Positions 1 through 64,000 of a stretch of DNA of 64,000 nt are shown here, piece by piece. The position numbers and the translations under genes are program-made. The DNA is from Nitrobacter sp. Nb-311A. GTDB lineage: Bacteria; Pseudomonadota; Alphaproteobacteria; Rhizobiales; Xanthobacteraceae. The notes under the pieces are model-generated. The model did not search any database and had not been told where the DNA came from. It was given only the letters and a program-made list of their open reading frames with translations. Location: assembly GCF_000152905.1 (NCBI RefSeq), contig NZ_CH672416.1, positions 31,398 to 95,397 of the forward strand, read 5' to 3'. The number at the start of each line of letters is the position of its first letter. Position 1 is the first letter of the stretch.

Positions 1-981
1 GCGCTGATCCACCGCGGCGCGCGAGGCACGCACGGTTTCCAGCCGGGTCAGGCCGATGTCCGGCTCATAACGCGGCACCCGCGCCATGCCGGAATCCACC
101 ACGATGCGGACACCCTCAATCGTGAGCGAGGTCTCCGCGATCGAAGTCGCCAGCACCACCTTGCGCTGGCCTTTCGGGGCCGGCGCGATGGCGCGATCCT
201 GCACCGCCGCCTCGAGCGCGCCGAACAGCGGCACGATCTCGATCGACGCATCATGGATTCTTTCGGCGAGCATATTCTGGGTGCGGCGGATTTCGGACGC
301 TCCCGGCAGGAACGCCAGCACCGAACCGGCCTCCGCGCGCAGCGCCATGGCGATCGCGTCGGCCATCTGCCGCTCTATCGGAGAATCGGGTTTGCGGCCG
401 AGATACCGCGTCTCGACCGGGAAGGCGCGGCCCTCGCTTTCGATCACCGGCGCATCATCAAGCAGCTTCGCCACCCGCGCGCCGTCGATGGTCGCGGACA
501 TCACCAGGATGCGCAGATCCTCCCGCAAGCCGCTCTGCACGTCGCGCGCCAGGGCAAGCCCGAGGTCCGCATCGAGCGAACGCTCATGAAACTCGTCGAA
601 CAGAATCGCGGCGACGCCGTTCAGTTCGGGATCATCGAGGATCCGCCGCGAGAAAATGCCTTCGGTGACGACCTCGATGCGCGTCTTGCGCGAGACCTTG
701 GAGCCGAAGCGCACGCGATAGCCCACGGTCTCGCCGACGCGCTCGCCCAGCGTCCGCGCCATCCGTTCCGCGCTGGCGCGCGCCGCGATCCGGCGCGGCT
801 CCAAGACCAGGATCTTCCTGCCGGCGATCCAGGGCGCGTCGAGCAGCGCCAGCGGCACCCGCGTCGTCTTGCCGGCGCCCGGCGGCGCCACCAGCACCGC
901 GGTGTGCTGCGCGGCAAGCGTGCGTCCGAGTTCGCCGAGCACGGCGTCGATCGGAAGCGGGCTGGCAAATGGTTCCGTCAA
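1..981 (-). CDS. hrpB: ATP-dependent helicase HrpB, N-terminal part (runs off the window)
   Basis: DEAH-box RNA helicase. The minus strand reads through without a stop and shows Walker A GAGKTTRVP near residue 40, then ILVLEPRRIAAR, the DEFHERS box, VMSATIDG (motif III) and, at the window edge, LTRLETVRASRAAVDQ, which leads into the QRxGRxGR motif of the HrpB family. Only about 327 of the usual roughly 820 codons are present. I chose the TTG at 981 because it places the PLPIDAVL stretch a few residues from the N-terminus, as in relatives; an in-frame ATG at 1032 would add 17 residues. There is no clear ribosome-binding site for either start. It is divergent from the acyltransferase gene. Confidence 0.9.
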   Translation of the reverse strand, partial: MTEPFASPLPIDAVLGELGRTLAAQHTAVLVAPPGAGKTTRVPLALLDAPWIAGRKILVLEPRRIAARASAERMARTLGERVGETVGYRVRFGSKVSRKTRIEVVTEGIFSRRILDDPELNGVAAILFDEFHERSLDADLGLALARDVQSGLREDLRILVMSATIDGARVAKLLDDAPVIESEGRAFPVETRYLGRKPDSPIERQMADAIAMALRAEAGSVLAFLPGASEIRRTQNMLAERIHDASIEIVPLFGALEAAVQDRAIAPAPKGQRKVVLATSIAETSLTIEGVRIVVDSGMARVPRYEPDIGLTRLETVRASRAAVDQR

Positions 982-1199
982 GGATCGGTCCGGGCGCACG
1001 GCATGGTTAACGGCTATACTGGCCTGCCTCATAGCGCACGGCCCGGACGCGGGCCAAGCCGAAGCCTTTCCGCCTTTGATAAAACGCTATGGCTCCGTCC
1101 GATCACTTTCCGGAAACCCGGCACATTATTTGATTGATAAAACGAGAATGCAACCGATCCTGCTGTAAGCAGGCCCCATCGCGCCGAAAAGAGACACCC

Positions 1200-2249
1200 A
1201 TGACCGGAAACGGCACAGTCCCACAGAAGAACCCACGGGTCGATTGGGTCGACTATGCCAAGGGCATCTGCATCATCATGGTGGTGATGATGCACTCGGT
1301 GCTGGGCGTCGAGGCCGCAGCCGGACAGACCGGCTTCATGCACCATGTGGTCGAATTCGCAAAACCGTTCCGGATGCCGGACTTCTTCCTGCTTTCGGGC
1401 CTGTTCCTGCCGCTCGTCATCAATCGCGACTGGCGCACCTATCTCGACCGCAAGGTGGTGCACTTCGCTTACTTCTATGTGCTGTGGGTCACAATCCAAT
1501 TCGGCTTCAAGGCCCCGGCTTTTGCAGCCGACGTCGGATGGCCCGGCGTCGTCAGGCTCTGGCTGATGTCGTTCATCGACCCGTTCGGCACGCTGTGGTT
1601 CATCTATCTGCTGCCGGTCTTCTTCGTGGTCATCAAGGTCACGCGCCGGATCGCGCCCTGGGCGATCTGGGGCGTTGCGGCGTCGCTCGAGATGGCGCAC
1701 ATCTCCACCGGCTGGACGCTGATCGACGAATTCGCCGCTCGCTTCGTCTACATCTATTCCGGCTACCTGTTCGCAACCTATGTTTTCGCGTGGTCGGACC
1801 GCGCCCGCGCCCATCCGAGGCTGGCGCTGGCGGCGCTGGCGCTGTGGGCTGTCGTCAACGGCGGACTGGTGCATACCGGCATCAGCGAATGGCCGATGGT
1901 CTCGCTCGCGCTCGGTCTCGCCGGCGCCGGCGCCATCATCGCCGTCGGCACGCTGCTGGCGAAAATGCGCTGGCTGGACACCCTGCGCTATTGCGGAGAG
2001 CACTCGATCGTCATCTATCTCGCATTCTTCCTGCCGATGGCAGCCTCGCGCACGATCCTGCTGAAAGCAGGTGTTATCCAGGATGTCGGCCTGGTCTCTC
2101 TGATCGTCACCATCGCCGGCGTGGCCGGCGCGGTGCTGATCTGGTGGGTCTGCCGCAACACGCGGGCGAACTTCCTGTTCGAGCGTCCTGACGCCTTCTG
2201 GATCGCGCCGAAAAAACGCGCCTCCACGGTTCAGGCCGCGGCCGAATAA
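1200..2249 (+). CDS. Acyltransferase 3 family integral membrane protein
   Basis: This protein of 349 residues starts with WVDYAKGICIIMVVMMHS, the first helix of acyltransferase-3 proteins with the conserved His used for O-acyl transfer. About ten hydrophobic helices follow (for example FFLLSGLFLPLVI and LWFIYLLPVFFVVI). The family moves acetyl or succinyl groups onto exported polysaccharides or lipids; the substrate here is unknown. The ATG at 1200 was chosen because GAAAAGAG lies just upstream and the protein then begins shortly before the first helix; a TTG at 1134 would add 22 unlikely residues. It stands alone between hrpB and polA. Confidence 0.85.
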   Translation: MTGNGTVPQKNPRVDWVDYAKGICIIMVVMMHSVLGVEAAAGQTGFMHHVVEFAKPFRMPDFFLLSGLFLPLVINRDWRTYLDRKVVHFAYFYVLWVTIQFGFKAPAFAADVGWPGVVRLWLMSFIDPFGTLWFIYLLPVFFVVIKVTRRIAPWAIWGVAASLEMAHISTGWTLIDEFAARFVYIYSGYLFATYVFAWSDRARAHPRLALAALALWAVVNGGLVHTGISEWPMVSLALGLAGAGAIIAVGTLLAKMRWLDTLRYCGEHSIVIYLAFFLPMAASRTILLKAGVIQDVGLVSLIVTIAGVAGAVLIWWVCRNTRANFLFERPDAFWIAPKKRASTVQAAAE

Positions 2250-2360
2250 TTCGGCTCAGCGGCTGCACACCGGATCAAGGCCAGAAACTCCTCGCGATTT
2301 TGTCGGTCATGGAGACGCCGCGGGGGTGCCATTGGCGGGAAAACGCCTTAAGTTGCGACC

Positions 2361-5300
2361 ATGTCGAAGAAGCCCGCCGCAGCCGAGATCCCGGCCACCG
2401 CCCCCGCAACGATTCCCCCGGTGAAAGCGGCGGGGACCACTATGCAGGGCAAGCACGTCTTTCTCGTCGACGGCTCCTCCTACATCTTCCGCGCCTATCA
2501 TGCGCTGCCGCCGCTGAACCGGAAGTCCGACGGGTTGCAGGTCAACGCAGTGCTCGGCTTCTGCAACATGCTGTGGAAGCTGCTGCGCGACATGCCGAAA
2601 GACGACAGGCCGACGCACCTCGCGATCGTATTCGACAAGTCCGAGGTGACGTTCCGCAACAAGCTCTATCCCGCTTACAAGGCGCACCGGCCGCCCGCAC
2701 CCGACGACCTGATCCCGCAATTTGCGCTGATCCGCGAGGCGGTGAAGGCGTTCGACCTGCCCTGCCTCGAACAGGCCGGCTTCGAGGCCGACGACCTGAT
2801 CGCGACTTACGTGCGGCAAGCGTGCGAGCGCGGCGCGACCGCGACCATCGTCTCTTCCGACAAGGATCTGATGCAGCTCGTCACCGACTGCGTCACCATG
2901 TACGATACCATGAAGGATCGCCGCCTCGGCATCCCCGAGGTGATCGAGAAATTCGGCGTGCCGCCCGACAAGGTCATCGAGGTGCAGGCGTTGGCCGGCG
3001 ACAGCGTCGATAACGTTCCGGGCGTGCCCGGCATCGGCGTCAAGACCGCCGCGCAACTCATCACCGAATACGGCGACCTCGACACGCTGCTGGCGCGCGC
3101 CGCCGAGATCAAGCAGCCGAAGCGACGCGAGGCGTTGATCGAGAACGCCGAGAAAGCGCGCATCTCGCGGCAGCTCGTGCTGCTCGACGACCACGTCGCG
3201 CTCGACGTGCCGCTGGATGACCTCGCGGTGCAGGAGCCCGACGCCCGCAAGCTGATCGCCTTCCTGAAGGCCATGGAATTCACCACGCTGACCAAGCGCG
3301 TCGCCGATTACTCTGAGATCAACGCGGCCGAGATCGAGCCGGATGCGAAAAACGCCAGCAATATGATCGATGCCAAAGCCCTCTCTGCTCCCTCCCCCCT
3401 TGCGGGGGAAGGTCGGGGTGGGGGGGCCATATCAGGCGACCTGTTCGGAAGCAGCGATAACGTCGCGAAAAAAGCGCCGGTCAGCGGGGCAAAGGCGACG
3501 AGCCATACGGAGATCAAAACGCCTGCGGCCCTTGCCGCCGCCCGGCTTGAAGCGGTGCGCGCCTTGCCGGTCCGGCCCGACAGCTACGAAACAATCCGTA
3601 CGCTCGACCGGCTGCGCGACTGGATCGCCCGCATCGATGACAACGGCAGTTTTGCCTTCGAAGCGCTGGCGCCGACCATCGATCCCATGCAGGCTGAACT
3701 GGCGGGCCTCTCGCTGGCGCTCGCGCCGAACGACGCGTGCTACATCCCGCTTGGCCACAAGCAGGCCGGCGACAGCGCCGGGCTATTTGCCGCCGGGCTT
3801 GCGCCCGATCAGATCGCCATTCGCGATGCGCTGGAACTCCTGAAGCCGATTCTTGAATCCGGCGGCCACCTGAAGATCGGCCTCAACATCAAGTTCAGCG
3901 CCGTGCTTCTCGCGCAACATGGCATCGTCATGCAGAATCACGACGACGTCGAGCTGATCTCTTATACGCTCGATGCCGGGCGCGGCTCTCACGATCTCGC
4001 ATCGCTGGCGAAGCGCTGGCTTGGCCACACCACATTGAGCCATGGCGAACTGACCGGCAGCGGCAGGAACAGGCTTGCCGTCGATCAGGTCGCGATCGAC
4101 CGCGCCACGGCTTACGCGGCGGAATATGCAGATATGACCTTGCGGCTGTGGCAGGTGCTGAAGCCGCGGTTGGTCGCCGAGCGCATGAATGCGGTCTACG
4201 AGACGCTGGAGCGGCCGATGACGGCGACGCTGGCGCGGATGGAGCGGCGCGGCATCACCATCGACCGGCAGGTGCTGTCGCGCCTGTCGGGTGAACTCGC
4301 GCAGACCGCGGCCCGGCTGGAAGCCGAAATCCAGCAGCTCGCAGGCGAGCCGATCAATGTCGGCAGCCCGAAGCAGATCGGCGACATCATGTTCGGCAAG
4401 ATGGGCCTGCCGGGCGGCAGCAAGACCAAGACCGGCGCATGGTCGACCTCGGCCCAGGTCCTCGACGAACTCGCCGAGCAGGGTCACGACTTCCCGCGCA
4501 AGATTCTCGACTGGCGTCAGGTTTCGAAACTGAAATCCACCTACACCGACGCGCTGCCGGAATACGTCAATCCGCAGACCCGGCGCGTCCACACGACCTA
4601 TGCGCTCGCCGCCACCACCACGGGCCGATTGTCGTCGAACGAGCCGAACCTGCAGAACATCCCGGTGCGCAACGAGGAGGGACGAAAGATTCGCCGCGCC
4701 TTCATCGCGGCCCCCGGACACAGACTGGTGTCAGCCGACTACTCTCAAATCGAATTGCGGCTGCTCGCGGAGATCGCCGATATCCCGGTGCTGAAACAGG
4801 CGTTCCGCGACGGCCTCGACATCCACGCCATGACCGCGTCGGAAATGTTCGGCGTGCCGGTGCAAGGAATGCCCGGCGAAATCCGCCGCCGGGCCAAGGC
4901 CATCAACTTCGGCATCATTTACGGCATCTCGGCGTTCGGCCTCGCCAACCAGCTCGGCATCCCTCGCGAGGAAGCAGCCGCCTATATCAAAAAGTACTTC
5001 GAACGCTTTCCCGGTATTCGCGCCTACATGGATGCAACCCGCGATTTCTGCCGCGAGCACGGCTATGTCACGACCCTGTTCGGCCGCAAATGCCATTACC
5101 CGGACATCAAGGCGCCGAATCCGTCGCATCGCGCCTTCAACGAGCGCGCCGCGATCAATGCGCGTCTACAGGGATCGGCTGCCGATATCATCCGCCGCGC
5201 CATGGTAAGGATGGATGATGCTCTGGCGGCGAAGAAGCTGTCCGCACGGATGCTGCTGCAGGTCCATGACGAGCTGATTTTTGAAGTACCGGACGAGGAG

Positions 5301-5423
5301 GTCGCGGCGACGCTGCCGGTCGTGCAGCATGTCATGCAGGACGCGCCGTTCCCGGCAGTGTTGCTGTCGGTGCCGTTGCAGGTCGACGCCCGCGCCGCCG
5401 ATAATTGGGACGAGGCGCATTAA
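2361..5423 (+). CDS. polA: DNA polymerase I (proofreading domain apparently inactive)
   Basis: Repair and Okazaki-fragment polymerase of 1020 residues. Domains in order: 5' nuclease (about 30-320, FLVDGSSYIFRAYHALPPL, then GFEADDLIATY and SSDKDLMQLV), a 3'-5' exonuclease-like domain (about 400-620), and the polymerase domain (TGRLSSNEPNLQNIPVR, ADYSQIELR, RRRAKAINFGIIYG, LLQVHDELIFEV), ending NWDEAH. The exonuclease fold is recognisable, but the metal-binding acids are replaced: the DxE motif reads FEALA, the NLKYD motif reads NIKFS and YAAEDAD reads YAAEYAD. It also has about 90 extra residues in the linker between the nuclease domains, including a GC-rich repeat at 3381-3427. A second possible start is ATG 2442. 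Confidence in the gene is very high; loss of proofreading is inferred from motifs. Confidence 0.97.
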   Translation: MSKKPAAAEIPATAPATIPPVKAAGTTMQGKHVFLVDGSSYIFRAYHALPPLNRKSDGLQVNAVLGFCNMLWKLLRDMPKDDRPTHLAIVFDKSEVTFRNKLYPAYKAHRPPAPDDLIPQFALIREAVKAFDLPCLEQAGFEADDLIATYVRQACERGATATIVSSDKDLMQLVTDCVTMYDTMKDRRLGIPEVIEKFGVPPDKVIEVQALAGDSVDNVPGVPGIGVKTAAQLITEYGDLDTLLARAAEIKQPKRREALIENAEKARISRQLVLLDDHVALDVPLDDLAVQEPDARKLIAFLKAMEFTTLTKRVADYSEINAAEIEPDAKNASNMIDAKALSAPSPLAGEGRGGGAISGDLFGSSDNVAKKAPVSGAKATSHTEIKTPAALAAARLEAVRALPVRPDSYETIRTLDRLRDWIARIDDNGSFAFEALAPTIDPMQAELAGLSLALAPNDACYIPLGHKQAGDSAGLFAAGLAPDQIAIRDALELLKPILESGGHLKIGLNIKFSAVLLAQHGIVMQNHDDVELISYTLDAGRGSHDLASLAKRWLGHTTLSHGELTGSGRNRLAVDQVAIDRATAYAAEYADMTLRLWQVLKPRLVAERMNAVYETLERPMTATLARMERRGITIDRQVLSRLSGELAQTAARLEAEIQQLAGEPINVGSPKQIGDIMFGKMGLPGGSKTKTGAWSTSAQVLDELAEQGHDFPRKILDWRQVSKLKSTYTDALPEYVNPQTRRVHTTYALAATTTGRLSSNEPNLQNIPVRNEEGRKIRRAFIAAPGHRLVSADYSQIELRLLAEIADIPVLKQAFRDGLDIHAMTASEMFGVPVQGMPGEIRRRAKAINFGIIYGISAFGLANQLGIPREEAAAYIKKYFERFPGIRAYMDATRDFCREHGYVTTLFGRKCHYPDIKAPNPSHRAFNERAAINARLQGSAADIIRRAMVRMDDALAAKKLSARMLLQVHDELIFEVPDEEVAATLPVVQHVMQDAPFPAVLLSVPLQVDARAADNWDEAH
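3381..3427 (+). repeat. GC-rich palindromic repeat element inserted in frame in polA
   Basis: The stretch has a run of C, a TTGC loop and a run of G (3395-3408), followed by GGTCGGGGTGGGGGG. It is translated as PSPLAGEGRGGG, the signature peptide of the mobile palindromic repeats that are often intergenic in Rhizobiales and sometimes lie inside genes. It falls in the linker between the 5' nuclease and the exonuclease-like domain of PolA, where extra residues are likely to be tolerated. Confidence 0.7.
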
Positions 5424-5606
5424 GGCTATCCCTCAAGGAACACAACAAGAACATCGCGACGGGCGAGACTGATGCTGCCCGCGCCGGCGGAACGTTTAGC
5501 GCGCCGTGACATTAAATCTATTCTGCCGTCCGTGGTGTCCGATTCAACTGCTTGGAATTCGGACTATGTTCTATTCTTTCGATTGAGCGTGGTCTTGTCC
5601 GATAGC

Positions 5607-5634
5607 CGGTTTTCAGTTTTCGGGATCATGCTCT
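5607..5634 (-). repeat. Dispersed intergenic repeat, module A
   Basis: The minus strand reads AGAGCATGATCCCGAAAA followed by CTGAAAACCGG. The same module occurs at 22407-22450 and 58349-58382. It sits between polA and ku, just upstream of the ku start region. Confidence 0.6.
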
Positions 5635-5660
5635 AGGCCTGTCGCGTATGGAGTTCTCCG

Positions 5661-6632
5661 ATGGCCCCGCGTGCGAACTGGAAAGGCTTCCTTCGCCTCT
5701 CCCTCGTGACCTGCCCTGTAGCTCTTTATCCCGCGACGTCGGAGTCCGAGAAGGTCAGCTTCAACCAGATCAATCGCAGGACCGGCCACCGCATCAAGTA
5801 TCAGAAGGTCGATGCCGAAACCGGCGAGGAGGTCGACAACGACGATATCGTCAAGGGATACAAGATCGATACCGATACCTATCTCGAAGTGACGAAGGAC
5901 GAACTCGACAACATCGCGCTGGAGTCCACCCACACCATCGATATCGACCGGTTCGTGCCGCGCGCGGAGATCGACGATCTCTATATCGTCAGGCCGTATT
6001 ATCTGGTGCCGGACGGCAAGGTCGGACATGATGCCTACGCCGTGATCCGCGACACTATCAAGGCGACGGGTAAGGTCGCGCTGGCCCGGGTGGTGCTGAC
6101 CAATCGCGAGCACGTCATTGCGCTTGAAGCGCGCGACAATGGGTTGGTCGGCCTGCTGTTGCGCTACGCTTACGAGGTACGCGAGGCATCCGACTATTTC
6201 GACGGCATCAAGGACGTGAAGATCACCAAGGACATGCTCGATCTCGCCAGGCATATTGTCGAGCAGAAGTCCGGCGGCTTCGAGCCCGCTGCCTTCGAGG
6301 ATCATTATGAAGCAGCGCTGCTGGACCTGATCGAGCAGAAAAAGGCCGGCCATCCGGTCACGAAAGCCAAGGTCAAAACCGAAGGCAATGTCATCAACCT
6401 GATGGATGCCTTGCGGCAGAGCCTGAAGGGCGGCAAGGCCGATCGGAAAGAAACCACCGCTCCTCCCGCGAGGGGCAAGCGGTCAAGGAAGCGCGTCGAG
6501 GGTCAACGCGAAATGCTGTTTCCGATCGAAGGCAAAAAAGCCGCCAAGGAGTCCAAGCGCGAGCCCGCGAAGCGACCGGCCAAGGCGCGCGCCGCAAAAA
6601 AGTCGCCTGCGGCAAAGCGCAAGGCCGGATAA
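5661..6632 (+). CDS. ku: Ku protein, non-homologous end joining
   Basis: Homodimeric DNA-end-binding protein of 323 residues that recruits LigD to double-strand breaks. The start MAPRANWKGFLRLSLVTCPV and the following SFNQINRRTGHRIKYQKVD and ESTHTIDIDRFVP are typical of the bacterial Ku core (residues 1-250). The last 70 residues are a basic Lys/Arg/Ala tail (KRSRKRVEG, then several KR/KK clusters), the C-terminal extension that adds DNA binding in some Ku proteins. It is followed after 12 bases by a small gene and then ligD, all on the same strand. A repeat element lies upstream. Confidence 0.96.
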   Translation: MAPRANWKGFLRLSLVTCPVALYPATSESEKVSFNQINRRTGHRIKYQKVDAETGEEVDNDDIVKGYKIDTDTYLEVTKDELDNIALESTHTIDIDRFVPRAEIDDLYIVRPYYLVPDGKVGHDAYAVIRDTIKATGKVALARVVLTNREHVIALEARDNGLVGLLLRYAYEVREASDYFDGIKDVKITKDMLDLARHIVEQKSGGFEPAAFEDHYEAALLDLIEQKKAGHPVTKAKVKTEGNVINLMDALRQSLKGGKADRKETTAPPARGKRSRKRVEGQREMLFPIEGKKAAKESKREPAKRPAKARAAKKSPAAKRKAG

Positions 6633-6644
6633 CCCGTCGCGGAC

Positions 6645-6833
6645 ATGCGCAAGCTGATCGCCTTCGACGACGAGACCATGACCGCGCTGACGCAACTTGG
6701 CCATGACCGCATGGCGACCCTTCAGGATCTGGCGGATGAGGCGTTCGCCGACCTTCTGAAGAAGCATGGCAGGCCCATCGACCTCAAGGACGCTCTGCGC
6801 AGGAGCGCGGGCGTCAAAAGGAAAAAGTCGTGA
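6645..6833 (+). CDS. Small ribbon-helix-helix-like protein between ku and ligD
   Basis: Protein of 62 residues beginning MRKLIAFDDETMTALTQLG and containing DRMATLQDLADEAFADLLKKHG. The short beta segment followed by two amphipathic helices suggests a ribbon-helix-helix DNA-binding fold. Similar short proteins occur in many Rhizobiales, but I cannot name a characterised member. It starts 12 bases after the ku stop and so is probably co-transcribed with it. A role in regulating the ku-ligD block is only a guess from position. Confidence 0.7.
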   Translation: MRKLIAFDDETMTALTQLGHDRMATLQDLADEAFADLLKKHGRPIDLKDALRRSAGVKRKKS

Positions 6834-6879
6834 TCCGGGGCACTCGCACCCGGACAGGACGTTGCCCGCATGTGATCCT

Positions 6880-6955
6880 TGGAGCCTTTCTTGATTTGAT
6901 TTGACGCGTTTTCTTCACACGAACCGGTTTCCACTTCGCTCGAAAACGCTCTGAT
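6880..6955 (+). repeat. Dispersed intergenic repeat, module B
   Basis: Contains the module core TTGACGCGTTTTCTTCACAC, then GAACCGGTTTCCACTTCGCT and CGAAAACGCTCT. It is the same family as the copies at 22522, 27273, 46155, 48519 and 52743, and it separates the small regulator-like gene from ligD. Confidence 0.75.
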
Positions 6956-6968
6956 TGGAACCAACGCC

Positions 6969-9707
6969 GTGCCCTCGCGAAAACTGAGCACCTATCGCGA
7001 TAAACGTGACTTTACGAGAACCGCCGAGCCGAGCGGCGCAGCACGCGGCGCGCCCGCCAGGCAACTGCGGTTCGTGATCCAGAAGCACGATGCCACCCGG
7101 CTGCATTACGATTTCCGCCTTGAGTATGACGGGGTGTTCAAATCCTGGGCTGTGACGCGAGGCCCCTCGCTCGACCCCGGCGAGAAGCGGTTGGCTGTCG
7201 AGGTGGAGGATCACCCGCTCGACTATGGCGACTTCGAAGGCACCATCCCGAAAGGCCAGTATGGCGGCGGCACGGTGGAAATCTGGGATCGCGGCTACTG
7301 GTACGCCGATGATCCGGCGAAGGGCCTCGCCAAGGGCAACCTTAAATTCGCGCTGATGGGCGAGAAGCTCAAAGGCGAATGGGTGCTGGTGCGCATGAAG
7401 CACGACCGCAGCGACGGAAAGCGCAAAAACTGGCTGTTGATCAAGCACCGCGACGATTACGCCAGGCCGGGCGACGGCGAGGACGTGCTGAAGCAGGACC
7501 GTTCGGTCGCATCAAACCGGACCCTCGAACAGATCGCCAAGGGCAAGGGCAAGGCGCCGGAGCCTTTCATGATGACCAGGCGGATCGCAGGCTCTGACGC
7601 AGTTTGGAATTCGAACAAGGGCGTTGCAGCGGAAGCGCGCGCCAGAACGAGGCGGCCGGCAAAGGCGAGCGCAAAGCCCGCTTCAACCCGCAAGACGGCG
7701 CACAAGAAGAGCGAACCACAAACAGCCAAGGCTCGCGCGATCAAGGGCAAGATGCCGGACTTTGCGGAACTTCAGCTTTGCGAAGCGGCAGCACGTCCGC
7801 CCTCGGCGGATGGTTGGGTGCATGAGATCAAGTTCGACGGCTATCGCATCCAGATGCGAGTCAAGAGTGGCAACGTCACGCTCAAGACCCGAAAGGGCCT
7901 TGACTGGACCGACAAGTTTTCAGCCATCGCAAAGGCGGCCGCGAAACTGCCGGACGCCATCATCGATGGCGAGATCGTCGCGCTCAACGCGAATGGCGAT
8001 CCGGATTTCCCGGCGATGCAGGCGGCGCTGTCCGAAGGCAAGACGGATAACCTCGCGTTCTTCGCATTCGACCTGCTCTTCGCCGACGGCAAGGATCTGC
8101 GCCCGCTGTCGCTGCTGGCGCGCAAGAACCGTCTTCGCAAGCTGCTTGGTCGCTCTGCAAGATCCGACCGCGCATCGATCCGCTACGTGGAGCATTTCGA
8201 GGTGAACGGCGAACACATGCTCGCAACAGCGCGCGATTCCGGCCTCGAAGGAATCATTTCCAAACGCGTCGACGCGCCTTATCGCGCCGGCCGCGGCGGT
8301 AACTGGGTCAAAACCAAGAGCCGCCCCGGGCATGAAGTCGTGATCGGCGGCTGGAAGACAACAGGCGACAAGTTCCGCTCGCTGATGGCCGGCGTCTATC
8401 ACGGCGACCACCTCGTCTATACCGGCATCGTCGGCACCGGCTACGGCGGCGATACCGTGAAACGCATCATGCCCGCATTAAAAGCGGTAGCTGCGTCGAG
8501 AAGTCCATTCTCTGGCAAGAATGCGCCGGCGGGCGGCCGTAACGTTCATTGGCTGAAACCTGAACTGGTCGCCGAAATCGAATTCGCCGGTTGGACCAAT
8601 GATGGCATGGTCCGGCAGGCGGCCTTCAAGGGGCTGCGGATGGACAAGCCGGCACGCGAGGTCAGGGCGGAGATGCCGACCCGCGCGGCGGCCCCAAAAC
8701 TTGACAAGACAAAGCTCGAGGCAACACCGCCCGACGCGAGAGCCACACCAGCAACGCGCACCGACACGACGAGAGCACGGCAACCTCGCGCTGCTGCGGC
8801 GCGCGACCGCTCGACCGTGATGGGTGTTGTGATATCGCATCCGGATAAAGCGCTGTGGCCGGATGCGGGGGACAAGCAGCCGGTCACCAAGCGCGATCTT
8901 GCAACCTACATGGAAACGGTAGGCGGCTGGATGATCGGCCACATCCGCGGACGGCCGTGTTCGATCGTGCGCGCCCCGGATGGCATCGACGGCGAGACGT
9001 TCTTCCAGCGCCACGCCATGCCCGGCCTGTCGGACCTGGTGACGCAAGCGAAGGTGTCAGGGGACCGGAAGCCATATCTACAGATCGACCGCATCGAGGC
9101 ATTGGCCGCGGTGGCGCAGATCGGCGGCATCGAACTGCATCCGTGGAATTGCGCGCCCAACGAATACACGGTGCCGGGACGGCTGGTATTCGACCTCGAC
9201 CCCGCGCCGGACGTTGCATTCCCCGGCGTGATCGCTGCCGCCAAGGAGCTGAAGCAGCGGCTCGAGGCGCTCGGGCTCGAAACATTCTGCAAGACCACCG
9301 GCGGCAAGGGCCTGCACGTCATCACGCCGCTTGCAATCAGGCAAAAAGACGGATTGAACTGGAAGCAGGCCAAGATGTTCGCCCAGACCGTTTGCGAACA
9401 GATGGCCACCGACGCACCCGACAAGTATCTCGTCAACATGTCGAAGAAGCAGCGCGAGGGTAAGATCTTTCTCGACTATCTTCGCAACGATGCCAAGTCG
9501 ACTGCGGTCGCGCCGCTGTCGCCCCGGGCGCGATCAGGCGCCACCGTATCCATGCCGCTGAACTGGTCGCAGGTGAAAGCCAGCCTCGATCCGAAACGCT
9601 TTACGCTCCGCACCGCGCCCGATCTCCTGAAAAGAAGCAAGGCATGGGCGGACTATGACAGGGCTGCGCGTTCTCTAACCACCGCAATCGGCAGGCTCGT
9701 GCGATGA
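6969..9707 (+). CDS. ligD: Multifunctional DNA ligase D (phosphoesterase-ligase-polymerase)
   Basis: End-joining enzyme of 912 residues with all three LigD activities in the Pseudomonas order. The 3'-phosphoesterase domain (about 1-190) shows HDATRLHYDFRLE with His40, His46 and Asp48. The ATP-dependent ligase domain (about 250-560) has HEIKFDGYR with the adenylated lysine near residue 288. The primase-like polymerase domain (about 610-900) has RLVFDLDPAPD with the metal-binding aspartates near 743 and CKTTGGKGLHV. Ala/Lys/Arg-rich linkers join the domains. The start is a GTG at 6969. It works with Ku to trim, fill and seal breaks. Its stop overlaps the arginase start (ATGA). Confidence 0.96.
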   Translation: MPSRKLSTYRDKRDFTRTAEPSGAARGAPARQLRFVIQKHDATRLHYDFRLEYDGVFKSWAVTRGPSLDPGEKRLAVEVEDHPLDYGDFEGTIPKGQYGGGTVEIWDRGYWYADDPAKGLAKGNLKFALMGEKLKGEWVLVRMKHDRSDGKRKNWLLIKHRDDYARPGDGEDVLKQDRSVASNRTLEQIAKGKGKAPEPFMMTRRIAGSDAVWNSNKGVAAEARARTRRPAKASAKPASTRKTAHKKSEPQTAKARAIKGKMPDFAELQLCEAAARPPSADGWVHEIKFDGYRIQMRVKSGNVTLKTRKGLDWTDKFSAIAKAAAKLPDAIIDGEIVALNANGDPDFPAMQAALSEGKTDNLAFFAFDLLFADGKDLRPLSLLARKNRLRKLLGRSARSDRASIRYVEHFEVNGEHMLATARDSGLEGIISKRVDAPYRAGRGGNWVKTKSRPGHEVVIGGWKTTGDKFRSLMAGVYHGDHLVYTGIVGTGYGGDTVKRIMPALKAVAASRSPFSGKNAPAGGRNVHWLKPELVAEIEFAGWTNDGMVRQAAFKGLRMDKPAREVRAEMPTRAAAPKLDKTKLEATPPDARATPATRTDTTRARQPRAAAARDRSTVMGVVISHPDKALWPDAGDKQPVTKRDLATYMETVGGWMIGHIRGRPCSIVRAPDGIDGETFFQRHAMPGLSDLVTQAKVSGDRKPYLQIDRIEALAAVAQIGGIELHPWNCAPNEYTVPGRLVFDLDPAPDVAFPGVIAAAKELKQRLEALGLETFCKTTGGKGLHVITPLAIRQKDGLNWKQAKMFAQTVCEQMATDAPDKYLVNMSKKQREGKIFLDYLRNDAKSTAVAPLSPRARSGATVSMPLNWSQVKASLDPKRFTLRTAPDLLKRSKAWADYDRAARSLTTAIGRLVR

Positions 9708-10675
9708 CGAACATGACGGGGAACCCAAAGGTTGCGCTGCTCGGCGTTCCCATCGACATGGGCGCATCACAACGCGGCACATTGATGGGGCCGGCCGCGC
9801 TGCGCACCGCAGGCATCACGCCGGTGCTGGAGAGCCTGGGCATCGATCTGGCGGATCACGGCGACATCTCCATCGCCCGGCTCGCGCCGGCAACCGACGC
9901 AATTCCCGCCAAGGCCAACAACTACCGCGATATCCAGGCATGGATCCGCGCGCTGAGCCCGCGCGCTTATGATCTGGCGAAGTCCGGCGCGATCCCGATC
10001 TTCCTTGGCGGCGACCACAGCCTGTCGATGGGCTCGATCAACGGCGTCGCGCGCTATTGGCATGAACAGGGACGCGAACTGTTCGTGCTGTGGCTCGACG
10101 CTCACGCCGACTACAATACGCCGCTGACGACCATGACCGCCAACATGCACGGCATGTCCGCCGCTTTTGTCTGCGGCGAGGCCGGACTTGACGGCCTGCT
10201 CGGCGACGAACCGCGCGCCTCTATCACGCCCGCTCATCTAGATCTGTTCGGTATCCATTCAATCGACCCGCTCGAGAAAAAGCTGGTGCAGGACCGCCGC
10301 ATCGCGATCGCTGACATGCGCGCGATCGATGAGTTCGGCGTGGCCGTCTTGATTCATCGCGTCATCGAGCGTGTCAGGGCGCGCAACGGCGTGCTGCATG
10401 TCAGTTTCGATCTCGACGTCCTGGATCCCGGCATCGCACCCGGCGTCGGCACCACCGTTCCGGGAGGAGCGACCTATCGCGAGGCTCATCTGGTCATGGA
10501 ATTGCTGTATGATTCCGGCCTGGTTGGTTCGGTGGATATCGTCGAACTCAACCCGTTTCTCGACGAGCGCGGGCGGACGGCGCGGGTTGCGGTGGAATTG
10601 ATCGCCAGCCTGTTCGGGCAGCAGATCACCGACCGCCCGACTCCGAGCAATGCGCTGGAGCCGGACAGAAGGTGA
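9704..10675 (+). CDS. rocF: Arginase
   Basis: Mn-dependent hydrolase of 323 residues converting arginine to ornithine and urea. Motifs GGDHSLSMGS (about 102), WLDAHADYNT (about 130), NMHGM and SFDLDVLDPGIAPG (about 234) carry the two-manganese ligands, and VDIVELNP closes the core. The N-terminal VALLGVPIDMGASQRG is the usual arginase start, which separates it from agmatinases. The start codon overlaps the ligD stop by four bases, so the two genes are probably translationally coupled although their functions appear unrelated. Confidence 0.93.
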   Translation: MTNMTGNPKVALLGVPIDMGASQRGTLMGPAALRTAGITPVLESLGIDLADHGDISIARLAPATDAIPAKANNYRDIQAWIRALSPRAYDLAKSGAIPIFLGGDHSLSMGSINGVARYWHEQGRELFVLWLDAHADYNTPLTTMTANMHGMSAAFVCGEAGLDGLLGDEPRASITPAHLDLFGIHSIDPLEKKLVQDRRIAIADMRAIDEFGVAVLIHRVIERVRARNGVLHVSFDLDVLDPGIAPGVGTTVPGGATYREAHLVMELLYDSGLVGSVDIVELNPFLDERGRTARVAVELIASLFGQQITDRPTPSNALEPDRR

Positions 10676-10777
10676 ATGCGCGGCAGCATGACGGACATCA
10701 TGCGATGCGGCGGACATCCGCGCCGAGAGCGTTGATGCGCGCGAGCGACAGAGTGCCCGCGGTGTTGATGGGCAGAC

Positions 10778-12391
10778 CTACGCCGCCGCCTTGACCGCCG
10801 GGGCGGCGGCCTTGACCTCGGCATCAACATCGTTTTCGAACTTGGCGAAATTCTGCTGGAACATGCCGATCAGCGCGCGCGCCGTCCTGTCGAACTCGAT
10901 CTTGTCGGCCCAGGTTTTGACCGGATCGAGGATATGCGGCTCGACGCCGGGCACCGACGTCGGGACTGCGAACCCGAAATACCTGTCGTTGTGAAACTCA
11001 ACGCCGCGCAAGGAGCCGTCGAGCGCCGCACCGAGCAGAGCGCGCGTCACCTTGATCGGCATGCGCCGGCCTGTCCCGTATTTACCGCCGGTCCAACCGG
11101 TGTTCACCAGCCAGCAATCGACCTTGTGCCTGGCGATCAAGGCGCGCAGCATACTGCCGTAGACGCCGGGGTCGCGCGGCAGGAACGGCGAGCCGAAGCA
11201 GGTGGAGAATTCAGGTTGCGGCTCGTTGCCGAGGTCGCGTTCGGTTCCCGCTACCTTGGCCGTGTAACCCGACAGAAAATGATACATGGCCTGCGCCGGC
11301 GTCAGCCTGGCGATAGGCGGCAATACGCCGAAGGCGTCGGCGGCCAACATAACCAGATTTTTCGGCTGGCCGGCACAACCTGTCAAAGACGCGTTCGGAA
11401 TGAATTCGAGCGGATAGGCCGAACGCGTGTTCTCGGTCTTCGAGCCGTCGTTGAAATCGGGTATCCGCGTGAATTCGTCATGCACGACATTTTCAAGGAC
11501 TGCGCCAAAGCGTTTCGAAGCGGCGTAAATCTCGGGCTCGGCCTCCTGCGACAGCCTGATGCATTTAGCGTAGCATCCCCCTTCAAAATTGAAGATCCCG
11601 TCCTTGCTCCAGCCGTGCTCGTCGTCGCCGATCAGGGTGCGTCTGGGATCGGCTGACAGCGTGGTTTTGCCCGTTCCGGAGAGCCCGAAGAAGATTGCGC
11701 TGTCGCCGTCGGGGCCGACATTGGCCGAACAGTGCATCGGCAGCACGTCCTTGTCGGGCAGATGATAGTTCAGCGTGGTGAAGATACTTTTCTTCATCTC
11801 GCCGGCATAATGAGAGCCGCCTATCAAAATGATCTTGCGGGTGAAGTCGATGGCCACAACGTTCTCCGAGCGGACGCCGTGCCGTTCGGGATCGGCGCGG
11901 AAGCTCGGCAAGTCGATGACGGTCAGTTCAGGTACGAAGTCAGCAAGTTCCGATGTCTCGGGCCGGCGCAGCAAGGTGCGAATAAAAAGCGAATGCCAGG
12001 CCAATTCGGTGAAAACGCGGGTCTTGATCCGGAAATTCGGATCGGCGCCGCCATACAGGTCCTGCGCGAACAGCGTCATGTTCGCGGCGTGCGCCAGAAA
12101 GTCGGAATACAGCTCGGCGAATTGGTCGGGCGTCATCGACTGGTTGCCGGCCCACCAGATATTCTTGTCGGTGACCGTATCGCGGACCGCGAACTTATCC
12201 TTGGGGCTACGGCCGGTGAAGACGCCGGTTTCCGCGCATAGCGCGCCATCCGCGTTCACCATCGCCTCGCCCGAGCGTAGCGCATGCTCGTAAAGCTGCG
12301 GCGTACCTAAATTCCAGTACACGGCCTTGAGATTTTTGAGGCCGAACTTATCGGCGCCGAAGGCGCCGTTACGCACGCCTATCTCAGGCAC
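10778..12391 (-). CDS. pckA: Phosphoenolpyruvate carboxykinase (ATP)
   Basis: Gluconeogenic enzyme converting oxaloacetate and ATP to PEP and CO2. Motifs include [13 protein letters not shown], the P-loop [25 protein letters not shown] and [17 protein letters not shown], the substrate and nucleotide sites of ATP-type PEPCK. About 537 residues. I take the GTG at 12391 as the start because GAGGAGGAG lies 7 bases before it; a GTG at 12415 would add eight residues encoded by the ribosome-binding site itself. In rhizobia pckA lies next to chvI-chvG and is under ChvI influence; here a HugZ-like gene lies between, and chvI reads the other way. Confidence 0.96.
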
Positions 12392-12509
12392 GGAAAACTC
12401 CTCCTCGTCGAACACCCATCGCGGGACGCCATCATAGCCAATCGTGCCTCCGCAGCGATGGTCTCAATTATAGCCGTCCCGAGCCGGCACCGATCAAGGC
12501 CGAACTCGT

Positions 12510-13247
12510 CTAGCCGATCGCGCGGGCCTTATCCGCCAATTCTTTCAAAACGACGCGAAGCTCGGCCGGGTCGACGATCCGCCGTGGAAAATCCAGACGC
12601 AAGGCATCATGCTTGTCGGCACTCATATCCAGGCCGTCGGGATCGCAGCCGGTGCATCTCCAATCGGCCGCCTCCGCGCCGAGCAACCGCGTGGCATAAA
12701 GTTTCAGGGCGTCGCGATGATCGCCATTCATGTGGTCGATCGCATTTTGTTCAGCCGCAACCAGCGCCTCCGCACCCTCAAGGCTGGTCAGAACCTTTTC
12801 CGGCTTGAGATCGACGATCCGCCCGAAACCGGCGACCAGATGAACGCCGCTCAGCCGAATCCGAAAGAACGAAAAATCATTGAAATCCGCAAATCCCTCC
12901 GCCGATGGGTGAACGTTCAGATAACGTTTCCGCAAAACCGCCTTGAGTTCCCCATCCGCCTCCTCGGCGGTTCCCGCAACCATGATTCGCGAGCCTTCCA
13001 GGGGGTCCCCGGCTGCGCGTTCGTCCAGCATCAGCGACACCCTGGGGTCGGCGAGCAGATTTTTCGTATGCACCGCAAGGCGGGAAATCAGAAGAATTGG
13101 TGAGCCATCGTAATGACTTGCGACGTTTACAAGAGAGCAATAGGGGTCGCCGCTGCCAACCATCAAGGTCGCCAACGCGCCTTGCCGGCTCCGGCGCAGC
13201 AGTGATCGGGTCAGGTTTGCTGCTGTGAAATTGGCGGTCGGCTGCAT
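12510..13247 (-). CDS. HugZ-like FMN-binding split-barrel / DUF2470 protein
   Basis: Protein of 245 residues. The N-terminal half (about 10-150: LLRRSRQGALATL, PYCSLVNVASHYDGSPILLIS, NLLADPRVSLML) matches the pyridoxamine-phosphate-oxidase-like split barrel. The C-terminal part (AIDHMNGDHRDALKLYA) is the DUF2470/HugZ domain that contributes a haem-binding His in family members. Such proteins act in haem use or general redox chemistry; the substrate is not known here. It sits between pckA and the divergent chvI. Confidence 0.82.
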   Translation of the reverse strand: MQPTANFTAANLTRSLLRRSRQGALATLMVGSGDPYCSLVNVASHYDGSPILLISRLAVHTKNLLADPRVSLMLDERAAGDPLEGSRIMVAGTAEEADGELKAVLRKRYLNVHPSAEGFADFNDFSFFRIRLSGVHLVAGFGRIVDLKPEKVLTSLEGAEALVAAEQNAIDHMNGDHRDALKLYATRLLGAEAADWRCTGCDPDGLDMSADKHDALRLDFPRRIVDPAELRVVLKELADKARAIG

Positions 13248-13460
13248 GGCTTTAAGTCCTCAAATTTGAAAAAATCACCTTGTCAGGCTAAATTGCACAA
13301 CCGAACAGAGACGGAACGGTAGGGCCTTTCACACGTTTTCAGGAAACACGGTCACACTTCAGCCTCGCTTGCATTGCTCGTTGACTGCGTTCTTAAAGCC
13401 ACACCAACGGCAGACGGTCGAATTGTTCGCCTCTCGCCATCCGCTTCGGAAAGCAGGCAT

Positions 13461-14162
13461 ATGCCCACAATTGCTCTGGTCGATGACGACCGCAACATAC
13501 TCACATCGGTGTCGATCGCGCTTGAAGCCGAAGGCTATCGCATCATGACCTATACCGATGGTGCGTCGGCGCTCGACGGATTCCGCACCAGCCAGCCGGA
13601 CCTCGCGATCCTCGACATCAAGATGCCGCGCATGGACGGAATGGAGACACTGCGACGGCTGCGTCAGAAATCCGACCTGCCGGTTATTTTCCTCACCTCC
13701 AAAGACGAAGAGATCGATGAACTGTTCGGCCTCAAGATGGGTGCCGACGATTTCATCCGCAAGCCGTTCTCGCAACGGTTGCTGGTCGAGCGCGTCAAGG
13801 CGGTTTTGCGCCGGGCCTGCCCGAAAGATCCTGCCGCCGTGCCCAAGGAAAGCGACGCCAAGGCGCTCGACCGCGGCTTGCTGCGCATGGACCCGGAGCG
13901 TCACACCTGCACCTGGAAGAACGAGCCCGTCACCCTGACCGTTACGGAATTCCTGATTCTGCAAGCGCTGGCGACGCGTCCCGGCGTCGTCAAGAGTCGC
14001 AACGCGCTGATGGACGCCGCCTATGACGATCAGGTCTATGTCGACGATCGCACCATCGACAGCCACATCAAACGGCTGCGCAAGAAGTTCAAGGTCGTCG
14101 ACGACGACTTTGAAATGATCGAAACCCTCTACGGCGTGGGTTACCGCTTCAAGGAAACCTGA
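13461..14162 (+). CDS. chvI: Two-component response regulator ChvI
   Basis: OmpR-family regulator of 233 residues. The receiver domain [14 protein letters not shown] has the phosphorylated Asp52 in [13 protein letters not shown] and Lys in [14 protein letters not shown]. The winged-helix domain (about 140-230) contains [15 protein letters not shown] and YGVGYRFKE. The ATG at 13461 has GGAAAG seven bases upstream; earlier in-frame starts only add unlike sequence. It pairs with chvG downstream and regulates envelope, exopolysaccharide and central carbon genes, including pckA, in Agrobacterium and Sinorhizobium. Confidence 0.95.
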
Positions 14163-14190
14163 TAACCTCTCACTATGGAGCAGGCAGCCC

Positions 14191-14224
14191 GTGAACCGGA
14201 TGTGAAATGACACCTCCGGTTCAC
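14191..14224. terminator. Hairpin between chvI and chvG
   Basis: GTGAACCGGA (14191-14200) and TCCGGTTCAC (14215-14224) form a perfect 10-bp stem with a 14-base loop. No T-run follows, so it may attenuate transcription or stabilise mRNA rather than act as a full terminator. Confidence 0.5.
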
Positions 14225-14338
14225 TCCCGGTGCGATCGCGGGCAGTCGTCATCCGACCGCACTTTCAGCGATAAACGTGCAGCGTTGACGCGGGAATGAC
14301 GGCAATAGTGGATTTGGTGCAGCGGACAGTTTCAGTCA

Positions 14339-16156
14339 TTGCTTGATCGAACGCAGCCTGATTTTGATCCCGAGACCGAGGACACCTCACAGGTCCTCGC
14401 GGTGGAGAGTTTTGCCGATCAGGCCGAACGGACGCCGCACTGGCAACGGCCGCTTGGCTGGCTGAGGCGCGCGGGGCAGTTTCTTTTCACGCTCAGCTTT
14501 TCGAGCCTGACCCGCCGCATCGTGTCGCTGAATCTGGCCGGCCTGATCGCGCTGGTCGCCAGCATTCTCTATCTCTCGCAATTCCGCGCCGGCCTGATCG
14601 ATGCCCGCGCGCAAAGCCTGCTGGTGCAGGGCGAGATCATAGCAAGCGCCATTGCCGCGTCGGCCACGGTCGAGACCAACACGATTACCATCGATCCCGA
14701 TCGCCTGCTCGATCTCAAGCCCGGCGAGAGCTACGGCGCACCAGACGAAATTTCAGGGCTGGACTTTCCAATCAATCCCGAGCGCGTCGCTCCCGTGCTG
14801 CGGCGGCTGATCTCTCCGACCAAGACCCGGGCGCGCATCTACGATCGCGACGGAGTCCTGATTCTCGACAGCCGCAGCCTTTTCCGCCGCGGCGACGTCA
14901 TACGTTTCGAACTGCCGCCCCCGACCGACGTCAAGCCGGGTTTCATAGAGCGCACCACGATCGCGATCCGCACCTGGCTCAATCGCGGCGATCTTCCGCT
15001 CTATCGCGAACTCGGCCCCGAAAACGGCAACGGCTATCAGGAGGTCGCGCAGTCGTTACGGGGCGGGAAATCCAGCATGGTGCGCATCAACGACCGGGGC
15101 GAAATCATCGTCTCGGTCGCCGTTCCGGTCGAGCGACCGCGCTCCACCATTTTCGGCTCGCTGATGCTGTCCACGCAAGGCGACGATATCGACCAGATGG
15201 TCACGGCGGAGCGGCTGGCGATTCTGAAAGTATTCGGCGTCGCCATGATCGTCATGATCGTGCTGTCGCTGCTGCTCGCCAGCACCATCGCCGGACCGGT
15301 GCGGCGGCTTGCAGACAGCGCGGAGCGGGTTCGGCGCCGGATCAAGACGCGCATCGAGATTCCCGACTTCACCCGCCGCCGCGATGAAATCGGCCATCTG
15401 TCCGGAGCGCTTCGCGACATGACCGACGCGCTCTACAACCGCATCGAGGCGATCGAGACTTTCGCCGCCGACGTTTCTCATGAACTGAAAAATCCCCTGA
15501 CCTCGCTGCGCTCCGCGGTGGAGACACTGCCGCTCGCAAAAACCGACACCAGCCGCAGCCGGCTCCTGGAAGTGATCGAGCACGATGTCCGCCGTCTTGA
15601 TCGACTGATCTCCGACATTTCCGACGCAAGCCGGCTCGACGCCGAGTTGCAACGGCAGGACGAGGCGCCCGTCGACATCCGGCGCCTTTTGACCACGCTG
15701 ACGTCGGCCGCGAACGAAACCAAGCTCGGCCACGACATCAGCGTCGATGTGCGCTTCGAAGGTGCCCGCAACGACATCTTCTCGGTGCCGGGCCATGATT
15801 TGCGACTGGGACAGGTGATTTCCAACCTCCTGACCAATGCACAATCGTTTTCGAAATCGGGCGGCCGTGTGCGCATCGTGTGCCGCCGCCTGAAATCCGA
15901 AATCGAGATCGTCGTGGACGACGACGGTCCCGGCATTCGCCCGGATGCGCTGGAGCGCGTGTTCGAACGCTTCTATACCGACCGGCCTCACCAGGGCTTC
16001 GGTCAGAATTCGGGGCTTGGCCTTTCGATCTCCAAGCAGATCATCGAAGCGCATCGCGGACGCATCTGGGCTGAAAACCGCCCCGGAGTGACTGATCCCC
16101 ACGGCGATACCCGGATCGCGGGCGCGCGTTTCATTGTCCGGCTTCCCGCCACATGA
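14339..16156 (+). CDS. chvG: Sensor histidine kinase ChvG
   Basis: Inner-membrane kinase of 605 residues for ChvI. Two membrane helices flank a periplasmic sensor: IVSLNLAGLIALVASILYL (about 60-80) and VFGVAMIVMIVLSLLLAS (about 300-320). A HAMP domain follows, then the H-box DVSHELKNPLTSL with the phosphorylated His near 380, and the ATPase motifs QVISNLLTNAQSF, VDDDGPGI and GLGLSISKQI. The start is TTG at 14339, giving MLDRTQPDFDPE. In relatives it is held inactive by the periplasmic protein ExoR. Its stop overlaps the hprK start (ATGA). Confidence 0.94.
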   Translation: MLDRTQPDFDPETEDTSQVLAVESFADQAERTPHWQRPLGWLRRAGQFLFTLSFSSLTRRIVSLNLAGLIALVASILYLSQFRAGLIDARAQSLLVQGEIIASAIAASATVETNTITIDPDRLLDLKPGESYGAPDEISGLDFPINPERVAPVLRRLISPTKTRARIYDRDGVLILDSRSLFRRGDVIRFELPPPTDVKPGFIERTTIAIRTWLNRGDLPLYRELGPENGNGYQEVAQSLRGGKSSMVRINDRGEIIVSVAVPVERPRSTIFGSLMLSTQGDDIDQMVTAERLAILKVFGVAMIVMIVLSLLLASTIAGPVRRLADSAERVRRRIKTRIEIPDFTRRRDEIGHLSGALRDMTDALYNRIEAIETFAADVSHELKNPLTSLRSAVETLPLAKTDTSRSRLLEVIEHDVRRLDRLISDISDASRLDAELQRQDEAPVDIRRLLTTLTSAANETKLGHDISVDVRFEGARNDIFSVPGHDLRLGQVISNLLTNAQSFSKSGGRVRIVCRRLKSEIEIVVDDDGPGIRPDALERVFERFYTDRPHQGFGQNSGLGLSISKQIIEAHRGRIWAENRPGVTDPHGDTRIAGARFIVRLPAT

Positions 16157-16650
16157 GCGCGTCGTCAGCTCAGACGATCCACGGCTCCGCGGTTCTGGTG
16201 GGAGATCGCGCCGTTCTGATCCGCGGCCCCTCGGGTGCCGGAAAGTCGCGCCTTGCCTTCGACCTCATTCTCGCCGGCCGCAGCGGCCAGCTCCCGGTAA
16301 CGACGCTGGTCGGTGATGACCGCCTCTTCGTGACGCCGCTCCGCGACAGACTCCTCGTCAGACCGCCGCCTGAACTTGAGGGAATGATAGAAATCCGTGG
16401 TCTCGGGATTCGCCGCTGCGCCTTTGTCGCGGAGGCGCCGGTCAGCCTCGTGATCGATCTCGAGGCGCCCGACGCAGAGCGCCTGCCGCCGCCGGAAGCG
16501 CTGCGAACCACCCTTTTGGACGTCGAACTGGCGCGAATCCCGGTTGCTGTCGGCTTTTCGCCAATCCCGATCGCCATCGCCGCGCTAACGACTATCCCAG
16601 GTTGCACCGACGCGCGGCCGGCACCCGATTGCCGGAAGAAATCCGGATAA
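16153..16650 (+). CDS. hprK: Short HPr kinase/phosphorylase
   Basis: Protein of 165 residues corresponding only to the C-terminal catalytic domain of Bacillus HprK (about 310 residues), as is normal in alphaproteobacteria. Walker A GPSGAGKS lies at 25-32; IEIRGLGIRR is the HprK signature loop. It phosphorylates the regulatory serine of HPr and so links carbon or nitrogen status to the PTS. It overlaps chvG by four bases and precedes the EIIA and HPr genes. Confidence 0.93.
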   Translation: MSASSAQTIHGSAVLVGDRAVLIRGPSGAGKSRLAFDLILAGRSGQLPVTTLVGDDRLFVTPLRDRLLVRPPPELEGMIEIRGLGIRRCAFVAEAPVSLVIDLEAPDAERLPPPEALRTTLLDVELARIPVAVGFSPIPIAIAALTTIPGCTDARPAPDCRKKSG

Positions 16651-16803
16651 CCATATAGATTCCACGATTGCCACGGAGTAAACCGCCAAGCCCGGGAGCG
16701 CTTTTTAAGGGAAAAAATCCCCGCGCCCTCTTGCGTGAGGGCTCCGGATGGTCAAAGTGACCCGTTCGTGCGGTGCACCAAAAGCACCCGCGAGGAGTTG
16801 TCA

Positions 16804-17205
16804 ATGATTGGTCTGGTACTTGTGACCCACGGGCGCCTCGCCGACGAATTCAAGGCCGCGCTTGAACACGTAATGGGCCCGCAAAAGCAAATCGAAGCCA
16901 TTACCATCGGCGCCGAGGATGACGCCGACCTGTGCCGGAGCGATATCATCGAAGCCGTCAACCGGGTCGACAGCGGCGACGGGGTCGCCATTCTGACGGA
17001 TATGTTCGGCGGCACGCCTTCAAACCTCGCGATCTCCTGCATGAGCCGGCCCAAGGTCGAGGTGCTCGCGGGAATCAATCTTCCGATGCTGGTCAAGCTC
17101 GCCAAGGTGCGCGAGGAACGCACGCTGCCCGACGCCATCGCGATGGCGCAGGAGGCCGGGCGTAAATACGTGACGATCGCCAGCCGGGTGCTTGCCGGCA
17201 AATGA
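16804..17205 (+). CDS. PTS system EIIA, mannose family
   Basis: Protein of 133 residues, MIGLVLVTHGRLADEF, with the phosphorylated His9, and GVAILTDMFGGTPSNLA as in EIIA-Man proteins. No sugar EIIB/EIIC is nearby; in Rhizobiales this EIIA takes phosphate from HPr in a regulatory PTS. GAGGAG lies 8 bases before the ATG. The region between hprK and this gene carries a possible promoter. It overlaps the HPr gene by four bases. Confidence 0.93.
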   Translation: MIGLVLVTHGRLADEFKAALEHVMGPQKQIEAITIGAEDDADLCRSDIIEAVNRVDSGDGVAILTDMFGGTPSNLAISCMSRPKVEVLAGINLPMLVKLAKVREERTLPDAIAMAQEAGRKYVTIASRVLAGK

Positions 17206-17531
17206 CCGGGCAGCCGGACGACGAAGCCGCGCCGACAGTGGACGGCGCATCCGCCGCCGGTACGATCTCCTGCGACATACCGATCGTCAACAAGCGCGGC
17301 CTTCATGCGAGGGCGTCCGCGAAATTCGTGCAGATGGTCGAACGCTTCGAGGCCGACGTCAGCGTTACCCGCAACGGCGAGACCGTCGGCGGCAATTCGA
17401 TCATGGGATTGATGATGCTGTCCGCGGGCATCGGAACCACGATCACCGTTTCCGCGACCGGTCCGGAAGCCAAAGCGGCGGTCGCCGCGATCGCGGAACT
17501 CATCGGCAACAGATTCAACGAGGACGAGTGA
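17202..17531 (+). CDS. ptsH: Phosphocarrier protein HPr
   Basis: Protein of 109 residues. IVNKRGLHARASAKFV has the phosphorylated His35 and GGNSIMGLMML has Ser66, the target of HprK; both sites are therefore intact. A 20-residue N-terminal extension before the usual HPr start is present. It receives phosphate from enzyme I (not in the window) and passes it to the adjacent EIIA. Confidence 0.94.
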   Translation: MTGQPDDEAAPTVDGASAAGTISCDIPIVNKRGLHARASAKFVQMVERFEADVSVTRNGETVGGNSIMGLMMLSAGIGTTITVSATGPEAKAAVAAIAELIGNRFNEDE

Positions 17532-17630
17532 CCGTCTTCGCGCTTTTGCTCCCAAAACAGCCGTTAGAAAGCGTTTCCCGAGGTTGACGCTTGCTTGCCC
17601 GGCGTTCGGGCGAGTGCTATCCCGCGCCCC

Positions 17631-19442
17631 ATGACGACCTCTCCCATAGCCAACATCCGCAACTTCTCCATTGTCGCTCATATCGATCATGGAAAGTCGA
17701 CGCTGGCCGACCGCCTGATCCAGATGACCGGCGGTCTGACCGATCGCGAGATGGCGGGCAAGGAGCAGGTGCTCGATTCGATGGACATCGAGCGCGAACG
17801 CGGCATCACCATCAAGGCGCAGACGGTACGTCTGAAATACCGCGCCAAGGACGGCAAGGATTATGTTTTCAACCTGATGGACACGCCCGGGCACGTCGAC
17901 TTCGCCTACGAGGTTTCGCGCTCGCTCGCGGCTTGTGAAGGTTCGCTGCTGGTGGTGGATGCGAGCCAGGGCGTGGAAGCGCAGACGCTCGCCAACGTCT
18001 ATCAGGCGCTCGACAACAACCATGAGATCGTGCCCGTCCTTAACAAGGTCGACCTGCCCGCGGCCGAAGCGGATAAAGTGAAGCAGCAGATCGAGGACGT
18101 GATCGGAATCGACGCCTCCGACGCGGTCATGATTTCGGCCAAGACCGGCCTTGGCGTGCCCGATGTGCTGGAGGCCATCGTCACCCGGCTGCCGCCGCCG
18201 AAAGGCGACCGCGACGCCACGCTGAAGGCGCTTCTGGTCGATAGCTGGTACGACGTTTATCTCGGCGTGGTCGTGCTGATCCGCGTCATCGACGGCGTGC
18301 TCAGGAAAGGCAGTCGTATCCGGATGATGGGTACGAGCGCCGCTTACGATGTCGAGCGCGTCGGCTTCTTCACGCCGAAAATGCAGCAGGTCGACGAACT
18401 CGGCCCCGGCGAGATCGGCTTCATCACAGCCGCCATCAAGGAAGTCGCAGACACCCGTGTCGGCGATACCATCACCGACGATCGCAAGCCGGTGACGGAG
18501 ATGCTGCCCGGCTTCAAGCCGGCGATACCCGTGGTTTTCTGCGGTCTGTTTCCTGTCGACGCCGACGATTTCGAGACGTTGCGTACGGCCATGGGCAAGC
18601 TGCGCCTCAACGACGCCAGCTTCTCGTTTGAAATGGAAACCTCGGCCGCGCTCGGCTTCGGCTTCCGCTGCGGTTTCCTAGGGTTGTTGCATCTTGAGAT
18701 CATCCAGGAACGGCTGTCCCGGGAATTCGACCTCAATCTGATCGCGACCGCGCCGAGCGTCATCTACAAGATGCATCTCACCGACGGGCAGGAGATCGAG
18801 ATTCACAATCCGATCGACATGCCGGACGTGGTGAAGATCGCCGAGATCGAGGAGCCGTGGATCGAGGCCACCATCCTCACGCCCGACGAGTATCTCGGCG
18901 GTGTGCTGAAGCTTTGCCAGGATCGCCGCGGCGTGCAGAAAGAACTCACTTATGTCGGCGCGCGGGCCATGGTGAAATACGACCTGCCCCTCAACGAAGT
19001 CGTGTTCGACTTTTACGACCGGCTCAAATCCGTCTCCAAAGGCTACGCCTCATTCGATTATCACCTCACCGAATACAAGCCGGCCGACCTCGTGAAGATG
19101 CAGATCCTCGTCAACGGCGAGCCGGTCGATGCGCTGTCCATGCTGGTGCATCGCACCCGCGCCGAAGGCCGTGGCCGCGCCATGGTCGAGAAGATGAAAG
19201 AGCTGATCCCGCCGCACATGTTCCAGATTCCGATCCAGGCGGCGATCGGCGGCAAGGTGATCGCGCGCGAGACGGTGCGCGCATTGCGCAAGGACGTCAC
19301 CGCGAAGTGCTACGGCGGCGACGTCAGCCGCAAGAGAAAACTTCTGGAGAAGCAGAAGGAAGGCAAGAAGAAGATGCGGCAGTTCGGCAAGGTCGATATT
19401 CCGCAGGAAGCCTTCATCGCCGCGCTGAAGGTCGATAGCTGA
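17631..19442 (+). CDS. lepA: Elongation factor 4 (LepA)
   Basis: Translation GTPase of 603 residues that back-translocates stalled ribosomes. It shows [13 protein letters not shown] (G1), [16 protein letters not shown] (G3), NKVDLPAAE (G4) and the LepA-specific C-terminus [20 protein letters not shown]. The ATG at 17631 gives the conserved start [19 protein letters not shown]. It is transcribed alone. Confidence 0.97.
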
Positions 19443-19555
19443 TCTCCCCCGCGTCAGCCCAAGGATGGATGGGCTAACGGCCGCATCGCGACTGTCAGGA
19501 ACCCTCGCAACCGCCGGACGTTTCGTCTCCATCGAAACGCAAACGGAGAGGCATC

Positions 19556-19915
19556 ATGCCGCGCGGCGACAAGTCGAGCTACACGGACAAGCAGAAGCGC
19601 AAGGCCGAGCACATCGAGGAAGGATACGAGAAGCGCGGGGTGAAGAAGAAGGAAGCCGAGCGCCGGGCGTGGGCGACGGTCAACAAGGAGAGCGGCGGCG
19701 GCGAGAAGAGCGGCTCGGGCCGCGGCCGCAAGACCACGAACGTCTCGTCGAAACGCGGCGGCAAGACTGGCGGCAAGGCTTCCGCCGCCCGTTCCGCAGC
19801 CGACCGGTCGCGCTCGGCGAAAAAGGCCGCGGCGACTCGCAAGCGCAATGCCGCAAAGCGCTCCCCGGCGAAATCAAAACGCTCTCCGGCCAAGAAAACC
19901 GCAGCCAGGCGATAA
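19556..19915 (+). CDS. Small basic protein with Lys/Ala-rich tail
   Basis: Protein of 119 residues. The conserved head (1-50) MPRGDKSSYTDKQKRKAEHI and KKKEAERRAWATVNKESGGG is common in proteobacteria and is sometimes labelled plasmid stabilisation protein, without good experimental support. The tail (60-119) is a low-complexity Ser/Lys/Ala/Arg stretch with KRSPAK repeats, like histone H1, which suggests nucleic-acid binding. The gene follows lepA by 113 bases and stands alone. Confidence 0.8.
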   Translation: MPRGDKSSYTDKQKRKAEHIEEGYEKRGVKKKEAERRAWATVNKESGGGEKSGSGRGRKTTNVSSKRGGKTGGKASAARSAADRSRSAKKAAATRKRNAAKRSPAKSKRSPAKKTAARR

Positions 19916-20087
19916 CGGTTATTGTCACGGCTCCCCTGTCGACGGGCCGTGATGTCGGCCGGGGTTATCATGGCGCCGGAGTACGACTGACTGTATCGTG
20001 AAGGTGGCTAACTGATTTCCGGTGGATTCAGCCAGAGTTATCCCGGGAAGGCAGCGTTTAATGCGTGTTCGATATACGGGGTGGGTT

Positions 20088-20115
20088 ATCCACTTCGCTC
20101 GAAAGCGCTATAGAA
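20088..20115 (+). repeat. Partial dispersed repeat, module B end
   Basis: TTATCCACTTCGCTCGAAAG and the following CGCTATAG match only the distal end of module B. It lies directly before the mepA start and may supply part of its leader. Confidence 0.5.
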
Positions 20116-20124
20116 TCGCTGCTC

Positions 20125-21093
20125 ATGAACGTCCGCGCGATTCGCTTTCTGCTTCTGCTCTCCACTCTCGCAATCTCGGGCGCCGGCGCTCTCGTGTCCG
20201 GAGCGCTCGCGCAGGACAAAGGCACGCTGCACCCGAAGCCGCTGCCGCTGCCGCCCCTGGCCAATCCCGACGACCCCAGATTGGCCGCCAAGCAACTGTT
20301 CGGCCGCAAGATGCGACCGACCGGGGGCCCGCCCTATGTCATCGGCTTTTATGCGCGGGGCTGCATTGCCGGGGCGGAGGCGTTGCCGGTCACCGGGGCG
20401 ACCTGGCAGGTGATGCGGCTGTCGCGCAACCGCAACTGGGCCCACCCGGCTATGGTGGCGCTGCTCGAACGGGTGTCGGCGAAGGCACGCAGGGAGGCCG
20501 GCTGGCCGGGACTTCTGATCGGCGACATGGCGCAACCGCGCGGCGGTCCGATGCTCTCCGGTCATGCCAGCCACCAGATCGGACTCGACGCCGACGTCTG
20601 GCTCACGCCGATGCCGAACCGGCTGTTGTCGCGCAACGAGCGGGAGGAGATGTCCGCGGTCATGATGGTGCGCCGCGACCGCCTGGATATCGATCCCCGC
20701 GCCTGGACGCCGAGTCACCTCAGCGTCATCCGCGCCGCTGCCAGGGAGCCGTCGGTCGAACGCATTTTCGTCAATGCCGCGATCAAAAAGGCGCTCTGCC
20801 GCGAAGCCAAAGGCGACCGCCGCTGGCTCTCGAAGGTTCGACCCATGTACGGCCACGACTACCACTTCCACATCCGCATCAAGTGTCCGCCGGGCAGCCC
20901 CCAGTGCGAGTCCCAGCGCCCGCCACAAGACAAAGAAGGGTGCAGCGCGCACGATCTGGCCTATTGGTTCAGCGACGCCGTGCTGCATCCGAGACCGCCG
21001 AAGGTGCCGCCGAAGCCGAAACCTCCGATCACGTTGTCGCAACTCCCCGCGGACTGCCGTCAGGTTCTGGCTGCACCGGATGCCCGCCAATAG
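20125..21093 (+). CDS. mepA: Penicillin-insensitive murein endopeptidase
   Basis: Secreted LAS-family zinc endopeptidase of 322 residues that cuts peptidoglycan cross-links. The signal peptide is MNVRAIRFLLLLSTLAISG to ALAQ (about 30). Zinc ligands are in SGHASHQIGLDADVWL and in YGHDYHFHIRIKC; the Cys-rich segment CPPGSPQCE follows. The ATG at 20125 begins the signal peptide and is preferred to an earlier in-frame start at 20065. Confidence 0.93.
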   Translation: MNVRAIRFLLLLSTLAISGAGALVSGALAQDKGTLHPKPLPLPPLANPDDPRLAAKQLFGRKMRPTGGPPYVIGFYARGCIAGAEALPVTGATWQVMRLSRNRNWAHPAMVALLERVSAKARREAGWPGLLIGDMAQPRGGPMLSGHASHQIGLDADVWLTPMPNRLLSRNEREEMSAVMMVRRDRLDIDPRAWTPSHLSVIRAAAREPSVERIFVNAAIKKALCREAKGDRRWLSKVRPMYGHDYHFHIRIKCPPGSPQCESQRPPQDKEGCSAHDLAYWFSDAVLHPRPPKVPPKPKPPITLSQLPADCRQVLAAPDARQ

Positions 21094-21414
21094 CAGTTGA
21101 CGCCAAGGATGCGTGCGGGGGATTCATGACCGCCGCACGGGCTGTATCGGCGTGGAAAAGCTCCGGCTCGCCTTTACCCTTGGAAAGGCTAAAGGTCAGC
21201 AGCGCAGCCAGAAACCGTATCGGCGCCGATCTTCTGAAAACCATCGACCGCGGCTCTTTACGTATGCATTGTGCGGCTGATAGTGTTGCCGGGCGATCTT
21301 TCCGGCTGGCCGTAAGCCTGCTGGAATTCCTGGAACGGCGCTTCCATCGATCGTCTTGCCAATCCCCCGCACAACCTGCGCGATCACTCGCGCCGGACTG
21401 ATTTGGAGCGCCTC
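21094..21414. other. Intergenic region mepA-modA
   Basis: About 320 bases with no convincing gene, repeat or hairpin. GGAG at 21405-21408 is the likely ribosome-binding site of modA. No molybdenum-cofactor riboswitch or ModE-type palindrome was recognised. Confidence 0.5.
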
Positions 21415-22239
21415 ATGGAGATATTCACCCGTTCATTGTTCGCGGCACTGCTGGTCGGTGCCTTTCTGGCCGTACCCGCCTCCGCCAAGGACGCAAAGTC
21501 CTCGGCCATGGCGCCCGCTGCCGCGCAGGACAAAACGCTGACCGTGTTTGCCGCGGCGTCGATGAAGAACGCGCTGGACGAGGTCGACAATGCCTACGCC
21601 GCCAAGACCGGCGTCAAGATAATCGCGAGCTATGCGGCAAGCTCGGCGCTTGCCAAGCAGATCGAACAGGGCGCGCCGGCCGACGTTTTCATCTCGGCCG
21701 ATACCGCGTGGATGGATTACGTGACGGGCAAGAAAGCCATCAACGAACCGACTCGCGTCAACTTGCTCGGGAACAGCCTCGTGCTGATCGCACCGAAAGA
21801 TTCGAAGATCGACAAGGTCACTATCGACCAGGGATTTGATCTCGCCAAACTCGCAGGCGATGGCAAGGTTGCCGCCGGCGACGTCAAGGCCGTGCCCGCC
21901 GGCAAATATGCCAAGGCGGCGCTGGAAAAGCTCGGCGCATGGACCGCGGTCGAGCCAAAAATGGCAATGGCGGAGAACGTTCGAGCGGCGCTCGCGTTGG
22001 TGGCCCGGAACGAAGCTCCGCTCGGTATCGTGTATTCGACCGACGCCAAGATTGAACCCGGTGTAAAGATCGTCGGCACCTTCCCGGCGTCCTCTCACCC
22101 GGCGATCGTCTATCCCGTGGCAGCGACTTCCACTGCACATAAGGGAGCCGAGGATTATCTCGCCTTCCTGCGCAGTTCGGAAGCCAAGGCCATCTTCGAA
22201 AAATACGGCTTTTCGTTCCTGGTCAGCCCTACCACCTGA
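21415..22239 (+). CDS. modA: Molybdate ABC transporter, periplasmic binding protein
   Basis: Protein of 274 residues with signal peptide (MEIFTRSLFAALLVGAFLAV to ASA). Then LTVFAAASMKNALDEVD, ASYAASSALAKQIEQGAPADVFISAD and GIVYSTDAKIEPGVKIVG match the ModA oxyanion-binding fold. The ATG at 21415 has GGAG six bases upstream. It captures molybdate for ModBC, whose genes follow after an unusual 467-base gap full of repeats. Confidence 0.94.
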   Translation: MEIFTRSLFAALLVGAFLAVPASAKDAKSSAMAPAAAQDKTLTVFAAASMKNALDEVDNAYAAKTGVKIIASYAASSALAKQIEQGAPADVFISADTAWMDYVTGKKAINEPTRVNLLGNSLVLIAPKDSKIDKVTIDQGFDLAKLAGDGKVAAGDVKAVPAGKYAKAALEKLGAWTAVEPKMAMAENVRAALALVARNEAPLGIVYSTDAKIEPGVKIVGTFPASSHPAIVYPVAATSTAHKGAEDYLAFLRSSEAKAIFEKYGFSFLVSPTT

Positions 22240-22257
22240 ATCGTGCCGTCATAGCGA

Positions 22258-22296
22258 GCGATCGGCAAACCCGGCTCCGCCGGATTTGCCGATCGC
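22258..22296. terminator. Long hairpin downstream of modA
   Basis: GCGATCGGCAAA (22258-22269) pairs perfectly with TTTGCCGATCGC (22285-22296), and the interior CCGGC/GCCGG extends the stem. There is no T-run after it. It lies 18 bases after the modA stop and probably protects or ends the modA message. Confidence 0.65.
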
Positions 22297-22322
22297 GCTA
22301 CCGGCATGGCCGTAACGCATGA

Positions 22323-22350
22323 TTCGCCAAAGTGTGAGCAGTTTGGCGAA
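22323..22350. repeat. Short inverted repeat TTCGCCAAA/TTTGGCGAA
   Basis: Nine-base perfect arms at 22323-22331 and 22342-22350 with a 10-base loop. Similar elements are scattered in Bradyrhizobiaceae genomes; no function is known. Confidence 0.5.
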
Positions 22351-22406
22351 AGGATCACGCACTATCCCAGAGCGCCAATCGGATGCAAAACCGGAATCCA
22401 CGCTGG

Positions 22407-22450
22407 AGAGCATGATCCCGAAAAAGTGGGGACCGGTTTTCGGAAAAGGT
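22407..22450 (+). repeat. Dispersed intergenic repeat, module A
   Basis: Starts GAGAGCATGATCCCGAAAAA, then GTGGGGACCGGTTTTCGG. It shares its core with 58349-58382 and, inverted, with 5607-5634. Confidence 0.7.
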
Positions 22451-22521
22451 CATGTTCAAACAAAAAGATAAGCGACGAGTCTGGTTCAACGCAGTTGAAG
22501 CAGACTCTAGCCGATCGCTCC

Positions 22522-22626
22522 AGAGCGTTTTCGGGCAAAGTGGATACCGGTTTGCGTGAAGAAAACGCGTCAAATCAAAATCTGAAAACGCCTCTTCTGA
22601 TTCAATCAGAAGAGGTAAAGGCTCTG
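22522..22626 (-). repeat. Dispersed intergenic repeat, module B with terminal palindrome
   Basis: Reads AGAGCGTTTTCGGGCAAAGT, then GGATACCGGTTTGCGTGAAG and AAAACGCGTCAAATCAAAAT, and ends with the inverted repeat CCTCTTCTGATT/AATCAGAAGAGG followed by GGCTCT. It is the reverse orientation of the copy at 27273-27376. Confidence 0.75.
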
Positions 22627-22706
22627 GGCTCGTCCTTGAGCCAAGGACGAATTTGACTTTGCCAAATTTATCTCGACCGCGAAGACAACAATATCACTGA
22701 GACCGC

Positions 22707-23402
22707 ATGTTTGATATTTCGCCTCCCGAATGGACGGCTGTCCTGCTCTCACTCAAGGTAGGCGTGGTCGCAACGCTTGCGGCAACACCGATCGCGATCG
22801 CGCTGGCGTGGACCCTTGCACGCTACGAGTTCTGGGGTAAATCGATTATCGACGCCGCTGTTCATCTGCCGCTGGTGTTGCCTCCCGTCGTCACCGGCTA
22901 TCTGCTGCTTCTGACCTTCGGCAAACGCGGGCTTGTCGGCGGCTGGCTCGCCGATCATCTCGGAATCGTTTTCGCATTTCGCTGGACCGGCGCGGCGCTC
23001 GCCTGCGGCGTGATGTCGTTCCCGCTGCTGGTGCGGCCGATCCGGCTGTCGATCGACGCCATCGACCGCCGGCTGGAGCAAGCGGCGAGCACGCTCGGGG
23101 CATCGACTTGGCAGGTCTTCGCCACCGTGACGCTGCCGCTCGCGTTGCCCGGCATTCTGGCGGGCATGGTGCTTGGCTTTGCCAAGGCGATTGGCGAATT
23201 CGGCGCGACCATCACATTCGTATCCAATATTCCCGGCGAAACCCAGACGATTTCCTCGGCGATCTACTCGCTGATCCAGACGCCCGATGGCGACAGGGCC
23301 GCGCTGCGGCTGGTTATCGTGTCGATCGTCATGTCCATGGCGGCGCTTGTCGCCTCCGAGGTGTTCGCACGGCGCGCGACACGACGCTTGCATGGAAACT
23401 GA
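22707..23402 (+). CDS. modB: Molybdate ABC transporter permease
   Basis: Inner-membrane permease of 231 residues with five or six helices. LPLVLPPVVTGYLLL and the EAA-like loop EQAASTLGASTWQVFATVTLPLALPGILAG contact ModC; GFAKAIGEFGATITFVSNIPGETQT is a ModB signature. It is followed after 2 bases by modC, so the two are coupled. Confidence 0.94.
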   Translation: MFDISPPEWTAVLLSLKVGVVATLAATPIAIALAWTLARYEFWGKSIIDAAVHLPLVLPPVVTGYLLLLTFGKRGLVGGWLADHLGIVFAFRWTGAALACGVMSFPLLVRPIRLSIDAIDRRLEQAASTLGASTWQVFATVTLPLALPGILAGMVLGFAKAIGEFGATITFVSNIPGETQTISSAIYSLIQTPDGDRAALRLVIVSIVMSMAALVASEVFARRATRRLHGN

Positions 23403-23404
23403 CC

Positions 23405-24070
23405 ATGCTGCGTGTCGAGGTATCAAAACAGCTTGGCAGTTTCTCGGTCGATGTCGCATTTGCGAGCGAAGGACGCGTCACCGGGCTGTTCGGCCCGTCA
23501 GGCTCGGGCAAGACGTCGCTTGTCAACATGATCGCGGGGCTCATGACGCCGGACCGCGGTGTGATCTCGGTCGATGGCGAAGCACTCGACGATACCACGC
23601 AACATCTTCATGTCGCCGTACATCGCCGTCGCATCGGTTATGTCTTCCAGGATGCGCGCTTGTTTCCGCACCTCGATGTACGGCGAAACCTCGACTACGG
23701 TCGCAGGATGAACCGCCTGGCCCGCGACACCGCGCAGGAAGCCCGGCTCAACGAGATGCTCAATATCGGTCACCTGTTGGACCGCCGCCCCGGCCAGCTC
23801 TCGGGCGGCGAGCGGCAGAGAGTTGCGCTCGGCCGCGCGCTGCTCTCGCGTCCCAGACTCTTGTTGCTGGATGAACCATTGGGATCGCTCGATGAGGACC
23901 GAAAGGCGGAGATTCTGCCCTACCTGATGCGGCTGCGCGATGAAGCCAGCGTTCCGATGGTCTATGTCAGCCATGACCCGGATGAACTGCGCCAGCTTGC
24001 TTTACAAGTCGTGATGCTCAAGCGCGGCCGGATCGCGGCATTCGGAAGCCCCGAGATCCTGCCCGCCTAG
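23405..24070 (+). CDS. modC: Molybdate ABC transporter ATPase, lacking the C-terminal Mop domain
   Basis: ATPase of 221 residues. GPSGSGKTSL (Walker A), QLSGGERQRVALGRALLSRPRLLLLDEP (signature and Walker B) and VSHDPDEL (switch His) are complete, and GYVFQDARLFPHL is ModC-like. Typical ModC has about 350 residues with a C-terminal molybdate-binding domain; here the protein ends right after the ATPase core (AAFGSPEILPA), so molybdate-dependent trans-inhibition is probably absent. The stop abuts the convergent antiporter gene with no gap. Confidence 0.9.
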   Translation: MLRVEVSKQLGSFSVDVAFASEGRVTGLFGPSGSGKTSLVNMIAGLMTPDRGVISVDGEALDDTTQHLHVAVHRRRIGYVFQDARLFPHLDVRRNLDYGRRMNRLARDTAQEARLNEMLNIGHLLDRRPGQLSGGERQRVALGRALLSRPRLLLLDEPLGSLDEDRKAEILPYLMRLRDEASVPMVYVSHDPDELRQLALQVVMLKRGRIAAFGSPEILPA

Positions 24071-25867
24071 TCAAGTCCCTGCAACCGACGACCAGGCCTT
24101 TGCCGCTTTCTGCCTGATCGCCCCCATTCTGGTCAGCGGCGGCAGCTTGTGCTCCTCGTCTTCGGGTAAACGAAGTCCGACCGCGTTGACGCGGCCTTCG
24201 CTGATATTGCGCGCGACGAGAACGATAGTGTCAAGCGGCAGGGTCGCGCCCTCTTTCGGAGCGTGGTCGAGATGGACGTCGAAGTAATCCGCCAGCGTCA
24301 ACTGCGCGGCGGCCGGATCGACCGAAATGCCATAGATCTGCGCGATATCGCCAAGGCTGATTTCGCCGGAAACCAGAAAATCGCCAAGCAGATGCGGGTC
24401 TGGTGACGCCATAGGTTGCATGTCGACAAAAAAGCGGTCGAGCGCCTCGGCCTTTTCCGGCGGCGCCAACAGATAGAGGTAGTCTCCCGCCGCGATCGGC
24501 TCGGCCTCAGCCGGCGTTAGAATTTTCTCATTGCGGATCACGAGTGTCGGCTTCGACCATGACGGAAGCAGCCCGCGTCGAAGGAACAGGCTCATCGGTC
24601 GCACCGCATAGCCGACCAACTGCTGTTCGAGTTGTCCCGGCAAATCGAGTTCCACACGGCGCGGCCCCCGATCGGCGCGGGGCAGCGCGACATGCAGCCG
24701 CCGGGCGGCCAGAGCGAGCGTCCAGCCCTGCAGCAAAAGCGAAATGATCACCACAACGAATGCGACGTCGAAATACAGATACGCTTTCGACAGCCCGACC
24801 AGCATCGGAATCGAGGCCAGAAAGATCGCAACCGCCCCCCGAAGCCCGGTCCAGGCAATGAACAGCTTTTCCCGCCAGTTGAAAGGAAACGGTGCGAGGC
24901 ATAAAAAGACCGCGAGCGGCCGCGCCGCCAGCATCAGCACGAGCGCGACGAGCACTGCCGGGAGCGCGCTATCCATCAGGCGGTGCGGCGAGACCAGCAA
25001 GCCGAGCAACACGAACATCACGATCTGCGCCAGCCAGGTTGCGGCATCGAGGAACGTCACCACCGAACTGTGGGCGCGCGTAGGACGATTACCGATGATA
25101 ATTCCCGCAAGATAAACCGCGAGAAACCCCGACGCGTGGAAGATCTGCGCCACCCCGAAAACCACAAGCGCCGCCGTCGTAACGAACGGCGCATGCAACC
25201 CCTGAGGAAGCGCCACCCGGTTCAGGGCGACGACCACGAGCCGTCCGCCGATCACACCGATGATGCCGCCGAGCATGGACTCTCGCAGGAACTCGAGCAA
25301 CACATGCCAGACCGAACTGTCGCCGACCGAAATCAGCTCCACCAGCATCAGCGTGAGAAATACCGCGAAGGGATCGTTGGTGCCTGACTCCGCCTCCAGG
25401 GTCGCCCCAACGCGCGGACGCAGCCGTAGCCCTTGCGCATGCACCAGCAAAAACACCGCGGCCGCGTCGGTGGAGGCGACGACCGCGCCGATCAGCAACG
25501 CCTCGGTCCAGTTCAGATCAAGCGCATATTTGGCGACCGGCGCCGTGACCAGGGCGGTCAGCAGCACGCCGAAAGTAGCGAGCACCATCGAGGGCGCCAG
25601 GACCGTGCGGATGCTCTGGAACCGCGTCTTCAGACCGCCGTCGAACAGAATCAGCGCCAGCGCAGCCGACCCGACAAGGTAAGTGTTCTGGACATCACTG
25701 AACGTCAGGCCCCCGGGCCCGGAATCTCCTGCCAACATGCCAATGAACAGGAAGACGAGCAGCAAGGGAGCGCCAAACCGCAACGCCAGCAGGCTCGACA
25801 GAATTCCGGCCATAACCAGAATCGCGCCGAGCAAGATGGCCAGACTGACCGAATCCAGAGATGCCAT
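24071..25867 (-). CDS. K+/H+ antiporter, CPA1 family (NhaP2/CvrA type)
   Basis: Membrane antiporter of about 598 residues. Residues 1-400 form a dozen or so helices, with ALILFDGGLKT and VASTDAAAVF matching the CPA1 ion-path motifs, and ESGTNDPFAVFL the family motif after it. A cytosolic RCK_C-like domain follows (LPSWSKPTLVIRNEKILTP to LAPPEKAEALDRFF), then a CorC/HlyC-like transporter-associated domain (GEISLGDIAQIYGI onward). This layout is that of NhaP2/CvrA, which exports K+. The ATG at 25867 begins just before the first helix; a farther start at 25930 is less likely. Convergent with modC. Confidence 0.9.
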   Translation of the reverse strand: MASLDSVSLAILLGAILVMAGILSSLLALRFGAPLLLVFLFIGMLAGDSGPGGLTFSDVQNTYLVGSAALALILFDGGLKTRFQSIRTVLAPSMVLATFGVLLTALVTAPVAKYALDLNWTEALLIGAVVASTDAAAVFLLVHAQGLRLRPRVGATLEAESGTNDPFAVFLTLMLVELISVGDSSVWHVLLEFLRESMLGGIIGVIGGRLVVVALNRVALPQGLHAPFVTTAALVVFGVAQIFHASGFLAVYLAGIIIGNRPTRAHSSVVTFLDAATWLAQIVMFVLLGLLVSPHRLMDSALPAVLVALVLMLAARPLAVFLCLAPFPFNWREKLFIAWTGLRGAVAIFLASIPMLVGLSKAYLYFDVAFVVVIISLLLQGWTLALAARRLHVALPRADRGPRRVELDLPGQLEQQLVGYAVRPMSLFLRRGLLPSWSKPTLVIRNEKILTPAEAEPIAAGDYLYLLAPPEKAEALDRFFVDMQPMASPDPHLLGDFLVSGEISLGDIAQIYGISVDPAAAQLTLADYFDVHLDHAPKEGATLPLDTIVLVARNISEGRVNAVGLRLPEDEEHKLPPLTRMGAIRQKAAKAWSSVAGT

Positions 25868-26187
25868 CAGACGTCCGAAGCGGTAAACACTTGCATTTTC
25901 ATCCTTATCGCCGCCGCCGCGGCGCGCCAATCGATTTTCCGCCGGTCAGCGTTGTTTGTGCTCCAGACCGTGCGCAAATGCCTCCTTGTCAGACTCGAAC
26001 TCAAAAGCCTGGCGGCGTCACCACGACTGGCGGCGACCCCCAAAGGAAGACTTGGAATCGTCACCTGCCGCGGCGCACCGAAGTGAGCCGTTGATAGCGC
26101 CACCTCTAAGCCCCCAGCTTGCGCTGGCAGCGCCATCCATTAGATTAGAAGCAACAACTTCCTTATCATTTGGATTCAGATCACCTG
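25868..26187. other. Divergent intergenic region antiporter-map
   Basis: About 320 bases holding the promoters of the antiporter (minus) and map (plus). I see no gene, hairpin or named operator; the last 60 bases before map are AT-richer and may hold its promoter. Confidence 0.5.
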
Positions 26188-27012
26188 ATGAGCTACGTCG
26201 AAGCCTCCGAAACTCCCCTGCGAAAGACCGGACAGATCAAACTGCACGGCCCGAGCGGTTTCGCCGGGATGCGCAAGGCCGGCGCTCTGACGGCACGCTG
26301 TCTCGACGAACTCGCCGATCTCGTGAAACCAGGCATTCTGACCTCGCAGATCGACGATTTTGTCCGTGAGTTCGCCTTCAGTCATGGTGCTTACCCGGCA
26401 ACGCTGATGTATCGTGGCTATCGCTACTCGACTTGCACATCGGTCAATCACGTCGTCTGCCATGGGATGCCCGGCGATCGCGTCCTGAGAGAGGGCGATA
26501 TCGTCAACGTGGACGTCACTTTTATCGTCGATAGCTGGTACGGCGACTCCAGCCGCATGTACCCGGTTGGCCCGATCCCACGCAAGGCTGAACGGCTGAT
26601 CGAGATAACCTATGAAGCAATGATGCGCGGCATCGCGGCGGTCAAGCCCGGCGCGACGACCGGTGACATCGGTCACGCGATCCAGAGCTTTGTCGAACCC
26701 CAGGGCATGAGTGTCGTTCGCGATTTCTGTGGCCACGGACTCGGCCGCATCTTCCACGATGAACCCAACATCATCCATGTCGGCCGCCCCGGCGACGGGG
26801 TGCGGCTCAGGCCCGGGATGTTCTTTACCATCGAACCGATGATCAACCTGGGCAAGCCGCATGTGAAAATCCTGTCGGACGGCTGGACCGCGGTCACGCG
26901 CGATCGCTCGCTGTCGGCGCAGTTCGAGCATTCGGTTGGCGTGACCCAGACAGGGGTTGAGATCTTCACGCTGTCGCCACGTCAACTCGACAAGCCGGTC
27001 TGCGAAGGCTGA
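26188..27012 (+). CDS. map: Methionine aminopeptidase, type I
   Basis: Two-metal enzyme of 274 residues that removes initiator methionine. Ligands appear in VNVDVTFIVDSWYGDSSRM (two Asp), CGHGLGRIFHDEP (His), TIEPMINLG (Glu) and FEHSVGV (Glu). The ATG at 26188 gives MSYVEASETPLRKTGQIKLH, an extension of about 20 residues common in alphaproteobacteria. It is followed by a 384-base gap before radC. Confidence 0.95.
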   Translation: MSYVEASETPLRKTGQIKLHGPSGFAGMRKAGALTARCLDELADLVKPGILTSQIDDFVREFAFSHGAYPATLMYRGYRYSTCTSVNHVVCHGMPGDRVLREGDIVNVDVTFIVDSWYGDSSRMYPVGPIPRKAERLIEITYEAMMRGIAAVKPGATTGDIGHAIQSFVEPQGMSVVRDFCGHGLGRIFHDEPNIIHVGRPGDGVRLRPGMFFTIEPMINLGKPHVKILSDGWTAVTRDRSLSAQFEHSVGVTQTGVEIFTLSPRQLDKPVCEG

Positions 27013-27396
27013 ACCTCTGGTTCGGAAGCAGATTGCGTTGGATCGCGCACGCTTTCGTCACTCGCGTTCCCGAATTGGGGTTGCAAATGCCACGAGCCAC
27101 GGCAAGGTTGCGGAAACCAGTGAAGTGAATTTGAGATTCGCGACCCTCTGGCGGCGCGCCCCGGGCGCGAATGTCAAATTCAAAACTCCACTAGCAACTT
27201 GTGGTCGTTCGATTCTAGCATCCGCAAGACGTTTCGCTGAAACAGGATGCGAATGTTGGAAAACGGACCGCCAGAGCCTTTCCGCTTCCGATGGAATCGG
27301 AAGCGAGGCTCCATGATTTTGATCTGACACGTTTTCTTCGCGCGGACCGGGGTCCACTTCGCTCGAAAACGCTCTAGGAATGGTTCGCTCCATCGA
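27013..27396. other. Intergenic region map-radC
   Basis: No gene is supported. The distal third is a complete module B repeat (27273-27376) ending just before the radC start; the proximal part shows no structure I can name. Confidence 0.6.
27273..27376 (+). repeat. Dispersed intergenic repeat, full module B
   Basis: Reads AGAGCCTTTCCGCTTCCGAT, an inverted repeat CGCTTCCGAT/ATCGGAAGCG, then TGATTTTGATCTGACACG, TTTTCTTCGCGCGGACC and CCACTTCGCTCGAAAACGCT. This is the most complete copy in the window and ends 20 bases before radC. Confidence 0.8.
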
Positions 27397-28107
27397 ATGC
27401 CCGCCAACGCCGACAACCCCGCAGGATTTGCCGAAGCGCCACACTATCACGGCCATCGCGAACGACTGCGCGAGCGCTTCCGCGATGCCGGGCCGGACGC
27501 ACTCAGCGATTACGAACTGCTCGAAATGGTGCTGTTTCGCGCGTTGCCCCGTCGCGACGTCAAACCGCTGGCCAAGTCCCTGATCGGCAGGTTCGGATCA
27601 TTCGCCGAGGTGGTTCATGCGCCCGACGCGCGGCTCCGCGAGATCAGCGGGCTCGGCGAGGCCGCGATCATCGAGATCAAGCTGATCGCGGCGAGCGCCA
27701 GCCGCGTGGCGAAGGGACAGTTGAAACAGCGGACGATGCTGTCGTCATGGACCGCCGTGATCGACTATTGCTGGACCTCGATGGCGTTCGCCGACAAGGA
27801 ACAGTTCCGCATCCTGTTCCTCGACAAGCGCAACCAGTTGATCGCCGATGAGGTGCAGCAAGTCGGCACCGTCGATCACACGCCGGTCTATCCGCGCGAA
27901 GTCGTCAAGCGCGCGCTCGAACTATCGGCAACCGCGATCATCATGGTCCACAACCACCCTTCCGGCGATCCGACGCCATCGCAAGCCGACATCCAGATGA
28001 CCAGATCGATTATCGACATTTCATCGCCGCTCGGAATCTCCGTGCATGACCACATCATTGTCGGCAAGAACGGCCACGCGAGTCTGAAAGGGCTGCGGCT
28101 GATCTAA
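27397..28107 (+). CDS. radC: RadC family JAB domain protein
   Basis: Protein of 236 residues with an N-terminal helix-hairpin-helix part ([33 protein letters not shown]) and the C-terminal JAB/MPN metalloprotease-like domain with [16 protein letters not shown], the intact JAMM zinc motif. Its role in repair is unproven. The last 143 bases are repeated exactly at 42433-42575, which marks this gene as the insertion site of a genomic island. The gene as it stands is full length, with the 3' end possibly supplied by the island. Confidence 0.95.
27964..28106 (+). repeat. Left 143-bp direct repeat (attL-like) in radC
   Basis: From GGCGATCCGACG to GCGGCTGATCTA, identical base for base to 42433-42575. 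Before it the two copies differ at three of 14 positions; after it they differ completely. This is the pattern of recombination within a shared attachment segment. Confidence 0.85.
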
Positions 28108-28223
28108 CGCGATTAGGACACACCACTTGTGGGATGAAGTAAAGCCGGTTCAGAACACGGGAGAGTTCTAGCGTAGAAAAGCGTGCACATAGGCGGGGTG
28201 GCTTTGCGCCTCCGATTGTCAGA

Positions 28224-28583
28224 TTACAGTTGCGCTGTCTGTAGGGCGCAGACTGTGGTGCTATCGATGCTGTAGTGCCTGCTGTCCGCCATGATCTCGG
28301 CAAGCGTTACTGCCACGGTTTCCTAGACCCCGGCTTCACTCCATCGCCGGAACCGGCGGTAGATGGTGTTCCAACTGCCGAATTTTGGCGAAATGTCTCG
28401 CCATGGCACTCCGCATCGAAGCCGCCAGAGGATGCTGTTGATGATTGAGCAGTTCTGTTCTGGCGGTCTGCCGCGACCGCGGTTCTCAGGCTCGATCGGC
28501 AATAAGTCCTTCAGAACGCGCCATTCTGCTTCGGTGAGATCACCCCGGCTCCAGCCTGCCTCCAAAAAGCAGCCTTGAATCAA
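28224..28583 (-). pseudogene. IS5-family transposase remnant (IS427-like)
   Basis: The N-terminal part reads LTEAEWRVLKDLLPIEPENR, GRPPEQNCSIINSILWRLR and CGVPWRDISPKFGSWNTIYR, typical of the first half of IS427-group transposases. A TAG at about 28326 stands where the family has Trp (SEAGV-stop-ETVA), and the same frame continues with EIMADSRHYSIDSTTV before a TAA at 28224-28226 where homology ends. It therefore has a nonsense mutation and a 3' truncation. IS66 begins 11 bases before its start. Confidence 0.8.
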
Positions 28584-28631
28584 TCTCTCCCAACGTAAGC
28601 CTCCGGTGAGGACTGCGGCCTCCTCGGATCT

Positions 28632-29249
28632 TCAGCGTGGCTGACTGCGGCTTTTCTCGAAGCCGGCCTTGCCGAGAGCGCGGCGTCTGGCGAGTTTTTT
28701 CATCCGGGTTTGGATTTCGTCTTCAGCAGCATGTGCCGGATCGAACGGACGGCTGTGCCAGCGTTTGAGTTCGCGATGCTCCTCGTGCCTGGGATCGGCG
28801 ATGGCGTTGAGGAACAATTCGAAGCCGGGGATGCCGCCGACGTCTTCGGGTGGGGCGTGGCCGGCACCGTCGATGTAACGGGGATACTCGACAGAGGGAT
28901 CGGCGTCGGCGATTGCCTCGATCGTGATCGTGTGCCGCCAGTCGTCGCCGAAGTCGTAGGTGTAGGCCAATTGCGTGATGCTGCGATCGACCAGCGTTCC
29001 GAGCCGTATGGTCTTTGCCGAGTAGGTTTTGTCGCGCAGGCTATCCCATTCGGGATCAGGGATGGCGTATCGCTTTCCGTCGGCTCGGAACTCGAACAGG
29101 TGATAGTCGTCGAACAGCATGGCCGCCTGGATGACATCGTGCAAGGCCTTGAGCGTTGCCGTTAGCGGCACCTCGACGCGCCGCCAGATGGCGGGCTGCC
29201 AGTCATCGAGCTGGATCCTGATGCGGGCGATGCGATCGGCGTGGCTCAT
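28632..29249 (-). CDS. Plasmid pRiA4b ORF-3 family protein, IS66 passenger
   Basis: Protein of 205 residues, MSHADRIARIRIQLDDWQPAIWRRVEV, with YDFGDDWRHTITIE and GGIPGFELFLNAI, the hallmarks of the pRiA4b ORF-3 family (PF07929), whose function is unknown. The ATG overlaps the tnpC stop, and the gene lies inside the element ends, so it is a passenger of the IS66 element. It looks intact although tnpC is broken. Confidence 0.85.
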   Translation of the reverse strand: MSHADRIARIRIQLDDWQPAIWRRVEVPLTATLKALHDVIQAAMLFDDYHLFEFRADGKRYAIPDPEWDSLRDKTYSAKTIRLGTLVDRSITQLAYTYDFGDDWRHTITIEAIADADPSVEYPRYIDGAGHAPPEDVGGIPGFELFLNAIADPRHEEHRELKRWHSRPFDPAHAAEDEIQTRMKKLARRRALGKAGFEKSRSQPR

Positions 29250-30285
29250 GCCGCCAATCTTGCAGATTGCGCCTTCCAGTTCCACGGCAAGAGTTCCGCC
29301 AGCCGGCTCTGCGGCGTGTCGGCGATGCGGGCGAGCACGTCGGCGAGCCAGGCCTGCGGATCGACATTATTGAGCTTCGCGGTGCCGACCAGCGTGAGCG
29401 GCCGGCGGTGATGTCCCGCCGAAGGGCCGGTCGTCCGCGGACATAGACCCAGGCGCGGCCGGTGTCGGTCTTGCCCTTCGCCAGGATCGGCACCGTGGTG
29501 TCGTCGCCGTGAAGGCGCTCTGCCGAGAGCAACACATAGGCCTCGATCAGCGCATGCAGCGGACGCAGCACCGCCGCGCATGTGCCGACCTGATCGGCCA
29601 GCGTCGACAGGCCGAGATCAATGCCCTCGCGGGCATAACGCTCGCTCTGCCGGTTCAGCGGCTGATGCTGGCCGAACTTCTCGAACAGGATCATCGCCAG
29701 CAGGTTCGGGCCGGCGAAGCCGCGAGGCGTCACATGGAATGGCGCCGGCGGCTGGGTGATCGTCTCGCACTGGCGGCACGAGAACTTCTCACGCACCGTC
29801 TGGATGACCTTCCATTGGCGCGGGATCAGCTCCAGCGTCTCGGTCACGTCCTCGCCCAGCTTCGACAGCCTGGTCGAGCCGCAGCAGGGACAACTCTCGG
29901 GCGCGGCGATCACGACGCGTTCGCGCGGCAGATGCTCCGGGAACGGCTTGCGCGACGGGCGCCGGCGCTCGAACGAGCGAACCGTCGTGGCACGCGACGC
30001 GTGCTCCGCCGCCAGTTCGTCCTCGGTTGCGTTCGCCTCCAGATCTTCGAGCTGAAGCTCCATCTGTTCGAGCAGTCTGGCCTTGCGTTCCGAACGGCTG
30101 CCGTAGAACTCGCGCCGGAGCTTCTCGATCTCCAGCTTCAGCCGGGCAATCAGGGCCTCGGTCCCGGAGCTGACCGCCGCCGCGCGGGCGGCAGGCGCTT
30201 CGGCCTCGACGCGTGCGGCGCGCTCCGCGAGGATCATCGCATGCGCGGCGGCGAGGTCGGAAGGGAGCGATTCAGCGTCGGGCAT
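29246..30285 (-). pseudogene. tnpC: IS66 transposase TnpC, internally deleted
   Basis: The N-terminal part is normal (coiled-coil LKLEIEKLRREFYGSRSERK, zinc motif PESCPCCGSTRLSKLGEDV, FSCRQCETITQPPAPFHV, DDTTVPILAKGKTDTGRAWV). After VYVR an extra G near 29439 shifts the frame, and the sequence jumps from the DDRPFGG region straight to TLVGTAKLNNVDPQAWLAD near the C-terminus. About 170 residues with the later DDE residues are missing, so it is inactive. The end PWNWKAQSARLAA is intact in a different frame. Confidence 0.88.
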
Positions 30286-30592
30286 ACGGCGATGGAATCA
30301 TATCCACCGCCATGTGCAAGGCCAAAGTCCTCAGCCGGTCGCCGTCGGCCGGCGATGGCCAGATGAAGCGGCCGCGCTCGAGCTTCTTTGAGAACAGACA
30401 GGCGCCCTGGCCGTCGTGCCACAGAACCTTGATCAGATCGCCGCGGCGGCCGCGGAAGACGAACAGGTGGCCGCTATGCGGATCGCGCCTCAGCATCTCC
30501 TGCACCACCAGGGCCAGGCCCGGGAAGCCCTTCCTCATGTCGGTGTGGCCGGTCGCCAGCCACACCCGCACGCCGCTCGGAACCGGAATCAT
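30272..30592 (-). CDS. tnpB: IS66 accessory protein TnpB
   Basis: Protein of 106 residues with VRVWLATGHTDMRKGFPGLA, HLFVFRGRRGDLIKVLWHDG and GACLFSKKLERGRFIWPSP, the IS66 Orf2 core. The C-terminus after PSPADG differs from most relatives and may be altered. It overlaps tnpA and tnpC by a few bases, so the three genes are translationally coupled. Confidence 0.88.
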   Translation of the reverse strand: MIPVPSGVRVWLATGHTDMRKGFPGLALVVQEMLRRDPHSGHLFVFRGRRGDLIKVLWHDGQGACLFSKKLERGRFIWPSPADGDRLRTLALHMAVDMIPSPYARR

Positions 30593-30993
30593 CGGGACCC
30601 GAGCGCATCCAGCACGCGCCGCAGCGCCTCGGCATCCACGTCGCGATCGACGCGGACACGGCGCCCGCCACCGAGATCGATCTCGATCATGCCGCTCTTG
30701 CGGCGACGTCGGCCGGCAGACGCCGATGGTCCCGGCGCCTCAACGGCGGGCGGGATGGCAGCAGCAGGAACGATCTCCATCGGGACCAATCCCGACGAAC
30801 CGACATCGACCCGATCGCACAGGTCCTTGCGCCACCGGAACAGCTGGCTGACCTGAATGCCCGCCGATCGCGCGACTCCCGACACCGACACACCAGGCTC
30901 AAGCGACGCCGCGACCAGGCGCTCCTTCTCCTCACGCGACCAGCGCCGGCGTCTCTCGATCGACGTGATCACCTCCACCCGCGGCATCGTCAT
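30589..30993 (-). CDS. tnpA: IS66 accessory protein TnpA
   Basis: Protein of 134 residues with a helix-turn-helix head (RRRWSREEKERLVAASLEPG, VSVSGVARSAGIQVSQLFRW) typical of IS66 TnpA, and a basic tail. A palindrome TCCTAGG/CCTAGGA lies at 31002-31021, just upstream of its start, a possible operator. Confidence 0.85.
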   Translation of the reverse strand: MTMPRVEVITSIERRRRWSREEKERLVAASLEPGVSVSGVARSAGIQVSQLFRWRKDLCDRVDVGSSGLVPMEIVPAAAIPPAVEAPGPSASAGRRRRKSGMIEIDLGGGRRVRVDRDVDAEALRRVLDALGSR

Positions 30994-31063
30994 AGGGCTA
31001 CTCCTAGGATTATCCCTAGGACTTCCGACGTTCGTCCTCAGCCCGCAAGGCGGCCTTCACCGG

Positions 31064-32607
31064 CTTTCAATTACCCACATCTCGTACGTAGGATTTGCAC
31101 CTGTTGAATTGTCTGTGATTCTGTCTGTGACGCCGATTCGCGGAGGCGTCACAGATGAGCGGAGACACGGGAGCCGGTGCTGCAGGCTGGCATGACGATG
31201 AAGTCGTTTCGGCAGGGCTGCCGGACAAGCGACTTGCGCGCCGATTTGGCCGCCTGCTTGATCAGATGTCGGCGGCACCCGGCCAACCCGTCCCGGCCGC
31301 GTGCGGCGACTGGGCGGCGACAAAGGCGGCCTATCGCTTCTTCGACAACCCACGTGTTACCGAGCACGGGATGCTGGCCGGCCATTTTGCCGCGACCGCC
31401 ATGCGCTGCGCGGCGAGCGAAGGACCAATCCTCATTCTGCAGGGTACCACCGAGTTCATCTACAGCCGTGCGCAGCCGGGTAAGATCGGCTTCACCAAGA
31501 CCGTCAACGCCGGACGTTATAAGGCGGGTCAGCCCAACGTGGTGACCTTGTGTGGGGTGCTGATGCATTCGAGCCTGGCTGTAACCCTCGGTGGCACGCC
31601 GCTCGGGCTGACGGCAGCGAAGTTCTGGACACGCACGAAGTTCAAGGGGACCTGGACGCTCAAGCGGCACGTGAACCCCACGCGCGTGCCGATCGAGACG
31701 AAGGAAAGCTATCGCTGGCTGGAGAACCTGCGCCAGTCGATGGCGCTCGTGGGCACGCCGGAGCGCTGCGTGCATGTGGCCGACCGCGAGAGCGACATCT
31801 ACGAGCTCTTTTGCCTGGCGCAGGATCTTGGCACGCGCTTTCTGGTGCGAGTGCAGACCAATCGGTTGGCCGCCGCGCCCGCCGACGCAGAGCCACGGGA
31901 TGGAGCTCATCGGGTCTTTGCCCAGCTCTCGGCTGCGCCTTGGGCGGGACGCCATTACGTCGCGATCGGACAGGATGAGACGGCGTGCGTGCACGTGAAG
32001 TTCGCCGCCATCCAAACCCTGCCGCCCGTCGGCAAGCAGAAGCGATACAGTCCTCAGCTTCTCACCTACATCCAAGCCCTTGAGATCGATCCGCCGGCGA
32101 ACCGTCCGCCGATCGACTGGAAGCTGGTGACCAATCTGCCGGTCGGAGATTTCGCCATCGCCATCGAGAAGCTCGAATGGTACGCCTTGCGCTGGAAAGC
32201 GGAGGTGTTTCACAAGGTACTGAAGTCTGGCTGTCGCGCGGAAGAGGCGAGGCTTGAGACCGCCGAGCGGCTGGCCAAGTTCCTCGCCCTCATCGCGATG
32301 GTCAGCTGGCGCATCTTCTTCCTCACCATGTCCGCACGAGCAAAGCCCGAGGTTGCGCCGGAGACAGTCCTCACCCCGACCGAAATCGCGACGCTTGATG
32401 CCATCGACGCGGCGCGGGCCAAGCCGCGCATCTTGCGCAAGACCCTCGCCACCTATTTGCTCCAGATCGCCATGCTCGGCGGCTATCTCGCACGCAACCA
32501 CGATCCGCCGCCAGGAAACATGGTCGTCTGGCGAGGCCTAACACGCCTCAATGACATCGTCTTCGGCCTCTCAATCGGAACTCGTCGACGATATGGGTAA
32601 TTGAAAG
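31064..32607 (+). mobile_element. IS4-family (IS50-like) insertion sequence, complete
   Basis: The ends are inverted repeats: CTTTCAATTACCCACAT at 31064 and its near complement ATATGGGTAATTGAAAG ending at 32607. The element is flanked by a perfect 9-bp duplication CTTCACCGG (31055-31063 and 32608-32616), the length expected for this family. The length is 1544 bp. It lies within the right end of the IS66 element, so it arrived later. Confidence 0.92.
31155..32600 (+). CDS. IS4-family transposase (Tn5/IS50 type)
   Basis: Transposase of 481 residues related to Tn5 transposase. The N-terminal domain DKRLARRFGRLLDQM and GDWAATKAAYRFFDNPRV binds the ends. DDE residues are seen in ILQGTTEF, CVHVADRESDIYELF and the YREK signature WYALRWKAEVFHKVLKSG. 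The stop codon lies inside the right inverted repeat. No defect is visible, so it may be active. Confidence 0.92.
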   Translation: MSGDTGAGAAGWHDDEVVSAGLPDKRLARRFGRLLDQMSAAPGQPVPAACGDWAATKAAYRFFDNPRVTEHGMLAGHFAATAMRCAASEGPILILQGTTEFIYSRAQPGKIGFTKTVNAGRYKAGQPNVVTLCGVLMHSSLAVTLGGTPLGLTAAKFWTRTKFKGTWTLKRHVNPTRVPIETKESYRWLENLRQSMALVGTPERCVHVADRESDIYELFCLAQDLGTRFLVRVQTNRLAAAPADAEPRDGAHRVFAQLSAAPWAGRHYVAIGQDETACVHVKFAAIQTLPPVGKQKRYSPQLLTYIQALEIDPPANRPPIDWKLVTNLPVGDFAIAIEKLEWYALRWKAEVFHKVLKSGCRAEEARLETAERLAKFLALIAMVSWRIFFLTMSARAKPEVAPETVLTPTEIATLDAIDAARAKPRILRKTLATYLLQIAMLGGYLARNHDPPPGNMVVWRGLTRLNDIVFGLSIGTRRRYG

Positions 32608-32692
32608 CTTCACCGGAGGGGTACCTCCCAACGGCGCCAACCGCGTTCCGAGTCGATGTCGCTTATTCTGCCAAAACAGCCCGGTTAATCGA

Positions 32693-32866
32693 ATGCTGAA
32701 TGAAAATGAGGGTGCCAGGTGGTTGCCGACCATGATTAAGACCGTGCTGGGCGTGATGCTCGTCGTCGGCCCATTAGCTCTTGCACTGCTGCGCAGACAC
32801 ATTCGCATTGAGGTCGCGAAAGGGCCTGACGCCCTCTATCGCAAACGCATCGCGGCTAATCGGTAA
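32693..32866 (+). CDS. Small hypothetical protein with one membrane helix
   Basis: Possible protein of 57 residues, MLNENEGARWLPTMIKTVLG with VMLVVGPLALALLRRHIR as a membrane helix and a basic C-terminus. An inner ATG at 32732 has AGGTGG upstream and would give 44 residues. No family was recognised. It lies between the IS66 element and the end of the Avs-like gene. Confidence 0.35.
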   Translation: MLNENEGARWLPTMIKTVLGVMLVVGPLALALLRRHIRIEVAKGPDALYRKRIAANR

Positions 32867-33169
32867 CAACAAAGCGCGCGCCATATTGGCGAACTATTTG
32901 TCCACGCCGCCTAGTAAGTCGTGTTTGAGGATTTCTTCGCGTACCAGAAACGAATCTCATCCCCAGCCGGTCTGGTTCCTACATATACAGCTTTCACACC
33001 TGAACTGTCGCCGAAGCGACGGTCTTTGTACTTGCTCAACGTAACGTGGAACACGAGCTGACGATCGATTAGAGGTAATGCCCGGTCCAGCCAGTCTTGC
33101 GACGCCCATAAAATCTCACCATTTTCGTTTCGATGACTGCCCCGGTTGTCGTCCGGGTCAGGTATCCAT

Positions 33170-33178
33170 CCCCCCCCC
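33170..33178. repeat. C9 homopolymer (G9 in the coding strand) in the Avs-like gene
   Basis: Nine C in a row. In the coding strand the frame before it reads SQVWGG and the natural continuation GGGWIPDPDDNRGSHRNENG lies in another frame. Ten or seven G would join them. Confidence 0.8.
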
Positions 33179-35326
33179 ACACCTGACTCCGCATAGCTAG
33201 TTCGTTGTGAGAGGTTATCCACTCCCGAAAATCCTTGTCCGGTATGAGCCCAAATGCCTTGAGAAGTTTGACGCCAAGACGTGGTCGCGACGCCACGCCG
33301 TCAGTCGCGATTTTCTCGCGTGAATCTACCCCAATGCTGTAATTTTCCAAAACCCACACAACTGGCTCAAAGGGCGATGCCTGTCTGTATGGGTCGTCAA
33401 AGCCGTCATGAAGAAACAGCGGTAGCCAGAGATCGTGGTCCGCTCTTCTAACGAATTTCTGGCAAAGTCCCACGATCCCACGGGGTTTTCCTAACGCCGT
33501 TTCAATACGAACATAAACTCCGTCCGGGGACTTCCACTGTCCATAAATCGGCAACATCGCGGATTCCGCAATATTCAAAATTCCTAAGCTCTCGAAAATC
33601 ACTGGAGTCGGAATTAGTGATTCGACATTCTTGACTCGTGGTCCCAACAGACTCCTTCCGCAAACCTCAGGCTCTTGATCTTTGTGATCGCTGAGCCAAG
33701 AACCATCTTTAAACGTAACGTCATAGTCGTTGAGCCACAGCTCAAAGGGCGACGCAGGATCTTCATCATAGCTTTGACGCGCCACCGGATGCGATTGCCG
33801 CAACGTAGTTGCTGCGCTTAGCAATGCGTGCTTTTGAACATGCTCACGATAATATTCGTATCTGTCAGTTCGTTCTTTTCGATAACGATCATGCCCAGGA
33901 AATGCATCCATATTTGTAGCGCTCGGCCAGATCCGCTGAATTTCATGAGCGATAGCATCGACGCATTGACCGTCTGAAATATGAAATACTCTCGCAAGAT
34001 GCGAAATCTCTGACTTGTTGAATTCATAATCGAAACTGAAACCAGATTTGGCAGGAACGTGCTTCGGCCAAGAGCCTTTAACAACTGCGATTCCCTTTGG
34101 ATCGACTTCAACTTCTTGCGCTAAATTTGCGATGTCGGCTGCCTCGCAGCCAATATTTCGCAAGCATCGCAGGATGTGTCGCTTATTAAGGATGTGAACG
34201 TCATTTCGCGCAGCCAGTTGGAAAAGTCGAGGTTTCAACGGGGCCAGCTTTGCCCCGTGAATCAATGCGGCACGGGCCAGCCCCATCAGAAGCCATTGCT
34301 GTGAATTCTGAAATGAGAGGTTATAGCTTTCTGTTTTGAGTGCCGGCACCTCTCTGCGATCGAACTGCGCGAGAAGTGCATTCAAATCGTCGATTAAACC
34401 CAATGAAACAAAGAGCGGCAATGCGCGCGCAATGCTCCACTTTATGTAAGCATCGTCATCCCCTAAAAGATGCCAGATTATTCCGACGAGAAGCTCTCGC
34501 TCATCTGAAATTTTGAAATCGGGCTTGTACGCACCTTCTCCAATCTGATCGGCCAAGCCTGCGGCCGGCCCAGACAGAAAGTTTTCGAGGGCATCGCGCG
34601 AAGCGCTATGCGACGTTTGGTGAGACAGTACCGTGGCAAGCTGCAACCACTGTTCACCATTCAATTCCAATCGTTCAGTCGAAATTGTATCTAGGACGTG
34701 GTTCAAGACGAAGCTTTCGTCACCACAAAGATCGCTGAGTTGCTTTATCTCGCGGCTCACACTGCCGTAAGAAATGCTGAAGAGTTCAGATCCTTTCGAT
34801 TTGAATAAGTGTGAAACAACGTTTTTTTGCTCTGCCGCAATATATGCTGATGAACCAGACCATTCCGAAACACAATCTTGAATGTGATCGATAGCTTGGT
34901 CGAACGAGACGTTATTGGCCTCAGCCAAAGCAAGCAAGTGATCGAGCCGTTTCGCGTAGGGGCAAGCTGCACGAATTGTAGAGAAGAAGTCCCGTCTCAC
35001 ATAAAATGGAAGTGACTTAACGGCATCTATTTCGTTGAGCGCTTCGTCAATAGACGCCGCTGATCCTGGGTCACACTTAGAAATCAGAGCCTTGACAAAA
35101 GCGTCTGGGTCTTGTTCTTTTTTCTTGCTTTCAATGCTCGCAGGCGAACTCGGTCCTGATGACGAGCGCGAATTATACTCGTGCCTTTTCCGTTCTGCTT
35201 CCTCAAGTAATTGCTTTGCCGTGCTGACATCGCCGTCGCCCACGACGGCTGGATTTTTTTCGGCAACATTCAATATGCCTTGCCAGACAGAGGACCAGCC
35301 GCCATCCGAGTGCTCGGCAATTAATT

Positions 35327-35358
35327 TTCCAAATACAGCCTCTTCCAAATACAGCCTC
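35327..35358. repeat. 16-bp tandem duplication breaking the Avs-like gene
   Basis: TTCCAAATACAGCCTC occurs twice in direct succession (35327-35342, 35343-35358). Removing one copy joins EQRTIFEAVFG to KLIAEHSDGGWSSVWQ in one frame. Sixteen is not a multiple of three, hence the frameshift. Confidence 0.9.
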
Positions 35359-38300
35359 GAATATTGTCCTTTGCTCACCGACGTTGCGCGCTTGTGGAAG
35401 AATCGATGATAGTCCGTCACCAACGCTCCACTCGTGCCAGCCATGGTCTTTGCAAATGCCCAACAGCACCGCAGCGCGTAACGGCGAAAGATGCTTCTCG
35501 GCAGAAAGATATGAAGCGAGCTGAGGCAGTCCGAGAGAATAGCTCGCAACGTCTTCGTCATTCCACCGTATAAGCTTGGTTGCGGCTGTCGTTCCTATGG
35601 ATTTAGCGCAAGCTATGCCGAAAAGATTCCAGCCAAACTTATGTGAATCATGAGCAAAAATAGTCTGGCATAGGTTCATCAGCCTATGCCCCAACTCGGG
35701 CCGGATGCACCCGCCAGGTTGGCCCGCTGCGTAATGCAGTATCGCGTAAATCAAGTCGTAATCGCCGCTGCCGAGCTTATCCAGTTCCGCCAATCCGTTG
35801 CGATAATATAGGCGCGCTTCGGGAACGCTCATTTCCAGCAATGCCTCGGCCAAAGAAGCGTAATCGTCGCCACGCTGATCGGTCTGATCGTCTTTGCGAA
35901 TCTCATCGACCATCGATTGCGCAAACGCACCGGCGCGAGAGTGAAGATGACCTTTTGCTGCTAGCAACGAGAGCACATACGCTTTCTCGCTCAGCAAAAA
36001 ACCTGGCCGAGAAATCACATCAATAACCGCGACCGCATCGCTGTCTGAAATAGCCGACGCGTGTTGAAGAAGCAGTCTTGCAAATCCAAGCCCCACGGTC
36101 TTAGCAAGCATCTTTTCAGGCTCTTCGAACCCGCGTGGCACCGTCTTTGATACAAAGGAGGCCCAATTACCGAGAAACGCGCTCACGCCCTTATCAGCGA
36201 CGCGAGCACACATGCTGGCCTGAATTGGCTCAATAATTTTCAGAACCGTCTCGATCCCGACGGCAATTTCCTGACATTCGCGGCTATCAAAGCGGCCTTC
36301 GAGCTGGCCGCAAATGCTGCAAGCTCGGCCAAGACGCTCAATCCCGTTGCGCACTCATATTGCCGAGCAAGTTTGACCGCTTGCCGCGCGACCGGAATTG
36401 CTAATCCCCGGCCCCATTGATGCAAATTTCCATCAACAGGTTTAAAATCTTTCTGAACGATCTTCAGAAATACAATGGAAGCAAAGTCGTCGTGGGCTGG
36501 ACCGGTCCTCTCGTGAGGAAGTTCGCGCTCATCTCTCTCTTTGCGCGCGTTCCAGTTTATCCAGTCGATCGCACGGCCACAGTGAATTTCAGCCTCTTCC
36601 ATCTCATTCGAGAAAGCATGGGCGATTGTTAGCCGTGCATCACGAGCGCCGCGCCACCCGGATCGGTCGCTGAATAAGCGTCGATAGGCGTCCCGATCGC
36701 CCAGAGTCGCTGCCAATGCGGGCGACTTGCGTATGAACTCATCGCCACGACTGTTTGCCGCGACCACTTGAGCCAAACGCATGGTGATGCCGAGCGCATG
36801 GTTGAGATCGCCGTCTTTAACCGCCAATTTAAACGCGGCATTGAATCGTGCTAGTGTCAAACGCCGCCGTCCGAAGTCCGACTGAATTGAAGTCGGAAAC
36901 TGCGTCGAATCCGCCAAAGCATAAGCCCGAGCACCGTCCTTGATTGCTACCAAGAACCCAGGCAGAGCCTCCGCTGCATATTGCGACGATACCTGTGCGT
37001 CATGGAGACGCTGCGCTATGGCTTGTTGAGAAGCCGTGTCGTTAGAATACGTATCACGGACATAAGTTTCTGTTGGTTCATCGCGGAAAATCGCGCCGTG
37101 CGTGGGAACGATCTCGAGCATCGGAGCCAGATCAGAAGCCGCGCTCACCACTTGCGATATCAACCACCCTAAGGCGGTTGCCAGTTCGTCCAAAGGCATG
37201 GGCGGCGGCAATAAAGAAATAGCGGAGAAGAACTCCCGAACATCCGAATCTAGCCACCCAGCGATTCGAAGATCGGAGAAGATCTTGTTGCACTTCTCCG
37301 AGATGAGTTTATCAACGGTGATTTCGGCTTTGTCTGGATTTCCCGCTACGTTCGTACCCCAAGTATCAACCAAATAAGCCAACACCCGCGCGTTGCCGCT
37401 AGATCGTGAAAACGCGGTCGCAAATTCAGCGCTCGTGATATTTTCGCGGCGTGAAGCCAGATATAATTCTGCTTCTTTCTGCGTAAACGGACGAAGCGGA
37501 AACGGTACAACTGTTGATCGATCGACAACGCGAGCCATTCGATGTGTACGGGCCGTCAGAACAAGCTTTACTCCCTCGACGCTGTTTTCGCTGAGTGACG
37601 CCAGAAGAAGCTTTGGAAATGAATCGTCCTTACGGTCGTCAGCTTCGATTTGCGCATTGTCTGCCGCATCGATGATTATCATTATGCCCTTTCGCTTCGA
37701 TTGGACTTTCAGCGTCTCAACGGCCTGAGTAAGGCGGCGGCGTAGTGCATTTATCAACGCAAGGGATTCTGCGTCGCCAGGAAGCAACGGGTCGCACAGC
37801 CCTCTTGAAGCCAACTCGTTGGCGATTTGTACGTATCCCACTCGCGGTAAATGACGCTCTTGGTCCTGTGATCGATAAGCGCCCCCACCAAAGCAATCGA
37901 ACACGACGACCTCGTACGCTTCCGATTGAGCGGCAGCGAGACTGCCAATAAAAACTGTTTTACCCACTCCCCCGTCGGCATGAATGAAGACCGGCTCTTT
38001 TTTAGTTTTGATCAAATTTATCGCATCGTCCAACTGTTCGCGTAGAACAATTTCTCCTACGTCAATGAATCGAGTATCTGCCGGGAATAGATCTTCCTCT
38101 TCGCGCCCCAATGCGACGAGTACGTCCTCTCGTTTTATGAGGTTGTTGTTCTTGTTTTTTAGACCAGCCTTCTCGCGGACGACTTCGACTACCTCAAAAA
38201 GCCGAGACTTGCTGCGCAGCTCATTTCCGGCAGACCAGTCAGCCATGGTGCGTCTCAAGTTACTATTCAAAAGTGGAAGCGTTTCCTCCGAAGCGCGAAA

Positions 38301-39116
38301 TTCGCACCGACTGAATAGCCGTTGTGCATCTACCTTCTTCTTTGCGCAGAGACCTTTTAAATAGTCATGTTGAGTTAGAGCCTCGCCTTTGGCAGGCGTT
38401 ACACCCGATTTCAGACCGGCTATCGCTGCCCATAGATCCGGCGAGAACTCTGCGTTCGTGACAAACGAAAAAGTCAACTTCTTGTCGACATCAGCCGAAG
38501 ATATCGTCTTTTCATATCCCACAATCGTGTCGGCAAACTTTTCAATTGTCTTACGAAGATATGAGGCCGTCACCAAACCGGCTATTGTTCTGTATTTGAA
38601 TTGCGCGGTCTGTACAGCTTCCGAGGTGGCAAAGTTGTCGCCATCTCCGTAGTAGAGAACGAGATCTGCCACGTCTTCGGCTTCTGCGCCGGGATTGGCA
38701 GTTTCGGTCTTCGATAGTCCTTCAATAGCAATCGCTTTTAAGCGGTCACTTGGGAAGACCAGTTGCATGGCTCGCCGTGCTGCCCAGCGCTCATGAAACG
38801 TGTGTCCCGCGCGGGAGGCGCTCACGATATCTACGGTTGGATTTTTCGGAGCCTTTTTAGCCATGATCAGAGCATTAAAGAGTTTTGGAACGATCCCTAG
38901 CGCAAGTCCGGGGCTTGCCCCATCATCGTTCGCCCGGGTGTAGTAAACTGTTTCACTATTATTTGGCCGTAGAAGAATACGTGTCCACTCCTCTGCTCAC
39001 CTCATCCTAACTGAAAGTCATCCAGCGCTATCGCGGCTAGATAATTCCTCTGGCTTGCTACAACCAAAACGGCAATGCCGGCTCTGACTAAGCTGGTCGC
39101 ACATGAACCTTTAGCA

Positions 39117-40424
39117 TCACGCGTCCTCCAACCTGCGCAGACGAGCCTTGACGCCATTACTGACGCTGTCAGCGACTTCGGCAGGAAATCCTTTCGGGAG
39201 CGACGCGGTGACCTGCTCGACCGCTGCCGGTGTCTGTGTGCGCAGCTCATCGAAGATCGCGGTCACGAGTCCCGCGCCAATCCCCGCCTTGGCGGCGGTC
39301 TGGACAAAATGGCGAGGCATCACGCCACCGACGACGTAGTGGCGGCTGTCCCCGACGGCCATGGCCAGCTTCATCTTGTTACGTTTGATCTGGCCTGTGT
39401 CGAGGCTAGGCTGCGCCGAGATCACATCGTAGAGCGGTGTCATGCGGAAGCGACCTCCGGGAGAGAGAAAAACGCTGAAATTCTTGGCGTGACCATCCGT
39501 GGCACCGAGCAGCCAGAAGGCAATTACGGCTCTCAGAAACGTTGTTTGATCTGCCTTCGGCTGGTCGCTTCCCTTGAGCAGATTGAGAATAGCCGGAATG
39601 CCGGGGCCGCCATCGGATTCGTATTTCAAGGATGGCGGCACGGACAAGGCCTGGCAGCAATCCTCCTGCGGCAAACGCAGGAGACGGTTGTCGCTGGTCC
39701 AACGGCGATCGAACCGCTCGACCACGAGCACGTGGTTACCCTCAAACTCTTCAATCGCAACGGCGGCGCTCGGAAGTCCAAGAGCAGCCGCCAGCTTAAG
39801 GCAGAAGAACTCGTTTTCAACGCTGTAGGATAGATCGATGCCGTTCGGCAGTCGGCCAATCTGCGGTTTGAGGATGTGCGTCGTGGCCGTAGTCGCCAGC
39901 GGCTTGTACCAACGCCCGTTCCAGAACAGCAGTGCGGTCTTTTCCTGGGCGCCGGCGATCGATATCCGAAAGTCCTCATCCTCGCCAAGTCCAAGGGGAG
40001 CCGATGCAAGGTCACCGAGAAGCCGGGCGATTCCCTTGTCGTCGATAGGTTTGCCGCCAACAGCGCCGGCGGCGCCGGGTTCGACGCCGTCCGGCAGGAA
40101 TTGCAACGCGCCGACGCAATCCCGTCCGACAGCGGCAAGCAGGTCGTAAGCGTCGATCCCCTGAGCGTGGACCCGCTCCGCCATGCGGCGACGGATGGGC
40201 GTGCTGTCAGGCAGGAGATTGTCGAAAACGGCGATGACAGGCGCACCGATATAACGGTCCTCACGCAAAGGCAGAGAGAGCGACACGGGCAGCGCATGCT
40301 CCCAGGCAAGCCAGGACGGATCGTACTGAAAATCGATTGCGCCGCTGGATTGCCTATTCAGGCGTCCGACGAGACGGCCGTTCAGGAAGACATTGAGCGA
40401 GATGTGCCGCCGCGGGCGGGCCAT
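39117..40424 (-). CDS. hipA: HipA family serine/threonine kinase toxin
   Basis: Protein of 435 residues, close to E. coli HipA (440). SISIAGAQEK-like loop (ISIAGAQEKTALLFW) matches the phosphate-binding segment; HILKPQ carries the ATP-binding lysine; DGHAKNFSVFL is the catalytic loop and PLYDVISA the metal-binding Asp. The N-terminal subdomain has LPVSLSLPL and FDNLLPDS. In E. coli HipA phosphorylates glutamyl-tRNA synthetase and induces dormancy; the target here is unknown. All key residues are intact. Its start overlaps the hipB stop (TGATG). Confidence 0.93.
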   Translation of the reverse strand: MARPRRHISLNVFLNGRLVGRLNRQSSGAIDFQYDPSWLAWEHALPVSLSLPLREDRYIGAPVIAVFDNLLPDSTPIRRRMAERVHAQGIDAYDLLAAVGRDCVGALQFLPDGVEPGAAGAVGGKPIDDKGIARLLGDLASAPLGLGEDEDFRISIAGAQEKTALLFWNGRWYKPLATTATTHILKPQIGRLPNGIDLSYSVENEFFCLKLAAALGLPSAAVAIEEFEGNHVLVVERFDRRWTSDNRLLRLPQEDCCQALSVPPSLKYESDGGPGIPAILNLLKGSDQPKADQTTFLRAVIAFWLLGATDGHAKNFSVFLSPGGRFRMTPLYDVISAQPSLDTGQIKRNKMKLAMAVGDSRHYVVGGVMPRHFVQTAAKAGIGAGLVTAIFDELRTQTPAAVEQVTASLPKGFPAEVADSVSNGVKARLRRLEDA

Positions 40425-40675
40425 CAGAAGATGTCCTCGATCTCGGCCGGCTTTGCCTTCGTCCTGGGACGGATAACGAACTCTAGGTCGAGCGCAGCGA
40501 GAATGTCACAAAGCGTTCCGAGCTGAGTTCCGAGCGCGCCACTCTCGACGGCGGAGATGGTTGCCTGTCGTAGCTTCGTCCGGTCCCCGACGTTGGTCTG
40601 ATTCAGGCCGTGCTTGCGACGTTGCCGGCGGATGGCATCTCCGATTTGCTTAGGCGTTCGGACAATCTGGTCCAC
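40424..40675 (-). CDS. hipB: HipB family antitoxin, XRE-type regulator
   Basis: Protein of 83 residues with a helix-turn-helix: IGDAIRRQRRKHGLNQTNVG, DRTKLRQATISAVESGALG, TQLGTLCDILAALDLEFVIR. HipB neutralises HipA and represses the operon. It lies directly upstream of hipA, overlapping by one base, and four operator-like palindromes lie 24-120 bases before its start. Confidence 0.92.
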   Translation of the reverse strand: MDQIVRTPKQIGDAIRRQRRKHGLNQTNVGDRTKLRQATISAVESGALGTQLGTLCDILAALDLEFVIRPRTKAKPAEIEDIF

Positions 40676-40698
40676 GGCGCACCTCTCTGGGCACGCTA

Positions 40699-40795
40699 TA
40701 TACGCTTAAGAGTGTAAATGTCAATATACGCTTCAGAGAATGAATATCTATATACGTCACAACGTATAATGTAGATAAATACGCCTTAGCGTATA
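40699..40795 (-). promoter_or_regulatory. Four phased operator sites of hipBA
   Basis: Sites of the form TATACG-N6-CGTATA start at 40699, 40725, 40751 and 40778, spaced 26, 26 and 27 bases. Site 3 (40751-40768) is a perfect TATACG/CGTATA; site 4 (40778-40795) has one mismatch; sites 1 and 2 keep the left half and a weaker right half. E. coli HipB also uses four palindromic operators, so autoregulation is likely. Confidence 0.82.
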
Positions 40796-40925
40796 ATCCA
40801 CTACGCTCGCACCGGTTCGCGAGGTTCTCAATCCAGTACTCAGCGCGACTCAATCACTTCTACCTGCCCCGAACCGGAGCACGGTATCGCGCGGGAGAAT
40901 GGTTCCTCGCCAGCGAAGAGCGCGA

Positions 40926-41282
40926 TCAGTCAGAAGCGGTCCAACTCCAGCCTTCAGCGGCCATCGCTTCACCGATCCACTGCGCCACCTCGCCCGGAGG
41001 TCCGCTGCAATACCACAAGATGGAGTCACCCTCTTCACGTACCCAGGCGACAAGCCGGGCCGCTTCTCGAAAAGAGTAGGAAACAACGGCCCCATTCGAT
41101 GCATGCCATCGACCGTTGGCCAACGCCGACCAGAGATCGACGCCACATGCACCATCGGCTCTCACCTGTTCTCCAACGGCTCGATCAATAGCTGCTTCAA
41201 ATTCCTTGATCGGTCGGGTGGAACGCTGGCTTGGAACGCCCGCAAAATCGCTTTTATCGAAGAAAGGGAACGGTTGCCTCAT
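40926..41282 (-). CDS. Conserved-looking hypothetical protein
   Basis: Protein of about 118 residues, MRQPFPFFDKSDFAGVPSQR, with GVDLWSALANGRWHASNGAV, YSFREAARLVAWVREEGDSI and GEVAQWIGEAMAAEGWSW. The Trp-rich, acidic composition looks like a real folded protein rather than a shadow, and the first ATG at 41282 fits. An upstream start at 41324 is possible. No family was recognised; it is a cargo gene of the island. Confidence 0.55.
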   Translation of the reverse strand: MRQPFPFFDKSDFAGVPSQRSTRPIKEFEAAIDRAVGEQVRADGACGVDLWSALANGRWHASNGAVVSYSFREAARLVAWVREEGDSILWYCSGPPGEVAQWIGEAMAAEGWSWTASD

Positions 41283-41443
41283 GGCTCTCGTTTCTTTAGC
41301 TCTGCTGAAGAGGTGATGAAACAACTAAATTGAAGCGTGAGTGGCGGCGTCGACTCTTCGCCAACAGGCAGTTCTTTTCAGTGAAATCGTAAAACCACCT
41401 GGTCGCACGCCATTCCGGCCCGCGAAACAAAGGAGTTATCGAT

Positions 41444-41797
41444 ATGCAGCCACCCGTCATTCCGCCGCGCTATCTTCGTACCCACGAGGCCGCAATGTTT
41501 CTTGGACTGTCGCCGCGAACATTTGAGAAGCATCGCACTTATGGAACAGGCCCGATCTACCGCAAGCTCGGCGGTCGAGTCGTCTATGCGATCGTCGATC
41601 TGCAACAATGGGCGGATTCGGGGACAGTGAGTTCAACATCCGATCCGAACAGCAAAACGGTCCGACCGGCCTCGTCACAGCATCGGATAACTCGCCGGAA
41701 GGCCCAAGTACCGATCGGGCTCGCGGACACTCCGTCGAGAAGCATCCGCGATCTCGAGTCCAATGTCGGATTTCCTGCTAGCCAGTGTGACGGCTGA
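41444..41797 (+). CDS. Helix-turn-helix protein, AlpA/excisionase-like
   Basis: Protein of 117 residues. RYLRTHEAAMFLGLSPRTFEKHRTYGTGPIYRKLGGRVVYAIVDLQQW is a MerR-type winged helix as in AlpA and Xis proteins; the tail is less conserved. Rhizobial integrative elements often carry such a gene near their ends. AAAGGAG lies seven bases before the ATG. Confidence 0.8.
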   Translation: MQPPVIPPRYLRTHEAAMFLGLSPRTFEKHRTYGTGPIYRKLGGRVVYAIVDLQQWADSGTVSSTSDPNSKTVRPASSQHRITRRKAQVPIGLADTPSRSIRDLESNVGFPASQCDG

Positions 41798-41853
41798 ACT
41801 GCCAAGCGCCAAGCGCAGCGAGGGTCAACCCTGTTCATCCGCCTCATACACGT

Positions 41854-41876
41854 TAGTGCAACGGGCCGTTGCACTA
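41854..41876. promoter_or_regulatory. Palindromic operator candidate before the second HTH gene
   Basis: AGTGCAACGG and CCGTTGCACT flank a single G, with one more T/A pair outside (11-bp arms). It lies 22 bases before the GTG start of the excisionase-like gene and may bind its repressor or a LuxR-type activator. Confidence 0.6.
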
Positions 41877-41898
41877 TTACTAGAGCTATGGAGAAACT

Positions 41899-42141
41899 GT
41901 GTCCGTTCCTGCCTATCTGACCCTCGAAGAGGTCGTCGAGCGTTATCGCAACCAAGTTAGCGAGGGTACGCTACGCAACTGGCGATCGAAGAGAATTGGT
42001 CCGTCATTCGTCAAAATCGGCAAAGCGATCCTATACCCGATCGAGGAGTTGGAGCGATGGGATCGTTCAAACCTGATTTCCTGTAAGCGCATATCAACTG
42101 CGTCCTTCGGCGCCAACGACACCGAGGGCGCAATGGACTGA
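41899..42141 (+). CDS. Small HTH protein, excisionase/RdfS-like
   Basis: Protein of 80 residues, PAYLTLEEVVERYRNQVSEG, then TLRNWRSKRIGPSFVKIGKA and ILYPIEELERWDRSN, the MerR-like fold of recombination directionality factors. It starts with GTG, with GGAG seven bases upstream. It lies 290 bases from the right island end, where an excisionase gene would be expected. No integrase accompanies it. Confidence 0.75.
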   Translation: MSVPAYLTLEEVVERYRNQVSEGTLRNWRSKRIGPSFVKIGKAILYPIEELERWDRSNLISCKRISTASFGANDTEGAMD

Positions 42142-42414
42142 ATGGACAGAGCTGGCCTTCGATTGACGATGGGTGCGGTTTGCCATCGTCGATCAAGGTC
42201 AGCTCCTGTTTTGATCCGTGCTCGCCTAAAATGGGATAGACCGATGTGAAGTTCGTGCAGCAGCTTGCGAATGCGGGCGCTTGAGGGGTTACGCGGGTTG
42301 CACCGGGATTGCCGCGAATTTGCGCGAGTTACAGACCCCAGATACCGGCACCATCTCATCTTTGACGTTAATTATCTTATTGAAATATATATCTTTTCAA
42401 AGTTTCACGGGTTG
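42142..42414. other. Right arm of the island, no gene
   Basis: About 270 bases between the excisionase-like gene and the radC fragment. No gene is supported; the AT-rich part 42360-42410 may be an arm-binding site of the lost integrase. Confidence 0.5.
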
Positions 42415-42576
42415 ATGCATAACTACCCCTCTGGCGATCCGACGCCATCGCAAGCCGACATCCAGATGACCAGATCGATTATCGACATTTCATCGCCGCT
42501 CGGAATCTCCGTGCATGACCACATCATTGTCGGCAAGAACGGCCACGCGAGTCTGAAAGGGCTGCGGCTGATCTAG
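42415..42576 (+). pseudogene. 3' fragment of radC at the right island end
   Basis: Reads [18 protein letters not shown] to the normal radC end. Only the last 53 codons are present. The first zinc-motif segment is HNYPSGD instead of HNHPSGD. It is what remains of the original radC end after insertion, plus a few island-side bases. Confidence 0.88.
42433..42575 (+). repeat. Right 143-bp direct repeat (attR-like)
   Basis: Identical to 27964-28106. After it the chromosomal flank resumes with a module B repeat and the convergent Inh-like gene. Confidence 0.85.
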
Positions 42577-42628
42577 ATCAAATCATGGAGCCCCGCATCT
42601 GATCCAATCGGAAGCGGAAAGGCTCTAA
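42577..42628 (-). repeat. Dispersed repeat, module B fragment
   Basis: GATCAAATCATGGAGCCCCG, CATCTGATCCAATCGGAAGC and GGAAAGGCTCT: the palindromic end of module B in reverse orientation. It directly follows the island. Confidence 0.65.
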
Positions 42629-42631
42629 GGA

Positions 42632-43372
42632 TTACTGCCGAATGAGGATCAGCGGACTGGTGCTGTCGGGAACCAGCCGCCACTGCGCGTTGTCATCGGC
42701 CTGGAAGTGCCAGGTCTCGCCGCTCGCTGACATCAGCAGGATTTCACCGTGCTCGAGCCGCCAGACCTCCGGCTTAAAGTTCGCGATCGCCGTATCGCAT
42801 TTGGGTTTGAGGAAAGCCTGGAAATTGTCGGGTGGGACTTCAGTGTTCGTCAGCGTGATGCCGCAGATCGGCTGACCGTTGCCGCGGACGAAGGCCCAGT
42901 CGCCGATCATCTGGTCCATCGATCTGGCGAGCGAGCGGGCCTCGGCAAGATTTTGCAGGATGTAGATGCCCTCATTCTCCCGCCGGCCTTCGAAAATGCC
43001 GCTCTCGACTTCGGTGAAATCGATCACCGGCTCTCCGGTCGCGGCCCGCAAGCGCACAATATCAAGACCGGCGACGGTCCAGGCCGCAACGTCCTTCGTG
43101 AACGGCAGCGACGCCGCGCAACCCGGCTCAAGATCGAGCTTGAAACCCTGCGGCGATGGATCGCTCTTGAGCGTCAGCACGCAAGTCTTGCTGCGTTCGG
43201 TCGTTGACAACTCCCACTGTCCGACCATGTTTTTCTTCAAGGCGGATGCATCCTGCGCCGATGCGGCTGATCCACAAGACATCACCATCGCGACTGCGAC
43301 AAGAACAGATCTCCGCCTTCGCCACACAGACGTGCGGCCATCGATCTTGTTCAGGGAGACGGGGGCGGCCAT
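42632..43372 (-). CDS. AprI/Inh-like metalloprotease inhibitor domain protein
   Basis: Exported protein of 246 residues with signal peptide (SVLVAVAMVMSCGSAASAQ). Two repeats of an Inh-type eight-stranded barrel are visible: MVGQWELSTTERSKTCVLTL with SDPSPQGFKLDL, and MIGDWAFVRGNGQPICGITL with FQAFLKPKCD. Inh proteins inhibit secreted metalloproteases or act as outer-membrane lipoproteins (Omp19) in Brucella. Its ATG overlaps the permease stop (TGATG), so it appears to be the last gene of the ABC operon. Confidence 0.75.
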   Translation of the reverse strand: MAAPVSLNKIDGRTSVWRRRRSVLVAVAMVMSCGSAASAQDASALKKNMVGQWELSTTERSKTCVLTLKSDPSPQGFKLDLEPGCAASLPFTKDVAAWTVAGLDIVRLRAATGEPVIDFTEVESGIFEGRRENEGIYILQNLAEARSLARSMDQMIGDWAFVRGNGQPICGITLTNTEVPPDNFQAFLKPKCDTAIANFKPEVWRLEHGEILLMSASGETWHFQADDNAQWRLVPDSTSPLILIRQ

Positions 43373-44211
43373 CAGCTTTCCTTCCCGATCGCGCTTTCGT
43401 GCCAGCGCCGCAACATCAGATGCGACGCCGTCGCAAGGCACATATAAATGACAATGCCGGCCACAGAGAGCAACAATAACGCCGCGAACATGCGCGGAAT
43501 GTTGAGCCGGTAGCCGGACTCCGCAATTCTGTACGCAAGACCCGAACCGGCACCGGCCGAACCCGCCGCGATTTCCGCAACCACCGCGCCGATTAACGAC
43601 AGGCCGCCGGCAATGCGTAATCCGCCGAAAATGTACGGCAATGCCGCCGGCAGTTTGAGATAACGCAGCGTTTGCAGGCGCGACGCTCCGTAAAGCTGGA
43701 ACAGCCCGACGAGGCCACGGTCCACCGAGTTTAGGCCGAGCGTGGTGTTCGACAGCACTGGAAAGAACGCGACGATCCAGGCGCAAACGACGACCGCCGT
43801 GTGCTGCGGCAAATAAATCAAAAGCAGCGGTGCAATCGCAATCACCGGCGTGACCTGCAGGACGATCGCATAGGGCAGGAAAGCCTGTTCCAGCCATTTC
43901 GACTGGTTGAACAGCAGCGCCAGCCCAATGCCGCCCACCGCTGCGGCGGCGAAGCCTTCGACAGTGGTCAGCAAGGTCGTCAGCAGCGAGCGCCATAGAA
44001 TCGGCCAGTCTTCCAGCAGCGTCACCGCCACCAGCCCCGGGCCGGGCAGCACATAGGGCGGAATGTCGTAGAGATCCACGATCGCATGCCATACCAGTAT
44101 GCTCGCCCCCAACACGGCCAACGGCAACAGCATGCGTGCCACCGGCGTCGTCCGAACGCCCTCTTCCGGCGGCTCATTGTCGGCTGGCGCGAATGAGCCG
44201 GACGCCGTCAT
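43372..44211 (-). CDS. ABC transporter permease (NitT/TauT/ThiX type)
   Basis: Inner-membrane permease of 279 residues with about six helices (LLPLAVLGASILVWHAIVDL and others). The EAA loop reads LYGASRLQTLRYLKLPAALPYIFGGLRIA, the form found in SsuC/TauC/ThiX permeases. It overlaps the ATPase gene by four bases. Confidence 0.88.
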   Translation of the reverse strand: MTASGSFAPADNEPPEEGVRTTPVARMLLPLAVLGASILVWHAIVDLYDIPPYVLPGPGLVAVTLLEDWPILWRSLLTTLLTTVEGFAAAAVGGIGLALLFNQSKWLEQAFLPYAIVLQVTPVIAIAPLLLIYLPQHTAVVVCAWIVAFFPVLSNTTLGLNSVDRGLVGLFQLYGASRLQTLRYLKLPAALPYIFGGLRIAGGLSLIGAVVAEIAAGSAGAGSGLAYRIAESGYRLNIPRMFAALLLLSVAGIVIYMCLATASHLMLRRWHESAIGKES

Positions 44212-45008
44212 CGGCGGTGTGCTCCCATGGCCAACGACAGCGCCGCCGACACCTTACGGCAATACGCCGCATACTCCGCCGAGGTTCTGAAATTCTCATC
44301 CCGTGGCTCGATCGTGTCGATGCAGTACTCGGCGCTGATGCGGCCGGGACGCGGCGTCATCACCACGACGCGGCGCGAGAGATAGACCGACTCGAACACC
44401 GAGTGCGTGACGAAGATGACGGTCTTGCGCAGGCCGCGCCACAGCGCGAGCAAATCGTTGTTGAGACGGAATCGGGTGATCTCGTCAAGCGCCGCAAACG
44501 GCTCGTCCATCAGAAGGACATCCGGGTCGGTAACGAGTGCGCGGGCGAGCGATGCCCGCATCTTCATTCCACCGGACAGTTCGCGCGGATAGGCGGCTGC
44601 GAACTCTGCAAGCCCCACCTGCGCCAGCGCAACCTCGACCTGATCTCCGATGTCAGCGCGGCGCTGGCGCGAAAGCTTCAGCGGCAGCGCCACGTTGTCG
44701 CGCACGGTTGCCCATGGCATCAGCGTTGGCTCTTGAAACACGAAGCCGATGGAGCGCCCGCCGCCGGCAAGCAGAACCCTGCCGGCCGTCGGCTCGCTCA
44801 ATCCGGCAATGATCCGCAACGCAGTCGACTTCCCGCACCCGGACGGCCCAAGCAGCGACACGAACTCGCCCTTGCGTACAGTGAAATCGACAGGGCCCAG
44901 CGCCGCGACGCCACGGTCATAGCGTTTTGTAACGCCTTCCAGCCTCACGGCGTCTCCAGCGCACGAGCCCGCGCCAGCCGTGGAGAACGCTGTTGCGTGC
45001 TCAGTCAT
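44208..45008 (-). CDS. ABC transporter ATPase (NitT/TauT/ThiZ type)
   Basis: ATPase of 266 residues: GPSGCGKSTALRIIAGL (Walker A), GFVFQEPTLMPWATVRDNV, ELSGGMKMRASLARAL (signature), LLMDEPFAALDE (Walker B), FVTHSVFESVYL (switch His). QEPTLMPW is typical of SsuB/TauB/ThiZ proteins. It energises the importer with the adjacent permease and binding protein. Confidence 0.9.
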   Translation of the reverse strand: MTEHATAFSTAGAGSCAGDAVRLEGVTKRYDRGVAALGPVDFTVRKGEFVSLLGPSGCGKSTALRIIAGLSEPTAGRVLLAGGGRSIGFVFQEPTLMPWATVRDNVALPLKLSRQRRADIGDQVEVALAQVGLAEFAAAYPRELSGGMKMRASLARALVTDPDVLLMDEPFAALDEITRFRLNNDLLALWRGLRKTVIFVTHSVFESVYLSRRVVVMTPRPGRISAEYCIDTIEPRDENFRTSAEYAAYCRKVSAALSLAMGAHRR

Positions 45009-45020
45009 TGGCCGCGGGTT

Positions 45021-46043
45021 CTATTTCTTGGGACGCAAATCGAGACCCACGCCCTTGTTGACGAATTGCAGCGTATAGGCCTTGCGATAATCAACGTCCC
45101 GGCGCACCACGCCGGCCCGCACCATCATGTCGAAGAATCTCGCATAGCGCGCATCGTTCATGGCGCCGATGCCATCGCGCAAGGAGTCGCCGGAATCGAC
45201 GATGCCATGCTCCTTCATCTTCGCCACCGAATAGGCCAAAAGGTCGTCGGTCATTTCAGGATTGAGCTTCTTGATCATGGCGTTGCCGGCCGTGTTGTCG
45301 CCGTAGAGGTAGGTATACCAACCGATGATCGAGGCGTCGACGAAACGCTGCACCAAATCCTGCTTGTTCTCGACCAGATCGCGGCGGGTTTCGATCAGGG
45401 TCGAGTACGGATTGAATCCGGCGTCGGCGAGCAGGATCACGGTCGGCTTGAAGCCGGCCCGCTTCTCCACGGCGAATGGCTCCGAGGTGACGTAACCCTG
45501 CATCGCGCTTTTCTTGTCGGCGAGAAACGGCTGAGCGTTGAAGGTGTAAGGTTTGACCTTCTCGGCGCTGAATCCATACTCGGACTTGAGCCACTGGAAG
45601 TAGCTTGCGATGCCTTCCTTGGAAATGAACAGATTAAGCGGCTTCAGGTCCTCGACTTTCGTCACCTTCGTTTCCGGGTGGGCAAGAAAAACCTGCGGGT
45701 CCTTCTGGAACATCGCGGCCACCGCGACGACAGGCACGTTATTGGCGACCGCATCGAAGGACTGAAGGGTGTTCGCGGTCATGAAGAAGTCGAGCTTGCC
45801 GGCAATCAGCAGAACCCGGTTGTTCACATTGGGACCACCCGGAACAATAGTCACGTCCAGACCAAACTTTCTGTAGGTACCGTCGGCCAGGGCTTGAAAA
45901 AAGCCGCCGTGTTCGCCCTCGGCGACCCAGTTCGTGCCGAAGGAAACCTTGTCCAGCGCCGTTTCAGCCGAAGCTGATGGTGCGATGCCAAGCGCAAGCA
46001 CGATTGCGGCAGTTAACCTTCGCAGCGAAACGGCAAGGTTCAT
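45021..46043 (-). CDS. ABC transporter substrate-binding protein, NMT1/THI5-like
   Basis: Periplasmic protein of 340 residues with signal peptide (MNLAVSLRRLTAAIVLALGI to ASA). FGTNWVAEGEHGGFFQALAD, GTYRKFGLDVTIVPGGPNVN and DFFMTANTLQSFDAV match the NMT1/THI5 fold of pyrimidine-precursor and NitT/TauT-type binders. A thiamine-pyrimidine, riboflavin-like or other N-heterocycle ligand is possible; the sequence alone does not decide. Confidence 0.85.
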   Translation of the reverse strand: MNLAVSLRRLTAAIVLALGIAPSASAETALDKVSFGTNWVAEGEHGGFFQALADGTYRKFGLDVTIVPGGPNVNNRVLLIAGKLDFFMTANTLQSFDAVANNVPVVAVAAMFQKDPQVFLAHPETKVTKVEDLKPLNLFISKEGIASYFQWLKSEYGFSAEKVKPYTFNAQPFLADKKSAMQGYVTSEPFAVEKRAGFKPTVILLADAGFNPYSTLIETRRDLVENKQDLVQRFVDASIIGWYTYLYGDNTAGNAMIKKLNPEMTDDLLAYSVAKMKEHGIVDSGDSLRDGIGAMNDARYARFFDMMVRAGVVRRDVDYRKAYTLQFVNKGVGLDLRPKK

Positions 46044-46154
46044 CCTTCGGCTCCTCGATCGTTCTGGCCCATGACAGGACCTGGCATGGCGGGAATCGAC
46101 CGTACCGGCGCGCCTGCTGGTTTCGTCCGGCGGCCTCGATCGGACACTCAGCTT

Positions 46155-46256
46155 AGAGCCTTTCCGTTTCCGAAGAAACAGAAGCTGGCTTCATGGTTTT
46201 GATTCTGAACGCGCGTTTTCACGCAAACCGGTGTCCACGTTGCTCGAAACGCTATA
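46155..46256 (+). repeat. Dispersed intergenic repeat, module B (diverged)
   Basis: TAGAGCCTTTCCGTTTCCGA, then GGTTTTGATTCTGAACGCG, CGTTTTCACGCAAACCGGTG and CCACGTTGCTCGAAACGCTA. It lies in the divergent promoter region of the binding protein and the hydrolase. Confidence 0.7.
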
Positions 46257-46290
46257 ATCTGCGTTTCCGTTCAATAAAACGCTGCGCGAG

Positions 46291-47109
46291 ATGATCCGAA
46301 CGCCCCCTTTTGACTGGTTGACCATGCACTGGCCCGGCGTTGCAGCAGAGAACGCGGCAAACTGGATCGCGGTGTTGCCACTCGCCGCAACCGAGCAGCA
46401 CGGGCCGCATCTGCCGCTCACGACCGACGTGCTGATCGCGGAGGCCTACATTGCAAAGGTCCGCGAGTTGCTGCCGCAGGATATTCCCGCGACCTTTCTG
46501 CCAGTGCAGCCCGTCGGCATTTCCACCGAGCACATGGATTTTCCGGGCACCCGGACGCTGACCAACGAGGCGGCGCTCAGGGCCTGGACTGCGCTTGGTG
46601 AGGAGGTCGCGCGGCGCGGTATCAAAAAGATCGTGATGGTGTCCAGCCACGGCGGTAACAGCGCGGCGATGTCGATGGTGGCGCAGGACCTGCGGGCTCG
46701 GCATCGAATGCTCGCGGTCTCCACGGCGTGGTCACGATTCGGCGTGCCCGACGGCCTGTTCGATGCGCAGGAGTTGCGCCATGGCATTCACGGCGGCGCC
46801 GTCGAAACGTCCATCATGCTGGCCCGCTACCCGGATCAGGTCCGCAGCGACTGCATCGCCGATTTCAGCCCTGCGAGCATTGCAATCGAGAAAACCTATC
46901 GCTGGCTCGGCACACGACGGCCCGCGCCTTTCGCATGGCAGGCTCAGGACCTTCATCCCAGCGGCGCCGTCGGCGACGCCACCCTGGCTTCAGCCGAGAA
47001 AGGCGAGCGGCTGCTCGCGCATGGCGCCCGCGCGTTTTGCGAATTGCTGGCGGACATCATGAAGTTCGACCCGGCGGTGCTGACGGACGGGCCACGCGAT
47101 CACGCCTGA
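46291..47109 (+). CDS. Creatininase family amidohydrolase
   Basis: Metal-dependent hydrolase of 272 residues. LPLAATEQHGPHLPLTTDVL has the Glu-x-His-Gly ligands, VSSHGGNSAAM the second metal site, and IHGGAVETSIML the last ligands, as in creatininase, MftE and the FAPy deformylase ArfB. Divergent from an ABC importer for a possible pyrimidine-like ligand, it might hydrolyse the imported compound. Confidence 0.88.
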   Translation: MIRTPPFDWLTMHWPGVAAENAANWIAVLPLAATEQHGPHLPLTTDVLIAEAYIAKVRELLPQDIPATFLPVQPVGISTEHMDFPGTRTLTNEAALRAWTALGEEVARRGIKKIVMVSSHGGNSAAMSMVAQDLRARHRMLAVSTAWSRFGVPDGLFDAQELRHGIHGGAVETSIMLARYPDQVRSDCIADFSPASIAIEKTYRWLGTRRPAPFAWQAQDLHPSGAVGDATLASAEKGERLLAHGARAFCELLADIMKFDPAVLTDGPRDHA

Positions 47110-47198
47110 CACCATTCGCGTTGGGTACGCGATCGCCGTCGTCATGTCGGTGTCATCGCGCGATGGGATGAACGTTCTATTCTCCCCAATACCCAACA

Positions 47199-47217
47199 AT
47201 TGCAAATGAGTTGCAAT
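47199..47217. promoter_or_regulatory. Palindrome ATTGCAA-N5-TTGCAAT next to the IS5 element
   Basis: ATTGCAAATGAGTTGCAAT is a perfect 7-base-arm palindrome resembling Fur-type operator sites. The IS5 element begins 25 bases downstream, so whatever gene it controlled on the right is now separated from it. Confidence 0.5.
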
Positions 47218-47241
47218 GATATGAACCAAGAAGATGCCTAG

Positions 47242-48517
47242 CAGGCTGTTGAAGAAGTGTCCCGTCTGGCTTTCGGGATGGCTTAATCGCCGTTGTGATG
47301 AGATTTGGATTGAGCTGTCGAGCAGTTTGGCGTGGCCGTGGGACGGGGGGTCATGCTGGCACCGCCATGAGCTTCGGCAGTCGCACCAGATTGTAAGCGG
47401 CGGCTGCGAAGGTGAAGGCCCATTCGACGCGGTCGCGGCCGCGGAAGCGGGTCTTGTCCTGGCGGGCGACCGTCTTGATCCAGCCGAAGGCTTCCTCAAT
47501 GCGCTTGCGGATACGCTGGCTGACGGCATAGCCGCTGTGCCGCGTCGTGCGTCCGTCGATCGCCGAGCTTCGGCCTCTCGTGTTCTGCGCCACGTGCGGC
47601 GTCACCTTCATCGCGCGCAACTCATTGACGAAGTCCTCCGTGTCATAGGCCTTATCAGCGCCAAGTGTGATGGCCAGGGGCCGGTCGGCGCGAGGTTCGA
47701 TCATGTGCAACGCCGCCACCCGCTCGGCATGTCCGTCGGCCAGCGTCAGGCAGGCGTCGACCAACAGGCCGTGGCGGTTCTCCATCAGCCCATGACCCAT
47801 GAAGCATAGCTTCGCCTCCTTGCCCTTGCCCTTCTTGTAGAGCCTTGCGTCCGGATCGGTGGTCGAGGCATGCGTGTCGTTAGTCCGCTTCTGGCCGTGG
47901 AAGTCGGCTTCGGCATTGCGCCCGACGCCGCCGGCCGGCGGCTCGCCAGAGCCGTCCTTCGGTTTGACGCTCTTCATCGAAGCCCAGGCCTCGATCAGCG
48001 TGCCGTCGACCGAGAAGTGATCTGTCGACAGCAGCTTCTTCACCTTGGGCTGGGCCAGCACCGCACTCAGGAATTTGGCCGCGATGTCGCCCTCAAGCAG
48101 CCGCTCGCGATTCTTCGAGAACACCGAATGGTCCCAGGCTGGATCGTCGACGCCGATGCCCACGAACCAGCGGAACAGAAGGTCGTATTCCAGCCGCTCC
48201 ATAAGCAACCGCTCCGAGCGGATCGAGTAGAACGCCTGCAAGAGCATCGCCCTGAGCAACTTCTCGGGTGGGATCGACGGCCGCCCGAGTGGCGAGTACA
48301 GCGCCGCGAACTCCCGCTCCAAAGCGACAAGCCCTTCGTTCACCGTGACCCGGATGGCGCGAAGCGGGTGGTCGCGTCGAACCCGCGCCTCCAGATCAAC
48401 GTAGCTGAACAGCTCGCCAGTCAGATTGTCACCACCGCGCACTCATCATCTCCAAATCGCTTCGGAGCAATAAATCATGCTCACAGCTCGGCCGCGACTG
48501 GCTTTTTCAACAGCCTG
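47242..48517 (-). mobile_element. Complete IS5-family insertion sequence
   Basis: The ends CAGGCTGTTGAAGAAG (47242) and CTTTTTCAACAGCCTG (ending 48517) are inverted repeats. CTAG flanks both sides (47238-47241 and 48518-48521), the 4-bp duplication of IS5-type elements. The length is 1276 bp. The target is the edge of a module B repeat. Confidence 0.92.
47351..48442 (-). CDS. IS5-family transposase
   Basis: Transposase of 363 residues from a GTG start. LGRPSIPPEKLLRAMLLQAF, STDHFSVDGTLIEAWASMKS (first Asp), LGADKAYDTEDFVNELRA (second Asp) and RKRIEEAFGWIKTVARQDK (Glu) are in the expected order. No stop or frameshift is seen, so it may be active. Confidence 0.92.
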   Translation of the reverse strand: MRGGDNLTGELFSYVDLEARVRRDHPLRAIRVTVNEGLVALEREFAALYSPLGRPSIPPEKLLRAMLLQAFYSIRSERLLMERLEYDLLFRWFVGIGVDDPAWDHSVFSKNRERLLEGDIAAKFLSAVLAQPKVKKLLSTDHFSVDGTLIEAWASMKSVKPKDGSGEPPAGGVGRNAEADFHGQKRTNDTHASTTDPDARLYKKGKGKEAKLCFMGHGLMENRHGLLVDACLTLADGHAERVAALHMIEPRADRPLAITLGADKAYDTEDFVNELRAMKVTPHVAQNTRGRSSAIDGRTTRHSGYAVSQRIRKRIEEAFGWIKTVARQDKTRFRGRDRVEWAFTFAAAAYNLVRLPKLMAVPA

Positions 48518-48518
48518 C

Positions 48519-48612
48519 TAGAGCCTTTCCGCTTCTGATTGAATCAAAAGCAGAGCGCTCGTCTAAGGTTTTGATTTGACGCGTTTCCTCACGCGAACCG
48601 GCGCCACCTCAG
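48519..48612 (+). repeat. Dispersed intergenic repeat, module B, target of IS5
   Basis: TAGAGCCTTTCCGCTTCTGA, TTGAATCAAAAGCAGAGCGC, then TTTTGATTTGACGCGTTTCC and TCACGCGAACCGGCGCC. Its first bases form part of the CTAG duplication of the IS5 element. Confidence 0.75.
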
Positions 48613-48696
48613 GTCGAAGGCATTGCGTGACGCGTTTCGATCGAATAGGCGACAACGACAAATACGGGGCGTTACCCGTTTTAACCAGGCGGTCCG

Positions 48697-50703
48697 ATGA
48701 CAACGATCCGGGCATTCCGATTGCGACGCGGGAGGCAAATCGTCCTGACCGGTTTGGTGCTGGTCGCGCTGGCCGGTTCGGCCGCCGCCGCGGATATCGG
48801 CGCCTCAATCCCCACCAAAGCCGTGCCCCATCCAATAATCCAGTGGACCGGTCTTTATTTGGGGGCCCATGCCGGGTTCGGCGGCGGCCGATCGACGGCC
48901 ACACTGGCGGACCCTGCACCGATCACCACCGGCAACGATTTCGGCGGGCTGATCAGCGGTGTTCAGGCGGGCTACAACCTCCAGCTCCCCTCGGGGCTTT
49001 TGCTCGGCGTCGAAACCGACATCTCATTTCCGAGCTACATCGAATCCAATTCGTTCGTCTCGAAGCTTGCGACAGCGCGCTCCGACGTCACGCACCAGTG
49101 GGACTTCATCGGATCGGCCCGCGGCCGGATCGGCTACGCCACGGGTCCATGGCTCACCTATGCCACCGGCGGCCTAGCGATTGCGGGTGAGCGTTACCTG
49201 AACGATCCGCCATCGGGCGATCGGGAGAAAACATTGGGCTCCCGACTTGGCTGGGTCGCCGGAGCAGGGCTTGAATACGCCTTCGCGCCGCACTGGAGCG
49301 CGCGGCTTGAATATCTCTATTACCAGTTCGACAAAACGAACGTTCAGTTTCCATCAGCCGCGCAATATACCGCAACAATGGATTTTCAGTCGATCCGCGT
49401 CGGCCTTAACCGCAAGCTCTTCCCGAACGCAGCCAGCGTCAACCTTTCGGCGGCCTCGCTCACCGATCCCGAATCGGATCGCTGGGAAGTTCACGGCCAG
49501 ACCACCTATATCGGCCAGGGTTACCCATCCTTCGGCGCTCCCTATAGCGGCGCCAACAGTTTGAGCCCGGCCGCGCAATACAAGGCGACCTGGAGCAACA
49601 GCCTGTTTCTGAACGCGCGGCTATGGGACGGCGGCGAGGTCTATTATAACCCCGAGTTGCTTCAGGGATTTGGCTTCAACGACACCGTGGGCATAGCGGG
49701 TTTTACAAACGGCGAGGCGCAAAGGTCCAACTTTCCTTATCCGCACTACAACACCACTCGGCTGTTCGCACGCCAGACCTTTGGCCTCGGTGGCGAGCAG
49801 GAAGAACTGGCCAACGGACCAACCCAGTTGTCGGACAAGGCCGATATCTCCCGGCTGACGCTGCAAGCCGGCAAGTTCGCCGTCCTCGACGTGTTCGACG
49901 GCAACGACTTCGCCAAGGACACCCGCAAGGATTTCATGAATTGGGCGCTGTGGGCGCCGGGCGCCTTCGACTATTCCGCGGACAAAGTTGGCCTCAGCTA
50001 CGGCGTCACCGCCGAGCTCAATCAGAAACGATGGGCGTTGCGCGGCGGCTATTTTCTGATGGTTTCCGAATCGAATTCCAACAGCTTCGATGGCCGCCTG
50101 TTTGAGCGCGGCGAGTACCTGCTGGAACTGGAGACGCGCTATTCGCTGCTGGGCCGGCCTGGCAAGCTCCGCTCCATCGGCTGGCTCAACAGCGCTTACA
50201 TGGGCAGCTATCGCGACACGCTGAATAACCCCGCTTTCAATCTCGACATCGCGCTGACCCGGGCCGGGCGCATCAAGTACGGGTACGTCTTTAGCGTCGA
50301 ACAGGTCGTCACCGACGACGTCGGGTTATTCGGACGCTGGAGCTGGAATGACGGCAGGACTGAAATCATGGCATTCACCGATATCGACGCCAGCCTTGCG
50401 GTCGGGACCTCGATCAAGGGAACGCGCTGGGGCCGGCCGGACGATGTGATCGGTATCGGCGGTGCGATCAACGCCCTGTCACAGGATCATCGCGACTTCA
50501 TCGCGGCCGGAGGTCTTGGCATTCTCATCGGCGACGGCCAACTCAACTACCGCCGCGAACGCGTGATGGAGGCGTATTATGCCTTTGCGCTGAACAAGTG
50601 GTTCACGCTGACCGCAGACTACCAGCTTGTTACGAACCCCGCCTACAACGCCGACCGCGGCCCGGTTCACGTATTTTCCGGGCGGCTGCACGGCGAGTTC
50701 TGA
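48697..50703 (+). CDS. Outer-membrane double-barrel protein: Omp25-like domain plus OprB-like porin
   Basis: Protein of 668 residues with signal peptide (ending AGSAAAAD). Residues 40-245 (WTGLYLGAHAGFGGG, GLISGVQAGYNLQL, GSARGRIGYA, HWSARLEYLYYQFD, IRVGLNRKLF) are an eight-stranded Omp25/31-type barrel. Residues 260-668 (WEVHGQTTYIGQGYPSFGAP, LWDGGEVYYNPELLQGFG, LTLQAGKFAVLDVFDGNDFA, NWALWAPGAFDYSAD, FGRWSWNDGRTE, RRERVMEAYYAF) are an OprB carbohydrate-selective porin. No gap or frameshift separates the two. Each domain is well known; as a single chain it may pair an anchor barrel with a sugar channel. Confidence 0.9.
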   Translation: MTTIRAFRLRRGRQIVLTGLVLVALAGSAAAADIGASIPTKAVPHPIIQWTGLYLGAHAGFGGGRSTATLADPAPITTGNDFGGLISGVQAGYNLQLPSGLLLGVETDISFPSYIESNSFVSKLATARSDVTHQWDFIGSARGRIGYATGPWLTYATGGLAIAGERYLNDPPSGDREKTLGSRLGWVAGAGLEYAFAPHWSARLEYLYYQFDKTNVQFPSAAQYTATMDFQSIRVGLNRKLFPNAASVNLSAASLTDPESDRWEVHGQTTYIGQGYPSFGAPYSGANSLSPAAQYKATWSNSLFLNARLWDGGEVYYNPELLQGFGFNDTVGIAGFTNGEAQRSNFPYPHYNTTRLFARQTFGLGGEQEELANGPTQLSDKADISRLTLQAGKFAVLDVFDGNDFAKDTRKDFMNWALWAPGAFDYSADKVGLSYGVTAELNQKRWALRGGYFLMVSESNSNSFDGRLFERGEYLLELETRYSLLGRPGKLRSIGWLNSAYMGSYRDTLNNPAFNLDIALTRAGRIKYGYVFSVEQVVTDDVGLFGRWSWNDGRTEIMAFTDIDASLAVGTSIKGTRWGRPDDVIGIGGAINALSQDHRDFIAAGGLGILIGDGQLNYRRERVMEAYYAFALNKWFTLTADYQLVTNPAYNADRGPVHVFSGRLHGEF

Positions 50704-50810
50704 AAATAGCCTCGTCCGGATGGGTTATCCCGGTCGGGTGGGTTATCAAGTCTGACAGTTCGGCGCTACGACGCTCGAGCGCGAACGAAGCCGCCCGCCG
50801 AGTATTCATC

Positions 50811-52094
50811 TTACGATCGTTGCTCCAATCCCTCCCGAAGCCTTGTTTCCGGCATGAGGATCCAGACCACCAGCAGGCCCGACAATGCGACGGCGGCCAA
50901 TCCCATGAACGCGACGCCATGCCCGAAATGATCGCTCACATGACCGGCGACCATGTTGCTAAGCGAGGCGCCTATTCCGACGGCCGTGCCGATGACGCCT
51001 TGCGCAAGGTTGAAATGACCGGAGCCGAAGGTGACGTCGGCGACAATGAGCGGGATCATGACGCCGAAGACCGCAGCCGTGATGCCATCCAGCACCTGCA
51101 CGGCGACCAACAGGACCGGATCGTGGACCATCGCAAATAACGCTCCCCGAATAGCCAGCGCGGCGAACGCGATCATGAGCAGCGGACGGCGCCCCCATAC
51201 CTGCGCCTTGCGGCCGACGGTAGGCGCCACCAGGGCGACGATCGCCTGCGGGACGATGATGCAGAACGCGATCAGCGCCGGCGCGCCCTGGCTCGAACGT
51301 TGGGTCACGATGCCCGCCATCAACGGCAGCATGGCCGCATTGGCGAGCTGGAGCAGGAAAACCGTACAGGCGAAGATAACCAGCGGCCGCTGATGCAGAA
51401 GATGGGCGATGCTGGTCGCATCCAGATCCGGCTCCGCGCACGCCGTCGCCCCGTGAGCCTGTTCGGGATCGATTTCCCGGTGACGGATGCGGGCAAGCGA
51501 AAGCAGCGTCGCGATTACGAACACAAAACTCACCACGAACACGGCGCGGCTCGACAGCAGGTATCCGATAACACCCATCACTCCCGCCGCCACGCCATTG
51601 CCAAGCGATGCAAAGCGCGCATTGCGTCCGAGTCTCTCGCCGATCGCTTTCGGTCCCACAAGACCGAGGCTGATAGCGGCGATCACAGGCCCGAGCACGC
51701 AACTCGCCGCGGCATGCAGGATCGCCGCCAGTGCGATGACCGGAAAGATCGGCCACGCCGCATAGGCAAGCGCGCTGACGCCGATCGTGGCGACAGCGAG
51801 CCCCGCGACCAGACGCTCCGAGCGCGCCGCATCGACGACGGCGCCGCCTGGCATCTGACCTATCAACCCAATGATCCCGCCGATCGACAGGATCAGCCCG
51901 ATCTCGGATTGTGTCCACTTCTGCGTGGTGAGATAGACCGCGACGAAGGGGCCAAATCCAGTCTGCACATCGGCAAGGAAGAAAATGAACCAGTCGAGAC
52001 CGCGCTGACTTTGCGCCGACGGCCGGCGGTCCGGCGGCGGATTCGCGTCCCCTGTCCCCGCCCGTCGCGGGCGTGCGCTCTTCAGATCGGACAA
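50811..52094 (-). CDS. Major facilitator superfamily transporter
   Basis: Membrane transporter of 427 residues with 12 helices. WFIFFLADVQTGFGPFVAVYL, GLIGQMPGGAVVDAARSERL (the motif between helices 2 and 3) and VGRKAQVWGRRPLLMIAFAA are visible. It resembles an MFS subgroup common in Bradyrhizobiaceae; the substrate is unknown. It lies between the porin and the PRC-barrel gene. Confidence 0.87.
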   Translation of the reverse strand: MSDLKSARPRRAGTGDANPPPDRRPSAQSQRGLDWFIFFLADVQTGFGPFVAVYLTTQKWTQSEIGLILSIGGIIGLIGQMPGGAVVDAARSERLVAGLAVATIGVSALAYAAWPIFPVIALAAILHAAASCVLGPVIAAISLGLVGPKAIGERLGRNARFASLGNGVAAGVMGVIGYLLSSRAVFVVSFVFVIATLLSLARIRHREIDPEQAHGATACAEPDLDATSIAHLLHQRPLVIFACTVFLLQLANAAMLPLMAGIVTQRSSQGAPALIAFCIIVPQAIVALVAPTVGRKAQVWGRRPLLMIAFAALAIRGALFAMVHDPVLLVAVQVLDGITAAVFGVMIPLIVADVTFGSGHFNLAQGVIGTAVGIGASLSNMVAGHVSDHFGHGVAFMGLAAVALSGLLVVWILMPETRLREGLEQRS

Positions 52095-52134
52095 TCGTCG
52101 GGTCCCATCGCGCAGATCGGATACCTTCCCTCAA

Positions 52135-52641
52135 TCAAGGGCCGAAGTTGAGCGGCTGCAGGGTTCCTGACGCGCCCAGCACCACGACGGGCGCACCTTC
52201 CTTATATTCCGGCGCCGCCTTCACCTGATCCTGCGTGAGTGCAAGACTGATGCTGTCGGTCGCACCCTTCACCCCGCTAAAGCGGAGCGCATTCCAATCG
52301 ACCACGATTTTCCTGCTGCCGACTCCGAGGAAGCCGCCAAAATCAATCACGGCGGCGCGAACCGCACCCGCCCGATCTACGATCACCTCAACGACTCGTC
52401 CCATGTTCTGGCCGCTAGCGCTCCGCACGTCGCGTCCCAGCACGCCATGCGCATCGGCGGGATCGATCACGGTGATCGAGGGCGGAGCTGTCGTCTCGCC
52501 CGACGGTTTTGCAGCCGCCGGCGGGTTGGCGGGAGCCGGATCAGCCTCCTGCCGTCCCGCGTCCTCGGCCATCACATGCATGGCGGTGAAAACCAGGACA
52601 GCCAACGGGAGAATAGCGCTCGTGGAGCCTTTTCGAGACAT
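52135..52641 (-). CDS. Exported PRC-barrel domain protein
   Basis: Protein of 168 residues with signal peptide (STSAILPLAVLVFTAMHVMA), a Pro/Ala-rich linker and one PRC-barrel (DAHGVLGRDVRSASGQNMGR, VVEVIVDRAGAVRAAVIDFG, GSRKIVVDWNALRF). Such periplasmic proteins are common in Rhizobiales and have no firm function. It precedes the MFS gene by 40 bases on the same strand. Confidence 0.85.
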   Translation of the reverse strand: MSRKGSTSAILPLAVLVFTAMHVMAEDAGRQEADPAPANPPAAAKPSGETTAPPSITVIDPADAHGVLGRDVRSASGQNMGRVVEVIVDRAGAVRAAVIDFGGFLGVGSRKIVVDWNALRFSGVKGATDSISLALTQDQVKAAPEYKEGAPVVVLGASGTLQPLNFGP

Positions 52642-52742
52642 GAATCCTCGCTGCCTAAATGAACCACGCTGCGCGAATCGCCGTCAGCGTGGTCGTTCCG
52701 AAGTTCACTGCTACAAGGACATGCGAACGCGGACGCGAAACA

Positions 52743-52871
52743 CGAGAGCATTTTCGAGCGAAGCATGTCCTCGGGCTTGACCGGAGGATGAACACCGGTT
52801 CGCGTGACGAAAACGTCAATTCAAAATCCGAGAGCCCCGCTTTTGATTCAATCAGAAGCGGAAGGTCTCTA
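52743..52871 (-). repeat. Dispersed intergenic repeat, module B (reverse)
   Basis: AGAGCATTTTCGAGCGAAGC, ACACCGGTTCGCGTGACGAA, AACGTCAATTCAAAATCCGA, then GCTTTTGATTCAATCAGAAG. It lies between two genes on the minus strand and overlaps the last bases of the glucosidase gene. Confidence 0.7.
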
Positions 52872-55067
52872 ACGAGACAGCACCATCGATACTTGAACAT
52901 GGCCTTGCGTCCGCAATACCTCGACCGACACGTCCTCATCATGCCGGCGAAGACGCAGATCGACAGTGGATTCGCCGAGATGCAGCCGCCGCAGGATCAT
53001 CTCATTGAGAAATGCCGGAAGCCGCGGATTGCGTAGCCTGATCTCGCTCCTTGCGGGATCGAACTCCAAACCCAGCGCTGCTTCCAGCAGCGTGAACGGT
53101 GTTGCGCTCGCCCATGCCTGCGGCAGACAGGCGACGGGATAGAGGGTGGGCCCACGGCGCGGCTCACGCCGGAAGCCGCAGAACAGTTCCGGCAGCCGCC
53201 GCAGATCCATGTAGGAGGCCGCATCGAACAGTCCCTTGAAAACATGCTCAACCGAGTGCTTGAGACCATATCGCGCGAGCCCGAGCGCGATCAGCGCATT
53301 GTCGTGCGGCCAGATGGAGCCATTGTGATAGGACATTGGATTGTAACGCGCTTCCCCGATGGCAACGGTGCGAATCCCCCATCCGGTGAAGAACGCCGGC
53401 CGCATCAGATCAGCGGCGACCATCCGCGCACGTTCTTCTTGGACGATGCCGGTGAACAGCAATTGCCCGGCGTTCGACGTCCGCACTTCGCATGGGCGTT
53501 TCTTCCCATCTAGCGCCAGCGCGTAGGTGCGCAAATCCGGCAACCAAAATGTCTCCTCGAACCGGCACGCCAGGCGCTCGGCGGCGTCCTCCAGTTCTCG
53601 GGCGCGATCGGCCAGACCGAGTGCGCGCGCGCACCGCGCCGCCGATCGCTTGGCGGCGAAGACATACCCCTGCACCTCCGCGAGTGCGATATTGCCTTCA
53701 GCAAGCGTGCCGTCGGCATGGAAAATCGAGTCGAACGAGTCCTTCCAACCTTGGTTGGCAAGACCCTGCTCGGACGCGCACCGATATTCGACGAAGCCGT
53801 CGCCATCCGGATCGCCGGTGCCATCGATCCAGCCGAGCGCAGCCTCGATCGCCGGCCACAGCTCTTTCAAAATCGACTCGTCGCCCGTGCGTTCGACGTA
53901 AAGCCCCGCAAGCAGCACGAACAAAGGAGTGGAATCGACGCTACCGTAGTATCGTGCGAACGGCACCTCGCGCAGCGCCGCCATTTCGCCACCGCGCATT
54001 TCGTGAAGAATCTTTCCCGGCTCGGCATCCGCGAGAGGATCGACGGTTGTCGCCTGAAAGGCCGCGAGCCTCCGGAGAACGCCACGCGCGATGCCGGGAT
54101 CGATCCACAGCATCTGCAAGGCAGTTATCAGGCCGTCACGCCCGAACGTCGTCGAATACCAAGGGATTCCGGCATAGGGATAACGGCCCTGCGGCGTCTG
54201 CGTCAGCAGGATATTCAGATCAGCCATCGACTGGCACAATACCTCGTTGAAAATATTATTCGAGGTTTCGACATTCGTGGCATGAGACCAGGCGCGCCGC
54301 ATCTCACGGCGATGTGCCAGCAACCCGCGATAAAACCCAACGGGCCGCTCCGTCTCCGGCTTGTTGCAAGACACGGTGAGGAAAATTCCCGCAGTCTGTT
54401 GCGGTGGAAGATCGATCTGATACATCGCGCTGTTGACCGCCAGACGCGTCGGCCGCGGCTCGAAATGCAGACGCGACGTCCGAACGACGTCATCGATGCC
54501 GGTGTAGGACAGAACGACGGTGGCGGGATCGGCAAGTTCGCTGGTGCCGGTCCCGCGGCGCTTGCGCCGCTCGCCCCGCGCCTCGAACAGGTCAGCAAAA
54601 TCGTTGTCGAACTGAAGGGAGAGAACGACGCTTGCGGTCTGCTCGCCGTGATTCTGCAAACCGATCCTCTGATACGCCGTTCCTCGCCACAGAAAGATCG
54701 TGCGCACGATATGAATCGTATCCTTACGAAATACGATCCGGTCGCCGTCATAGATATCGGGATTGGTGAGATCGACCGTGAGGCCGGAATTATCATTGCG
54801 CAGGTTGGAGCCGAGCAGAAGCGGCTGCATGTCGTTGAGAACCAACTCCAGCCGGGCAAGATATCGCGTGTCGGAATTAAACAGCCCGTCCGGCCCTCCC
54901 GCGGAAGCTCCGATATCGCCATGGCTGTCCAGCACGACGAACGTATCATCGTGTTTCAGCGTACGGCGCGGGCGCGCCGACGGCCCGGTCATGGGAATAT
55001 AGAACGGCGATTCGGAGAAAACTTCTGACGGCGCGATCGTGATCTGGGCCGCGCGTTTTGTTGCCAT
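52869..55067 (-). CDS. Amylo-alpha-1,6-glucosidase (glycogen debranching type)
   Basis: Protein of 732 residues. The N-terminal domain (FVVLDSHGDIGASAGGPDGL, FNSDTRYLARLELVLNDM) and the catalytic (alpha/alpha)6 barrel (IPWYSTTFGRDGLITALQML, MSYHNGSIWPHDNALIALGL, QGWKDSFDSIFHADGTLAEG, LPELFCGFRR) match bacterial GDE-type glucosidases of family GH15/GH133 kind. It acts on alpha-1,6 branches or related glucosides. ATG 55067 follows GGGAGAG; a GTG at 55070 is equally possible. The neighbouring GT4 enzyme and ABC exporter suggest glycan or compatible-solute metabolism. Confidence 0.88.
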   Translation of the reverse strand: MATKRAAQITIAPSEVFSESPFYIPMTGPSARPRRTLKHDDTFVVLDSHGDIGASAGGPDGLFNSDTRYLARLELVLNDMQPLLLGSNLRNDNSGLTVDLTNPDIYDGDRIVFRKDTIHIVRTIFLWRGTAYQRIGLQNHGEQTASVVLSLQFDNDFADLFEARGERRKRRGTGTSELADPATVVLSYTGIDDVVRTSRLHFEPRPTRLAVNSAMYQIDLPPQQTAGIFLTVSCNKPETERPVGFYRGLLAHRREMRRAWSHATNVETSNNIFNEVLCQSMADLNILLTQTPQGRYPYAGIPWYSTTFGRDGLITALQMLWIDPGIARGVLRRLAAFQATTVDPLADAEPGKILHEMRGGEMAALREVPFARYYGSVDSTPLFVLLAGLYVERTGDESILKELWPAIEAALGWIDGTGDPDGDGFVEYRCASEQGLANQGWKDSFDSIFHADGTLAEGNIALAEVQGYVFAAKRSAARCARALGLADRARELEDAAERLACRFEETFWLPDLRTYALALDGKKRPCEVRTSNAGQLLFTGIVQEERARMVAADLMRPAFFTGWGIRTVAIGEARYNPMSYHNGSIWPHDNALIALGLARYGLKHSVEHVFKGLFDAASYMDLRRLPELFCGFRREPRRGPTLYPVACLPQAWASATPFTLLEAALGLEFDPARSEIRLRNPRLPAFLNEMILRRLHLGESTVDLRLRRHDEDVSVEVLRTQGHVQVSMVLSR

Positions 55068-55142
55068 CACCTCTCCCTTGCCGAATTCCCGATCAAGCGG
55101 CGCCGGCAGCGGCCAACGCCCGGCGCTTGACGGGATCAGGGT

Positions 55143-56906
55143 TTAGGCCGCGTGAACAGAGAGTCGGCCCATCTCCTTGGCGACGAGATTCCGGTAGTGT
55201 CCATCCTTGCGCATCAGACAAGCAGGTTGACCGTCTTCGATGATCTTGCCGTCCTTGAGCACGACGACGCGATCGAAATTGCGCAAGGTCGAAAGCCGGT
55301 GTGCGATCGCGATCACTGTGCGACCGCGCATCAAACTTCCAAGCGCCTCCCGGATCGCCTCTTCGGCTTCACTGTCCAATGCTGCGGTCGCCTCGTCAAG
55401 CAGCAAGATCGGCGTATCCTTGAGGAAAGCGCGCGCGATGGCAATACGCTGGCGCTGACCGCCGGAAAGCTTTACGCCGCGGTCGCCGACTATGGTCGCC
55501 AGTCCTTCGGGAAGATTTTCGACAAAATCACAACGCGCGGCGATGGCTGCGCGCAGCACCTCGTCGTCGGTCGCCGTCGGACGGCCATAGCGGATGTTCT
55601 CCAGAATGGACCTGTGAAACAGCGAAATGTCCTGCGGCACTACAGATATGGCTGCGCGCAGGCTCCGCTGCGTAACTCGCGCGATATCCTGACCGTCGAT
55701 CGTCACGCTTCCGCGCTTCGGATCGTAGAACCGCTGCAACAGGGCAAACAGGGTCGATTTGCCGCCGCCCGATTCTCCAACCAATCCGACGCGCTGCCCG
55801 GCCTGAATCCTGAGATTGAACCGCTCAAAAACGGATGGGCTGCCGGGGTAGTGAAACGAAACATTGTTGAAGGCGATGGCCGCGCCGTTCTTTCGTAGCG
55901 GCCTCGCTTCCGGGTGATCGGTCAGTTCGTGCGGGACCAGCAGCGTAGCAACGGCTTCCGATAGCCGCGCAACATGCTGGGTGACATCCACGAGCGCGAC
56001 AGCCAGATCTCGGGTTGCGTGCAGAATCGACAGACCCAGCGTGCAGACCAGAACGACGTCCCCCGTGCTGGCATCGCCGCGCTGCCACAACGTAATGGCC
56101 CACGCCAGCAGGGAAATGGTCAGCACGACCGTGACCGCGGCGTGTGCGATCCTGAGCTTTTCGAGATAACGGAGGCTTCGTCCGCGCGCGCTCATTTCGC
56201 GGCCAACCGTGGTATTGAACCTGTCCAGCTCATGGTCGGTCCCGCAGAAAGCCCTGACCAGCGGCATATTGTTGACGACATCGACCATCTCGCCATCGAC
56301 CATCGCAGCCTTGGCGGCAAAATCGTCATGCAGCGTCTTACCCGCGGCAGCCATTCCGAACATGACGAGGATCATGATGACGGCGACAAGCGTCAACCCT
56401 GCCGCCATCAGGGGACTGACCGTCCCAATAAACGCAATCGCAACTACAGTGGCGATGCAGGGCGGCAGCACGTTCCAGACCATCATGTTTTCGACGGTAT
56501 GGACCGCGTTCGATGTCGCCGTGATCCGACTCGTCAACATCCCCGGCATCCGTCCAGCGAAATAACTTGGCGCATGACCTGTCAGATGCTTGAACATATC
56601 GCGGCGCAGGTCGCCGGTAACGCCAACGAAGGTGAAGCTTGCGACCCAACTTGCGATACGCCAAAGGAAGTTGTCAGCGGCGATCAACGACACAAGAAAG
56701 ATAAACGCCAGCCATACCGCCCCGCTATGCGCGGGCCCGTGCGCCAGCACGTCGACCAGCGATTTGACGCCGTATTGCGTCCCCACTGAACACACCACCG
56801 CCGCCACGACACATAAAAGGATCGCGGCGTGCGCCGCCAATCGCCGACGGCAATACCGCATCACGAATGCAAGGGGTCGACAGGCGTATCCCGAGAAATC
56901 GTCCAT
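55143..56906 (-). CDS. ABC exporter, fused membrane and ATPase domains
   Basis: Half-transporter of 587 residues: six helices (from AILLCVVAAVVCSVGTQYGV to ITLWQRG) followed by the ATPase domain with GLVGESGGGKSTLFALLQRF (Walker A), VKLSGGQRQRIAIARAFLKD (signature), ILLLDEATAALD (Walker B) and AHRLSTL. The layout is that of MsbA/NdvA-type exporters of lipids or glucans. It is on the same strand as the glucosidase, 75 bases upstream of it. Confidence 0.88.
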   Translation of the reverse strand: MDDFSGYACRPLAFVMRYCRRRLAAHAAILLCVVAAVVCSVGTQYGVKSLVDVLAHGPAHSGAVWLAFIFLVSLIAADNFLWRIASWVASFTFVGVTGDLRRDMFKHLTGHAPSYFAGRMPGMLTSRITATSNAVHTVENMMVWNVLPPCIATVVAIAFIGTVSPLMAAGLTLVAVIMILVMFGMAAAGKTLHDDFAAKAAMVDGEMVDVVNNMPLVRAFCGTDHELDRFNTTVGREMSARGRSLRYLEKLRIAHAAVTVVLTISLLAWAITLWQRGDASTGDVVLVCTLGLSILHATRDLAVALVDVTQHVARLSEAVATLLVPHELTDHPEARPLRKNGAAIAFNNVSFHYPGSPSVFERFNLRIQAGQRVGLVGESGGGKSTLFALLQRFYDPKRGSVTIDGQDIARVTQRSLRAAISVVPQDISLFHRSILENIRYGRPTATDDEVLRAAIAARCDFVENLPEGLATIVGDRGVKLSGGQRQRIAIARAFLKDTPILLLDEATAALDSEAEEAIREALGSLMRGRTVIAIAHRLSTLRNFDRVVVLKDGKIIEDGQPACLMRKDGHYRNLVAKEMGRLSVHAA

Positions 56907-57224
56907 GATTCCTACCGAGCTGCTTGATAGCCACCAGAGTTAGACGCCTGCTCGGGACCCCGTTCGACAATGCCGCACAAGACCCTCAGAAAAGCCGTCA
57001 ATGCGCAGAAACTTCGTTGCAAAGCCTGCATAGGCTGTCTGTCTGCCGGGGAGTGATGGCATCACCAAGACGACAATGTGGCCAACAGACAACATGGAAG
57101 AAGTTGCGCGGAAGAAAGGAACCTCTCAAATCCGAAAGCGTTCCTGAATCCCGAAAAAACCAACGCCTTCTCCCTGACCGGAAGTGACATGAAACAAATC
57201 AAACAAATCACAGGAGACTGCTAG
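56907..57224. other. Divergent intergenic region ABC exporter-GT4
   Basis: About 320 bases with the promoters of both genes. CACAGGAGACTGCTAG just before 57225 contains the GT4 ribosome-binding site. I see no repeat module or strong hairpin. Confidence 0.55.
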
Positions 57225-58292
57225 ATGCGCATCGCGCAGGTTGCCCCGTTGACGGAAGCCGTTCCTCCGAAATTGTATGGCGGCACCGAACGTGTGGTGC
57301 ATTGGTTGACGGAGGAACTTGTCGCGTTGGGACACGACGTGACCCTTTTCGCCAGCGGCGACTCTCTTACCTCGGCCCGGCTCGATGCGCCCTGGCCGAG
57401 AGCCTTGCGGCTGGATGGCGCCGTGCGCGATCCAAACGCCCTGCATATGGTGATGCTTGAACGGGTGTGCCGGAAGTGCGAGGATGGAGCATTCGACTTT
57501 CTCCACTTTCATCTCGACTACTATCCCTTCTCGCTGTTTTCGAGACAACCGACACCCTTTCTCACCACGTTGCATGGCCGTCTCGACCTTCCGGAACTTC
57601 AACCGGTCTTCAACGAATTTTCCTCAATTCCCTTGATTTCAATCTCCAACGCACAACGCCGCCCGGCGCCCCAGGCCCGTTGGGCCCGTACCGTTTATCA
57701 TGGACTTCCGGAAAATCTGCTGACCCCCCGCCCCGTCGAGCCGAGCTACCTCGCAGTTCTGGGCCGCATCGCTCCGGAGAAAGGCGTCGACCGAGCAATC
57801 AGGATCGCGCTTCGATGCGGCATCCCGCTCAAGATCGCCGCAAAGGTCGATCGCGCGGATCAGGATTATTACGATGAATGCATCCGACCATTGATGGATC
57901 ATTCATTGGTAGAGTATATCGGCGAGATCAGCGATCACGAGAAGCCGGATTTTCTCAGCGGCGCCATCGGGCTGCTGGTACCAATCGCCTGGCCTGAACC
58001 TTTTGGCCTGGTTATGATCGAGGCAATGGCGTGCGGTACGCCCGTGATCGCCTACAATCGCGGCTCCGTCGCCGAAATCATTACGGACGGGCTAACTGGC
58101 TTTATCGTCGAGGACGAGATCAGCGCGGTCGCCGCTGTCCACGGCCTGGGAACGCTCGATCGCGCAGCCATCCGGGCAGAGTTCGAGGCGCGCTTTACGG
58201 CGCGGCGCATGGCGCTGGACTATCTGGATGTCTATCGCAACTTGATCGAGGCCACGGCGCCAAGGATAAAGCTCGTCAGCGGCGCTAATTAG
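57225..58292 (+). CDS. Glycosyltransferase family 4
   Basis: GT-B enzyme of 355 residues. MRIAQVAPLTEAVPPKLYGG (nucleotide-sugar loop), TERVVHWLTEELVALGHDVT, LAVLGRIAPEKGVDRAIRIA, and PIAWPEPFGLVMIEAMACGT with PVIAYNRGSVAEII (the E-x7-E motif) are seen. Sugar donor and acceptor are unknown. It probably makes a polysaccharide or glycosylated solute together with the neighbouring exporter. Confidence 0.9.
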   Translation: MRIAQVAPLTEAVPPKLYGGTERVVHWLTEELVALGHDVTLFASGDSLTSARLDAPWPRALRLDGAVRDPNALHMVMLERVCRKCEDGAFDFLHFHLDYYPFSLFSRQPTPFLTTLHGRLDLPELQPVFNEFSSIPLISISNAQRRPAPQARWARTVYHGLPENLLTPRPVEPSYLAVLGRIAPEKGVDRAIRIALRCGIPLKIAAKVDRADQDYYDECIRPLMDHSLVEYIGEISDHEKPDFLSGAIGLLVPIAWPEPFGLVMIEAMACGTPVIAYNRGSVAEIITDGLTGFIVEDEISAVAAVHGLGTLDRAAIRAEFEARFTARRMALDYLDVYRNLIEATAPRIKLVSGAN

Positions 58293-58348
58293 ACTTTCGT
58301 TTCGACGAACTCGGAAGCGGGCTGCTCGTCACGGACGGCAGCCCGCTC

Positions 58349-58382
58349 GAGCATGATCCCGAAAAAGTGGAAACCGGTTTCC
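58349..58382 (+). repeat. Dispersed intergenic repeat, module A
   Basis: GAGCATGATCCCGAAAAAGT, then GGAAACCGGTTTCC, a perfect small palindrome at the end. It matches the copy at 22407-22450. Confidence 0.7.
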
Positions 58383-58478
58383 TGCCACCCGTCTTCAAGC
58401 AGGCCGGTCTTAGCCGACCGACGCGGCGCAACTGATAGCATGGCGGTGCACGGCGATTACAGCCGTCGCCCCCCGATA

Positions 58479-59162
58479 TTATTTAGCGGCCCGAACAGCT
58501 CCGGCAGGCGGATGAGCACGAACACTATGAGCATCAGTCGCGCTCCTCTTCGCGAAAGAGCCAAAGAGAGCCTTCTTGATGTCGTGAACGCCAGCTGACA
58601 TCCGCGACCTGTTACAGACCGACAGAAGATCGCTCCCACAATGAGGTGCTGTCTCGGGGCGCGGGCGCGGAAGCACGGTGAGGTGCCTTGCACGCCTTTT
58701 CGGCGCTGGCGTCAGCCGGATATTGACGGGGTCCGCCTTGCCGCTAGCCTCGAGCGCGGCATTGGCCTGCTCGACTTGTTGCTGCTTCCGGAAGAACGCC
58801 GCCGCGATGATGCTGCGCCGCTGATCCTTCAGAAAAACAGCATACTGCTCGTCGATGCGTCTCTGCTCTTCCTTCGTCGGGTTCGGCCCCGCAATGTCGA
58901 AGTGGCGGTTCTGCATGAAGTCGTAATAAGTATAACCTCCGCCGGGCTTGCGCCGGCCGGCGAATCGAGCCTCGCATGCCGTCAGCAGTTTGCCCTTCTC
59001 CTCAGACGAGGCCGCACTCTTTTCAGCGCTGGCAGCGCATTCCTCGAAGTCAACCGGCGCGCGCGACCACCATCCTGCATCGGCATGAACGGAGACAAGC
59101 ATCATGCCGGAGGCAATTGCAAAACCGGCCAGAAGTCTTCTCGCGCCAGCCACTGCCAACAA
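58479..59162 (-). CDS. Exported hypothetical protein
   Basis: Protein of up to 227 residues with a signal peptide (LLAGFAIASGMMLVSVHADA) and a conserved-looking core GWWSRAPVDFEECAASAEKS, CEARFAGRRKPGGGYTYYDF, MQNRHFDIAGPNPTKEEQRR and IDEQYAVFLKDQRR. The C-terminal part with CGSDLLSVCNRSRM is less certain. The start is TTG 59162, or GTG 59153. Similar proteins occur in Bradyrhizobium; function unknown. Confidence 0.65.
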   Translation of the reverse strand: MLAVAGARRLLAGFAIASGMMLVSVHADAGWWSRAPVDFEECAASAEKSAASSEEKGKLLTACEARFAGRRKPGGGYTYYDFMQNRHFDIAGPNPTKEEQRRIDEQYAVFLKDQRRSIIAAAFFRKQQQVEQANAALEASGKADPVNIRLTPAPKRRARHLTVLPRPRPETAPHCGSDLLSVCNRSRMSAGVHDIKKALFGSFAKRSATDAHSVRAHPPAGAVRAAK

Positions 59163-59394
59163 CCCCGTCCACCGCTTCCAGATCCAACGATTCTCGGGAA
59201 GAATCGCTGCCTTGTCACCCCGGATCGGGATTTGTCCCCCCGCTTTTGATTTGCGGCGACCGGCGGGGAGACGACAGTTCGAAACTGCTTTTTCCGGGGA
59301 GACGTCGGTTCAAAACTGAGTTTTGAGCCGGCACAGGAAGGCACGCCCGTGACCGCGCGGAAATACCCGCCGGCCGTGCCCGACCGGCGTTGCA

Positions 59395-59766
59395 TCAAAC
59401 CAGCGCCAGCTTGCGGTCGATGACAAGCAAAACCCGGTCGAGTTCGTGACCACGCCGCAGAATGAGGCCGCTTGCCGAAATCACGCTATAAGCGCCTTGT
59501 TTGCGCGCCAGCCGCGGGTCTTTCTCGATACGATAAATCGGAACCTCGGAGGCACGGCGGAAGATCGAGAACACTGCGCGGTCTTTGAAGAAATCGATGG
59601 CATAATCGCGCCAATCGCCGTCGGCGACCATCCGGCCATAAAGATTGAGGATTCGATTGAGTTCGAAACGGTCGAACGTCACTCTGCCCGGAACGGGAAC
59701 CACGGCAGGGCCGCGGTCCGTCGGGCGGCCCTCACCTGGATCAAAGTCGTCCGGCGGCGAACTCAT
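59395..59766 (-). CDS. DUF2794 family protein
   Basis: Protein of 123 residues with VTFDRFELNRILNLYGRMVA, DGDWRDYAIDFFKDRAVFSI, YRIEKDPRLARKQGAYSVIS and GLILRRGHELDRVLLVIDRK, all hallmarks of DUF2794, a short alphaproteobacterial family of unknown function. It is close to full length for the family. Confidence 0.88.
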   Translation of the reverse strand: MSSPPDDFDPGEGRPTDRGPAVVPVPGRVTFDRFELNRILNLYGRMVADGDWRDYAIDFFKDRAVFSIFRRASEVPIYRIEKDPRLARKQGAYSVISASGLILRRGHELDRVLLVIDRKLALV

Positions 59767-60184
59767 CGACTCCTCCTATCAAGGTTGATGACATCATTGC
59801 CCCGGATGCAACTTGCCGCAAGAGGTCTTGGGTTCCTGTCTCAAGTGGCAGGAAGCAATGTGTTTCCTTCCTTGTGCAAGCGCCCGAACGCCAGATGATA
59901 GCCTCTTAACAAGAAGGTTTGCCGAAATCATAATGCAGCCCAAATTCCGTCAAGCAACCGCCCCGCTGAGCTGGGAGAAAGCATTCTCTGCGATGGCTCG
60001 ATCCTTTTGGGACCGGATCCTCAGCCCCCAGCCCCCCGGGACTCATCAGGATCGGGCCTTTCGCAAGACTTGAGTTCCGACCTTTTTCGAGCTGGCCAAA
60101 GCCGGTCCTTTTGTCGGATCATTCCTTGAGCGGAGGCTGGCTTGCCGGGTTCGTCACACGGATCCGGCTCACGGAAAATTCGAA
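59767..60184. other. Intergenic region DUF2794-DUF1223
   Basis: About 420 bases. One possible open frame on the plus strand has no family signature and I do not support it. No repeat module or clear hairpin is present. Confidence 0.5.
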
Positions 60185-60940
60185 TCAATGCAGCAAGGTG
60201 TAAGCTGCACCAAGCATCGGACCGGGCCTTTCGCGATTGCCGTCCTGAACATAGACCACCGCAGCATCAACGCCGTGGTGGGCGATATTCTCCATCGGCA
60301 CGGCCCAGGTTCCCGCCTTGCCCGTCCAGTCACCGACCTTGAGCCAGCTCCGAACGACGTTATGGTAGGTTACTTCGCGGCCGCTATTCTCTCCGCGCCC
60401 GATCGCTATCGGGACTGACTTCTGGATCGCGCATATCCATATCTCGCCGTGATCGGAGAGATGATTGCCGTTGGCGGATGCAACCGACACATTGAGCTGT
60501 CTACCCGATACCGACATCGAAACCGGCACCGACATCACGTCCCGGTTTTTCCGCGTATCGCGGACCGCCCTTTCGATGGCCGCGCGATCGCTGCCGATCA
60601 CATGGGAAGATCCATTGATGATCACCTGCGGCGTGTAGACGTCGCGGTCGCCCCGCATCTGGGAGTAAGCCTTCTGGCGCGCGGTGAAGCGATTGTCCGC
60701 CAGCGTATCCTTCCAGCCGAGATAATCCCAGTAATCGATCGGCATACTCAGTGCGACGATCGAAGGATCCCTGGAAAGATCGCCAAGAATTTCGTCCGCG
60801 GCCGGGCATGAGGAGCAACCCTGCGACGTGAACAATTCGACCACGGCGCGCGGCTCCGCCAAAGCGGGACGACTGATAGCAACGAGCGCGCAAACGCCAA
60901 ACGCACCGGACAGTCGTGACAAACTACCGCGAGACATCAT
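60185..60940 (-). CDS. DUF1223 secreted thioredoxin-like protein
   Basis: Protein of 251 residues with signal peptide (SRLSGAFGVCALVAISRPAL) and the thioredoxin-like VVELFTSQGCSSCPAADEIL with a CxxC motif, DYWDYLGWKDTLADNRFTAR and YTPQVIINGSSHVIGSDRAA, characteristic of DUF1223. Periplasmic redox function is likely. MMSRGS at 60940 is preferred to farther starts because it places the signal peptide at the N-terminus. Confidence 0.88.
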   Translation of the reverse strand: MMSRGSLSRLSGAFGVCALVAISRPALAEPRAVVELFTSQGCSSCPAADEILGDLSRDPSIVALSMPIDYWDYLGWKDTLADNRFTARQKAYSQMRGDRDVYTPQVIINGSSHVIGSDRAAIERAVRDTRKNRDVMSVPVSMSVSGRQLNVSVASANGNHLSDHGEIWICAIQKSVPIAIGRGENSGREVTYHNVVRSWLKVGDWTGKAGTWAVPMENIAHHGVDAAVVYVQDGNRERPGPMLGAAYTLLH

Positions 60941-61227
60941 CAAGGCCACCGAAACCGCGGCACGACATGTGCCGGCGGCATGAGAAGCATACTTCCGAAT
61001 GCGAGAAGCCGGCATTTGATAGGCTGCCCCCCGCCTGCCCGCCACTCAATTCGCGGTGAAGGCACCATGCATGAATGTACCGGTTTGAGATTGGTCGCCC
61101 CGGCGATCGCGGCTTCCGGATACGAAAGTCAAACGCAAATCTCCATGACAGCTTGCATTGCTATGGGTCCTCTCTGATTGCGACACTCGCCCGAACGCGA
61201 TGCAAATGTCGGAATCGGATCATCAGG

Positions 61228-63945
61228 TCAAGCCGCGAGTTTACGCAGCACATAGTGCAGGATGCCCCCGTTGCGATAGTAGTCGAGCTCATCGAGCGTA
61301 TCAATGCGGCAGAGCAGCACGACACGACGAAGCGAACCGTCGCGGGAAACGATATCCGCCGTCAGTTTCTGACGCGGTTTCAGATTGCCCTGCAAGCCGC
61401 GAATCGTCACCGTCTCTTCGCCCGTGAGCCCGAGGGATCGCCAGGACGCGCCATCCTCGAACGTCAGCGGTAGGACGCCCATGCCGACGAGATTGGAGCG
61501 GTGAATGCGCTCGAAGCTCTCGCAGATCACCGCACGCACGCCAAGCAGGAGCGTCCCCTTGGCTGCCCAGTCACGCGACGAGCCGTTGCCGTATTCGGCT
61601 CCGGCGAACACGACAAGCGGCACATTCTCCTGCCGGTACTTCATCGCGGCGTCGTAGATCGGCATCTGCTCGCCGTCCGGCCAGTGCCTGGTCAAGCCGC
61701 CCTCCGGGACGGCGCCATCGGCGCCCTTGAGCATGAAATTCCTGATGCGGATATTGGCGAAGGTGCCCCGCATCATCACCTCATGATTGCCGCGCCGGGT
61801 GCCGTACTGATTGAAATCCGCCGGACGCACCTGATGTTCGCTGAGATATTTTCCGGCAGGCGACGTCAGCTTGATCGCCCCGGCCGGCGAGATATGATCG
61901 GTGGTGATCTTGTCGCCGAACATGGCCAGAATGCGCGCGTCCACGATGTCCGCAATCGGCTCCGGCTCTTTCGTCATGCCCTCGAAGTAAGGCGGGTTCT
62001 GCACATAGGTCGAATTCATGTTCCAGCGGTAGGTCTCGCTCGCAACGGTCTGGATCTTGCGCCAGTTGTCATCGCCCTTGAACACGTTGGCGTACTTCTT
62101 TTTGAAGATTCTCGAGGTCACGTACTTCTTGATGAAGGCGTTGATCTCCTTCGAGGTCGGCCAGATGTCCTTCAGGTACACCGGCTTGCCGTCCTTGTCG
62201 GTGCCCAGCGGCTCGCGGCTTAGATTCCTGGTCACCGAGCCCGCCAATGCATAGGCGACGACCAGCGGCGGGGAGGCGAGGTAATTCGCCTGCACGTCCG
62301 GCGAAACCCGGCCCTCGAAATTACGGTTGCCGGACAGGACCGCGGCGGCGACGATACCGTTGTCGTTGACCGACTTTGAAATCTCCGGCGCCAGCGGCCC
62401 GGAGTTGCCGATGCATGTGGTGCAGCCGAATCCGACCAGATTGAATCCCACCTTGTCGAGATCGAGCTGGAGCCCGGACGCCGCGAGATATTCGGCAACC
62501 ACCTGGCTGCCCGGAGCCAGCGACGTTTTCACCCAGGGCTTCGCGGTCAGCCCCTTCGCTGCCGCCTTGCGCGCCAGCAGCCCGGCGGCCATCAGCACGC
62601 TCGGATTGGATGTGTTGGTGCAAGAGGTGATTGCCGCGATCACCACGTCGCCATGTCCGAGATCAAAGTTGCGGCCCTCGACCGGGAAACGCGCCCCGGC
62701 GTCGGTCTTCCGGTATTCGTCCACAAGCGCACCGGCGAAGCCGTCCGCGACCGCCGACAGCGCCTGCCGGCCCTCCGGTCGTTTCGGTCCCGCCAGCGAT
62801 GGCGTCACCGTTCCAAGATCGAGCGTCAGCTTTTCGGTGAAGACCGGATCGGGCGAAGCGGCGCTGCGGAACAGGCCCTGCGCCTTGGCGTATTTCATCA
62901 CCAGCGCGACACGGGCCGCCGTGCGGCCGGAGGTCTTGAGATAGTCGATGGTCGCCGCATCGACCGGAAAGAAGCCGCAGGTCGCGCCGTATTCCGGCGC
63001 CATGTTGGCGATGGTCGCCTTGTCCGCGACCGAGAGATGATCGAGGCCAGGTCCGTAGAACTCGACAAACTTACCGACGACGCCCTGCTTGCGCAGCATC
63101 TGGGTGACGGTGAGCACGAGGTCGGTGGCGGTGACACCTTCCTTGAGCGCGCCCTTGAGCTTGAATCCGACCACATCGGGCAGAAGCATCGACAGCGGCT
63201 GGCCCAGCATGGCGGCTTCCGCCTCAATACCGCCGACACCCCATCCCAACACGGCAAGACCGTTGACCATCGTTGTGTGGGAATCGGTGCCGAGCAGCGT
63301 ATCCGGATAAGCAACCTCGATGCTCGCGGTCTTTCTGCCGATCGTCAGCTTTTCCTTCCTCGTCCACACCGTCTGCGCCAGATATTCCAGATTGACCTGA
63401 TGACAGATGCCGGTGCCGGGCGGCACCACCGAGAAATTCGAGAATGCCTTCTGGCCCCATTTCAGGAACTCGTAGCGCTCCCGGTTCTGCCTGTATTCCT
63501 CCACCACGTTCTTGGCGAACGCCTTGTTGTCACCGAAGAAGTTCACGATCACGCTGTGGTCGATGACGAGATCGACCGGCACCAGCGGATTGATCTTCTC
63601 GGGCTTGCCGCCCAGATTTTGCATCGCATTGCGCATCGCCGCGAGATCGACCACCGCGGGGACGCCGGTGAAATCCTGCATCAATACGCGAGCTGGACGG
63701 AAAGCGATTTCGTGCTCGAGTCTGCGCTTCTTCAACCATTTGGCGAATGCGGCGATATTCTCCTTGGTCACCGAGCGGCCATCCTCGTTGCGCAGCAGAT
63801 TCTCCAAAAGAACCTTCATGGAATAGGGCAGCCGGGAGATGCCTTTGAGACCGTTTTTTTCCGCAGCCGGCAGACTGTAATAAGCATAGGTCTTGCCGCC
63901 GACTTTGAAGGTTTTCAGACATCTGTAGCTATCGAGCGAAGCCAT
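61228..63945 (-). CDS. acnA: Aconitate hydratase A
   Basis: TCA-cycle enzyme of 905 residues, citrate to isocitrate. Cluster ligands are in [17 protein letters not shown] and [38 protein letters not shown] and [20 protein letters not shown] (swivel domain, substrate Ser/Arg) are intact. Start [20 protein letters not shown] at 63945 is standard. It is transcribed alone; the promoter lies in the last 55 bases of the window or beyond. Confidence 0.97.
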
Positions 63946-64000
63946 GTGGAGAATCCCGATTCAAAAAGTCTGGGGTACCGGCCGGTGAACCGTTAAGGTA

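Follow-up and report, generated by a model that had tools for sequence, protein, structure and literature searches.

The stretch of DNA analysed here (the window, 64 kb in length) lies in contig C11 of a 4.1-Mb genome in 44 contigs (G000) and carries on its plus strand a radC gene (27397–28107) that is intact at 236 aa in the list of open reading frames and 94–97% identical to radC in eight other genomes of the genus. The end of this gene (27964–28106) recurs on the same strand at 42433–42575, confirming the exact 143-bp direct repeat that an original prediction had reported from the letters alone: the left copy closes the intact radC reading frame, whereas the right copy is a displaced 3' fragment, followed by the flank that is seen behind radC at empty sites. 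The identity extends 0 bp further on either side, and the repeat is the sole exact direct repeat of at least 40 bp in the window; the longest such repeat in 20 mononucleotide shuffles was 14–18 bp. With 20 extra upstream bases, identity between the copies is 96% across 163 bp, so that the right copy starts with a diverged piece of radC, coding HNYPS where the left copy codes HNHPS. Within these few codons lies a probable attachment core: the left copy, CACAACCACCC (27949–27959, plus strand), lies in the codons of H185-N186-H187-P188 and fits the pattern CAYAAYCAYCC, and the probable right copy, CATAACTACCC (42418–42428, plus strand), is one base away from that consensus.

Gene content of the island

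The block of about 14.5 kb of extra genes in radC is a foreign island, with a G+C content of 57% inside it and 61–62% outside. Directly behind radC lies a left arm (28108–28223) resembling sequence found behind radC in genomes of two other genera, followed by a fragment of an IS4/5-type transposase gene (DUF4096; 28323–28583, minus strand; Pfam PF13340, 87 bits) and an IS66-type insertion block (28587–32632, the insertion itself at 28595–32624) that contains IS66 genes together with a PRiA4_ORF3 gene and, at 31155–32600, a gene for an IS4/Tn5-type transposase. IS66 elements duplicate 8 bp, and 8-bp copies of CTCCCAAC stand at both edges of the block, which is absent from G006, a related genome that carries the same island. 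An Avs3a-like anti-phage NTPase gene (33069–38864, minus strand) is broken into three reading frames, with PADLOC Avs3a E values of 4e-35, 2e-8, and 2e-107 for the respective pieces, which cover about positions 5–816, 1082–1290, and 1323–2012 of the 2090-position model; G006 has about 477 bp extra in this region, near 36,300. Also on the minus strand are a hipA-like toxin gene (39117–40424; TIGR03071, 91 bits, above the cut-off, for the domain), a hipB-like antitoxin gene (40424–40675; NF007271, E 6e-10, under the cut-off), and a 132-aa open reading frame (40926–41324) with no family match in Pfam, PADLOC, or NCBIfam. Two plus-strand genes complete the right end, one for an HTH_17 protein (41444–41797; PF12728, 24.6 bits, under the cut-off of 27) and one for a small HTH protein that is a probable excision factor (RDF; 41899–42141; PF12728, 31.9 bits, above the cut-off; PF07825 Exc, 19.6 bits, under the cut-off). 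The cargo is as originally described: insertion sequence pieces, a broken Avs3a-like NTPase gene, hipBA, and two HTH genes.

Empty and occupied radC sites in the genus

Comparison of nine genomes of the genus, including G000, bears out the claim of a foreign insertion in radC, since five of the eight others are empty at the site. An in silico join of both window flanks aligns unbroken in two of these (G008 and G007), and radC is separated from the right flank by about 150 bp in G005, 574 bp in G002, and 489 bp in G001. As for the remaining three, G003 has 4.6 kb of unrelated DNA behind radC without the radC repeat and stands outside the empty-site count, as does G004, the contig of which stops 118 bp past radC; G006 carries the same island, again behind an intact radC. 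In this last genome radC and the left part of the island are on contig C56, and the right part and the displaced 3' end are on contig C6, both contigs ending in apparently one insertion sequence flanked by CTAG. Per 150-bp bin, G006 is 95–100% identical to the island from 28.2 to 37.8 kb (IS66 block left out) and mostly 80–97% identical, near the level of the chromosome, from 37.8 to 42.4 kb, apart from a 98–99% patch at 39.6–40.05 kb; this pattern indicates that the island recombined recently.

A family of integrases found behind radC

We define a radC-integrating ICE/IME family here by its integrase. A scan of genome contigs found 184 relatives of this integrase, and 80 of the 184 loci were fetched. 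Integrase-bearing elements at the same place in radC, which the original prediction had proposed looking for in other genomes, are indeed present: at 70 of the 80 loci, a radC match ends 113–221 bp upstream of the integrase on the same strand, at residue 188–190 in 60 of the 70 (the other ten alignments continue to 193–223). Among the other ten loci, four have less than 340 bp of upstream sequence, five carry different DNA ahead of the core, and one (L085) has no core. CAYAAYCAYCC is present within 420 bp upstream of the integrase at 74 of the 80 loci, although part of its conservation reflects the coding of a RadC motif. At L113, one of the five loci with different DNA ahead of the core, a homologue of the HTH gene at 41899–42141, the core, and the integrase stand in a row, as joined ends would.

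These relatives correct the original prediction on one point, namely that the 143 bp form the attachment segment. What they share is about 11 bp in the HNHP codons, and the two ends in G006 are merely 77% alike; the same island with such ends shows that exact identity is unnecessary for the arrangement. The 143 bp are thus probably not the attachment core but the radC 3' end downstream of the likely core.

In the family of the host, radC matches were found in 141 of 149 genomes, ending at residue 189–193 in ten (both counts among the matches listed); one of the ten, G042, is not counted as cut because its match stops at a contig end. The tail, read in eight of the nine others, is HNHPT or close to it, and wherever the contig continues a stop codon comes after no more than about 25 codons. 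The integrase, present in 10 of the 149 genomes at E 1e-60, is directly downstream of radC in two genomes, G030 and G057, and opens a contig in a third, G047 (these three integrases are 77–91% identical), and in six of the ten genomes it lies 131–195 bp behind radC. In G047 and G076 the integrase locus starts at a contig edge; in G028 the core is preceded by different DNA, and in G109 there is no core at the integrase. Both G076 and G028 have an intact radC elsewhere. At this threshold, no integrase of the family was found in any of the seven genus members searched, a set outside which G001 and G004 fall. In a complete replicon of Niveispirillum cyanobacteriorum, a cut radC and the integrase lie at 523–525 kb, and the corresponding radC 3' fragment region, with an HTH homologue, is at 444 kb.

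The island resembles these elements in lying in radC at the HNHP codons, with its right core one base off. Behind its left core, however, there is no integrase, and neither in the island nor in G006 is radC cut off at the left junction. The restored reading frame, which was correctly predicted for this locus, is not the rule of the family, as radC is cut off at 70 of the 80 integrase loci. The H-x-H-x10-D pattern of RadC is a JAMM motif. The cut in integrase-bearing members removes its Asp, and RadC function is predicted to be lost there.

Probable loss of the integrase and retention of the right end

The island had been described as lacking an integrase, and our searches agree: Pfam Phage_integrase has no match within the window, and the best hits to the island in a search for integrase remnants are at E 3.6 for the radC family and E 0.13 for an unrelated integrase (42014–42073). 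G006 gives a single hit in the same search, at E 0.024, at a contig end inside an insertion sequence. Elsewhere in G000 there are 20 Phage_integrase matches; no integrase of the radC family is found in this genome at a cut-off of E 1e-60. Three of the 20, one on C7 and two on C11, were compared with the radC family, and only that on C7 aligns, over the catalytic half at 27–29% identity. Nor does TrbE/VirB4 (PF03135) match anywhere in G000, and the island, judged by this gene, has no conjugation system of its own as an ICE would. Judged by integrases and TrbE/VirB4, it has lost its integration and transfer genes as a CIME has; the core is present at both ends, but the left one sits in an intact radC and the right one is off by one base.

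The right end retains the gene expected of such an element. Homologues of the small HTH gene at 41899–42141 occur in 41 of the 149 host-family genomes at E 0.001 or better, and strong ones (E 3.8e-21 or better) in 13 genomes, G000 included. In 10 of these 13, the window again included, the gene is 80–274 bp upstream of a radC 3' match, the distance in the window being 274 bp to the displaced radC 3' end. The core is visible at nine of the ten loci if the one-base variant of the window is counted, and the radC fragment of G048 has none. As for other strong-homologue genomes, no radC 3' end was found beside the gene in G031 within the stretch examined or in G047, where the contig ends at the gene; a second, weaker HTH copy in G056 stands some 240 bp away from a radC 3' end. 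The integrase is also present in six of the 13 (G009, G031, G047, G056, G057, and G150) and absent from seven, and a TrbE/VirB4-type gene lies between the integrase and the HTH gene in G057, G009, and G031. The observation that an excisionase-like gene has been kept is thereby upheld for this gene, the one of the two HTH genes that was examined as a conserved end gene (the comparison for 41444–41797 covered Pfam and NCBIfam), and its placement suggests that 41899–42141 is the probable excision factor of the family.

Origin of the left end and of the exact identity

Among the matches listed, sequence like the 116-bp left arm lies behind a radC 3' end in 5 of 391 genomes besides G000 and G006, namely G117, G182, G279, and, in part, G048 and G133. 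Beyond the arm, G117 is collinear with G048 and G133, on one side of each, which argues that the arm is ordinary chromosome there. A sixth match, in G138, is short and away from radC, and counts against the reading of the left end that we favour. In G133 an intact radC with the arm flank is accompanied by a second radC 3' end, 99.5% identical over 184 bp, with other DNA between, so a similar arrangement exists in another genus; neither G133 nor G048 has an integrase of the family at E 1e-60.

The two 3' ends, compared over about 141 bp, show 100% identity in G000 and 77% in G006, and the exact repeat in G000 is therefore best read as the product of later gene conversion. Between the two genomes, the right ends share 94% identity. 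The left end of G006 is 80–81% identical to the alleles of G005, G007, and G008, to which its right end is 87–90% identical, suggesting with moderate confidence, on comparison of alleles, that the left end is foreign and that in G000 the native right end has since replaced it. Several observations point the other way: to four more distant alleles of the genus the left end of G006 is 82–84% and the right end 81–85% identical; the panel points to no donor, the best match of the left end (86%, L020) lying outside the genera that share the arm (80–84%); and native radC alleles, too, vary most in this 3' stretch.

Discussion

We infer site-specific integration of the island, and consider it likely, whichever the order of events, that a remnant of the radC element family lies here. 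The fuller account that we prefer, which we regard as evenly balanced between right and wrong, is a decayed, integrase-less, CIME-like member of this radC-inserting tyrosine-recombinase family with a core of about 11 bp in the HNHP codons. The integrase-bearing layout runs from radC, cut after HNHPT, through the integrase, in some cases a conjugation gene, and the small HTH gene to the core and the displaced radC 3' end. The island would have kept the right end and lost the left end with the integrase, in place of which there is now a complete 3' end of radC, followed by about 115 bp resembling the chromosome behind radC in other genera; RadC is whole as a result. Such a structure could have formed as a circle in another host, by recombination of the core of an intact radC with the right core of an element, and the circle would then have entered radC with an integrase supplied in trans. 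In G000 the left 3' end would later have been overwritten by the native right one, yielding the exact 143 bp. The island would now be immobile unless a radC ICE enters the cell, and recombination between the 143-bp copies could delete it, leaving radC whole. Against this account stand the left end, which is an intact radC without the HNHPT junction of integrase-bearing members, and the right core, which is one base off the consensus. The coreless radC fragment of G048, the lack of a radC 3' end beside the HTH gene in G031 and G047, and the coding constraint on the core pattern also weigh against it.

A different order of events within the same family, which we think possible but would not put our weight on, is that an ICE inserted and cut radC and that imported DNA later replaced the left half, integrase included, by homologous recombination, repairing RadC. 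Integrase-bearing relatives do cut radC off, and the left part (28107 to 37.8 kb, minus the IS66 block), at 95–100% identity to G006 with the rest near chromosome level, indicates that the left half was exchanged recently; the exchange must, however, have had its left end inside radC and close to the core, and the seven genus genomes searched hold no integrase-bearing radC ICE. It is rather improbable that a circular DNA with a radC 3' fragment entered by a single homologous crossover, without a site-specific recombinase. Such an event would be expected to yield an entire gene at one edge, a fragment at the opposite edge, and a repeat equal to the shared stretch, as the exact 143 bp could be, and the second 3' end of G133 would suit it, as would the missing family integrase there and in G048; but the right end of the island starts at the core of integrase-bearing elements, the gene beside it is the same gene as in that position in other genomes, and the ends in G006 are 77% identical. 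The idea that the radC 3' end was duplicated locally, or that the arrangement is ancestral and relatives have lost it, is contradicted by the five empty sites and by the same arrangement with diverged ends in G006, and we give it almost no credence, even though a young duplication would fit the exact identity.

That radC is a site for ICEs and IMEs was already known from Mesorhizobium, as was its use by the Tn554 family in Firmicutes; it is the radC-restoring left end that is unusual. The Mesorhizobium study lists radC as a place where ICEs lacking symbiosis genes, as well as IMEs, integrate, and reports tyrosine-recombinase genes in 73 of the 79 elements (PMC8627217). The likeness to our island consists in the shared radC site; the Mesorhizobium elements have conjugation or relaxase genes, whereas the island has no integrase (PMC8627217). 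A CIME shows the same loss of integration and transfer genes with attachment ends kept; the island differs in that its left end is an intact radC with a foreign-looking 3' part rather than a usual attL, and in that an excision-factor-like gene is kept (PMC5704250). Tn554-like transposons also use one conserved place in radC: in Listeria, Tn6188 sits between bp 540 and 541 of the gene, immediately past a conserved motif, but this is a Firmicutes tnpABC system, and radC is disrupted (PMC3788773). We would guess that the target motif of Tn6188 is the same HNHP motif. A three-recombinase element is likewise a tyrosine-recombinase element in radC, but in an ICE-borne and not a chromosomal copy; radC does not figure in the main text of PMC8407400. 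A literature search returned no description of the core of about 11 bp or of a radC-restoring, integrase-less form, which is weak evidence of absence.

What began as an odd repeat is now a testable case, with an integrase family, a short core where a conserved RadC motif is encoded, and an end gene that resembles an excision factor. The island shows a possible route by which the integrase is lost and the target gene is still whole, and hosts of integrase-bearing members would be natural radC mutants that can be compared with their relatives. More speculatively, some integrase-less islands may form a class of their own, moving from genus to genus with a complete radC 3' end captured from a former host; they would occupy the codons of a RadC motif and spare RadC, in contrast to the autonomous ICEs, which cut RadC off and would provide the recombinase in trans. 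A comparable island of about 16 kb in the radC of G045 likewise lacks an integrase and has the same gene at its end, though its radC is cut off.

Island identity and cargo

Across the left two thirds of the island (window 28107-37800), identity to G006, the sister genome that carries the same island, is 95-100% in each bin, whereas the chromosome stands at about 89%. From this difference, we infer that this part of the island was recently exchanged between species of the genus.

The cargo includes an Avs3a-like defence gene (33069-38864), which is broken in the window; in G006, this gene region contains an IS near 36,850 and, close to 36,300, approximately 477 bp of additional sequence. An IS66-type insertion with an 8-bp duplication occupies 28595-32624, and carries a PRiA4_ORF3 gene as well as an IS4/Tn5-type transposase gene.

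Surroundings of radC and the island

Two inverted copies of a dispersed repeat, at window 27273-27319 and 42580-42626 (89% over 47 nt), flank radC and the island, one on each side. Further similar stretches are apparent at approximately 6.9, 22.5, 48.5, and 52.8 kb. Two more integrase genes are present less than 10 kb to the left of the window (locus L057, G000:C11:16000-31500).

Arrangements in other genomes

In a locus of G140 (L052), an 11-residue protein motif occurs three times in series, at 1001, 4994, and 9577; the series takes in an intact radC and other stretches behind it. This would be the picture expected of two elements, or remnants of elements, standing in tandem. At position 1568 of a G028 locus (L191), non-radC sequence precedes the core (the probable attachment site of about 11 bp) and integrase, and an intact radC is found elsewhere in that genome; the locus may represent an excised or tandem form. 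The order HTH gene (a probable excision factor), core, integrase in Rhizobium calliandrae (L113, 9453-10001) resembles the two ends of an element joined together. A radC-family integrase adjoins Qat anti-phage genes on a plasmid of Paracoccus pantotrophus (L200, 1808-5732).
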